Source: Cytophagaceae bacterium (GTDB lineage: Bacteria > Bacteroidota > Bacteroidia > Cytophagales > UBA9547). From it: a stretch of DNA of 38,940 nucleotides. The notes under the pieces are model-generated. The model saw nothing but the letters and a program-made list of their open reading frames with translations, made no database searches and was not told the DNA's origin. The stretch lies in NCBI GenBank assembly GCA_027488865.1, contig JAIYAU010000006.1, forward strand, positions 1-38,940. The letters run 5' to 3'. Both the position numbers and the translations under genes were made by a program. Position 1 is the stretch's first letter; the number at the start of each line of letters is the position of its first letter. This document shows, one piece after another, positions 1-38,940 of the stretch.

Positions 1-175
1 AAATATAATAAACAATAGTTTTTAAAACCTCTTCCAGAATAAATGAATTATAATTTAAATTAAATTTTTTCTATCATCCTATTTCCAATCCAACGCTTAA
101 CTTAATTATAATATAAACTTCTTGTATTTTTTTGCTTTTCAATTCTTACCATTACATTTATAATTTAAATGTGAA

Positions 176-541
176 ATGATGAGAATAGTTGTAGATTTAG
201 ATGGAACTATTTGTCCTATTAAACAAGCAGGACAAACGTATGACCAACTTGAGCCCTTGCCAGGTGCTGTAGAAAGATTAAACTTGCTTAAACAAAATGG
301 GCATTATATCATCATTCAAACGGCTAGAAATATGGCCACTTGTCAAAGTAATTTGGGGAAGGTGATGAAAAATATAGGTAAAATAACACTCGATTGGCTA
401 GAAAAATATCAAATACCCTACGATGAAATTTATTTTGGCAAACCTAATGCTGATTTATATATCGATGACAGGGCATTGCGATTTAACGACTGGAACGAGG
501 CCACCGAACAACTCATGATTAGTTTAGCCAAAGAAAAGTAA
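176..541 (+). CDS. HAD-superfamily phosphatase, capsule-biosynthesis type
   Basis: This is a small 121-residue HAD-fold hydrolase. The N-terminal motif DLDGT (residues 7-11) supplies the Asp nucleophile and general acid. An internal TARN (about 49-52) fits motif II, and GKPNADLYIDDRA (about 88-100) fits the C-terminal metal-binding motif. Length and sequence match the short capsule-biosynthesis phosphatase branch, which lacks a cap domain. The substrate is unknown; a sugar phosphate is an inference from family and neighbours. The start is one of two adjacent ATGs (176 or 179). It lies 15 bp upstream of a secreted polysaccharide deacetylase and is followed by manA, so it is probably first in a polysaccharide-related operon. 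Confidence 0.85.
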   Translation: MMRIVVDLDGTICPIKQAGQTYDQLEPLPGAVERLNLLKQNGHYIIIQTARNMATCQSNLGKVMKNIGKITLDWLEKYQIPYDEIYFGKPNADLYIDDRALRFNDWNEATEQLMISLAKEK

Positions 542-556
542 ATTTACCAGTAAAAT

Positions 557-2260
557 ATGTTGAGATTTTTCCTGCTCCTTTTCTCGTTGGGCCATATTAC
601 AATAAATGCTCAGGTTCAAGACCTAACAAAAAAAAGTGTTTTAATTGATGATTTTGAAAAAAATACTACTGTTTCGTTAAAAGGAAGTAGATGGTATACA
701 TTTACAGACAGCCTAAATGGGGGTAAATCTAAAATAACGCCCGCTTGGCAAGCTATCAACAACGGTATTTTTACAATCAAATATTCATTAAATAAAGGTC
801 AGTTTAAATGGAATCCGTATGTTTCTTGGGGCGTGCCCTTGGTGGATTCTCAATTTACTGGAAGTTTGTCTCGTTTTAAAGGCCTGTCTTATAACTACAA
901 AGGGGGCAGTCATATTATCAGTGTTCCGTTACAAAACATTAATGATTATGCTCATTATCAAAAAGTAGTTCCGTCAAGTGAAAATTGGACTACGGCAATA
1001 ATACCTTTTAATCAGTTAAAACAACCCAGTTGGGGTAGGCCATCGGAGTTTCTAATTGAAGAATTACAAGGGCTGATGTGGCAGGCTACTGGAAATACAC
1101 ATGATACGGGTACTGTAAACATCGATGAAGTAAGGCTTCTAAAGTCTATTCCTCAGGCTAAAGAAAGAAATAAAATACCAGCAGTAGAGGTCGTTAAAGA
1201 TGAACCAAAATTGCCACCAAAAAAATTTGAATTAGTGACTATTGCAGATTGGTTCAATTTCTCAAATGCTGCTTACTCCCTTACTTTTGATGATGGACTA
1301 AGGTCGCAATACACATATGTTTTGCCAATTCTAGAAAGATACGGCCTTGTGGGTACATTTTATGTAGTGCCGCCATTTCTTGCAGAAACTAAGGAAACAC
1401 CCAGTTGGAGATATGGCTACTGGAAAGAATTTATAGAAATTGCCAATAAAGGACATGAGATAGGTGCGCATAGCATGACACATCAGAAGTTGACTGAATT
1501 AGAAATTGGTGATGAAAAAAGCAGCGGCACGATGTTGTACGAATTGGCCGAACCAATCAATAGGTTAAAAATAAAAATTCCTAATTATCAAGCCACAAGC
1601 ATGGCATATCCCTACACGGATTACAACCAAACAGTTAGCAATGCGTCAACTCAATATTATATTGCCGCTCGTGGAGGGATTGGTAGCCAAGGAAATGCAA
1701 AATCACCAACAACATTGAGTGCTTTGGAGAGCCAAACAATTTCTTATGGAAGTGAACGTACATTGAGTAGTGACTTAAAAAAGGTGGAAACTATTCAAAA
1801 AGTAATATTGGAAAATATTATACCCAACAAAAGGTGGGGTATTTTTTTGGCACATGACGTATTGCCCTTTAGCTCCGCTTTGGAGGCTACAGACTCATGG
1901 CATCCTATTTCTGAAGAAAGTTTTGAAAAATTTGCCAGTTGGTTACAATTACAAATTAACAATAAAAATCTTTGGGTATCTTCTGTGGGTAATGTAGCCA
2001 AGTACATTAAAGAACGTGACCGGGCGTCTGTTGAAGTTATAGAACAAACCGAAAACAAAATCATCATACATGTTTCGGATGATTTGCCTAATCAGGTATA
2101 TAATCAACCACTTTCGTTGCAATTTAAATTTCCAATAGGTTGGAAAAAGGTAGAAATACTGGTCAATAATCAAAATATAACTCTTGACGAAAAAGTGGAT
2201 ATGGTGAGATTTAACTTGATCCCAGACAGTGGCAAAGTGGTAATAAATAAAATAAACTAA
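557..2260 (+). CDS. Secreted polysaccharide deacetylase with N-terminal CBM-like domain
   Basis: This 567-residue exported protein begins with a signal peptide that probably ends at NAQ (about residue 19). Residues about 28-195 resemble the jelly-roll CIA30/CBM11-like domains found on envelope enzymes (a DDFE start, conserved W and DEVRL end). Residues about 225-480 form a NodB-type deacetylase domain: SLTFDDG gives D245 (base) and D246 (metal), HSMTH gives H305 and H309 (metal), AYPY is motif 3 and LAHD is the late His motif. The enzyme should remove acetyl groups from a polysaccharide or peptidoglycan in the periplasm or outside. A roughly 80-residue C-terminal beta-rich extension follows; it shows no clear T9SS tail. 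It sits 15 bp after the HAD gene and 16 bp before manA. Confidence 0.88.
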   Translation: MLRFFLLLFSLGHITINAQVQDLTKKSVLIDDFEKNTTVSLKGSRWYTFTDSLNGGKSKITPAWQAINNGIFTIKYSLNKGQFKWNPYVSWGVPLVDSQFTGSLSRFKGLSYNYKGGSHIISVPLQNINDYAHYQKVVPSSENWTTAIIPFNQLKQPSWGRPSEFLIEELQGLMWQATGNTHDTGTVNIDEVRLLKSIPQAKERNKIPAVEVVKDEPKLPPKKFELVTIADWFNFSNAAYSLTFDDGLRSQYTYVLPILERYGLVGTFYVVPPFLAETKETPSWRYGYWKEFIEIANKGHEIGAHSMTHQKLTELEIGDEKSSGTMLYELAEPINRLKIKIPNYQATSMAYPYTDYNQTVSNASTQYYIAARGGIGSQGNAKSPTTLSALESQTISYGSERTLSSDLKKVETIQKVILENIIPNKRWGIFLAHDVLPFSSALEATDSWHPISEESFEKFASWLQLQINNKNLWVSSVGNVAKYIKERDRASVEVIEQTENKIIIHVSDDLPNQVYNQPLSLQFKFPIGWKKVEILVNNQNITLDEKVDMVRFNLIPDSGKVVINKIN

Positions 2261-2276
2261 TTACTCAATTTTTATC

Positions 2277-3257
2277 ATGAACAAACTATATCCATTAACC
2301 TTCATTACCCAATATAAAGATAAAATTTGGGGTGGGCAAAAAATCAGGACTGTGTTAGGTAAAGATTTTGGGAATTTACCAAACTGTGGCGAAACGTGGG
2401 AGATTTCAGGAGTAAAAGGTAATATCTCTGTAGTTAAAGACGGAGACTTGGCTGGTAAGCTATTGACTGAGTTAATTGCAGAATTTAAAGAAGATTTTTT
2501 AGGTAAAAAGGTGTTTGAAACCGCTGGAAATGAGTTTCCACTTTTAATTAAATTTTTGGATGCCAATGACGACCTTTCTATACAAGTGCACCCTAATGAT
2601 GCTTTGGCCATGAAACGTCATCAAAGTTTGGGAAAAACTGAAATGTGGTATGTTTTTGAGGCAGAAAATGGTGCCATTCTTAATACAGGCTTTAACCAGC
2701 CATTAGACAAAGAAACCTATCTTAACCACCTGAACAACCATACTTTAAATGAAATATTAAATTTTGAACATGTAACTGTCGGCGATGTTTATTTTTTACC
2801 TGCAGGTAGAGTGCATTACATAGGCAAAGGAATATGTTTAGCAGAAATACAACAAACTTCCGATATTACATATAGAATTTATGACTTTGATAGAAAAGAC
2901 GATCAAGGAAATCTTAGGGAATTACACACAGATCTAGCCCTTGACGCCATTGATTTTACTTTTCATGAAAATTATAAAACTAATTATATTGAAAAGTTAA
3001 ATGAACCAGTGTCGTTAGTTAAATGCCAATATTTTGAAACAAATCTGTTGCATCTTACCGAAAATTGTAAAAAGAGCTATAAAAATATTGACTCTTTTGT
3101 AATTTATATCTGTTTTGAAGGAGAAATGAGTATAATTTATGAGGGAATTTCATATAATATTAAAAAAGGACAAACCTTTTTATTGCCAGCTGCCGTAAAA
3201 GAAATAGAATTAGTACCTCAGGTAGAAGTTAAGTTTTTGGAGACCTACATTTTGTAA
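2277..3257 (+). CDS. manA: Mannose-6-phosphate isomerase, class I
   Basis: The protein interconverts mannose 6-phosphate and fructose 6-phosphate in the cytoplasm, feeding GDP-mannose for polysaccharides. At 326 residues it has the short class I form found in Firmicutes and Bacteroidota. Zinc-site motifs are visible: IQVHPND (Gln and His ligands), KTEMWYV (Glu ligand) and PAGRVHYIG (His ligand). The ATG at 2277 lies 16 bp after the deacetylase stop, so co-transcription is likely. The C-terminal cupin half is present. This pairs with the upstream HAD phosphatase and deacetylase as glycan-related functions. Confidence 0.93.
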   Translation: MNKLYPLTFITQYKDKIWGGQKIRTVLGKDFGNLPNCGETWEISGVKGNISVVKDGDLAGKLLTELIAEFKEDFLGKKVFETAGNEFPLLIKFLDANDDLSIQVHPNDALAMKRHQSLGKTEMWYVFEAENGAILNTGFNQPLDKETYLNHLNNHTLNEILNFEHVTVGDVYFLPAGRVHYIGKGICLAEIQQTSDITYRIYDFDRKDDQGNLRELHTDLALDAIDFTFHENYKTNYIEKLNEPVSLVKCQYFETNLLHLTENCKKSYKNIDSFVIYICFEGEMSIIYEGISYNIKKGQTFLLPAAVKEIELVPQVEVKFLETYIL

Positions 3258-3319
3258 TATTCAGTAATCACTTTTTCATTGAAATGGTACAATACTAATG
3301 TTGATTTAATGGTGCTTTT

Positions 3320-5173
3320 ATGTGTGGAATTGCTGGGTATTTTACTTTAACCAATCTTGTAGGTGAAGAAATTTTACCAATCATGAATAGGGCGATGTTG
3401 CATCGCGGACCAGATGCCTCTGATACTTTTGAGGCTCAATATTGTGGTCTTGCACATCAAAGATTAAGTATTATTGACTTGAGCGCTGCAGCCAACCAAC
3501 CCATGACTACCCGCTGTGGTAGGTACACCATTGTTTTTAATGGTGAAATTTACAATTACAAAGACCTTTCACATAAACATGCGCTCATCTTAAAAACCAA
3601 TTCCGACACAGAGGTAGTGGTAGAATTGTTTGCAAAACTTGGCCCCACCCATGTAAATGAGCTAAATGGTATGTTTGCATATGCCATTTATGACAACGTT
3701 GAAAATAGTCTTCATCTTTTTAGAGACCGAGCTGGGGTAAAGCCTCTTTTTTATTTTCAACATAACCATACAGTTGTTTTTTCTTCGGAATTAAAGTCCT
3801 TAACGGCAGTGGAAGTTATTAAAAAGCAACTTTCAGTTAATACAGATTCTATTGCTAGTTTTTTACATCTTGGTTATATTCCTCAGCCTAACACAATTTA
3901 CAACCAAATTCATAAATTTCCGGCAGGTGCTTATGCGCTCATCACTCCGGACCGCCACCTGACAATAACTCCCTATTGGAGCTTGGAAGAGAAGATTAGC
4001 CCTAAAAGAGAATATAACGAACAACGTGCTTTTAAAACATTAGAAACTTTATTGTTAAGTTCTGTAGAACAAAGGTTAATCAGCGATGTGCCATATGGTG
4101 TATTTTTAAGTGGTGGTACCGACTCCAGCTTGGTGGCGTCTTTGGCAAGTAAAATAACAAAGGATAAAATAAAAACATTTACAATAGGGTTTGAAAAATC
4201 TACCCACAACGAGGCTCCGTTTGCACAAAATATTGCCAAACATCTTGGTACACATCACCATGAATATATTGTAAGTGAAAAAGAAAGTATTGCGCTTTTT
4301 GATACACTAAATGATGTTTATGACGAACCTTTTGCCGATACATCGGCTATTCCTACACTTATTTTATCTAAGCTGGCACGTCAGGAAGTGAAAATGGTAC
4401 TTTGTGGTGACGGTGGTGATGAGCTGTTTTATGGATACGGTGCTTATTATTGGGCAGATAGGTTAGACGGGAAGCTTATTAGAGGAAGCAAAGATTTACT
4501 TCATTTTGCCCTTAAGCATGTTCCTAGTAGCCGCTATAAAAGAGTAGCTCAAATGTTTGATTTTAGTGTTAAAGAAAATATCCAAAGTCATATTTTTTCA
4601 CAGGAACAATACTTTTTTTCAAGAAATGAATTAAAAACGCTGTTAAAAAATCCAAAGAATAGATTAAATGAAATAGGGGTTGATTATTCAAAATATCCTC
4701 GTATACTTGAGCCTATTGAAAAACAAGCCATATTCGATTTTCAATATTACCTTAAAGACGATTTGCTTGTAAAAGTGGATCGTGCTAGCATGAAAAGTTC
4801 CTTAGAGGCACGCGAGCCATTGTTAGATTATCGTATTATAGAATTTGCAGCCAATTTACATCCAGATTTAAAGTCGCGAAATGGAGTAGGGAAATATTTA
4901 TTGAAACAGGTCTTGTATAAATATGTACCCCAAAGCTTATTTAATAGGCCTAAATGGGGATTTTCCGTACCCCTAGCCAGTTGGCTCAAAGGAGATTTAT
5001 TTTATCTTATTGAGAAATACCTTGATCTAAAGGTGCTTGATAAACATAACATCGTAGATGCAGCTCAAGTACAAAACTTGTTAAAACGTTTCTTAAAAGG
5101 GGATGACTTTTTATATAACCGTCTATGGGCCATTATTGTAATTCACAAATGGTTAGAGGAACAAGATATATAG
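3320..5173 (+). CDS. asnB: Asparagine synthase (glutamine-hydrolysing)
   Basis: This is a 617-residue class II glutamine amidotransferase/asparagine synthetase. It starts MCGIAGYF, so Cys2 becomes the N-terminal nucleophile after Met removal. The N-terminal domain contains FNGEIYNY and the C-terminal synthetase domain has the ATP-pyrophosphatase loop SGGTDSS (residues 264-270) and a conserved LLDYRI segment. It converts aspartate, glutamine and ATP to asparagine. AsnB-like proteins are also common in surface-polysaccharide clusters, where they amidate sugars or lipids; the neighbours leave that open. The start is fixed by the MCG motif. It follows manA by 62 bp and is probably the last gene of this run. 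Confidence 0.92.
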   Translation: MCGIAGYFTLTNLVGEEILPIMNRAMLHRGPDASDTFEAQYCGLAHQRLSIIDLSAAANQPMTTRCGRYTIVFNGEIYNYKDLSHKHALILKTNSDTEVVVELFAKLGPTHVNELNGMFAYAIYDNVENSLHLFRDRAGVKPLFYFQHNHTVVFSSELKSLTAVEVIKKQLSVNTDSIASFLHLGYIPQPNTIYNQIHKFPAGAYALITPDRHLTITPYWSLEEKISPKREYNEQRAFKTLETLLLSSVEQRLISDVPYGVFLSGGTDSSLVASLASKITKDKIKTFTIGFEKSTHNEAPFAQNIAKHLGTHHHEYIVSEKESIALFDTLNDVYDEPFADTSAIPTLILSKLARQEVKMVLCGDGGDELFYGYGAYYWADRLDGKLIRGSKDLLHFALKHVPSSRYKRVAQMFDFSVKENIQSHIFSQEQYFFSRNELKTLLKNPKNRLNEIGVDYSKYPRILEPIEKQAIFDFQYYLKDDLLVKVDRASMKSSLEAREPLLDYRIIEFAANLHPDLKSRNGVGKYLLKQVLYKYVPQSLFNRPKWGFSVPLASWLKGDLFYLIEKYLDLKVLDKHNIVDAAQVQNLLKRFLKGDDFLYNRLWAIIVIHKWLEEQDI

Positions 5174-5368
5174 CTGCAACCAAGTTATTACTAGAATTTC
5201 CTCTTAAGGCAAATTTTCGAAAGATTCTTATTTCCTTAACGGTTTGTGGCCAACTGATTGATTGATTTTCTTGGAAGTGCAACTTTTACTTGGGTTTTAA
5301 TTCATATGTATTATTAATTCAGTAATTTTTTGTCGATTTGTGAGTTAGATGTTTTTTAACTTTACATA

Positions 5369-8300
5369 TTGATTCAATTATTAAAAATATTAATTGTACT
5401 CTGTTCAACAGCGATGTTGAATGTATGTTTTGGACAAAGCTCCCAATACAAAAAGGTGGTTACTATAAAAACTGGCGTGCTTGTTCAATTAGACACAGCA
5501 ACCATTTATCCCAGTTCAATAAAAATAGTTGGAGATTCTGCCGCCAACTACACTTTTTACGCATCGCTTAATTCGATTCGGGTAAATTCATCAAATGACT
5601 CTTTAAAAGTTAGTTTTCAATCGCTGCCTCTTAATTTGTCCAAACGTTATTTCCATCGTGATATACGTCTGTTGGATACAGTGAACTACGCTTTTAGCGA
5701 TCTTACACAATATAGAAAAAATTTATACAAGCCGGTTGAACAGCGGGAAGAACTGTTTTCTACTGATAATTTTAATAAAACGGGAAATATATCAAGAGGA
5801 ATTTCTTTTGGAAACACCCAAAGTGTTTTTGTTAATTCTTCCCTCAATCTACAAATGGAAGGGAAAATAACCCCTGAACTAAAACTAACTGCCGTTATCT
5901 CAGATCAAAATATTCCTGTTCAGCCCAATGGAAATACACAAAATATTCAACAGTTTGACCGAGTGTATATTCAATTTGAACGCGAAAAAGGAGGGAAGCT
6001 GATAGCAGGAGACCTTGTAATGAAAAATAAAGAAGGGTATTTTCTTAAATATCTTAAAAACGTACAAGGTGCACAAGGAGAATTAGGTTATAAGGTTTCA
6101 AAACATAGCAATGCGTATACATTAGCGGGCATTTCATTTGCTAAAGGCAAGTTTAACTCTTTGCAGCTCAATGGTACAGGCTTCGACAATAGTCAAGGTG
6201 CAATTTTAAGGGAAGGTGTTGCAGGACCTTACCGACTTTCTGGGGCTAACAACGAACGATTTATAACTATCATTGCTAATTCTGAAAAGGTTTTTTTAGA
6301 TGGCAATCCTTTGAAACGTGGGTTTAACTATGATTATGTAATAGATTACAACACGGCTGAAATTACATTTACATCCAATATAATTATCACTAAATTTTCT
6401 CGTGTTCGGGTAGATTATGAATATACCGAACGCAATTATTCTCGTACCAATTACCAATTATTTCACCAACAAAATTATAAAAATCTTGAACTGTCACTTA
6501 ATTATTATGCAGAAAAGGATAATGCCCGCAATCCGTTAACCATTTCCCTTACTGATGAAGATAAAAAACGATTGTCTCTTGTAGGTGACACCTTGTCCAA
6601 AGCAATAGTGCCCAGTGGAGATTCTATAGGTTATTCTGCTGGTAGCATTTTATATAAGTTAGTAAAAGATACTTTGGTGGGTTTAAATACTTATTCCAAT
6701 GTTTATGTTTATTCCACCAATCCACAAAATGCTGTTTTTCAGGTATCTTTTACGCAAGTTGGCGTTGGAAATGGCGATTATATTCAGGTAATCACTGCTA
6801 CCAATGGTCGCATTTACCAATGGGTGCCACCAGTGAACGGACAAAAACAAGGTAGTTATCAACCTTCTCGCCTCATTGCAACTCCTAAAAGTTTAGCCAT
6901 GTCTACCATTGGCCTAAAGTATAAAATATCATCAAAACAGGAAATTTACACTGAATCAGCATTTTCACAAAACGACCTCAATCTATATTCGGCTATAGAC
7001 AACGTTGATAACCAAGGAAAAGCATTTAAAGTAGGTTACAGAAACCAAGAGGCGAAGTTGTATAAAAACTTAAAATGGTATGGAAATGTTGATTTTGAAT
7101 ATTTGGATAAGTATTTTACCCCTGTGGATAGGTTTAGGTCGGTTGATTTTGACCGTGACTGGAACGCCAGTAATACCACAGTAAATAACTTTTCTAACCA
7201 ATTGACTCAATTAAAGGCGGCTGATCAAATTGCTGCTTTTCAACTTGGAGTAAAAAATCAGCTTGGCAATATTTCTTATAAATATATCAACCGACAAAAA
7301 GATAATGATGTACTTGGAGGTCAACATAAAATTGATTTTTTCAAAAGGCGAGGCAGCTGGCAAGTAATGGGTGATTTTTATAAAATGAATAATCAAACTC
7401 GGCAGTCTAATGCTGAATGGACTAGATATAATCTAGGAATCAATTATTTGGCTAAATGGCTAACACCTGGGTATAATTATACCATAGACAAAAATAAGGT
7501 TTATGCCGTTGGAAAAGACAGTATCTTGTCAAGCGCAATGTATTTTGAACAACATAGATTTTATATCAAGAATAGCGACAGCAGCAAATCAAAGTTTCTT
7601 ATTGACCACACGATTCGCCAAGATAACATACCACTGTTAGGTGCCTTACCTGTAGCCACACAATCGAATACTTCTACATTAAATCTCTCTAAAAAGGTAG
7701 ATAAAACAAACGATATTTTACTAACTACTACATATAGAAAGTTGATTAACAAAGTTAAAACTGATTTACAGCAGCCTACCCTTGAGGAAACTTTGATGGG
7801 CCGAATTGACCTAAACAGCCTTTGGTGGAAAAAGAATATTAGGTCAGAATTGACAATAGCATCTACTACTGGGCGAGAGCTTCGCAAAGAATATGTTTAT
7901 TTGGCGGTGGCTACAGGCCAAGGTAATTACACATGGAGGGATGACAACAAAGATGGAATACAGCAGCTGAATGAGTTTTATGAAGCCATTAATCCTGATG
8001 AAAAAAATTATCTTAAAACATATGTCCCCACCGACCAATACATTAGTGCCTTCACCAACAACTTTAACTATCGCCTTAATGTGGTGACACCAAAAGAATG
8101 GAAGACTTCTAAAATAAAATTTTTAAAGTTATTGTCTAAATTTAGCAACAATACACAATACACCGTTGATAAAAAAGTCACCGACAATGTATTTAAATAC
8201 AGATTTGTACCTTTTTTAAATGACATACCCGATTCGGTATTGCTCACCAACCAATCCATTACACGATCTACTTTCTTTTTTAATAGAACAAGCCCCGCTT

Positions 8301-8899
8301 ATGGAGCGGAATTTGCAGTTCAAAATACAACCAATAAACAATTACTTACCAACGGTTTCGAAACGAAGGAGAATGAATTTATACAATTAAATGTGAGGGC
8401 AAACATCAACAGTTGGTTTAATTTCAGGGTTATGACCGAGTCAGGTGCGAGAATAAATGGGTCGGATTTTTTAGAAAACAGAAATTATCATGTGCAGTAT
8501 TACAAATTTAAACCTGAGTTGGCTTGTCAACCCAACGATCAACTCCGATTTACAACCACTTATTTGTTGACCACCAAACGAAATGTACAAAAAACGATTG
8601 ACCCAGAAATTGCTTTGCTCAACGAATGGATGTTGGAGGCACGTATCAATAAAGCAGGCGCAAGAAGCATTACTGGTACTCTTAAAGTGGTAAAAATTCA
8701 ATACAACGGGGTGATAAATACTCCCGTTGGGTATGAAATGTTAGAGGCCTTAAACATTGGAAATAACTATACCGTAAGCCTTAACTGGCAACAAAGACTA
8801 GCCAACGGCCTGCAAATGAATATCACCTACGACGGGCGTCAATCGCCAAACTCACCTATTATACATACAGGTCGAATGCAAATTTCTGCATTATTTTAA
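5369..8899 (+). CDS. Large SprA-like outer-membrane beta-barrel protein
   Basis: This 1176-residue protein is read from a TTG codon; only this start gives a complete signal peptide (hydrophobic LLKILIVLCSTAM, cleavage near FGQ, about residue 23), whereas the next ATG would cut it. Around residues 140-210 it carries GNISRGISFGNTQ and a run of amphipathic strands that recall the SprA family of T9SS translocon proteins, but it is far shorter than SprA (over 2000 residues). The body is beta-rich and ends in Phe, as outer-membrane barrels do. A canonical EF-hand-type calcium loop, DDNKDGIQQLNE, spans residues 858-869. It stands alone between asnB and a T9SS cargo gene. Its exact role is unknown to me. 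Confidence 0.8.
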   Translation: MIQLLKILIVLCSTAMLNVCFGQSSQYKKVVTIKTGVLVQLDTATIYPSSIKIVGDSAANYTFYASLNSIRVNSSNDSLKVSFQSLPLNLSKRYFHRDIRLLDTVNYAFSDLTQYRKNLYKPVEQREELFSTDNFNKTGNISRGISFGNTQSVFVNSSLNLQMEGKITPELKLTAVISDQNIPVQPNGNTQNIQQFDRVYIQFEREKGGKLIAGDLVMKNKEGYFLKYLKNVQGAQGELGYKVSKHSNAYTLAGISFAKGKFNSLQLNGTGFDNSQGAILREGVAGPYRLSGANNERFITIIANSEKVFLDGNPLKRGFNYDYVIDYNTAEITFTSNIIITKFSRVRVDYEYTERNYSRTNYQLFHQQNYKNLELSLNYYAEKDNARNPLTISLTDEDKKRLSLVGDTLSKAIVPSGDSIGYSAGSILYKLVKDTLVGLNTYSNVYVYSTNPQNAVFQVSFTQVGVGNGDYIQVITATNGRIYQWVPPVNGQKQGSYQPSRLIATPKSLAMSTIGLKYKISSKQEIYTESAFSQNDLNLYSAIDNVDNQGKAFKVGYRNQEAKLYKNLKWYGNVDFEYLDKYFTPVDRFRSVDFDRDWNASNTTVNNFSNQLTQLKAADQIAAFQLGVKNQLGNISYKYINRQKDNDVLGGQHKIDFFKRRGSWQVMGDFYKMNNQTRQSNAEWTRYNLGINYLAKWLTPGYNYTIDKNKVYAVGKDSILSSAMYFEQHRFYIKNSDSSKSKFLIDHTIRQDNIPLLGALPVATQSNTSTLNLSKKVDKTNDILLTTTYRKLINKVKTDLQQPTLEETLMGRIDLNSLWWKKNIRSELTIASTTGRELRKEYVYLAVATGQGNYTWRDDNKDGIQQLNEFYEAINPDEKNYLKTYVPTDQYISAFTNNFNYRLNVVTPKEWKTSKIKFLKLLSKFSNNTQYTVDKKVTDNVFKYRFVPFLNDIPDSVLLTNQSITRSTFFFNRTSPAYGAEFAVQNTTNKQLLTNGFETKENEFIQLNVRANINSWFNFRVMTESGARINGSDFLENRNYHVQYYKFKPELACQPNDQLRFTTTYLLTTKRNVQKTIDPEIALLNEWMLEARINKAGARSITGTLKVVKIQYNGVINTPVGYEMLEALNIGNNYTVSLNWQQRLANGLQMNITYDGRQSPNSPIIHTGRMQISALF

Positions 8900-9044
8900 A
8901 ATTAAACTAGATTTCATGGAAGGGAAGAGTAATTGTTAAAACGATAAAATTAAAAATAAGAAGTTTGTCTATTCGGATATCTTATTTAATTAGGTTTTGG
9001 TACAATAAAAATACTTGACACGTTTATTTAAAATTGAAATTTAA

Positions 9045-9052
9045 TATCTTTG
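9045..9052 (+). promoter_or_regulatory. Bacteroidota -7 promoter box (TATCTTTG)
   Basis: TATCTTTG matches the Bacteroidota TAnnTTTG consensus exactly and lies 35 bp before the ATG of the T9SS cargo gene at 9088, giving an expected leader of about 30 nt. A TTG at 9015-9017 lies 27 bp upstream, further than the usual 17-23 bp, so the -33 element is weak or absent. Confidence 0.5.
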
Positions 9053-9087
9053 TGCTACAACCATTTTTTTATCAAAATTTTTAATCA

Positions 9088-10638
9088 ATGAGAAAAAACC
9101 TAATAACAATCGCACTTATTTCAATCTCAATTTTAGTTCATGGTCAAACAAACGTCGGTGGCCCTTATTTTTCCAATATTACTTGGACAAAAGCAGGTAA
9201 TCCTTACACCTTAACTAGCGATGTGCAAATACCTACAGGGTATGTTTTAACAATTGAAGAAGGAGTAGAAATAAACTTTAGTGGCGATTATCAAATATTG
9301 GTAAAAGGTTCAATAAAGGCTAAAGGTTCTAGCATTTTACCAATAAAGTTCATTAATCAAATTGGTACTGGTGGTAAACCAATGATTTTATTCAAAAATA
9401 CTAATGTGGAGTTAAGTGAGTTATCTCGTTTGGAGTTTAATGGAGGAGACTCTACACGTTATGGGAGATGTCAGGCTCTCAGAATTGGTGACTATATGCC
9501 TTCAATTCCCAATTCGGATAAAACTACAGGAGAGCTAAAGATAAAAGATTCAAAGTTTACAAATGTTTCGGTGGAGGTAGAGGGAAATGATTTGGATTCT
9601 TCAATAGTAACTTTTGAAAATAATGAATTAATTAAAACTGATGTCAATGTAGCAGGCTGTTTTTTATTTAATCTAAAAAATTCAAAACTTGATAGTTGTA
9701 AACTTTACAATTGCATTGGCAATATTTTCAATACCACCATCACCAACAGTTTGTTTTACTTATTTAATACTAATATGGAACTTTGTAAAATTTCTAATTC
9801 ATATATTTTTGGTAGCAGTAGATATGCTTTTCCATTGGTTTCAATTTCTAAATCCAACTTAATTAATTCTTATGTTTCATGTCCAAACTTACCAGTGGTC
9901 ATAAACTCAACAGTTATAAGTAATAATTTTTTTAACAATAATTTTGTAAGTGCTATATCCCTTGGTGTCGGAGAGATTGAGTGTTGTGAAATAAATGGTT
10001 TTGGGTTGGATACAGCCGTTACCATTGTTAATTATGATAAACGGTTAGGAGGTGTCACAATAAAGAATACTACCTTCAATAATCAACTATCTGTAATAAA
10101 TAATAAAGACGCGAACTCAATCAAAATTGACAGCTGTAATTTCAAGGGGATTGTGGGTAAAATTATTGTAAACTCTTCTGTTTATGATGTTAATGCATCT
10201 CATAATTGGTGGGGAACAATAGATTCATTAACCATAGCATATAATATTTATGACTACTATGACAATATAGAGCGTGGTATAGTAAATTTCTCAAATAAAC
10301 TAAAATCTGAATATGTAACCACAAATTGCCCAGATGAAAGTCCCCTTATAACTGGCTTACAAAACCAAATGGAGTACCCAACCAATAGTGTACAGCTGGA
10401 TTTATACCCCAACCCAACTGCTGATGTTATTAATTTTAAAGTTTCAAACCTTGATTTGCCAAATAAAAAGATGCTAATAGAAGTGTTCAATTCAACTGGG
10501 CAAATCGTAATTGAAAATATGGTTAATATCGAAGAGGCTCAACGACTAGATGTGTCACATCTGGTAAAAGGAATTTACCTATTCAAAGTATCCAGTAAAG
10601 ACATGGTGCTATCAAAAAAGCTGGTCGTTGGTGAATAG
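9088..10638 (+). CDS. T9SS-secreted protein with parallel beta-helix-like body
   Basis: The 516-residue product has a signal peptide (cleavage near VHGQ, about residue 20). A long beta-rich, Asn- and Ser-rich body with repeated short strands resembles right-handed beta-helix proteins (NKTD-type and NSTV-type turns, cysteine pairs). Residues about 437-516 form a T9SS type A sorting domain: LYPNPTADV start, VFNSTGQIV middle, GIYLFKVSS and KKLVVGE end. It is therefore probably moved across the outer membrane and either anchored or released. No catalytic residues are recognised; adhesin or polysaccharide-binding roles are possible. A good promoter box precedes it and a hairpin follows its stop. 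Confidence 0.85.
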   Translation: MRKNLITIALISISILVHGQTNVGGPYFSNITWTKAGNPYTLTSDVQIPTGYVLTIEEGVEINFSGDYQILVKGSIKAKGSSILPIKFINQIGTGGKPMILFKNTNVELSELSRLEFNGGDSTRYGRCQALRIGDYMPSIPNSDKTTGELKIKDSKFTNVSVEVEGNDLDSSIVTFENNELIKTDVNVAGCFLFNLKNSKLDSCKLYNCIGNIFNTTITNSLFYLFNTNMELCKISNSYIFGSSRYAFPLVSISKSNLINSYVSCPNLPVVINSTVISNNFFNNNFVSAISLGVGEIECCEINGFGLDTAVTIVNYDKRLGGVTIKNTTFNNQLSVINNKDANSIKIDSCNFKGIVGKIIVNSSVYDVNASHNWWGTIDSLTIAYNIYDYYDNIERGIVNFSNKLKSEYVTTNCPDESPLITGLQNQMEYPTNSVQLDLYPNPTADVINFKVSNLDLPNKKMLIEVFNSTGQIVIENMVNIEEAQRLDVSHLVKGIYLFKVSSKDMVLSKKLVVGE

Positions 10639-10644
10639 TATTAC

Positions 10645-10683
10645 AAGCAATGCGCCAAATGTCAAAAATAAGGTGCATTGCTT
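10645..10683. terminator. Inverted repeat between convergent genes, likely bidirectional terminator
   Basis: A 12-bp stem (AAGCAATGCGCC with GGTGCATTGCTT, one G-T pair) encloses a 15-base loop between the 3' ends of the T9SS cargo gene and thiL. Neither side has a clear T-run, so termination strength is uncertain. Confidence 0.5.
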
Positions 10684-10745
10684 ACTATACTTTAAGAAAC
10701 TTAATTTGTCCTAATCCCTACAAAAGTAAACCAATCATCCAAAAA

Positions 10746-11783
10746 CTAAAAATGCACCCATCCTTGTGCTTTGAGCGGATATTTATTGCCTTGTTTGGTA
10801 ATCATTACCAAGCCAACATTTTTTTCTTTTATTTGGCCTATCATTGCTATATCTGGATGAGACTTTAGTTTATCAAAGTCGTTAGGAGAAATTGTAAAAA
10901 GCAGCTCATAATCTTCCCCACCATTTAACACTGCCGTAACGGGCTGAACATTAAACCCAACCAAAGAATTGTACACTTCTGTATCTACTGGCAAATTCTC
11001 TTCGGTAATCACCGCGCCTACCTGAGACTGCTTGCAGAGGTGCATTAATTCTGAGGCAAGCCCATCAGACACATCAATCATAGAAGTAGGAATTACTTTC
11101 GCCTCTTCTAAGTCGGAGATAATTTCGGTTCTTGCTTCTGGCTTCAACTGTCTCCTTACGGCATATTCAAACCCTTGTAGTTCGGGCTGGGCCGTAGTTT
11201 GACCTAAAAAAACCTGTTTTTCTCTTTGCAAAACTGTCAATCCCAAAAAAGCCCCGCCAAGATCACCAGAAACGCATATAATATCACCTTCTTTGGCGCC
11301 ACTTCTATAAACGACTTTTTCTTTGGTAGTTTTCCCAACTACATTTACGTTTATTACTAATCCGGCGGTAGAAGAAGTAGTGTCACCACCCACTAAATCA
11401 ACATTATAACTTTCACAGGCAGCATAAATTCCTTTATATAATTCATCAATAGCCTCTACCGAAAACCGGTTACTTAAAGCTAAACTTACCGTTACTTGCG
11501 ATGCGATACCGTTCATAGCACACATATCAGAAACGTTAACAGCAATGGCCTTATAGCCCAAATGTGCCAATGGCGTATAGGACAAGTCAAAATGAACATT
11601 TTCCACCAACATGTCCGTTGAAAGTAACAAAAGCTCTCCATTACCAAGATCAATCACAGCGGCGTCATCGCCTATTCCTTTTATTGTGGAACTTAATTTA
11701 GGAACAAATCCTTCATTGATTCTATCAATTAAGCCAAATTCTCCTAGCGCACTTATTTCTGTTCTTTTTGTACTTTCCTCCAT
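10746..11783 (-). CDS. thiL: Thiamine-monophosphate kinase
   Basis: ThiL phosphorylates thiamine monophosphate to the active cofactor thiamine diphosphate using ATP, in the cytoplasm. The 345-residue protein shows the ATP-grasp-unrelated PurM/ThiL fold motifs in order: IKGIGDDAAV, STDMLVENVHF, NVSDMCAMNG, VGGDTTSS, SGDLGGA, IDVSDGLASEL and NGGEDYELLF. Length is normal for the family. It starts at an ATG and stands alone on the minus strand, facing the upstream T9SS gene; no other thiamine gene is in the window. Confidence 0.95.
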   Translation of the reverse strand: MEESTKRTEISALGEFGLIDRINEGFVPKLSSTIKGIGDDAAVIDLGNGELLLLSTDMLVENVHFDLSYTPLAHLGYKAIAVNVSDMCAMNGIASQVTVSLALSNRFSVEAIDELYKGIYAACESYNVDLVGGDTTSSTAGLVINVNVVGKTTKEKVVYRSGAKEGDIICVSGDLGGAFLGLTVLQREKQVFLGQTTAQPELQGFEYAVRRQLKPEARTEIISDLEEAKVIPTSMIDVSDGLASELMHLCKQSQVGAVITEENLPVDTEVYNSLVGFNVQPVTAVLNGGEDYELLFTISPNDFDKLKSHPDIAMIGQIKEKNVGLVMITKQGNKYPLKAQGWVHF

Positions 11784-11925
11784 GGTAATGTAATATTTTA
11801 TCTAATATATTTACTTTATTAGTAACAACTAGTTGCAAACTAACGTATTAAAGATTAATATGTTCATCCTTCCTTGTAAGATAACATAATAATTAGTATA
11901 TTTAAGCCCTTAATCACCCGATAAT

Positions 11926-12051
11926 ATGAAGAAGATTTTATTTATTCTTTTCTTGAGCATGTTGGTACAAGCATGTGTAGAAAAACACGAATGTAGTACC
12001 AAAAAAGGTAAAAAGAAAAAGGAATTTTATAATAGCATTCAATACCGCTAG
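11926..12051 (+). CDS. Small lipoprotein of 41 residues
   Basis: An ATG at 11926 opens a 41-residue frame ending at TAG (12049-12051). The translation starts MKKILFILFLSMLVQAC, a textbook lipoprotein signal with a lipobox (VQAC, Cys17). The mature part is only about 25 residues, with one further Cys (Cys23) and a strongly basic stretch (KKGKKKKE). It resembles small entericidin-like or short anchored peptides only in size; I recognise no family. It lies 75 bp upstream of wecB on the same strand. Confidence 0.6.
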   Translation: MKKILFILFLSMLVQACVEKHECSTKKGKKKKEFYNSIQYR

Positions 12052-12126
12052 GTTTTGTTATTTGGTTTATTCCTGTGATATTTGAGAACCAATACTGTTT
12101 TATTTCAGTTTGGTTAATTCATTTTT

Positions 12127-13218
12127 ATGAAAAAAATCCTCACAGTAGTAGGCACAAGGCCAAATATTATTAAAATTACCCAATTTCATCAAGTTGTAAA
12201 AAAATACAATCTTCAGCATCAGTTGGTACACACTGGCCAGCATTTTAGTGCCAACATGAGTGATGTGTTTTTTGAAGAACTACAGCTACCAACACCAGAT
12301 TTTTCTTTTGACATTGATCGAACTTCAGTAATTACACAAATCGCTGATATCATGAAAGGTCTAGAAATAGTCATTTCTAAATATCAACCTGACCTTATTT
12401 TGGTGGTCGGTGATGTTAATTCAACCTTAGCAGCAGCCGTAGTAGCCAACAAAATGAGTATTCCTTTCGCGCATATCGAAAGTGGATTGCGGAGTTTTGA
12501 CCGTACGATGCCAGAAGAACACAACAGATTGGTTACAGATGTATTGGCCGACTACTATTTTGTAACTGAACAGAAGGGTTATCAAAATTTGATCAATGAA
12601 GGCAAAGATGCCTCTAAAATATTTTTTGTGGGTAATACCATGATTGATACATTGGTCGCATATGATCAAGAGATAAACAAGTCTACTATTTTACAAAAAT
12701 TAGGCCTAACATCTCAACAATACGCGCTTATAACCATGCATAGGCCGGGTAACGTAGATACCTCAGAAGGATTAGTTAAATTACAAAAACTATTGCTCAC
12801 GCTTGCAGGAACAACCAAGGTTGTGTTTCCGATTCATCCACGCACCCTTAACAACCTAAAGAAATTTGGCCTTGATGATAAAATTGAAAATAATAGTAAC
12901 CTTTTATTAATTGACCCCTCAGGTTATTTGGACTTTCAACATTTGATATTACATGCAAAATATGTAATTACTGACAGTGGTGGAATACAAGAAGAAACGA
13001 CCTACAGACAAATACCTTGTATCACCTTGCGGCCTAATACTGAACGCCCAGTAACCGCTGATATTGGTTCTAATACTTTAATAGATTTTGAGCTGGATGG
13101 TATTATCAACTTAATCAATAAAATTCAAAGTGGATCTTATAAGAATGGCGAGATTCCTCCTTTGTGGGACGGCAAAGCAACAGAGAGGATATTTGAGGTG
13201 ATTAACCAAATATTATAA
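12127..13218 (+). CDS. wecB: UDP-N-acetylglucosamine 2-epimerase (non-hydrolysing)
   Basis: The enzyme interconverts UDP-GlcNAc and UDP-ManNAc, precursor of ManNAc-containing surface polysaccharides. The 363-residue protein has the family's GTRPNIIK start, HTGQH, HIESGLRSFD, MPEEHNR, MHRPGNVD, and the C-terminal SGGIQEE nucleotide-binding motif. Length fits the family (about 360-380). It starts at an ATG with no close downstream partner. The absence of a ManNAc dehydrogenase (wecC) beside it means the end product cannot be inferred from this window. Confidence 0.93.
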   Translation: MKKILTVVGTRPNIIKITQFHQVVKKYNLQHQLVHTGQHFSANMSDVFFEELQLPTPDFSFDIDRTSVITQIADIMKGLEIVISKYQPDLILVVGDVNSTLAAAVVANKMSIPFAHIESGLRSFDRTMPEEHNRLVTDVLADYYFVTEQKGYQNLINEGKDASKIFFVGNTMIDTLVAYDQEINKSTILQKLGLTSQQYALITMHRPGNVDTSEGLVKLQKLLLTLAGTTKVVFPIHPRTLNNLKKFGLDDKIENNSNLLLIDPSGYLDFQHLILHAKYVITDSGGIQEETTYRQIPCITLRPNTERPVTADIGSNTLIDFELDGIINLINKIQSGSYKNGEIPPLWDGKATERIFEVINQIL

Positions 13219-13256
13219 GAATAATAATTTAACGAGTTTATTTGGTTTATTATTCT
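13218..13256. terminator. Weak AT-rich inverted repeat after wecB
   Basis: AGAATAATAA (13218-13227) pairs with TTATTATTCT (13247-13256) across a 19-base loop, starting at the last base of wecB. The stem is only A/T-rich and no strong T-run follows, so this is a tentative terminator. Confidence 0.3.
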
Positions 13257-13494
13257 TGTTTAGTGTAGTTTAGTGATGAGCTTATTGGAGAATAAGGTTC
13301 GTTAAAATCCTAGAAAATTATGCTACAATTACCAGCATCACCCCAATAAATAGTTATTTCTTAAATTTTATTTTATCCATTTTGATTTTTTTAAATGGAA
13401 AAAAAGTTAGAGGCTTATCGAATTATTTAAATTTTCGACCAAGGAAAATTGGAAAAGGTTGCTGTTTGCCTTAATCTTGAGAAAAATTATAAAA

Positions 13495-14187
13495 ATGAAA
13501 AAATCTATATTACTAATCTCTTTGTTCTTTACTGCAAGTTTGTTTGCAGAAGAAAATGATACTAAAAATGTAAAATCCGTAAAAGCCGATCAGGAAAAAA
13601 TGTTGACCAATGGCTTTTATACTAACATAGGTGTAGGGTTGCCTCAATCACAATATCTAACTTATAAGCCCAAAGGTGGAGAAAAGGTAACTATCGAGGA
13701 TCCAGAAACTCAAGACCTTGGCCTATCCATCAATTTAGAATTTGGAAATCAATTCTACTTTGTTAACAAGACTAAATTTGCTTTTGGTTTAAGAGCTACT
13801 TGGTTGCAACTTGGAATTAGTCCTTCCATAAAATATGAAGCAGATGACAAGGTAACAGGCTTTTATGCAGATGCCAAAGCATTAAACGTAGCACCACAGT
13901 TTAGTTTTGCACCAAATGATAAGTTTGCTGTTGATGTTTATGTTTCTGGTGGACTTGCCGGCTATGGTGGATCTTGGAAAGTACCAAATTTGGATGATGC
14001 TGGTTTTGGTGGCATTGGATACAATGTGGCCCCTGGGTTGAGATTCAGATACCAAAAGGTAGCGCTTGGTTTTGACTATACTTATTCAAGGCTAGGTGGT
14101 AACGAAACATTGCCATATGCCTCGGATGATGCAACATTAACAAGAAAAGTAGTTGCTCCAAGATTTTATTTTGGTATTCAATTTTAG
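13495..14187 (+). CDS. Outer-membrane beta-barrel protein (porin-like, small)
   Basis: I place the start at the ATG at 13495, because MKKSILLISLFFTASLFAEE is a complete signal peptide; an in-frame TTG at 13459 would add a meaningless basic extension. The 230-residue product is beta-rich with alternating aromatic strands (GFYTNIGVG, FAFGLRATW, KVALGFDYTYS) and ends FYFGIQF, the terminal-Phe signature of BamA-inserted barrels. The fold suggests an OmpW/OprF-N-like eight-stranded barrel of about 230 residues. Function unknown. A strong terminator follows. Confidence 0.75.
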   Translation: MKKSILLISLFFTASLFAEENDTKNVKSVKADQEKMLTNGFYTNIGVGLPQSQYLTYKPKGGEKVTIEDPETQDLGLSINLEFGNQFYFVNKTKFAFGLRATWLQLGISPSIKYEADDKVTGFYADAKALNVAPQFSFAPNDKFAVDVYVSGGLAGYGGSWKVPNLDDAGFGGIGYNVAPGLRFRYQKVALGFDYTYSRLGGNETLPYASDDATLTRKVVAPRFYFGIQF

Positions 14188-14212
14188 ATCATCCTAAAGT
14201 TATTTTTCTGTG

Positions 14213-14250
14213 TGACCATCAATAGTTAAACATTGATGGTCATTTTTTTG
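14213..14250 (+). terminator. Strong rho-independent terminator
   Basis: TGACCATCAAT and ATTGATGGTCA form a perfect 11-bp stem with an 8-base loop, followed at once by a run of Ts (14243-14249). It closes the transcript of the beta-barrel gene that ends at 14187. Confidence 0.85.
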
Positions 14251-14368
14251 TGAATGGCTTAAATATTATAAATCAAATTATTTAGGTTAAGGCTACAAAT
14301 CTTACAGAACAAAATCAGGTGAAACTGCTAAAAAATTACATTTCCTTTTTATGTTTCTATAAAACAGT

Positions 14369-15115
14369 TTATTTTATTTGAAATCCAAATAACAGGTTAT
14401 AAGCTAAACAATAATACTTGTATTGTGTATCGTTATATCCATTTACAGAGTCTTTATATTTAAAATTAGTTCTATAAACTTCTAATCCCAGATAAAAACC
14501 TTTTTTAAATTGAGCTAAAAACCCATAGCTAAATGCGTAACCTAACCTAAGACTAGATTTGATATTACTGGAAGAATTAAAACCTGGCATTGGGCCAGAA
14601 GATTTGCTACTGTATTCGATATTTAATGGAGAAGCTATAACCCCATGAATTGTGAATCTGGGAGTTAATAACATTACATTCTTTAAATTAATTGAGGTGA
14701 CTAGTCCAAATCCTGGATGAAATGAGAAACCGTTGCCTTTTGAAACATTATAGCCACTATTGCTCCAATCCGGTTTTGTTGAATATGTTAAGCCTATTAA
14801 CGGTTGCCATTTTAGTCTTATAGCTTTAGGAGCATCGGAATTTCTAAATGCAATATCCCAACGAAGGTCAAATGAATAACTTTTACCAATAAGGTCACTG
14901 GCATTGTTGCCATCAAACACAATAGCATTGGGAGATTTAGCAAGTTCTGAGTTATTAACACTATTGGTTAATCTATACTTAAAGCCTAATAGCAATTTCA
15001 CATGGTTGTCATCTATTGGACTTCTGTATTTTTTATAATAAGAAAGATCCAAAGTTTGTGAATAACCACAAAAGGCACAGCTCACTATCGTAATTACAAA
15101 AAAAATATTTTTCAT
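14369..15115 (-). CDS. Exported beta-rich, probably outer-membrane protein
   Basis: The 248-residue product has a signal peptide (MKNIFFVITIVSCAFCGYSQ, cleavage near Ser19-Gln20) and then alternating beta-strand segments with many aromatic residues (FKYRLT, SFDLRWDIAF, YNLLFGF), ending FGFQIK. This pattern fits a small outer-membrane barrel. The gene begins 7 bp after the stop of the upstream 980-residue ankyrin gene, so the two are probably co-transcribed and may work together. I recognise no family. Confidence 0.7.
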   Translation of the reverse strand: MKNIFFVITIVSCAFCGYSQTLDLSYYKKYRSPIDDNHVKLLLGFKYRLTNSVNNSELAKSPNAIVFDGNNASDLIGKSYSFDLRWDIAFRNSDAPKAIRLKWQPLIGLTYSTKPDWSNSGYNVSKGNGFSFHPGFGLVTSINLKNVMLLTPRFTIHGVIASPLNIEYSSKSSGPMPGFNSSSNIKSSLRLGYAFSYGFLAQFKKGFYLGLEVYRTNFKYKDSVNGYNDTQYKYYCLAYNLLFGFQIK

Positions 15116-15122
15116 GAAGGGT

Positions 15123-18065
15123 TTATTTTAAAAGTGAAGCAACTGGATACTTTCTTTCTTTGGCCACACGATAAGGTCGCCTACCCCATTTGTCTTTGGC
15201 GTATTTGTCGGCATTGTTGGCTATTAATATTTCTGCAAGTCTTACATTATTTTCTCTTGCAGCGTAATGGAGGGCTGTCCAACCAAAACTACCTGTTTTA
15301 TTAACATCCGTTTTTGGGGATGATAATAAAATGTTACATATTTCTATTTTGTTATATTTAGTCGCTAGTTGTAACGGAGTCCACCCATCATAGTTTGGTG
15401 TATTGAACACAATTCCACTTGCTACAAACTCTTTTACTTTGCTAACGTCATCCGCCATAATTGCCTTGTGTAATATGGTGTTACCATTAGCATCAGTCTG
15501 GTTGAAGGTTTGAGGATTTATTGTGTTTATTAGACTTATCATTTCTTTGTTTCTTGCCAGATCAATTGTGTTGGTAGGAAACGTGATCGCTCCTTCTTTT
15601 TTTAAGATGTAGTTGAGGAAACTGACGTTATTATTTTTAATGCAATAAGAAATTATTGGTTCATCTCCGTAAGTAAGGGCAGATACTACTGGATAGTCTT
15701 GATGTACTAAGGTCAGATTCGATATATCGCCTGACTGCAATGCATAAGAAATACAAAATTGGGATAACCTAGTGGATACTTCGTTATGATACTGCGCTCT
15801 TACTATTTCAAATACCCTTGTTAAGTCAGTATTCTTTTTTTCTACCACCGATTTAAAGCACTGAAAAGCATTTCTTTGTACGGCTATAATTAAATAATTT
15901 GAGTACAATGTATCAGAAAATAGGAATTCTTGAAAAGGAGTATAAGTAACCTCTTTAAGTAACGCATTGTAAGATTGCGGAGCGTCACTGTCCATTGCTA
16001 TATAAAGAAGATCGTGTTTGTTCAGGTTAGAAAATAATCCGCTGTTAAATAGATGTGTCAATGAAGATAATTTATTATTTTGTATGGCTAGCTTCAAATA
16101 ATATTGATTTTTAATACTATCCAAATCCTCTTCAAAAAAAGGTATAAATATATTTTCTAATTGAGGCAAGTTTTCTTTTTCAATTACCGTGGGAACGATT
16201 GCATTAAAATCTTGACGAACATTTAGATAGGTATTTAAATTTCTATTTGAACTGTTTAGTTTCAAGGCCTTTTTAGCAGAAATCATTTTTTCTATGATGT
16301 CTGAATGTACTGTAGCCCTAACGTGGTGCGCATATTCGTTTTCAGAATCATAGCCTATTGATTTATCTGCTAAGTATTCCACACGTTCTTGCAGTGCGTT
16401 TTTTACACTTTGCATTATTGGATTACTCAAAAGTGCGTGTTTACGTTTTGCGTGATTTGCCAAATTATTTGAATTGATGAATTCATCATCTTGAGAACCC
16501 ATATTATTGAGCGTATTGGGTAACTCACAATCATTATTTACCCACCTCAAAGATTCATCAGATTTACTAAAATAATCATTAATGTGATCATTGTAGCATT
16601 TGTAATAATTAGCCCTGACTAAGGCAAACTGTTCATCCTCTTCACTCATAGCGTAAATTACCCTCCGTTGGAAATCGTATTTGCGAGAATCATTGTTATC
16701 AACTAGCTCATTTTTAAGCTCAGTTAGCTCAGTTTCAAATTTCTTTTTCATTTCTTGCTCAAGCTCAAACTGCTTTTGTCTTAGCTTTTGCTCAGCACTA
16801 TGTTGTGCAATTACTCCACCCAATTGCATCATACCCGCCTCAGCAGCATTAGCATTTTGATTTTGGATATTCACCATATTTTGTATATCAGCTTGTCGTC
16901 TATTGGTTTCAATCACAATTTCTGCTTTTAATTGTGCTAAAGCCTCCTTATATTCATAAACTAACTGACTTGGACTAGTAATACTGCCATCATTAAAGTT
17001 TTTAATAGCTTCGATACTTTTGTTGAATCTTTGTTGTTGTAAATGTGATTGCATAAAAAGATCAAATGTTTGAGCAGCTTTTAAAATCCCGCTTCTAGCC
17101 ATTTCTTCTTCTCGTTCTCTTGCAAGTCGGGCTTCAATGTCTTCATAGCTGTCAGAATGGGTCTCATCACTTTCTTTGGTACTTGCTTGAGATTTTTTCT
17201 CGGTTTTTGCTCCGGCTTTATTCTTTTCAGAACCCTCATTTGCTTTTTCAGCCACTTTGGCGCTTTTCTGATTTTTAAGTTTTTCCTCTTCTTGTTTGAT
17301 TTTTTGATTCTCAGCTGTTTTTTTCAATTCTGCTTTCTTAGTTTCTTCTAACTTCCTAGCTTGTTCTGCCTTCTTTGCCTCCTCTTCCTTTTTTTGATCT
17401 TCAGCGATTTTCTTTTGTTGCTCCTCTTGTTTTTTTCTTTCTACTTCAAGTTCGGCATTTTTTTGTTTATCCCTGTGTTCTTTAACATAAGGATTAAAAA
17501 ACTTTTGTATTTCATAATATTGTGGCAGTAAGTTACATGTTACATTATTAGTTTTAATTTCCGAAAACAATTGTTGGTCCGAAAACTGGTTCTTTTTAAA
17601 AAAACCGTATTGGTCAAAGTATTCTGATGACCTAGATATATCTACAAATCCGTTTGAACTACTTCTTCTTGGGCAATCTATCACATCCCTTTCACTAGAA
17701 GTTGATGAAGTTTTGGAATAAAACAAAAAACCATAATAGACTTCGATTTTTATTAAATTATTCACATTGTCTGGACTTTCTGGTATATCGATAATTTCAC
17801 CGTCTGGAGCAATTAGCTTATAACCAGTGTAGCCAGAAATATTATAATCCACCACAAAATGACATCTATTGTCTTGTTCTCTTTTAAGAAAGGTCATACT
17901 ACCTGTAACACCCCATCCTGTACTACTCAAACTGGCTTTATACCCGTTATTAAGATTACAAACGAAGGGCTGAAGATGGCAATCAATAAATTGAGCCTTG
18001 GCAATAATGTTTGAAATTAATAGGAAAGCAATAATTAACTTAGACGAATGTTTTAAAAAATACAT
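15123..18065 (-). CDS. Exported coiled-coil and ankyrin-repeat protein
   Basis: This 980-residue protein starts with a signal peptide (MYFLKHSSKLIIAFLLISNI, cleavage near AKAQ, about residue 25), so it acts outside the cytoplasm. Residues about 195-305 are an extremely Lys/Glu-rich coiled coil. A long central helical region follows. The C-terminus (about 858-980) contains ankyrin repeats: GNTILHKAIM, DGWTPLQLATKYNKIE and GWTALHYAARENNVRLAEIL, with more divergent ones before them. No T9SS sorting domain or lipobox is visible. Ankyrin repeats usually bind proteins, so a scaffold or tether is likely, perhaps paired with the small barrel encoded downstream. This is inference; no function is assigned. 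Confidence 0.85.
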   Translation of the reverse strand: MYFLKHSSKLIIAFLLISNIIAKAQFIDCHLQPFVCNLNNGYKASLSSTGWGVTGSMTFLKREQDNRCHFVVDYNISGYTGYKLIAPDGEIIDIPESPDNVNNLIKIEVYYGFLFYSKTSSTSSERDVIDCPRRSSSNGFVDISRSSEYFDQYGFFKKNQFSDQQLFSEIKTNNVTCNLLPQYYEIQKFFNPYVKEHRDKQKNAELEVERKKQEEQQKKIAEDQKKEEEAKKAEQARKLEETKKAELKKTAENQKIKQEEEKLKNQKSAKVAEKANEGSEKNKAGAKTEKKSQASTKESDETHSDSYEDIEARLAREREEEMARSGILKAAQTFDLFMQSHLQQQRFNKSIEAIKNFNDGSITSPSQLVYEYKEALAQLKAEIVIETNRRQADIQNMVNIQNQNANAAEAGMMQLGGVIAQHSAEQKLRQKQFELEQEMKKKFETELTELKNELVDNNDSRKYDFQRRVIYAMSEEDEQFALVRANYYKCYNDHINDYFSKSDESLRWVNNDCELPNTLNNMGSQDDEFINSNNLANHAKRKHALLSNPIMQSVKNALQERVEYLADKSIGYDSENEYAHHVRATVHSDIIEKMISAKKALKLNSSNRNLNTYLNVRQDFNAIVPTVIEKENLPQLENIFIPFFEEDLDSIKNQYYLKLAIQNNKLSSLTHLFNSGLFSNLNKHDLLYIAMDSDAPQSYNALLKEVTYTPFQEFLFSDTLYSNYLIIAVQRNAFQCFKSVVEKKNTDLTRVFEIVRAQYHNEVSTRLSQFCISYALQSGDISNLTLVHQDYPVVSALTYGDEPIISYCIKNNNVSFLNYILKKEGAITFPTNTIDLARNKEMISLINTINPQTFNQTDANGNTILHKAIMADDVSKVKEFVASGIVFNTPNYDGWTPLQLATKYNKIEICNILLSSPKTDVNKTGSFGWTALHYAARENNVRLAEILIANNADKYAKDKWGRRPYRVAKERKYPVASLLK

Positions 18066-18148
18066 AACTGGATAGTTTAGATTAGGCGAAAAACCACATT
18101 TTATTTAAAACTTAAAAATTAGAAAAATAGGGATTCTTATATTTTCGA

Positions 18149-18174
18149 CCTAATTGAAATATTTGTCAATTAGG
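18149..18174. repeat. Inverted repeat CCTAATTG-N10-CAATTAGG
   Basis: A perfect 8-bp inverted repeat with a 10-base spacer, about 85 bp upstream of the ankyrin gene start. It is preceded by TTCGA, as is the second palindrome. Operator or RNA hairpin are both possible. Confidence 0.5.
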
Positions 18175-18199
18175 AATTATTTTATCTATTTTTATTCGA

Positions 18200-18221
18200 C
18201 TAATAAAATGCTGACTATTAG
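18200..18221. repeat. Inverted repeat CTAATA-N10-TATTAG
   Basis: A second inverted repeat with the same 10-base spacer and a related half-site (CTAAT) to the one at 18149-18174, with axes 49 bp apart (nearly five helical turns). Confidence 0.4.
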
Positions 18222-18272
18222 AGATATTAATCTAGTTTGCTAGTTACAAAGCGAATAAATTGAAAAGAAAAG

Positions 18273-18306
18273 GTCTAGTCCAAAAATAAAAAGGCCAGAC
18301 TTTTTT
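18273..18306 (+). terminator. Orphan terminator-like hairpin
   Basis: GTCTAGTC (18273-18280) pairs with GGCCAGAC (18293-18300), with one mismatch and one G-T pair, followed by TTTTTT. On the + strand no gene ends here, so it may close a short RNA or act as a roadblock upstream of pfkA. Confidence 0.5.
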
Positions 18307-18490
18307 GAATCCATAAATCGTTCATTTTCTTAGTTTAAGGGAATTTTTTTATCATATTTTAATAATCAAAGATGAGTTTAGTCAAAAAGATTTACAGCCA
18401 AATATCGAAAAGTATCCGTGTTAATTGAAAAGATTTTAATCTTAAGATAATTTTTGTTAAAATTGCGGACTATTTTTTACTTATATTGAA

Positions 18491-18530
18491 GAAATTTTGG
18501 GAATTTTAATAACTTTTAAAACAAAATTTC
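18491..18530. repeat. 9-bp inverted repeat before pfkA
   Basis: GAAATTTTG (18491-18499) and CAAAATTTC (18522-18530) are exact inverted copies separated by 22 bases, 42 bp before the pfkA ATG. In such A/T-rich sequence it could be chance. Confidence 0.3.
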
Positions 18531-18572
18531 TCCATAATTTGATATTAAAATTTACAAATTAGTATTTAAGCA

Positions 18573-19556
18573 ATGAAAAAAATCGCTGTTTTTACATCAG
18601 GTGGAGACGCTCCAGGAATGAATGCTTGCATTAGAGCTGTTGTAAGAGGCTGTTTATATTACAAAATTGATGTTGTAGGGGTATTACGTGGGTATGAAGG
18701 TATGATGAATGGTCACTTCGTTCCACTAAATGGCCAATCAGTCAGCAATATGATACAAAAGGGTGGTACCATATTAAAGTCCGCTCGTAGTGATGAGTTT
18801 CGCACCAAAGAAGGACGTGCTAAGGCTGCTGAACAGTTGCTTAAGAATGGAATTGAAGGTCTGGTGGCAATTGGTGGAAATGGCACCTTTACTGGAGCAC
18901 AATTATTGTGCGAAGAACATGGTATTAATGTAGTAGGATGTCCTGGGACTATTGATAATGACCTATTTGGAACTGACTTTACAATTGGGTATGACACCGC
19001 TGTAAACACCGCATTAGATGCCATAGATAAAATACGCGACACAGCCGATGCTCATGATAGAATATTTTTTATAGAAGTAATGGGTAGAGATACAGGCTAT
19101 ATTGCTGTTAGAACTGCTATTGGTGGTGGCGCAGAAATGGTGGTTATGCCTGAAATAAAGGTAAACGTAAAAGACGTAGTAAAAAAACTAAGTGAAACTG
19201 CCGTTCATACAAAATCATCGCACATGATAATTGTAGCTGAGGGTGATAAAGAACGAAACGCACAAAATATTGCCGAAAAGGTAAAAAAGGCGCTTCCTAC
19301 TTTAGATTGTAGAGTTACCACACTTGGGCATATTCAGCGAGGAGGCTCACCTACTGCAGCGGATAGAGTGCTAGCAAGCAGACTAGGCTTAGGTGCTGTT
19401 GAAGGATTATTGGCTGGTAAAACAAACGTAATGGCAGGAGTTATAAATAGATCTTTGGTTTATACGTCCTTTAACGATTGTATTACTAAGAAAAAACCAA
19501 TAAATCGAGAGTTGATAAGAATGGTTGATATTTTAAGTGGTAGACACTATAAATAG
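18573..19556 (+). CDS. pfkA: ATP-dependent 6-phosphofructokinase
   Basis: The enzyme phosphorylates fructose 6-phosphate to fructose 1,6-bisphosphate, the committed glycolytic step. At 327 residues it has normal bacterial length. Visible motifs are GGDAPGMN (N-terminal ATP loop), TIDND (catalytic Asp128), MGRDTGY (substrate binding) and LGHIQRGGSPTAADR. The Gly at 104 points to ATP rather than pyrophosphate use. Residue 103, the Asp that helps bind Mg-ATP in the E. coli enzyme, is Asn here (GGNGT). It starts with a good ATG after a long leader and is followed 24 bp later by ccmB. Confidence 0.95.
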   Translation: MKKIAVFTSGGDAPGMNACIRAVVRGCLYYKIDVVGVLRGYEGMMNGHFVPLNGQSVSNMIQKGGTILKSARSDEFRTKEGRAKAAEQLLKNGIEGLVAIGGNGTFTGAQLLCEEHGINVVGCPGTIDNDLFGTDFTIGYDTAVNTALDAIDKIRDTADAHDRIFFIEVMGRDTGYIAVRTAIGGGAEMVVMPEIKVNVKDVVKKLSETAVHTKSSHMIIVAEGDKERNAQNIAEKVKKALPTLDCRVTTLGHIQRGGSPTAADRVLASRLGLGAVEGLLAGKTNVMAGVINRSLVYTSFNDCITKKKPINRELIRMVDILSGRHYK

Positions 19557-19580
19557 TTAAAACAATACACAACTAGTCCT

Positions 19581-20246
19581 TTGTTCTCAATTATTATACA
19601 TTTGATTAAAAAAGATTTGGCTCTGGAATGGAGGAACAAATTCGCAGTAAATGGATTGTTGTTATATGTATGTAGCACTGTTTTTATTTGTTATATGAGT
19701 TTTAAGGTTAAAACGTCCGGTTTTAACCCAGTAGTTTGGAATGCACTTTTTTGGATAATTCTACTTTTTTCGGCCATAAATGCCATTGCCAAAAGTTTTG
19801 TAGGCGAAAATCAAGCAAGAAACCTTTATTATTACACATTAGTACCAGCCCAAGCAGTAATACTTTCGAAGATAGTTTATAATGCCCTTTTGATGGGTGT
19901 GCTAGCGTTTATCAGCTATTTATTTTATTCACTGGTAATGGGAAATCCAGTACAAGATCAATCTTTATTTATTTTCAATATGTTTTTAGGAGCTTTTGGC
20001 TTTGCAAGCACATTGTCACTTATTGCCGGAATAGCTTCTAAAAGTAACAATAACGGCACCATGATGGCAATTTTGAGTTTTCCTATACTCATCCCTATGT
20101 TAGTTTTAATCATAAAAATTTCCAAAAATGCTGTAGATGGGTTAGAGCGGGCCAACGTGGTTGACGAACTACTCACAGTGGGTGCGATAAATGTGATTGT
20201 TATCACTTTATCGTATTTACTTTTTCCTTACCTTTGGCGCTCTTAA
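19581..20246 (+). CDS. ccmB: Heme exporter subunit CcmB
   Basis: CcmB is the membrane subunit of the CcmABCD complex that releases heme-loaded CcmE. The 221-residue protein has the family length (about 220) and about six hydrophobic segments. Its N-terminus (FSIIIHLIKKDLALEWRNK) matches the conserved KDL...EWR amphipathic start. This start is a TTG, 24 bp after the pfkA stop; no ATG gives that motif. No ccmA ATPase gene is found beside it, so that partner must be elsewhere. Confidence 0.88.
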   Translation: MFSIIIHLIKKDLALEWRNKFAVNGLLLYVCSTVFICYMSFKVKTSGFNPVVWNALFWIILLFSAINAIAKSFVGENQARNLYYYTLVPAQAVILSKIVYNALLMGVLAFISYLFYSLVMGNPVQDQSLFIFNMFLGAFGFASTLSLIAGIASKSNNNGTMMAILSFPILIPMLVLIIKISKNAVDGLERANVVDELLTVGAINVIVITLSYLLFPYLWRS

Positions 20247-20370
20247 GTTTATAAAGGCTATCTCATAATTTGGTAGACTTATCAAACTTAAAACTTAAAC
20301 AATTTGTATTTTCAAAAAAAGGCAACGTTGTGTTGGTTTATTCCAATACAATGTAATAACTAATTAATGT

Positions 20371-21036
20371 ATGTGGTGGAAAATAACAACAGTGATATTA
20401 CTATTCTACACAGTAATTGCTGGGTTTTTAATACCCATTCCTCAACTTCCAATTTTAAACCAAAGCATTAGAAATTTATATTTTCATGTACCTATGTGGT
20501 TTGGAATGGTGATTTTACTTGGCGTAGCAGTAGTAAATTCAATTAAATTTTTACAAACCAACAACTTAAATTACGATACCAAGGCATTGGCATTTACTAA
20601 CGTAGGTTTATTGTTAGGCGTGCTAGGTCTAATTACTGGGTCGATTTGGGCTCGATTCACTTGGGGGGCATTTTGGACAAACGACCCTAAGTTAAATGGT
20701 GCTGCCATTGGGATGCTTACTTATCTGGCATACACTATTTTAAGGGGCTCTTTAGACAATGAGATCAAAAAAGCCAGAATTAGTGCTGTTTATAACATTT
20801 TTGCTTATTCAATTTTTATCCCTTTGATATTCATATTACCTCGATTGACCGATTCTTTACATCCAGGGAATGGTGGCAATCCAGGGTTTGGTAACTACGA
20901 CCTAGATAACAAAATGCGTCTGGTTTTTTATCCTGCTGTAATAGGCTGGACCCTGTTGGGTTGGTGGATAGCCAACATAAATATTCGTACAAAAAATTTA
21001 CAAGAAAAGATTGAAGAGGTCGAATTTTCAAATTAA
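20371..21036 (+). CDS. ccmC: Cytochrome c biogenesis protein CcmC
   Basis: CcmC loads heme onto CcmE at the outer face of the inner membrane. The 221-residue multi-pass protein has about six membrane helices and a tryptophan-rich signature at residues 98-105 (WGAFWTND; the usual form is WGxxWxWD, so one Trp is Asn). Candidate heme-ligand histidines lie in YFHVPMW (early) and SLHPGNGG (late). The start ATG-TGG-TGG lies 124 bp after ccmB and the stop 42 bp before the ccmD-like gene. CcsA-family proteins are related, but the neighbours ccmB, ccmE and ccmF settle the assignment. Confidence 0.9.
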   Translation: MWWKITTVILLFYTVIAGFLIPIPQLPILNQSIRNLYFHVPMWFGMVILLGVAVVNSIKFLQTNNLNYDTKALAFTNVGLLLGVLGLITGSIWARFTWGAFWTNDPKLNGAAIGMLTYLAYTILRGSLDNEIKKARISAVYNIFAYSIFIPLIFILPRLTDSLHPGNGGNPGFGNYDLDNKMRLVFYPAVIGWTLLGWWIANINIRTKNLQEKIEEVEFSN

Positions 21037-21078
21037 GACTGATAATTTTAATAATACATTAACCAATTTTAACAATAA

Positions 21079-21237
21079 ATGGAACAGTCGAGTTTAATAG
21101 GTTTGCTGCAAAATGATGGTAAAATCATGGTTGTAGTTTTTTGTTTGGTTTTGATACTTTTAGGTTTTTTTGTATATCTATTTAACACCGAAAGGAAAAT
21201 ATCAGCCATCGAAAAAAAATTAAACATTAAAAAATAG
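21079..21237 (+). CDS. CcmD-like small membrane protein
   Basis: This 52-residue frame lies between ccmC and ccmE, the place where ccmD sits in System I clusters. It has one membrane helix (about residues 16-35, KIMVVVFCLVLILLGFFVYL) followed by a charged tail (NTERKISAIEKKLNIKK), the typical CcmD layout of a helix and a cytoplasmic coil. CcmD binds CcmC and CcmE and helps release holo-CcmE. The sequence is too short and divergent for a firm call; position and topology carry it. It starts 42 bp after ccmC and stops 6 bp before ccmE. Confidence 0.7.
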   Translation: MEQSSLIGLLQNDGKIMVVVFCLVLILLGFFVYLFNTERKISAIEKKLNIKK

Positions 21238-21243
21238 CATAAG

Positions 21244-21666
21244 ATGAAATTGTCTTATATCATTGGGTTGATAATAATAGCAGTAGCAGTAGGGGTGATA
21301 ATTTCCGCTACAGGAGACGCCAGTACTTATGTAACCCTTACAGAGGCCAAAAACCTGTCAAAAGATGGAGACCAAGGGGAAGTACATGTGGTTGGACGGG
21401 TAAAAAAGGACATTCAAGGAAATATAGTGGGTATGGAATATATGCCTACCATCGACCCTAATTATTTTGCTTTTACTTTAGTAGATACAAATAGGGTGGA
21501 GATGAGGGTTGTATTAAACAAACCTAAGCCTGCGGATTTTGAAAGATCAGAACAAATCGTAATCAAGGGTCATGTATCAGGGGAGCAATTTATGGCCAAG
21601 GATGTGCTATTAAAATGTCCTTCCAAGTATACTGAAAAAGAGATAAGTGAGACCTCGATGAGGTGA
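21244..21666 (+). CDS. ccmE: Heme chaperone CcmE, cysteine type
   Basis: CcmE carries heme from CcmC to CcmF. The 140-residue protein has one N-terminal membrane helix (about 4-22) and an OB-fold domain with VVGRV, FTLVD, and VVIKGHVS-like strands (here IVIKGHVSGEQFMAKDVLLK). In the classical protein heme is bound by His in HxxxY; here the site is CPSKY, with Cys125 in the histidine's place and Tyr129 retained, as in the C-type CcmE of some sulfate reducers and archaea. The gene is 6 bp after the ccmD-like frame and 60 bp before ccmF. Confidence 0.9.
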   Translation: MKLSYIIGLIIIAVAVGVIISATGDASTYVTLTEAKNLSKDGDQGEVHVVGRVKKDIQGNIVGMEYMPTIDPNYFAFTLVDTNRVEMRVVLNKPKPADFERSEQIVIKGHVSGEQFMAKDVLLKCPSKYTEKEISETSMR

Positions 21667-21726
21667 TATAATAAAGAAAATGCTTCTTTAAAAATATAAT
21701 TTAATTATAGTTAACAGTCCCTATTC

Positions 21727-24270
21727 ATGGTTCATTCCTTTATTGGCGATCTTGGCCATTTATTTATTATTATAGCTTTTGTTTCATCCCTTGTGGCTGC
21801 GCTGGGGTATTATTTTGCTTCTAATACGCAATTGGAAGGAGGCATTGCTTGGAATAAATTTTCTAGGGTTGCTTTTTTTGTACACACTGTATCGGTGTTA
21901 GGTGTAATAATATCCTTGTTCACAATCATTTATAATAAATATTACGAATATCATTATGCTTGGGAACATTCTTCGAATAATCTACCCATTCACTTTATGA
22001 TTTCCTGCTTTTGGGAGGGACAAGAGGGAAGCTTTCTTCTTTGGATTTTTTGGCATTCAGTATTAGGTATAACTCTCATTGTTACTAATAAAAAGTGGGA
22101 ATCACCTGTAATGTCCATCTTTTCTTTAGTACAGGCCTTTTTGTGCTCAATGATATTGGGTGTGGTAATATATAAACTTAAAATAGGAAGCTCTCCTTTT
22201 ATATTGCTAAGGGACTATATGACAGATGCCCCAATTTTTAAAATGAATCCAGATTTTGTACCTAAAGATGGTACTGGTCTAAATCCACTTTTGCAAAATT
22301 ATTGGATGGTCATTCACCCACCTACTTTATTTTTAGGATTTGCTACTACATTAATTCCTTTTTCATTTTGTATAGCTGGTTTGTGGCTAAAGAAATACAA
22401 AGAATGGATACGTCCAGCTTTACCTTGGGCGTTGTTTTCGGCATTGGTACTTGGTGTTGGCATACTTATGGGGGGCTATTGGGCCTATGAAACACTTAAT
22501 TTTGGAGGATATTGGAATTGGGATCCAGTAGAAAATGCGGTCTATGTGCCTTGGTTAGTACTCGTAGCAAGTATACATACCATGATAATATTTAAAAATA
22601 ACGAGACAGCCCTTAGGCTTTCGGTTATCTTGGTTATTGCCACTTTTATATTAATACTTTATTCCACGTTCTTAACCCGCAGCGGCATTTTAGGTAATGC
22701 TTCTGTTCATTCTTTCACTGACTTAGGCCTGTCTGGACAATTGTTAATTTATCTATTGGTATTTCTAGGTATTTCCATTGCCTTAGTAAGTGTTTCTTGG
22801 AAAAATATTCCTTTATCTAGTTCAGAGTCGACCATCTATAACCGAGAATTTTGGATATTTTTAGGTATAACTACTTTAAGTTTAGCTGCTTTTCATGTTT
22901 TGTTTGTAACCTCATTTCCAGTTTATAATGCTGTGGCTAAAGGTTTTGGTTTAAAGGGTAATCTTGCGCCACCCGCAGACGCCATGGCACATTATGGCAT
23001 GTGGCAACTTTGGTTTTCTGTGGGTATTGCATTATTTTCAGGTACTGGACAATTTTTCTATTGGAAAAAATTAGACAAACAAAAGCTTTCTGAAACGTTT
23101 TACACTCCTTTAATTATTACTGCTTTAGTAATTATTGGTATTTTTACTTTTTCTTCAGGATATTTTCAATACAAACCAGAATATTTAATACTCTTGGTCG
23201 TGTGCCTTTATAGCATCGTTTCTAATAGTTTTATCCTAGTTAATTTGTTTAAAAACAATATTAAGCTTGCAGGTGGCGCTATTTCGCATATTGGAATTGC
23301 AACTATGTTAATAGGTATATTGTATAGTTCTGGTTATTCTAAAGTGGTCTCTATTAATAATTCAGGGTTGCTTTATTCTAAAGAATTTTCTGCTGATATG
23401 AATCGAGACAATGTGTTATTGTTTAGAAATTCGGCTGTTAAAATGGGTGAATACGAGCTTACTTACCGAGGACCAAGGGTAGAATCGTCAGGGTTTCCAG
23501 GTTATTTAAATAAAGAAAAATTATTATTTACGGCCAATCCCGACCAGGCGGTTACCTTTAAAGATGTTGAGTACAAGGGGAAATTGTATTATAAAAAAGG
23601 TGATACAATAAAGGTAGCAGGAGAAAACACCTATTATGAGGTAGAATATAAAAAAGAAAACGGAGAAACATTTGTGCTCTATCCTAGAGCCCAAGTAAAT
23701 CCACAAATGGGTTTTTTAGCATCTCCTGATATAAAAAGAGCTTGGTTTAGTGATTTGTATACGCATGTTTCTTCTGTACCTGACCCTAGTGAAGAAAAAG
23801 AATGGAGTGATTTGCAAGAGCAAATGGTTCATGTGGGAGATACTTTTTTTGTAAATGATTACATTGCAGTTTTAGAAAAGGTAGAACGTGTAGCAACCAT
23901 TGAAGAACATGGAATTGCTTTAGGCCCCAACGATGCTGCTGTGAAAGCCCATATTACAGTGATGGAAAAGGACAAGGACTACCATATTATGCCTACTTAC
24001 ATTATAAAAGATATGTTGGTGGGTCGCATTCCAGAAATTGTAAATGACTTAGGCCTTAAGTTGTATTTCCTTAACATTGATCCAGAAAAACAAGAATTTA
24101 CCTTTGGCATACAAACTACCCAAAAAGATTGGATCATATTAAAAGCAGCCGAGAAACCATTAATTAATTTATTGTGGCTTGGTACAGGATTAGTATGTGT
24201 TGGTTTATGTGTTGCCATCTCTAGAAGATATTCCGAGTTTAAACAAATGAGGGACAAAGGTATAGAATAG
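21727..24270 (+). CDS. ccmF: Cytochrome c heme lyase subunit CcmF
   Basis: CcmF attaches heme from CcmE to CxxCH motifs of apocytochromes. At 847 residues it is longer than the E. coli protein (about 650), mainly through a large extracytoplasmic C-terminal region (about 540-805) before a last membrane helix (about 807-825). Motifs: FWEGQEGSFLLW, VIHPPTLFLGFA, and the heme-handling WWD-type segment at residues 259-266 followed by PVENA (FGGYWNWD, with Phe for the usual first Trp). Ten or more further hydrophobic segments are visible. CcmH and CcmG are not nearby. Confidence 0.93.
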   Translation: MVHSFIGDLGHLFIIIAFVSSLVAALGYYFASNTQLEGGIAWNKFSRVAFFVHTVSVLGVIISLFTIIYNKYYEYHYAWEHSSNNLPIHFMISCFWEGQEGSFLLWIFWHSVLGITLIVTNKKWESPVMSIFSLVQAFLCSMILGVVIYKLKIGSSPFILLRDYMTDAPIFKMNPDFVPKDGTGLNPLLQNYWMVIHPPTLFLGFATTLIPFSFCIAGLWLKKYKEWIRPALPWALFSALVLGVGILMGGYWAYETLNFGGYWNWDPVENAVYVPWLVLVASIHTMIIFKNNETALRLSVILVIATFILILYSTFLTRSGILGNASVHSFTDLGLSGQLLIYLLVFLGISIALVSVSWKNIPLSSSESTIYNREFWIFLGITTLSLAAFHVLFVTSFPVYNAVAKGFGLKGNLAPPADAMAHYGMWQLWFSVGIALFSGTGQFFYWKKLDKQKLSETFYTPLIITALVIIGIFTFSSGYFQYKPEYLILLVVCLYSIVSNSFILVNLFKNNIKLAGGAISHIGIATMLIGILYSSGYSKVVSINNSGLLYSKEFSADMNRDNVLLFRNSAVKMGEYELTYRGPRVESSGFPGYLNKEKLLFTANPDQAVTFKDVEYKGKLYYKKGDTIKVAGENTYYEVEYKKENGETFVLYPRAQVNPQMGFLASPDIKRAWFSDLYTHVSSVPDPSEEKEWSDLQEQMVHVGDTFFVNDYIAVLEKVERVATIEEHGIALGPNDAAVKAHITVMEKDKDYHIMPTYIIKDMLVGRIPEIVNDLGLKLYFLNIDPEKQEFTFGIQTTQKDWIILKAAEKPLINLLWLGTGLVCVGLCVAISRRYSEFKQMRDKGIE

Positions 24271-24365
24271 TTGTTGTTATAATCTTAATAAATATTTTTG
24301 GCCTTTTTTTAACAATAAATAAAAATTGGTTAATATAGCATCTTCTATCTAAATTGTTGTTAGAA

Positions 24366-25562
24366 ATGTATAAAAGTCTATTTGGTGTAACAATAATCCT
24401 TTTTATTGTATGTGCATGTAATAACACCAATCAACCAAAAGATCAAGGAGCTATCAATGCTCAAGATACAACAGATTCTAGCGATAACAAATCAACAAAG
24501 CTTTTACAAATAGAAATTCCCAAAGTTGATAGCACTTTTGATAAGAAAGTGGCATTTATTGCTGGGATTAAAGTAGATTCCAAATTAAATCAAGATTCCA
24601 TTTGGAATAAATATGCTAGCTGGATGGACAGTTCTTGGGCTTTGGCATTTAAACGCAGGTATAATGTCATGCAAAAGTGGGCAAAAAGCGAGGAGATAGC
24701 TCCATTAAACAACAATAATACCTTGTTTTATCCCTTTTCTGGAGCGGACTTTCTTAATGCACATACCTTGTTTCCACAATACAAAAACTATATTTTGGTT
24801 GGATTAGAACCTGTAGGTGCATTGCCTAAATTAAACATGGATTCATTGCCTTATTCTTATTTGGAAGATGTCAATACATCATTAAAGGATATTTTAAATA
24901 GTAGTTTTTTTCATACTAAAAGAATGAAAGTTCATTTTCACAAGGAGAAGGTAAATGGGGCATTACCAATTATTTCAATTTTTATAAAGCGAACTGGCCA
25001 TTTTATTGTTAACATAGAAGCAATTCAACTGGCGACTGATGGAAAACTTATTACATATCCATATGATTCTCTTGAAAGTAATACATTTATCCCAAACGGT
25101 GCCAAGGTTACTTTTAAACATCCCGAGGATACCGTTCTTTCCAACGTGTTTTTCTTCTCACAAGATTTGAGCAATGGCGGTATTGGTACAAAGAATGGCT
25201 TTAGACTTTATCTTGATAGCTTAAGTAATTATTTTACTTTTGTAAAATCAGCATCTTACCTCATGCACTATGGTCATTTTTCCATAATAAGATCGTCAAT
25301 CCTTAATAATTCCCACGGGTTGTTTCAAGATGACACCGGAATACCTTATAAACATTTACTTGATTTGAACTGGGATGTTAAACTCTATGGTAAATATGCT
25401 AAACCTGTTAAATTGTTTCCTTCTTACAAGTTTAGCCAAAACGATCTTAAATTGGCCTACCAAAATGATAGTACAATTAAAAATTTGCCATTTGCTTTAG
25501 GTTATCATACCCATCCAAATATGACTAGTTTGATACTTGCCCAGCGTAAAACCACCAAATGA
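24366..25562 (+). CDS. Lipoprotein of unknown function
   Basis: I choose the ATG at 24366, not the in-frame TTG at 24354, because MYKSLFGVTIILFIVCAC is a normal lipoprotein signal with Cys18 in the lipobox. The 398-residue protein then has a low-complexity Asn/Asp/Thr linker (about 19-45) and a folded domain containing SGADFLNAHTLFP and YILVGLEPVG, a repeated-looking pattern in exported proteins of several phyla whose role I do not know. Two later segments (SYLMHYGHFSIIR, FALGYHTHPNMTSL) are rich in His. It lies between ccmF and trpD but is not obviously linked to either. Confidence 0.7.
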   Translation: MYKSLFGVTIILFIVCACNNTNQPKDQGAINAQDTTDSSDNKSTKLLQIEIPKVDSTFDKKVAFIAGIKVDSKLNQDSIWNKYASWMDSSWALAFKRRYNVMQKWAKSEEIAPLNNNNTLFYPFSGADFLNAHTLFPQYKNYILVGLEPVGALPKLNMDSLPYSYLEDVNTSLKDILNSSFFHTKRMKVHFHKEKVNGALPIISIFIKRTGHFIVNIEAIQLATDGKLITYPYDSLESNTFIPNGAKVTFKHPEDTVLSNVFFFSQDLSNGGIGTKNGFRLYLDSLSNYFTFVKSASYLMHYGHFSIIRSSILNNSHGLFQDDTGIPYKHLLDLNWDVKLYGKYAKPVKLFPSYKFSQNDLKLAYQNDSTIKNLPFALGYHTHPNMTSLILAQRKTTK

Positions 25563-25625
25563 TGGGTGATTTTGTAACTTTAACGGTCTGTAAAACATAT
25601 TATTATAAAGGCACAAGCTATTGAC

Positions 25626-26621
25626 ATGAAAGAAATTTTATTACAGTTATTTGAACACAAGGTGCTTTCTAGACAACAGGCCAAGGATAGTCTATTGTTA
25701 ATCGGTAATGGTTTGGCAAATACCAGCCAAATTTCTTCTTTTATTACAGTGTATTTAATGAGGAGTATTACTGTCGAAGAACTAGCTGGTTTTAGAGATG
25801 CAATGTTAGAATTATGTATCCCAATAGACTTATCAGAATTTGACCCGATTGACGTTTGTGGAACTGGTGGCGACAATAAAGACACTTTTAACATATCAAC
25901 TTTAGCCATGTTTGTTGCCGCTGGGGCAGGTGTGAAAGTGGCTAAACATGGTAATTACGCTGTATCCTCCGCCAGTGGATCGTCAAATGTACTAGAAGAA
26001 TTAGGTATAAAGTTCACCAATGATAAGGCACTACTACAAAAGTGCATCGAGTACAGTGGGGTTTGTATATTACATGCCCCTTTGTTTCACCCAGCTATGA
26101 AAAATGTAGCTCCTATCCGCAAAGAGCTTGGTATAAAAACTTTCTTTAATATTTTAGGGCCTATTTCTAATCCTGCAAAGCCTACCCGCCAATTAACCGG
26201 AGTGTTTAGCTTGGAATTGGCAAGGTTATATACTCATTTATTTCATAGTACATTTAAACGTTATGCTATCGTGCACTCATTAGATGGATATGATGAAGTC
26301 TCGCTCACAGGAAACTTCAAGCTAATTGGAGAAAAGAAGGAAATGGTGTTAACACCACAAGATTTAGGCAAAACCTTGATTACTCAAGAATCACTTCATG
26401 GAGGAAAAACTATTGCTGATGCTGCTAAAATATTTATGAACGTCCTTCAAAACCAAGGTACTCAGCCTCAAAATTACGCGGTAATCGCCAATGCTGGTAT
26501 TGCCATTTGGCTTGCAAAGGACAATTTAACGCTGATGGAGGCTCAAGAAATGGCTCAAGAATCGTTGTTTTCTGGAAATGCCTTACAAAGTTTTAAAAAA
26601 TTGCAAACACTTTGTGTTTAA
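25626..26621 (+). CDS. trpD: Anthranilate phosphoribosyltransferase
   Basis: TrpD joins anthranilate and phosphoribosyl pyrophosphate in the second step of tryptophan synthesis. The 331-residue protein has the PRPP-binding CGTGGDNKDTFNIST, the KHGNYAVSSASGSSNVLE loop, and HPAMKNVAPIRKELGIKTFFN with the anthranilate-contacting residues. The usual Arg of KHGNRAVSS is Tyr here, a common variant in this phylum. It is followed by trpC 116 bp later; trpE, trpG, trpF, trpA and trpB are not in the window. Confidence 0.94.
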   Translation: MKEILLQLFEHKVLSRQQAKDSLLLIGNGLANTSQISSFITVYLMRSITVEELAGFRDAMLELCIPIDLSEFDPIDVCGTGGDNKDTFNISTLAMFVAAGAGVKVAKHGNYAVSSASGSSNVLEELGIKFTNDKALLQKCIEYSGVCILHAPLFHPAMKNVAPIRKELGIKTFFNILGPISNPAKPTRQLTGVFSLELARLYTHLFHSTFKRYAIVHSLDGYDEVSLTGNFKLIGEKKEMVLTPQDLGKTLITQESLHGGKTIADAAKIFMNVLQNQGTQPQNYAVIANAGIAIWLAKDNLTLMEAQEMAQESLFSGNALQSFKKLQTLCV

Positions 26622-26710
26622 GACAGTATTATAAAGTAGATTAAATTTCTTATCAATTATAATTTTACAATTAGCGTAAAAGGTTTTAATTTTAGAAGCT
26701 GTAAGCATAG

Positions 26711-26718
26711 TAATTTTG
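26711..26718 (+). promoter_or_regulatory. Bacteroidota -7 promoter box (TAATTTTG)
   Basis: TAATTTTG fits TAnnTTTG exactly and lies 19 bp before the trpC start codon, so trpC may have its own promoter rather than only reading through from trpD. No convincing -33 TTG lies at the usual distance. Confidence 0.4.
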
Positions 26719-26737
26719 CTAAATAAAATCTATTTTT

Positions 26738-27520
26738 ATGAATATCCTACAAGAAATTATCCATCACAAATATAGAGAAGTCGAATACCGTAAAGTATTG
26801 CTTCCCGTAAGTGTTTTAGAGAAAAGTGATGATTTTCAAAGGACTACATTCTCTTTAAAACAATGTTTGCAAGAAAGTAAAACCCACGGCATTATTGCTG
26901 AATTTAAACGTAAATCACCTTCAAAGGGAGCTTTTAACGACAATTTTTCAATTGAAGAAATCACAACTGGGTACGTGAGTGCTGGAGCTACGGCATTATC
27001 GGTACTAACTGACGAAGATTATTTTGGTGGAAGCCTTACTGATCTTGTGGCGGCTAGGAACCTCAACGATTGCCCAATCTTGCGCAAAGATTTTATGATA
27101 GATGAGTATCAGGTAATAGCTGCTAAAGCCTGTGGCGCCGATGTAATACTACTTATAGCAGCAGCTATCGATTCGACTGTGCTTAATCGACTAGCTAAAT
27201 TTGCGAAATCTCTAGGGTTGGAGGTACTACTTGAGATAAAACATCAAGACGAACTCAAGGGTAACTTGAGTGAATACATTGATATAGTAGGTGTTAATAA
27301 TCGAAATCTGGAAGACTTTAAGGTGGACATTAATGCTTCTAAAGAAATTTCAGCATTTATTCCACAAGAATTTGTTAAAATATCAGAAAGTGGGATAAGT
27401 AGTGCTGCTGCAATTCACGAACTAGAAACTTATGGCTATAAAGGGTTTTTGATGGGCGAGGCATTTATGCAAACACCAAATCCTGTCCAAAGTTGCATAA
27501 ATTTTATTCAAAGTTTATAG
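26738..27520 (+). CDS. trpC: Indole-3-glycerol phosphate synthase
   Basis: The enzyme closes the indole ring of tryptophan's precursor. The 260-residue TIM-barrel protein has IAEFKRKSPSKG (catalytic Lys loop), ALSVLTDEDYFGGS, CPILRKDFMIDEYQV (second catalytic Lys), LLEIKHQDEL, GVNNRNLEDF and ISESGI. It is a stand-alone trpC without fused trpF. It follows trpD by 116 bp and precedes a cell-division-type gene by 48 bp. Confidence 0.95.
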   Translation: MNILQEIIHHKYREVEYRKVLLPVSVLEKSDDFQRTTFSLKQCLQESKTHGIIAEFKRKSPSKGAFNDNFSIEEITTGYVSAGATALSVLTDEDYFGGSLTDLVAARNLNDCPILRKDFMIDEYQVIAAKACGADVILLIAAAIDSTVLNRLAKFAKSLGLEVLLEIKHQDELKGNLSEYIDIVGVNNRNLEDFKVDINASKEISAFIPQEFVKISESGISSAAAIHELETYGYKGFLMGEAFMQTPNPVQSCINFIQSL

Positions 27521-27550
27521 CTAATTATCAACTAGTTGCTAATATTTATT

Positions 27551-27558
27551 TAAATTTG
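27551..27558 (+). promoter_or_regulatory. Bacteroidota -7 promoter box (TAAATTTG)
   Basis: TAAATTTG matches TAnnTTTG and is followed by CAG, a common form. It ends only 10 bp before the ATG at 27569, which would leave a leader of about 5 nt, so it is either a near-leaderless start or a chance match. Confidence 0.3.
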
Positions 27559-27568
27559 CAGAAAAAAC

Positions 27569-27862
27569 ATGAAACTCAAGCTTCCAAAATACTTAACCAA
27601 TTTCTACGTCCTTTTTGGGGTAGTGTTTGTAGTATGGATGCTGTTTTTTGATGCTAACGATGTTATTAACCAATATTGGCTTTTGAAGAAAAAGGACGCT
27701 TTGTTGGACGAAAAAAGATTTTACGAAAATAAAATTGAGGAAGTAAAAAAGGACAGAAAAGAGTTATTTGGTAAACCAGATCAATTAGAAAAGTTTGCTA
27801 GAGAAAAATACCTCATGCGCAAACCCACCGAAGATGTTTATATCGTAAAAAAGGGAGAATAA
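27569..27862 (+). CDS. FtsB/DivIC-family septum formation initiator
   Basis: FtsB/DivIC proteins link early and late division proteins at the septum. The 97-residue product has one membrane helix (about 12-30, FYVLFGVVFVVWMLFF), a coiled-coil segment (about 38-62, LLKKKDALLDEKRFYENKI) and a C-terminal motif KPDQLEKFAREKYLMRKPTED that is typical of the family in Bacteroidota. Length is normal. Its closeness to trpC (48 bp) suggests at most read-through transcription. Confidence 0.85.
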   Translation: MKLKLPKYLTNFYVLFGVVFVVWMLFFDANDVINQYWLLKKKDALLDEKRFYENKIEEVKKDRKELFGKPDQLEKFAREKYLMRKPTEDVYIVKKGE

Positions 27863-27983
27863 GGTACAAAATCCCTCCGCTTTCTTAATTTTTTAACAAT
27901 TTTGCTATTTTTACAACTTAGTTTAATTCCTAAGGCTTTTTAAATTGTTGGCTACGGATCTTGTTTGTGATTATAAAATATTA

Positions 27984-28019
27984 TTTTAGGTTAAATGCCT
28001 CAGAAAATATGACCTAAAA
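27984..28019. repeat. Inverted repeat upstream of cysH (TTTTAGGT/ACCTAAAA)
   Basis: A perfect 8-bp inverted repeat with a 20-base loop, with partial extension by flanking AATATT. It has no following T-run, so it looks more like a regulatory element than a terminator. Confidence 0.4.
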
Positions 28020-28072
28020 ATATTAATCATTTTTGAATTTAATTTTTAAAATGAAGGTTAATAACAAATAAG

Positions 28073-28091
28073 ATTCTGATTTTAACAGAAT
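28073..28091. repeat. Inverted repeat ATTCTG-N7-CAGAAT before cysH
   Basis: A perfect 6-bp inverted repeat with a 7-base spacer, 33 bp before the cysH start. It could be an operator or a small leader hairpin. Confidence 0.4.
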
Positions 28092-28124
28092 AGTGTTTAT
28101 TATAAGAAATAAAATACTGAATAA

Positions 28125-28784
28125 ATGAAGTTTGACGATATTAATACCAAGATAGTAGAATACCAGCAAAATGGCTTAAAGCTCTTTACGACATCTTCAT
28201 TTCAAACGCACAGTATCGTGCTTTTGCACATGTTAAGTAGAATCGATAAATCGATTCCTGTTTATTTTATCAATACGGGCTATCATTTTCCTGAAACACT
28301 AGCCTATCGCGATTTAATTGTCGACATGTTTGGACTAAATTTAAAAGATTTACATCCTGATACTCCTAAGCACACACAAAAAGATGCGAGTGGAAAAATG
28401 TTGTTTGCGGTGGATCCTGATTTTTGTTGCCATTTAAACAAGGTAGCACCTATGGAACCCATCATGGGCGAGTATGATATTTGGATAAATGGAGTGCGAG
28501 CTGACCAAAGTGACGTAAGAAAGAGTTTTGCAATTGAGCAAAAAGCTACCCACGGTGTAGTTAGGTTTCATCCTATGTTGGATTGGACAAAAAAGGAGAT
28601 TTTTGCGTACCTTAAAGAATACGCCATTCCCAAACATCCTTTGGAAGAAAAGGGCTATTTCAGTATTGGTTGTGAGCCATGTACACGTAAGTTTGACCTT
28701 GATTGGAACGAACGCGAAAGTAGATGGTATGGACTAAACAAGACGGAATGCGGCTTGAATACAGAATTAATAGAAACTAAATAA
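28125..28784 (+). CDS. cysH: Adenylyl-sulfate (APS/PAPS) reductase, iron-sulfur type
   Basis: The enzyme reduces activated sulfate to sulfite for cysteine synthesis. The 219-residue protein has a PP-loop-like TTSSFQTHS, FINTGYHFPET, and the four-cysteine pattern CC (101-102) with CEPC (183 and 186) that binds a [4Fe-4S] cluster, characteristic of APS-type reductases. The catalytic cysteine is Cys209 in ECGLN, where ECGLH is usual. It is separated from the previous gene by 262 bp with two inverted repeats, and lies 46 bp before an epimerase. ATP sulfurylase and sulfite reductase genes are not in view. Confidence 0.92.
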   Translation: MKFDDINTKIVEYQQNGLKLFTTSSFQTHSIVLLHMLSRIDKSIPVYFINTGYHFPETLAYRDLIVDMFGLNLKDLHPDTPKHTQKDASGKMLFAVDPDFCCHLNKVAPMEPIMGEYDIWINGVRADQSDVRKSFAIEQKATHGVVRFHPMLDWTKKEIFAYLKEYAIPKHPLEEKGYFSIGCEPCTRKFDLDWNERESRWYGLNKTECGLNTELIETK

Positions 28785-28830
28785 GATAACTATAAATTGG
28801 CTTATCGGCTAAAGTAAATAATTATATCCT

Positions 28831-29757
28831 ATGAACATTTTAATAACAGGAGGCGCAGGCTATATTGGAAGCGAATTGGTTAAGACTTTATCTTTTAAAC
28901 AAGAAGTAGAAACAATCACCATTTATGATAATCTTAGTAGGGGAAATTTTAATCTCTTTTTGGGAGAATCTATAAAAAGTAACAAAGTTAAATTTGTATT
29001 AGGGGAAATTCAAGACTCTAGGAAGTTACGAAAGATTATTAAAAATGTAGATGTTGTGTATCATTTAGCGGCTAAAACAGACTCGCCACACTCTGACTTA
29101 GACTCACACTATTACGAACAAACAAACCACTGGGGCACAGCCGAACTTACCTATGCTGTGGAGGAAAGTAACGTGAAGAAACTTGTTTTTTTGAGTAGTA
29201 CCGCTGTTTATGGAGTCTCTGAAGGAGAGGTAGTTTTAGATGAGACACACATTCCTTCTCCAAAATCCTTTTATGGTATTTCCAAACTTAGGGCTGAAGA
29301 ACATGTAAAAAGATTTATTTATAAATCTTCACCTGAAACCTACATTTTAAGAGCCGCTAATGTATACGGGTTTAGCCCTTCGGTGCGATTTGATACAGTT
29401 ATTAATAAATTCATGTTCGACAGCCACTTTAACAATCGTATTAGTATACACGGAAATGGTCACCAAGTGCGACCGTTTGTGTATATTCATAAATTAATAC
29501 AGGCATTAGAAGGAGTGGTATTTAACCAAATTCCTTCAGGAATCTTTAATGTGGTTGATAACAATAGTTCCATTTTAGATATTTTAGATGTGCTTAAAGA
29601 GCTGTATCCAATGCTTGAATTTATTTTTATTAATCAGCACCTTTCCATGAGCCATTTAAGAGTAAGTGATTCAAGTGAACTTGACACTTACCTTAAGTAT
29701 AATCCCGTAGATCTTAAAACTTGTTTAGCTGCATTTAAAGATAAATTTTCATTTTAA
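28831..29757 (+). CDS. NAD-dependent epimerase/dehydratase (extended SDR)
   Basis: The 308-residue protein is an extended short-chain dehydrogenase: GGAGYIGSE Rossmann motif at the N-terminus, HLAAKTDSP, SSTAVYG (catalytic Ser) and YGISKLRAE (YxxxK). Such enzymes act on nucleotide sugars, but the substrate is not deducible; no other sugar-nucleotide gene adjoins. Its stop codon is directly followed by the ATG of the next gene with no gap, so translational coupling is very likely. It follows cysH by 46 bp. Confidence 0.85.
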   Translation: MNILITGGAGYIGSELVKTLSFKQEVETITIYDNLSRGNFNLFLGESIKSNKVKFVLGEIQDSRKLRKIIKNVDVVYHLAAKTDSPHSDLDSHYYEQTNHWGTAELTYAVEESNVKKLVFLSSTAVYGVSEGEVVLDETHIPSPKSFYGISKLRAEEHVKRFIYKSSPETYILRAANVYGFSPSVRFDTVINKFMFDSHFNNRISIHGNGHQVRPFVYIHKLIQALEGVVFNQIPSGIFNVVDNNSSILDILDVLKELYPMLEFIFINQHLSMSHLRVSDSSELDTYLKYNPVDLKTCLAAFKDKFSF

Positions 29758-30624
29758 ATGAGTACCTTTAAGTCAGTTAGAGTAGGTGGAGTGCCCGAAC
29801 ATTTCAACATGCCTTGGCACGTGGCTATTGATAATCAATTATTTAAAAAAAAGAATATTGACTTAAAATGGTCTGATTACAAAACTGGCACCGGTGCTAT
29901 GTTGGCCGACCTTGAATCAGGACAATTGGATATGGCATTGTTGCTTACAGAAGGTGCGATTGCAGGCATTGCCAATGGTGTTGATATTAAAATACTTCAG
30001 TGGTATGTAAAGTCACCTTTAACTTGGGGAATCCATACCGCTTATAATTCTACTATTTCTGATCAAGATTCTATTTTTTCACATAAATACGCCATAAGCA
30101 GAATAGGTTCTGGGTCTCATTTAATGGCAAAGGTTCATGCAAAACAAGCTGGTTATTTACTTGAAGATGAGCAGTTTGTAATTGTAAATAACTTGCATGG
30201 AGCAGAGCAAGCACTTATCAGTAATAACGGTTTGGTTTTCTATTGGGAAAAATATACTACTAAATACCTCGTTGATCAGCAGATTTTTAAACGACTTGGA
30301 GAATTTGTAACACCTTGGCCATGTTTTGTGCTAGTAGCAAAAAATTCATTTTTTACACAAAATGAGTCTTTGGTACAGGATATTCAAAATATCATAAATG
30401 CCATATGTGCAACATTTAAAGTGGAGCAAGATGCAGTTAAGTTAATTGCCAACAAGTACAATTTATTAGAAGAGGATGTAAAAGCCTGGTTAGCCCAAGT
30501 TGAGTGGAATACAATTGATTATTTACCACATCAAGAACTAGACTATTGCACGGATACATTAAAGTCATTAAATTTATTGCCTGCTAATTTTCAAACATCA
30601 ACTTTAGTTTTTAATAAATTATAG
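29758..30624 (+). CDS. Signal-less substrate-binding-like protein (Ca3427/NMT1-type)
   Basis: The 288-residue product has the fold signature of type 2 periplasmic-binding proteins (VGGVPEHFNMPWHVA, KTGTGAMLADLESGQLDMALLLTEG, ISRIGSGSHLMAKVHA, WEKYTTK, FVTPWPCFVL). It begins at once with the binding domain and has no signal peptide, lipobox or membrane segment, so it should stay in the cytoplasm. The sequence belongs, as I recall it, to the family of the fungal protein Ca3427, which resembles thiamine-pyrimidine/taurine binders. No ABC permease or ATPase is adjacent. It abuts the SDR epimerase stop with no gap. Confidence 0.75.
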   Translation: MSTFKSVRVGGVPEHFNMPWHVAIDNQLFKKKNIDLKWSDYKTGTGAMLADLESGQLDMALLLTEGAIAGIANGVDIKILQWYVKSPLTWGIHTAYNSTISDQDSIFSHKYAISRIGSGSHLMAKVHAKQAGYLLEDEQFVIVNNLHGAEQALISNNGLVFYWEKYTTKYLVDQQIFKRLGEFVTPWPCFVLVAKNSFFTQNESLVQDIQNIINAICATFKVEQDAVKLIANKYNLLEEDVKAWLAQVEWNTIDYLPHQELDYCTDTLKSLNLLPANFQTSTLVFNKL

Positions 30625-30630
30625 ATTAGC

Positions 30631-30638
30631 TAAATTTG
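30631..30638 (+). promoter_or_regulatory. Bacteroidota -7 promoter box (TAAATTTG)
   Basis: TAAATTTG matches TAnnTTTG and lies just after the substrate-binding-like gene, 27 bp before the GTG start of the ECF sigma gene, giving a leader of about 22 nt. No exact TTG lies at the -33 distance (TTTT near 30608). Confidence 0.35.
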
Positions 30639-30665
30639 AAAAACATAAATAACTGAAATTGATAA

Positions 30666-31211
30666 GTGGCCAACGATAATATCAAAATAGAGGAAGCTAA
30701 GTTGGTAGTTTTGTTAAAAACACAAAACGAAAAGGGTTATAATTACATATATGATAATTATGCACCTGCACTTTATGGTATCGTATTAAAAATATTAAAA
30801 GACCCCACACAAGCAGAAGATGCTTTACAAGAAACTTTTGAAAAAATTTGGAAAAATATTGATAAATATGATTCAACAAAAGGAACCTTATTTACTTGGA
30901 TGTTGAATATTGCACGTAACAAGGCAATAGACAAAACTCGTTCAAGCAATTTTAAACAAGCTGATCAAATCCGAGATATAGAAAAGGTCGTAAATTATGT
31001 AGATGTAAAAAATAATAGCAGTACTTATATTGAAGGAATTGGTCTTAGAGAGATATTGACCAAATTAAAACCTGAGTTGTTTGAGGTAGTAGAGTTATTA
31101 TATCTCAAAGGATATACACAAGTAGAGGCTTCTGAGGAATTAAATATACCACTCGGTACGGTAAAAACTAGAATTAAAACAGCGTTAAATTATTTAAGAA
31201 CATTGGTATAA
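30666..31211 (+). CDS. ECF-type RNA polymerase sigma factor
   Basis: This 181-residue group IV sigma factor has region 2 (about 25-95: YIYDNYAPALYGIVLKIL, DALQETFEKIWKN, TWMLNIARNKAIDKTR) and region 4 (about 125-178: LYLKGYTQVEASEELNIPLGTVKTRIKTAL). It lacks regions 1 and 3. The start is GTG (GTG-GCC-AAC); an upstream ATG in frame is absent. Its TAA stop is followed directly by the GTG of the anti-sigma gene, so the two are coupled. The RskA partner suggests the SigK-like branch. Confidence 0.92.
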   Translation: MANDNIKIEEAKLVVLLKTQNEKGYNYIYDNYAPALYGIVLKILKDPTQAEDALQETFEKIWKNIDKYDSTKGTLFTWMLNIARNKAIDKTRSSNFKQADQIRDIEKVVNYVDVKNNSSTYIEGIGLREILTKLKPELFEVVELLYLKGYTQVEASEELNIPLGTVKTRIKTALNYLRTLV

Positions 31212-31985
31212 GTGCAAATTGAAGAATACATATCGTCTGGAATATTAGAACTCTATGTGGTTGGCGCCACCACAGAAGAGGAGAACCGTGAAATAGAACA
31301 AATGGCTCAATCAAATGAATTGATTAGAAACGAACTACGTAAAATTGAAGGTTCTATAGAAAATTTTGCACAACTTGGAGCTGTAAGTCCACCCTTGGAT
31401 ATTAAACAGAAAATTTGGGAAAACTTAAAGAATGATTCAACAAAATCGGTGAAAATATTTCAAATTAATTCAATTAGGTTTTATGCCATAGCAGCAAGTG
31501 TCGTTTTATTGATTAGTGTTGGGTTTAATTTTGTACTTTTTAGTAATCTCAAAGAAACCGAAGAAAAACTGGCAATTGCACAAACAGAAAATTTTAGAAT
31601 AGCTGAGGAGGTAAAAATTAACCAGCTCAATTATACTTATGCACAAAAAGAAATAGATCTTTTACGAAATCCTAATGGTGAAGTGGCGGATCTTATATCT
31701 ACTTCTCCTGAGTTTGTGGCAAATGCCTATGTGTATTGGGATAAAAAAAATAAGGAGGTGTTTATTAATGTACAAAAATTACCTGTTCCTGAAGGCAATA
31801 AACAATATCAGCTTTGGGCTTTGGTAGATGGCAAACCAGTTGACGCAGGAGTTTTTGAGGTTGGACTAAAAGGCTTACAAAAAATGAACAAAATTGAGAA
31901 TGCACAAGCCTTTGCTGTTACCTTGGAAAAATTTGGTGGCTCCACTACACCTACCTCAGAAATTTTAGTTATTGGAAATATCTAA
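31212..31985 (+). CDS. RskA-type anti-sigma factor
   Basis: The 257-residue protein holds back the sigma factor encoded immediately before it. An N-terminal cytoplasmic sigma-binding part (about 1-85, EEYISSGILELYVVGATTEEENREIE) is followed by one membrane helix (about 89-110), a short coiled coil (about 113-135), and an RskA C-terminal domain outside (about 150-257, VYWDKKNKEVFINVQKLPVPEGNKQYQLWAL). The start is GTG with zero spacing from the sigma stop. Release of sigma by regulated cleavage is expected from the family but not shown here. Confidence 0.92.
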   Translation: MQIEEYISSGILELYVVGATTEEENREIEQMAQSNELIRNELRKIEGSIENFAQLGAVSPPLDIKQKIWENLKNDSTKSVKIFQINSIRFYAIAASVVLLISVGFNFVLFSNLKETEEKLAIAQTENFRIAEEVKINQLNYTYAQKEIDLLRNPNGEVADLISTSPEFVANAYVYWDKKNKEVFINVQKLPVPEGNKQYQLWALVDGKPVDAGVFEVGLKGLQKMNKIENAQAFAVTLEKFGGSTTPTSEILVIGNI

Positions 31986-32125
31986 AAAAGGGAAGTAAAT
32001 CATACTGTACTCTTGGCGGTTTTGTTAGTTGAAACTATAAAATCAGTTCCTAACCAACAAATTTAGACTTATTGGTTCCGTTGTTGGATAGTTAATAAAC
32101 ACTTTGGTGGTTTTTAACAGGCTGT

Positions 32126-33739
32126 TTATTTAATCACTGTAATGTTTGTAAGCTTTTGGTCATTTAACAAAATAACATAATAACCAGCATCTACCAAAGA
32201 CCCATTAGACCCTTCTCCTGACCAAACCACAGGGGCGACAAGCTGTTGCACTATTTTACCTGAAACATCTACAATCTTTACATTTCCTTTTTCTTCAATA
32301 AAATATGAACTGCTCGTTTGCTCATTTGAAATTGAGATTACTTGATCACAATTGCTTAATTTTTTTAAAATAATCTCTTTGGATGTAGTACAATTATAGA
32401 AGTCGAAAAAAGTTAGATTGTACCTGCCTGGTGACGTGTTTTCAAATATTCCGTGATTGTTAATAACATTGCTACTATTTGCTAACGAGGGATTTAACCC
32501 TAATACATAACGATATGGACGAACAGCACCTTCAAATTGAGTAAGAATTTCTAGTTCCATACCTTTGCCACAATCTTGCTGATTTATTTGATGGTCAAAT
32601 TGTTTAATATCCATACAATCGGCAATTTTTAAGGTAAACAATTCCTCATATAAGGTGAGATTAGGTAAGGCAGTAGAACTAACTTCTACATAAAAATGTC
32701 CAGAATCTAATTTAGCTAGTGATGCTATTTTGTAGACATTAACATTAGAATTTTGAACTAAACTTCCGTTCTTATAGAAACGATAAACAATATTATTTAG
32801 GTTGATATCAACATTACTTGAAATTACAAAGGGTCTCAATTCTCTTTCGGTTAATTTTAATTTTGACTTTATACTATCCTGTGGAGCGTAAATAAACCTT
32901 GAGATTCCTATATTTGCTAATGGTATTAAGTCGTTAAAAGTCAATTGGTTGTTACTTACATTTAATTGGTCAAGGTTTGGTTTGTTAGTGAGTTGTGGTA
33001 AAGATGTAAGTTTGTTGTTTTGTGCGAGCAATGAAGTAAGTTTGATATTTTGTGAAAGTCCATCTAGCGTTTCCAACTTACAATCTTCACAATAAAGTTT
33101 TTCTAGATTAGTTAAGGAGTCTAAGTAAGGAATTTCCTTTATGGGTGTTAAATGGCACTGTAATTCTTTTAAAAGTTTGTTTTTACTTAGAATAGGAAAT
33201 GAATCTAAGGGGTTGTTTCCAATATAAAGTCGAGTAAGCTTAGTTAGTTTTGAAAGATTTGGTAGCTCTTTTATTTTATTATCAGAAACAAATAAAAAAT
33301 TTAAATTAGGTTGATTTTCTAATTTTGGTAGCGAGGTGAGGTTGTTATATGCTGCTTGAATCTCTATTAGTTTAGTAAGTTTGCTAAGATTGGGCAAACT
33401 GTCTATTTGGTTAAAATTGGCATATAAATATTGTAAATTCTTAAATCCTGTTAATTCGGGAATCCTCTTGAGTTTATTGACACTAACTTCTAATTTATAG
33501 AGTGAAACAAAATGTTCTATACCAGTTAGGTTTTCTATATTGCTTCCAAGGAGATTTAGGTCGGGGAAAAATGTACTAGCGGCGGCAATGTTTAATTCAT
33601 TTCCAATCATCAATGTTGGGTAGTCGCGCAATAGCTTATTTCTAAAATTGGTATCAGGCAATACCATCGTTTGACCTATCCCATTAATAGAGAGGTAAAT
33701 AAAGATAATAGTTTTAACAATATTTTTCTTAAACTTCAC
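32126..33739 (-). CDS. Secreted leucine-rich-repeat protein with SprB-like domain and T9SS-type tail
   Basis: The 537-residue protein has a signal peptide (MKFKKNIVKTIIFIYLSIN, cleavage near IGQ, about 23). Residues about 55-275 are leucine-rich repeats with the core LxxLxxxxNxLxxLP, some eight to ten copies. Later come an Ig-like section (about 295-360) and a SprB-repeat-like section (GAVRPYRYVLG, SPGRYNLTFFDFYNC). The end (about 460-537) resembles a T9SS C-terminal domain (VDVSGKIVQQL, DAGYYVILLNDQKL). The start is GTG, 1 bp after the stop of the upstream anti-sigma-like gene. Surface exposure and protein binding are likely; the ligand is unknown. Confidence 0.82.
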   Translation of the reverse strand: MKFKKNIVKTIIFIYLSINGIGQTMVLPDTNFRNKLLRDYPTLMIGNELNIAAASTFFPDLNLLGSNIENLTGIEHFVSLYKLEVSVNKLKRIPELTGFKNLQYLYANFNQIDSLPNLSKLTKLIEIQAAYNNLTSLPKLENQPNLNFLFVSDNKIKELPNLSKLTKLTRLYIGNNPLDSFPILSKNKLLKELQCHLTPIKEIPYLDSLTNLEKLYCEDCKLETLDGLSQNIKLTSLLAQNNKLTSLPQLTNKPNLDQLNVSNNQLTFNDLIPLANIGISRFIYAPQDSIKSKLKLTERELRPFVISSNVDINLNNIVYRFYKNGSLVQNSNVNVYKIASLAKLDSGHFYVEVSSTALPNLTLYEELFTLKIADCMDIKQFDHQINQQDCGKGMELEILTQFEGAVRPYRYVLGLNPSLANSSNVINNHGIFENTSPGRYNLTFFDFYNCTTSKEIILKKLSNCDQVISISNEQTSSSYFIEEKGNVKIVDVSGKIVQQLVAPVVWSGEGSNGSLVDAGYYVILLNDQKLTNITVIK

Positions 33740-33740
33740 T

Positions 33741-34805
33741 TTACCTGATTAAAGTTATTTGTCCAGTCTCTTTTTTGCCACCTTTGTACTCCACAATATA
33801 AACATACAAACCTAAAGGGAGTAATCCTCCTTGAACGGAAGCTCCATCCCAATCAAAGTTACCTGAAATATTTTTAATAGAAAATACACTTTGGCCACTT
33901 TGGTTAATAATATCTAAATTATAATCTTCGTTAGATTCTGGTTGAAATTTCCATAATTCGCCAAGGTCGGGTGAAATGATAAAAGATTTGGCATTACATT
34001 GTTTTTTTTCAACAACAGTATGCTTCGTTTCGTTACAACCCAATTTATCCGAAACAACTATATCATAGCTACCTGATGCAAGATGTGCTAAGTAATTAGT
34101 TTCAATTTGATTAATTTTGATTAGATAGGGTGCATTTCCACCTCTTATCGTTGATAAATTTACTTTTATAGTGCCTTCTGTTTTGTTATCACAAGTAGGC
34201 GTAGTTTCTGTTTCCCAATGCATATGAACACCATTACACGGTTTTATTACAGAAACTTGTTCGTCCACCTTAATTTTTTCGATAGGAGTAACTACCTCGT
34301 TTTTAACGATGTTAACCTTATTCTCTAAAATTGTATTTTCATTTTCTTGAGAGCCTTCTAAGTTGGTGTTGTTAATTGCGTGCTTCGTAAAGGTATCGTT
34401 TGGTTTCAATCGAATAAGCGTATCTAACTTGTTTTTAAGTACTAGTGGCGATTTTTTTACCTCCTGTATTTCATTAAATTGGACCTTTTGGGGTTTTGTT
34501 TCATTTGAAAAGGAAATGGTAAAAAAGGCCGCACCAGCCACTATTGAAACGCCTAAAATTACTGACAACCAAAATTTAAATGAAAATCTAGATTCAAATT
34601 TCTCTAAATCAGTTTTCATTTGTTGTCTTAAATTTTCATTGTATCCACATACTACTACCTCATCTACAATCTTATATAATTCTACCTCTTGCGAAAGGTT
34701 AGAGTTGTTATGAAGTTCGTTTTCAAAATCCTTCAATGCATCACCTTGCAACTTCGATTGAAGGTACATATCAATAAGTTCGTAGTTTATGTCTGAATAT
34801 TTCAA
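33741..34805 (-). CDS. Anti-sigma-like membrane protein with SprB-like repeat and gliding/T9SS type-B-like C-terminal domain
   Basis: This 354-residue protein begins with an acidic helical, cytoplasmic part (about 1-75; the LQGDALKDFENELHNN segment resembles anti-sigma starts). One membrane helix spans about 77-99. A polar linker (100-195) leads to a SprB-repeat-like domain (about 198-262; GGNAPYLIKIN, LASGSYDIVVSDKLGC) and a gliding-motility-associated C-terminal domain (about 270-354; LDIINQSGQSVFSI, FDWDGASVQGG, LGLYVYIVEYKGGKKETGQITL). No cleavable signal peptide is visible. Start is TTG, overlapping the ECF sigma stop by four bases (TTGA). The join of an anti-sigma position and a T9SS-like tail is the notable feature. 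Confidence 0.8.
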   Translation of the reverse strand: MKYSDINYELIDMYLQSKLQGDALKDFENELHNNSNLSQEVELYKIVDEVVVCGYNENLRQQMKTDLEKFESRFSFKFWLSVILGVSIVAGAAFFTISFSNETKPQKVQFNEIQEVKKSPLVLKNKLDTLIRLKPNDTFTKHAINNTNLEGSQENENTILENKVNIVKNEVVTPIEKIKVDEQVSVIKPCNGVHMHWETETTPTCDNKTEGTIKVNLSTIRGGNAPYLIKINQIETNYLAHLASGSYDIVVSDKLGCNETKHTVVEKKQCNAKSFIISPDLGELWKFQPESNEDYNLDIINQSGQSVFSIKNISGNFDWDGASVQGGLLPLGLYVYIVEYKGGKKETGQITLIR

Positions 34806-35377
34806 TTTTTCAAGGTGTTATAAATTTCAGGATCACTTTTTACCAATTTTGATAAATATTGTTTGCAGCGATAATGGTTGCTTTTAGCAACGTCTTCGTT
34901 CGCGTAGCCCATTTTGTCTTTTATTTCTTTCATGGTCAACTTGTGATAAATGACGTAACTTAAAATTTTTTTACATTTTTCATCAAGTTGATTAAATATT
35001 TTGCTCATTGCTATCGATTTTTCGTTGTTTACCAATTGATCGAGTTGGTTGATAGCCTCATTGTTAATTTCAATATTATATACATCAACATCTTTGCTCA
35101 ATCTGTTATCTTTTCTTACTTTATCTATCCATAAATTTCGAGCCACGCTGTAAATAAACCCTTCTAGTGACTGAGTGGTATCAAACTTGTTTTCTCTTAT
35201 GTAGTTAAACAGAACAATTACGGCGTCTTGAAATATATCCTTAGCATCCTCTTTCGAGCCATTGTTTTTTAGTATGTAAGTACGAACTTTTCGTAAAGGG
35301 CTTTCGTACAGGTAGTCCAATGCATGTCTATGCTCACCGCTTTTGATAGAATCTATAATTTTTCTTTCTTTGCTCAT
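34802..35377 (-). CDS. ECF-type RNA polymerase sigma factor (second)
   Basis: I place the start at ATG 35377 (MSKERKIIDSIKSGEHRH), giving 191 residues; the frame runs up to 35431 without a sensible N-terminus. Region 2 is visible as ALDYLYESPLRKVRTYIL, DAKDIFQDAVIVLFNYI and EGFIYSVARNLWIDKVRK; region 4 as KILSYVIYHKLTMKEIKDKMGYANEDVAKSN. The HTH is somewhat atypical (ANEDVAKSNHYRCKQ). The stop overlaps the start of the membrane protein downstream, so coupling is likely. The gene is divergent from porP/sprF-like 35463 with about 85 bp between starts, so they may share control. Confidence 0.88.
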   Translation of the reverse strand: MSKERKIIDSIKSGEHRHALDYLYESPLRKVRTYILKNNGSKEDAKDIFQDAVIVLFNYIRENKFDTTQSLEGFIYSVARNLWIDKVRKDNRLSKDVDVYNIEINNEAINQLDQLVNNEKSIAMSKIFNQLDEKCKKILSYVIYHKLTMKEIKDKMGYANEDVAKSNHYRCKQYLSKLVKSDPEIYNTLKN

Positions 35378-35462
35378 TGTTATATAAACTATACGTGTTG
35401 AAGTGTTAAAAGTAAACAGTATCATTACCATTTGTTGTTATACAATATGTTAAGGTTAAGTA

Positions 35463-36341
35463 GTGAGGGTTAATTTTATATATTTTATTTTACTATCAGC
35501 AACAATCCTGTGGCATACGAATGCCTATGCCCAAATTTTAGATAATTCAATTGTAGAGTTTAACCAATTTTTTCTCAACTATGATAACCTCAATAGTGCT
35601 AATCAAGATTCTAGCGCCTTAAGAATTGTAGCTGGAAATAGAACCTATAGGGGATTGTTTGAAGGAGTAAATAGGTTATATACAAGCGGTTCGATAAGAA
35701 TCAATCATAAAAGTGAAACACAATATAGCAATGTAGGTGTGTTAGTGCAACGATTTAATGACGGGCCATTTATCAATCGCACAAGAATGTATGCACGTTA
35801 TGCCTGGACAGGAAAGCTTGGCATGCGCTCCTCTTTATCGGGAGGTGTTGCGTTCGGAGGGGTAAATTATTTTTTTTCGTCCTCACAAATGGGTGGTGGG
35901 GGAAGTGCAACGGCCTTAGATGCCAATGCTGGAATCTGGTATTTGAGGCCACAATTAAAAATAGGACTATCCTATAATCAATTTGTTTATTCAGTACTTA
36001 AGCCTGTTAGACAGTCATTTATTCTAATGCCTTATTGGAATGTAAATCTTATTTACGTTGTTAATTTCACTAGTCAAATTTATTTAACAAATCATTTTTA
36101 TTTATACCATTCAAGGTATAATTCTAGTTATCAAGTGGCACCCATATTTAATGTTTACCACTACGTACAAGCGGGCATCAACTACCAACATTTAAAAGGT
36201 GTTGCTATTATATTTGGGATTAAAAACATACCCATAGTAAATGGGAATCTGGAAATCTTGGGTTCATTTTTTTTGAGAACTCAAAACATTGCCACCTCAG
36301 CGGACAATGTTATTGAAATTGGAGCAGGATATTCGTTTTAG
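35463..36341 (+). CDS. PorP/SprF-family type IX secretion membrane protein
   Basis: PorP/SprF proteins are outer-membrane barrels needed for secretion or attachment of type-B T9SS cargo such as SprB. The 292-residue product has a signal peptide (MRVNFIYFILLSATILWHTN, cleavage near AYAQ, about 24), then FNQFFLNYDNLNSA, the family's N-terminal pattern, and beta-strands with a final GAGYSF. Start is GTG. Family members commonly lie next to a gene with a gliding-associated C-terminal domain; here that partner is the divergent anti-sigma-like protein. Confidence 0.85.
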   Translation: MRVNFIYFILLSATILWHTNAYAQILDNSIVEFNQFFLNYDNLNSANQDSSALRIVAGNRTYRGLFEGVNRLYTSGSIRINHKSETQYSNVGVLVQRFNDGPFINRTRMYARYAWTGKLGMRSSLSGGVAFGGVNYFFSSSQMGGGGSATALDANAGIWYLRPQLKIGLSYNQFVYSVLKPVRQSFILMPYWNVNLIYVVNFTSQIYLTNHFYLYHSRYNSSYQVAPIFNVYHYVQAGINYQHLKGVAIIFGIKNIPIVNGNLEILGSFFLRTQNIATSADNVIEIGAGYSF

Positions 36342-36515
36342 CATCATCCTCTTTGGACAATATGCTCAACTTGATTTTTTTACAAATACAAACTACCCAA
36401 ATTGTTAGCACTTTTGATTTACTAGGGTAGTATATAACCACTTAATTTTCAATACCTTCACCAAATTCCCCCCAATAAACCACCAATTTCTTACCTAATC
36501 AATTCTAGTAAATTG

Positions 36516-36523
36516 TATTTTTG
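36516..36523 (+). promoter_or_regulatory. Bacteroidota -7 promoter box (TATTTTTG)
   Basis: TATTTTTG matches TAnnTTTG and lies 39 bp before the mannanase ATG, giving a leader of about 34 nt. A clear -33 TTG at the usual distance was not found. Confidence 0.4.
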
Positions 36524-36562
36524 TAACATTAATTTTAACTATTTCAATTAAATCTTCAATCT

Positions 36563-38940
36563 ATGGATTATACGTTTAAACAATACCGAAATTTTATTTT
36601 TGTTGTACTATGCCTATTCAAATCTGTTGTATTCGGGCAAGGGTTCACTACTAATAGCGCAGCAGGTTCAGGACTACTATTAGACGCCAACGGAAATAAC
36701 TTTGTAATAAAAGGAATGAACGTTCCTCTGGACTGGTATAGGACATTTGTAAATGGTAGCATTGATGATGTACGAAGAAATACGAATTCCAACTGCCTAA
36801 GAATAGTACTTACAACCAATACTCCAGACAATGTTTGGCAAACTGCTGTACAGAATTGTATCGACAATGATATCATTCCTATGGTTGAATTGCACGATGT
36901 AACAGGAAATACTGATGAGAATGAATTGATAAGAATGGGTCGCTGGTGGGCGAGCAAGGCTTCATATTTAACTCGACCAGAAATTGCAAGATACATTTTA
37001 ATAAATATTTGCAACGAGTGGGGAACTTGGCAAACAGCCACCTCGAATGGAGCCTCATGGCAGAGAGCTTCTGTGGGTGCCATAAGGGCAATGAGAGAAG
37101 CTGGTATAAAAACAACGATTGTTGTGGATGCCGTAGGTTATGGGCAAGATGTTGATGATGCTAGAAATTTAAGAGCTTACGGAAGAGCAATGCAGCAATC
37201 AGATGCAGGTTTTTTAAATGGACCAGCTAATCTATTGTTTTCAATACATATGTACTGCGAATGGGCTGTCGGTAGAGATAATATCGACATCATTGGAAAC
37301 ATTAAAAGCATGGGTATTCCGGTAATTGTTGGTGAATTTGGATACCAACATGGCGAAGGAAATGGAGTATGTGACATAGATGAGCAAGGAATTATGGATG
37401 CTTGCCAAAGACACGGTGTGGGTTGGTTGGCATGGTCTCAAAAAGGAAATGGTGGTGGCGTAGAATATTTGGATTTATGTAACGATTGGGAATGTACAAG
37501 CCTAAGTGGCTGGGGAAATACAGTAATTAACGGTAGAAACGGAACTAAAACTGCCAATACTTGCTCTGTATTTCTAAGTAATCCTCCTTCACCTAAAAAA
37601 TATGGTACTAACGTCGCACTTAATAAGACTGTTACTGTTACTTCCACAGAAGCTGTATTTGGAAATATAGCATCAAATGCGACTGATGGAGGCCAAACTA
37701 CGCGTTGGTCAAGTTTATATGCTGATCCACAGACTATAACCGTAGACTTAAATGGAGTATTTTTAGTAGATACCATTGTTCTAAGGTGGGAAGCGGCATA
37801 TGGCAGTGCTTATACTATTGAAGTATCAAATGATAATCTTACTTGGAATCGCGTTTTTCAAACTACTACTAGCAACGGAGGGGTAGATGAGATTCCACTT
37901 CCCAATGTAACAGCACGCTATGTGCGTTTAACAGGTACTGTAAGGGCTACCACATTTGGATATTCACTATTTGAATTTGAGGTTTATGGTTCAGAAACGT
38001 GTGTTGCTACTATTAGCACCACTACACCCACTACTTTTTGTGACGGTGGTTCAGTTACCTTAACCGCAAGTGCCGGAAGTTCTTATATTTGGAGAAAGGG
38101 AACAGTACAAGTTGGTACAGCAAGAACTTATTCCGCAACATCCTCAGGTAATTATTCTGTTGAGGTAACCAATGCCGCAGGTTGTAAAGCAACATCAAGT
38201 GCTACTTCAGTTACCGTAAATCCATTACCTGCTGCCAGTATCAGCACTACCACACCAACTACTTTCTGTGAAGGAGGTTCGGTTACGTTAACTGCCAGTG
38301 CAGGAAGCTCCTATATTTGGAAAAATGGAAATACAGCATTAAGTACTACTTCCCAAACCCTAACTACAACTACAGCAGGTTCTTATACGGTCGAAGTTAC
38401 CAATGCAAATGGTTGTAAAGCTACTTCCGCCGCAACAACTGTAGCCGTAAATCCTTTGCCAACTGTAACTATCTCAACCACTACGCCTACAACATTCTGT
38501 GAAGGAGGTTCGGTGAGGTTAACTGCAAGTGCAGGAAGTTCTTATATTTGGAAAAATGGAAATACGACATTAAGTACTACTATACAAACCCTAACTGTAA
38601 CTGCAGCAGGTTCTTATACTGTCGAAGTAACCAATGCGAATGGCTGTAAAGCTACTTCTGCGGCAACAACAGTAGCTGTAAATCTATTGCCTGCTGCCAC
38701 TATCAGCACTACTACACCACTTACTTTCTGCCAAGGAGGAAGTGTAGTATTAACTGCAAGTGCTGGTAGTTCTTATATTTGGAAAAATGGAAATACGACA
38801 TTAAGTACAACAAGTCAAACTTTAACTGCAACTGCAGCAGGTTCTTATACTGTTGAAGTAACCAATGCGAGTGGCTGTAAAGCTACTTCCACGGCAACAA
38901 CAGTAACTGTAAATCCATTGCCAACTGCCACTATCTCAAC
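36563..38940 (+). CDS. Secreted GH5 (subfamily 8-like) mannanase/cellulase with discoidin-type domain and Ig-like repeats, partial
   Basis: The frame opens at ATG 36563 and runs off the window end (792 residues visible). A signal peptide (about 1-26, ends FGQ) precedes a GH5 catalytic domain (about 30-335): GMNVPLDW, MVELHD, INICNEWGTW with acid/base Glu152, FSIHMY, VIVGEFG with nucleophile Glu258, and GWLAWSQKGN. The pattern is that of endo-beta-1,4-mannanases (GH5_8), though cellulase activity is possible; Gln replaces the usual Trp of WSWKGN. Residues about 350-478 form an F5/8 type C (CBM32-like) domain (NVALNK, RWSS, YVRLTG). Tandem Ig-like repeats follow from about 483. A T9SS sorting domain is expected beyond the window. 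Confidence 0.88.
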   Translation, partial: MDYTFKQYRNFIFVVLCLFKSVVFGQGFTTNSAAGSGLLLDANGNNFVIKGMNVPLDWYRTFVNGSIDDVRRNTNSNCLRIVLTTNTPDNVWQTAVQNCIDNDIIPMVELHDVTGNTDENELIRMGRWWASKASYLTRPEIARYILINICNEWGTWQTATSNGASWQRASVGAIRAMREAGIKTTIVVDAVGYGQDVDDARNLRAYGRAMQQSDAGFLNGPANLLFSIHMYCEWAVGRDNIDIIGNIKSMGIPVIVGEFGYQHGEGNGVCDIDEQGIMDACQRHGVGWLAWSQKGNGGGVEYLDLCNDWECTSLSGWGNTVINGRNGTKTANTCSVFLSNPPSPKKYGTNVALNKTVTVTSTEAVFGNIASNATDGGQTTRWSSLYADPQTITVDLNGVFLVDTIVLRWEAAYGSAYTIEVSNDNLTWNRVFQTTTSNGGVDEIPLPNVTARYVRLTGTVRATTFGYSLFEFEVYGSETCVATISTTTPTTFCDGGSVTLTASAGSSYIWRKGTVQVGTARTYSATSSGNYSVEVTNAAGCKATSSATSVTVNPLPAASISTTTPTTFCEGGSVTLTASAGSSYIWKNGNTALSTTSQTLTTTTAGSYTVEVTNANGCKATSAATTVAVNPLPTVTISTTTPTTFCEGGSVRLTASAGSSYIWKNGNTTLSTTIQTLTVTAAGSYTVEVTNANGCKATSAATTVAVNLLPAATISTTTPLTFCQGGSVVLTASAGSSYIWKNGNTTLSTTSQTLTATAAGSYTVEVTNASGCKATSTATTVTVNPLPTATIS
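38009..38940 (+). repeat. Tandem 231-bp (77-residue) Ig-like repeats
   Basis: Within the GH5 gene, one 228-bp and three 231-bp units start at 38009, 38237, 38468 and 38699; a fifth begins at 38930 and is cut. Each encodes TISTTTP-TFC, GGSVTLTASAGSSYIW, GSYTVEVTN and a second Cys in GCKAT. Units 2-4 are nearly identical, so they expanded recently, and the array probably continues past the window. Confidence 0.93.

Follow-up and report, generated by a model that had tools for sequence, protein, structure and literature searches.

In the window, a stretch of 38,940 nucleotides from the genome of a Cytophagaceae bacterium, a cassette of four genes is found that probably (about 0.55) constitutes a self-contained surface-signalling unit, in which an anti-sigma factor with an export-dead docking module would read the complex of a PorP/SprF carrier and its surface protein. 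As judged from the sequence, the cassette consists of an ECF sigma factor, an anti-sigma-type protein with one transmembrane helix, a repeat and a C-terminal domain (CTD), a PorP of a distinct clade, and a further protein with a CTD-type tail module.

The ECF sigma factor of 191 amino acids (34802..35377, minus strand; Sigma70_r2 6.2e-9, TIGR02937 6.9e-20) overlaps by 4 nt with the gene of the anti-sigma-like protein, which starts with TTG and encodes 354 amino acids (33741..34805, minus strand; CHU_C 9.8e-9); the same overlap is present in 54 of 95 related loci. The coupling of an ECF sigma gene to a one-helix membrane protein, as claimed in the original prediction, is borne out by the Sigma70_r2 match and this overlap. 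Its divergent PorP/SprF gene is likewise confirmed: the outer-membrane protein encoded on the plus strand at 35463..36341, 85 bp from the sigma gene, matches PF11751 as the sole Pfam family (3.8e-16, 59.9 bits versus a cut-off of 22.3). A fourth part had been overlooked there, namely a leucine-rich-repeat (LRR) protein with a similar C-terminal module (32126..33739, minus strand; LRR_4 4.8e-24), encoded directly downstream of the anti-sigma gene. Because its GTG start lies 1 bp past the anti-sigma stop codon and its repeat-plus-CTD tail is similar, the feature was extended to 32126. Upstream of the sigma gene, a sigma-promoter-like site of the form GTTTACTTTT-N12-CGTA (35392..35417, minus strand) ends 14 nt from the start at 35377, which is consistent with that start.

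The anti-sigma-like protein is predicted to contain helices from residue 3, a transmembrane helix at about residues 80-98, a disordered linker (103-183), and the repeat plus CTD (190-354), with a pLDDT of 76 for the structure model. The best hydrophobic 19-mer, from a scan beyond residue 40 only, begins at residue 80, and the linker measures 105 +/- 9 amino acids in the 80 of 95 loci where its length was measurable. Modelling gives helices for residues 1-78; N-terminal models contain three of them, the third continuing into the transmembrane helix in the full-length model. Sequence hints weakly at kinship of this N-terminus with anti-sigma proteins. NF052375, whose cut-off is 100 bits, aligns to residues 9-53 of the L016 protein (2.5e-4, 21 bits) and to residues 12-42 of the L036 protein (0.0095, 16 bits), in both cases far below the cut-off, and among the four CTD-bearing proteins tested it is without a match in L018 and in the protein of this locus. 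Fold searches with the 78-residue model retrieved no anti-sigma structure (best Foldseek E 4.6; VIA, a single row with MsbA at Z 3.4), and profile searches of the PDB yielded RsrA only at E 1.2 with the full anti-sigma profile and a Nif11 protein at 0.008 with the N-terminus. No FecR domain turned up in Pfam at E values of up to 1. Concerning the SprB-like repeat (residues 190-270; 33996..34238, minus strand), the earlier assignment stands in part: Pfam SprB reaches only 16.3 bits versus a cut-off of 28, while cysteines 190, 205, 257 and 270, which include those at the repeat borders, and a GG..PY core are conserved in an alignment of 24 relatives. The repeat is absent from the L011 and L035 proteins.

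For the CTD (residues 285-354 plus stop; 33741..33953, minus strand), the predicted gliding/T9SS type on a sigma partner is corroborated by CHU_C (PF13585), which covers residues 285-348 with 35.7 bits versus a cut-off of 27; TIGR04131 (17.8 bits, cut-off 35) and TIGR04183 are sub-threshold. The top structural match of the CTD model in VIA is the T9SS CTD chain 8glk_D (Z 9.4, rmsd 1.5 over 68), and PorU (Z 9.3), PorZ (9.0) and RemA (8.3) were also retrieved, T9SS CTDs thus occupying ranks 1, 2, 4 and 10. In the same list an unrelated chain, amylomaltase, ties with them at Z 9.2, unrelated Ig-type chains reach Z 7-9, and in plain Foldseek other Ig-like chains come out on top, with PorU 11th. 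The PNxDGxxD-type loop is found in none of the 95 anti-sigma CTDs and in no fewer than 60 of 86 CTD proteins encoded close by, that is, cargo tails, a set that includes one or more type A enzymes (L019 9250-11487); the count of 60 is a lower bound, because the pattern misses near-variants such as those of L045 and L070. In a study on SprB, five conserved type B motifs are described, every one of which is required for secretion or carrier recognition (PMC12618676), and by our own reading the loop is one of these five. Since the loop kept by the cargo tails is lost, the anti-sigma CTD is proposed to be export-dead.

The cassette is a recurrent arrangement, by which chance adjacency of its genes is ruled out. 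A sigma gene adjoins 94 of the 95 distinct CTD-bearing anti-sigma genes (the exception, L034, starts at a contig end), a PorP lies within 7 kb in 91, and a CTD-bearing surface protein is near 85; the original prediction had named as its refutation that such genes are never neighbours, and these counts point the opposite way. As 84 of these loci came from CTD-containing profile searches with their neighbourhoods, 10 from a sigma scan and one is the present locus, most were picked for the CTD and not for PorP. Closely related loci are among them (71 clusters at 50% identity), since only entries with the same last 60 residues were thinned out; anti-sigma matches longer than 460 amino acids or without an N-terminal match were excluded, and the neighbour tables exclude L001-L009 (short duplicates, adhesin matches). 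Among related CTD-less anti-sigma loci a PorP was found in 2 of 69, both broken copies, and after clustering at 50% identity the linkage amounts to 68/71 for CTD-bearing versus 1/36 for CTD-less loci. A scan with the sigma proteins of CTD-type cassettes as queries, covering 80 loci, gave a PorP in 14 of 15 CTD-bearing loci, in 2 broken ones and in 0 of 63 others. In whole-genome runs of PF11751 on 13 genomes and the source genome, none of the matches listed for the 13 lay near any of 12 CTD-less loci; at L056, which has a CTD protein and a sigma factor, the nearest PorP among the matches listed is more than 80 kb away. In a tree of 162 leaves, 93 cassette sigmas, including that of this locus, are grouped by a single split (support 0.996). 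SprA is present in 8/8 genomes tested. Five cassettes occur in the source genome, and a genome can have as many as 11 paralogues, copy numbers and absences in the wide scans being lower bounds because 5 to 10 candidates were scored per genome.

The carriers, too, are set apart. After removal of PorPs shorter than 240 amino acids, 84 of 86 cassette PorPs form one clade separate from the 21 other PorPs of the source genome (support 0.998); the profile used in searches was built from cassette PorPs and four others. Of the 25 PF11751 matches in the genome, the four weakest are all cassette PorPs, and the PorP of this locus is one of them; the L010 copy is not matched by Pfam at all. At L070 and L071 the PorPs fall outside the cassette clade and linkage to a CTD-bearing anti-sigma gene is kept; L070 also has a PorE-like gene behind PorP. 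C-terminal tails are shorter in cassette PorPs (median 9 residues versus 24 in 19 others of the genome; Mann-Whitney p 3.5e-8). A Cys-X-Cys motif in the last 40 residues occurs in 0/86 cassette PorPs, on which ground a gliding adhesin moving on a track was rejected; the argument is weak, because the motif is also missing from the genome's 21 other PorPs, and it is likewise missing from L014 and L015.

The surface proteins share the tail and vary in the front, an LRR part being present in 64 of 85 (84 distinct proteins, as that counted for one L029 copy belongs to the neighbouring cassette). At this locus, the repeat-plus-CTD stretch of the LRR protein aligns with surface proteins from three other cassettes; CHU_C in Pfam is unmatched and the PNxDGxxD-type loop is degenerate. 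Secreted enzymes that degrade polymers are encoded by some of the neighbouring genes. Regarding expression, the promoter motif type occurs in 29 of 67 divergent regions (14 of 81 dropped as near-duplicates; L055, with a gene in between and 2.9 kb, included) versus a shuffle mean of 0.64, the motif having been selected from k-mers of the same regions. Since it lies on the PorP strand in only 2/67, control of PorP by the same promoter was rejected. A genome-wide search for the exact pattern only gave one match versus 2 of the reversed control, which proves nothing, and thus a wider regulon of this sigma factor gets no support.

Elements of the cassette are known from several systems. With FecA-FecR-FecI (PMC9249621) it shares an ECF sigma factor, a one-helix anti-sigma protein with a long periplasmic part, and an outer-membrane protein as presumed receptor; unlike there, the anti-sigma protein is without a FecR domain and has a T9SS-CTD-like periplasmic domain, PorP/SprF takes the place of the TonB-dependent transporter, and the partner on the outside is encoded as a protein of its own. 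Type B cargo is described as remaining bound to dedicated PorP/SprF carriers (PMC12618676, PMC9143113, PMC12635249). As in PorE-PorP-PG1035 of P. gingivalis and SprF-SprB of F. johnsoniae, a CHU_C-type tail stands beside PorP/SprF (PMC9143113, PMC12618676), and the PorE-like gene of L070 recalls the former (PMC9143113); the cassette differs by the added sigma/anti-sigma pair and by a second tail module, devoid of the PNxDGxxD-type loop, on the anti-sigma protein. In T9SS control by PorX/PorY/SigP, a two-component system activates SigP, and the CTD protein PorA relays a surface signal (PMC7712824); both feature a CTD protein together with an ECF sigma factor tied to T9SS, whereas in the cassette the CTD is on the anti-sigma protein itself. 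Class I anti-sigma factors (PMC7406223) resemble the cassette protein in sigma gene coupling, N-terminal helices, one transmembrane helix and, in some cassette members, weak NF052375 matches; they have a four-helix sigma-binding fold, and the cassette models show three helices, for which the fold searches gave no match. In the open papers searched, no description of the cassette was found; tables of ECF classification might list such a context.

In the proposed mechanism, the LRR protein would be exported by T9SS and remain docked on its own PorP. The anti-sigma factor would stay in the inner membrane, with its CTD, able to dock and unable to be exported, spanning the periplasm to the PorP/surface-protein complex. 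A ligand on the surface protein, or changed occupancy of PorP, would alter this contact and free the sigma factor, which would then transcribe its own operon of sigma, anti-sigma and surface protein. By analogy, the unit would work like FecA-FecR-FecI, with a T9SS carrier replacing the TonB-dependent receptor. Several results count against this mechanism: the tie of amylomaltase with the T9SS CTDs and the Foldseek ranking, the N-terminal searches, the lack of the promoter motif on the PorP strand, the distant PorP of L056, and the degenerate loop of the surface protein at this locus. Of the earlier interpretation, the pairing of the CTD-bearing anti-sigma protein with sigma (94/95) and PorP (91/95) is retained; the surface protein had been missed. 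We infer that the anti-sigma tail binds PorP or the T9SS shuttle; as to what it reports, surface-receptor sensing would be at least as likely as secretion-capacity sensing, because the LRR surface protein is present.

Close to the earlier idea is homeostatic control without external ligand, in which the anti-sigma CTD would compete with cargo for empty PorP, and the sigma factor would have surface protein made when carriers are free. This appears rather unlikely, if still the foremost of the alternatives. The repeat and CTD common to anti-sigma protein and cargo would suit it, as would the position of the promoter motif in front of the sigma/anti-sigma/cargo operon and not of PorP, and so would co-variation, which was calculated from 76 of 95 cassettes (19 too incomplete) with correction for the history of sigma factor and anti-sigma N-terminus: anti-sigma and cargo CTDs co-vary (r 0.28-0.35, p 0.001). 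Over all pairs, cognate CTDs score slightly higher (0.81 versus 0.71), yet within genomes no significant preference of the anti-sigma CTD for its own cargo CTD is seen (p 0.19; 55 cassettes, 10 genomes), which speaks against the competition as well as against the proposed mechanism and by which gene conversion between the two CTDs was also rejected as the source of co-variation. Moreover, up to 11 paralogues per genome with varied surface-protein fronts rather resemble a set of sensors. The anti-sigma CTD also co-varies with the cargo front (0.40, p 0.001; within LRR-type cassettes 0.10, p 0.11), and PorP with the cargo front (0.13, p 0.05; within LRR-type cassettes 0.30, p 0.001) and the cargo CTD (0.17, p 0.02; within LRR-type cassettes 0.07, p 0.2).

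Between anti-sigma CTD and PorP, the signal vanishes upon correction (r 0.06, p about 0.2; 76 cassettes), so that PorP is not singled out, a further point against the proposed mechanism. This would agree with a generic Ig-like periplasmic sensor domain, with PorP and surface protein as merely co-regulated neighbours, as would the high scores of unrelated Ig-type chains; this explanation is improbable in view of the PorP linkage, which follows the CTD (91/95 versus 2/69) and persists in L070 and L071, whose carriers fall outside the cassette clade. Still less credible is that T9SS takes the anti-sigma protein as a substrate, with its CTD passed through SprA and docked outside and its chain either spanning both membranes or cut. 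Its CTD fold resembles exported CTDs and its linker is long, but the loop is missing in 95/95, type B motifs being needed for SprB secretion or recognition (PMC12618676), and the hydrophobic stretch sits near residue 80.

Summarizing, signalling through both membranes, from the carrier with its docked surface protein to an anti-sigma factor with an export-dead CTD, is the preferred reading of the single cassette; that many such cassettes operate in parallel is put at somewhat below even odds, and the same tentative standing is given, within this joint reading of the carrier as receptor, to a route of surface ECF signalling distinct from TonB-dependent transducers. If true, T9SS carriers of surface proteins in Bacteroidota would also feed gene control, with about ten such signalling lines in parallel within one genome. 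The PorP/SprF clade and the LRR surface proteins of Cytophaga and relatives would thereby gain a partner and a job, and the natural, apparently export-dead variant would make recognition between type B CTD and carrier testable.

In the window, the ECF sigma gene (34802-35377, minus strand; Pfam Sigma70_r2) overlaps by 4 nt with the gene of an anti-sigma-like membrane protein (33741-34805, minus strand), which matches Pfam CHU_C above and SprB below the cut-off; 1 bp beyond the latter gene lies that of an LRR protein (32126-33739, minus strand; Pfam LRR_4). The PorP/SprF gene (35463-36341, plus strand; Pfam PorP_SprF) is divergent from the sigma gene, at a distance of 85 bp. The C-terminus of the LRR protein is composed of a SprB-like stretch and an end resembling the CHU_C/T9SS-type C-terminal domain (CTD), and since it can be aligned with the tails from three other cassettes, a C-terminal module is common to the anti-sigma and the surface protein. 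A Pfam CHU_C match is absent from the LRR protein, the CTD of which is too degenerate. The end of another ECF sigma/anti-sigma pair, with a SigK-like sigma and an RskA_C anti-sigma (30666-31985, plus strand), lies 140 bp from the LRR gene end. Directly after PorP, a cellulase of GH5 type is encoded (36563-38938, plus strand, running past the contig end), which carries F5/8 and Ig_7 repeats and might be linked to the cassette as target or substrate. Among nine large neighbour genes chosen by hand, some encode secreted enzymes that degrade polymers (GH9, pectate lyase, rhamnogalacturonan lyase), and type A tails are present in six of the nine.

The CTD on the anti-sigma protein goes along with PorP. 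Among 95 distinct CTD-bearing anti-sigma genes, 91 have a PorP within 7 kb (82 divergent from sigma, 9 otherwise), and a CTD-bearing protein is encoded within 9 kb at 85 of the 95 loci, at 68 of them directly downstream. At the CTD-type loci L034, L045, and L047, which lack PorP, the contigs end close by; the one clear exception is L056 (5626-7170), where CTD anti-sigma and sigma are found with no PorP within 80 kb among the matches listed. Related anti-sigma loci without CTD have PorP nearby in 2/69 cases, namely, L086 and L088 (near 7558, Sporocytophaga), in which a CTD-type anti-sigma gene is broken, with sigma and PorP retained. After clustering at 50% identity, linkage amounts to 68/71 for CTD-bearing versus 1/36 for CTD-less proteins. 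A scan started from sigma proteins, covering 80 loci, agrees with these counts: PorP occurs at 14 of 15 loci with CTD, the fifteenth (L110) being a 3.7-kb contig equal in length to the L047 contig, at both broken copies, and, with the scan's own PorP profile, at none of the other 63. Over 13 genomes, no PF11751 match was among those listed near 12 CTD-less loci.

In a tree of 162 sigmas, one split (support 0.996) contains all 93 placed CTD-type sigmas (L034 has no sigma, and that of L045 is a short piece), the two broken copies being its only other members. Likewise, a split with support 0.998 in a PorP tree separates 84 of 86 cassette PorPs from the remaining 21 PorPs encoded in the window's genome. 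The C-terminal 25 residues contain a [CST]P motif in 14/19 ordinary PorPs of that genome (L197-L215) but in 19/86 cassette PorPs. As the PorPs of L070 and L071 fall outside the cassette clade with the cassette kept, the linkage seems, from these trees, to have outlived a change of PorP lineage. In L070 (5386-11712), the genes of sigma, CTD anti-sigma, a strong CHU_C cargo, and PorP form a single run with one behind PorP whose product is PorE-like, with beta-propeller and carboxypeptidase-regulatory parts and weak TPR; the arrangement looks like a PorE-PorP-cargo anchor wired to a sigma factor.

With the anti-sigma protein as query, four relatives of like length, plus adhesin tails, were found in the window's genome. 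Three (L010, L011, L012) lie in cassettes with all four parts (sigma, CTD anti-sigma, PorP, CTD-bearing protein) and the fourth (L013) is without CTD and PorP; profile search added L072 as the fifth cassette of this genome. The four weakest of its 25 PF11751 matches are cassette PorPs, and the L010 PorP is not detected by Pfam. Among the ten family genomes searched, the window's genome has 4 CTD-bearing copies that cover most of the profile, G002 has 11, and G008 has 9. At order level, 45/194 genomes match at 1e-15, CTD-less proteins and large adhesins included, and near-full-length copies occur in at least 21 genomes, counted over the matches listed; outside the order, such copies are among the matches listed only in G599 and G834, both from the class sample (phylum and class samples, 395 genomes each). 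Named carriers also came from the sigma scan, among them Cytophaga aurantiaca DSM 3654, Sporocytophaga genomes, and Chryseosolibacter histidini.

The structure model of the anti-sigma protein (24 sequences; mean pLDDT 76, pTM 0.37) has helices at 3-15, 21-33, and 35-102, disorder at 103-183, and a high-confidence beta part from residue 190. For residues about 272-354, T9SS CTDs take ranks 1, 2, and 4 in VIA-align, with 8glk_D (NucA) at Z 9.4 (1.5 A over 68), PorU at 9.3, PorZ at 9.0, and RemA lower down at 8.3. This predicted likeness is supportive and not unique, since an amylomaltase, which is unrelated, reaches 9.2 and scores that differ by no more than 1 count as tied; in plain Foldseek of the whole model, other Ig-like chains lead and PorU is 11th. 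None of the 95 anti-sigma tails has a PNxDGxxD-type loop, as against at least 60 of the 86 CTD proteins encoded near cassettes. The linker from TM helix to first repeat cysteine measures 105 ± 9 residues (80/95 proteins where the pattern was found), and about 105 residues are in principle enough to span the periplasm. The N-termini of L016 and L036 weakly match the NCBIfam anti-sigma model NF052375, a match absent in L018 and the window protein. Because CTD-less relatives carry the same kind of N-terminus followed by other modules, e.g., an HtrA-like protease or TPR, the family is, as judged from domain composition, modular, with sensor parts exchanged. In L140 (7568-8662) and L128 (7564-8682), relatives from Chitinophaga and Sphingobacterium, a protease domain of HtrA/trypsin-like type makes up the periplasmic part; in L114 (3146-4492, Bacteroidales MAG), sigma, anti-sigma-like part, and TPR repeats are apparently fused in a single reading frame.

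A promoter-like motif, G(A/T)TTAC-N14-20-(T/C)GTA with the A/T optional, is found on the sigma strand of 29 of 67 non-redundant sigma-PorP intergenic regions, from whose own enriched k-mers it was picked (spacer 16 in 23/29; in the window, pattern match at 35392-35417), versus 2/67 on the PorP strand; shuffled regions give a mean of 0.64 and a maximum of 3. This distribution suggests that the sigma operon is autoregulated, and PorP seems to be under different control.

The original prediction was that the anti-sigma tail may bind PorP/SprF or the T9SS shuttle from the periplasm and so report secretion capacity or cargo load. All parts of 76 complete cassettes co-vary. With sigma and anti-sigma N-terminus distances removed, the correlation between anti-sigma CTD and cargo CTD stays (r 0.345, p 0.001; 58 LRR-type cassettes, r 0.284, p 0.001) and that between anti-sigma CTD and PorP falls to r 0.06 (p about 0.2), which favours, at the level of sequence, a constraint common to both CTDs; a specific CTD-PorP match receives no support from corrected co-variation.

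Dedicated PorP/SprF carriers keep type B cargo bound, thus anchoring it at the surface (PMC12635249, PMC9143113, PMC12618676), and in Fec systems the signal reaches the regulator at its periplasmic C-terminus (PMC9249621). Among the open papers listed in literature searches, as judged by titles, abstracts, and passages, none describes an anti-sigma factor that bears a T9SS CTD. In the proposed mechanism, the anti-sigma CTD would dock on the PorP/surface-protein complex from the periplasmic side, and a change at this complex would cause the anti-sigma to release sigma. Given that surface-protein fronts vary (LRR part in 64/85; elsewhere, e.g., Ig/DUF2341 or, below threshold, laminin-G matches) and that many copies exist per genome, external sensing by these cassettes is favoured over pure carrier counting.
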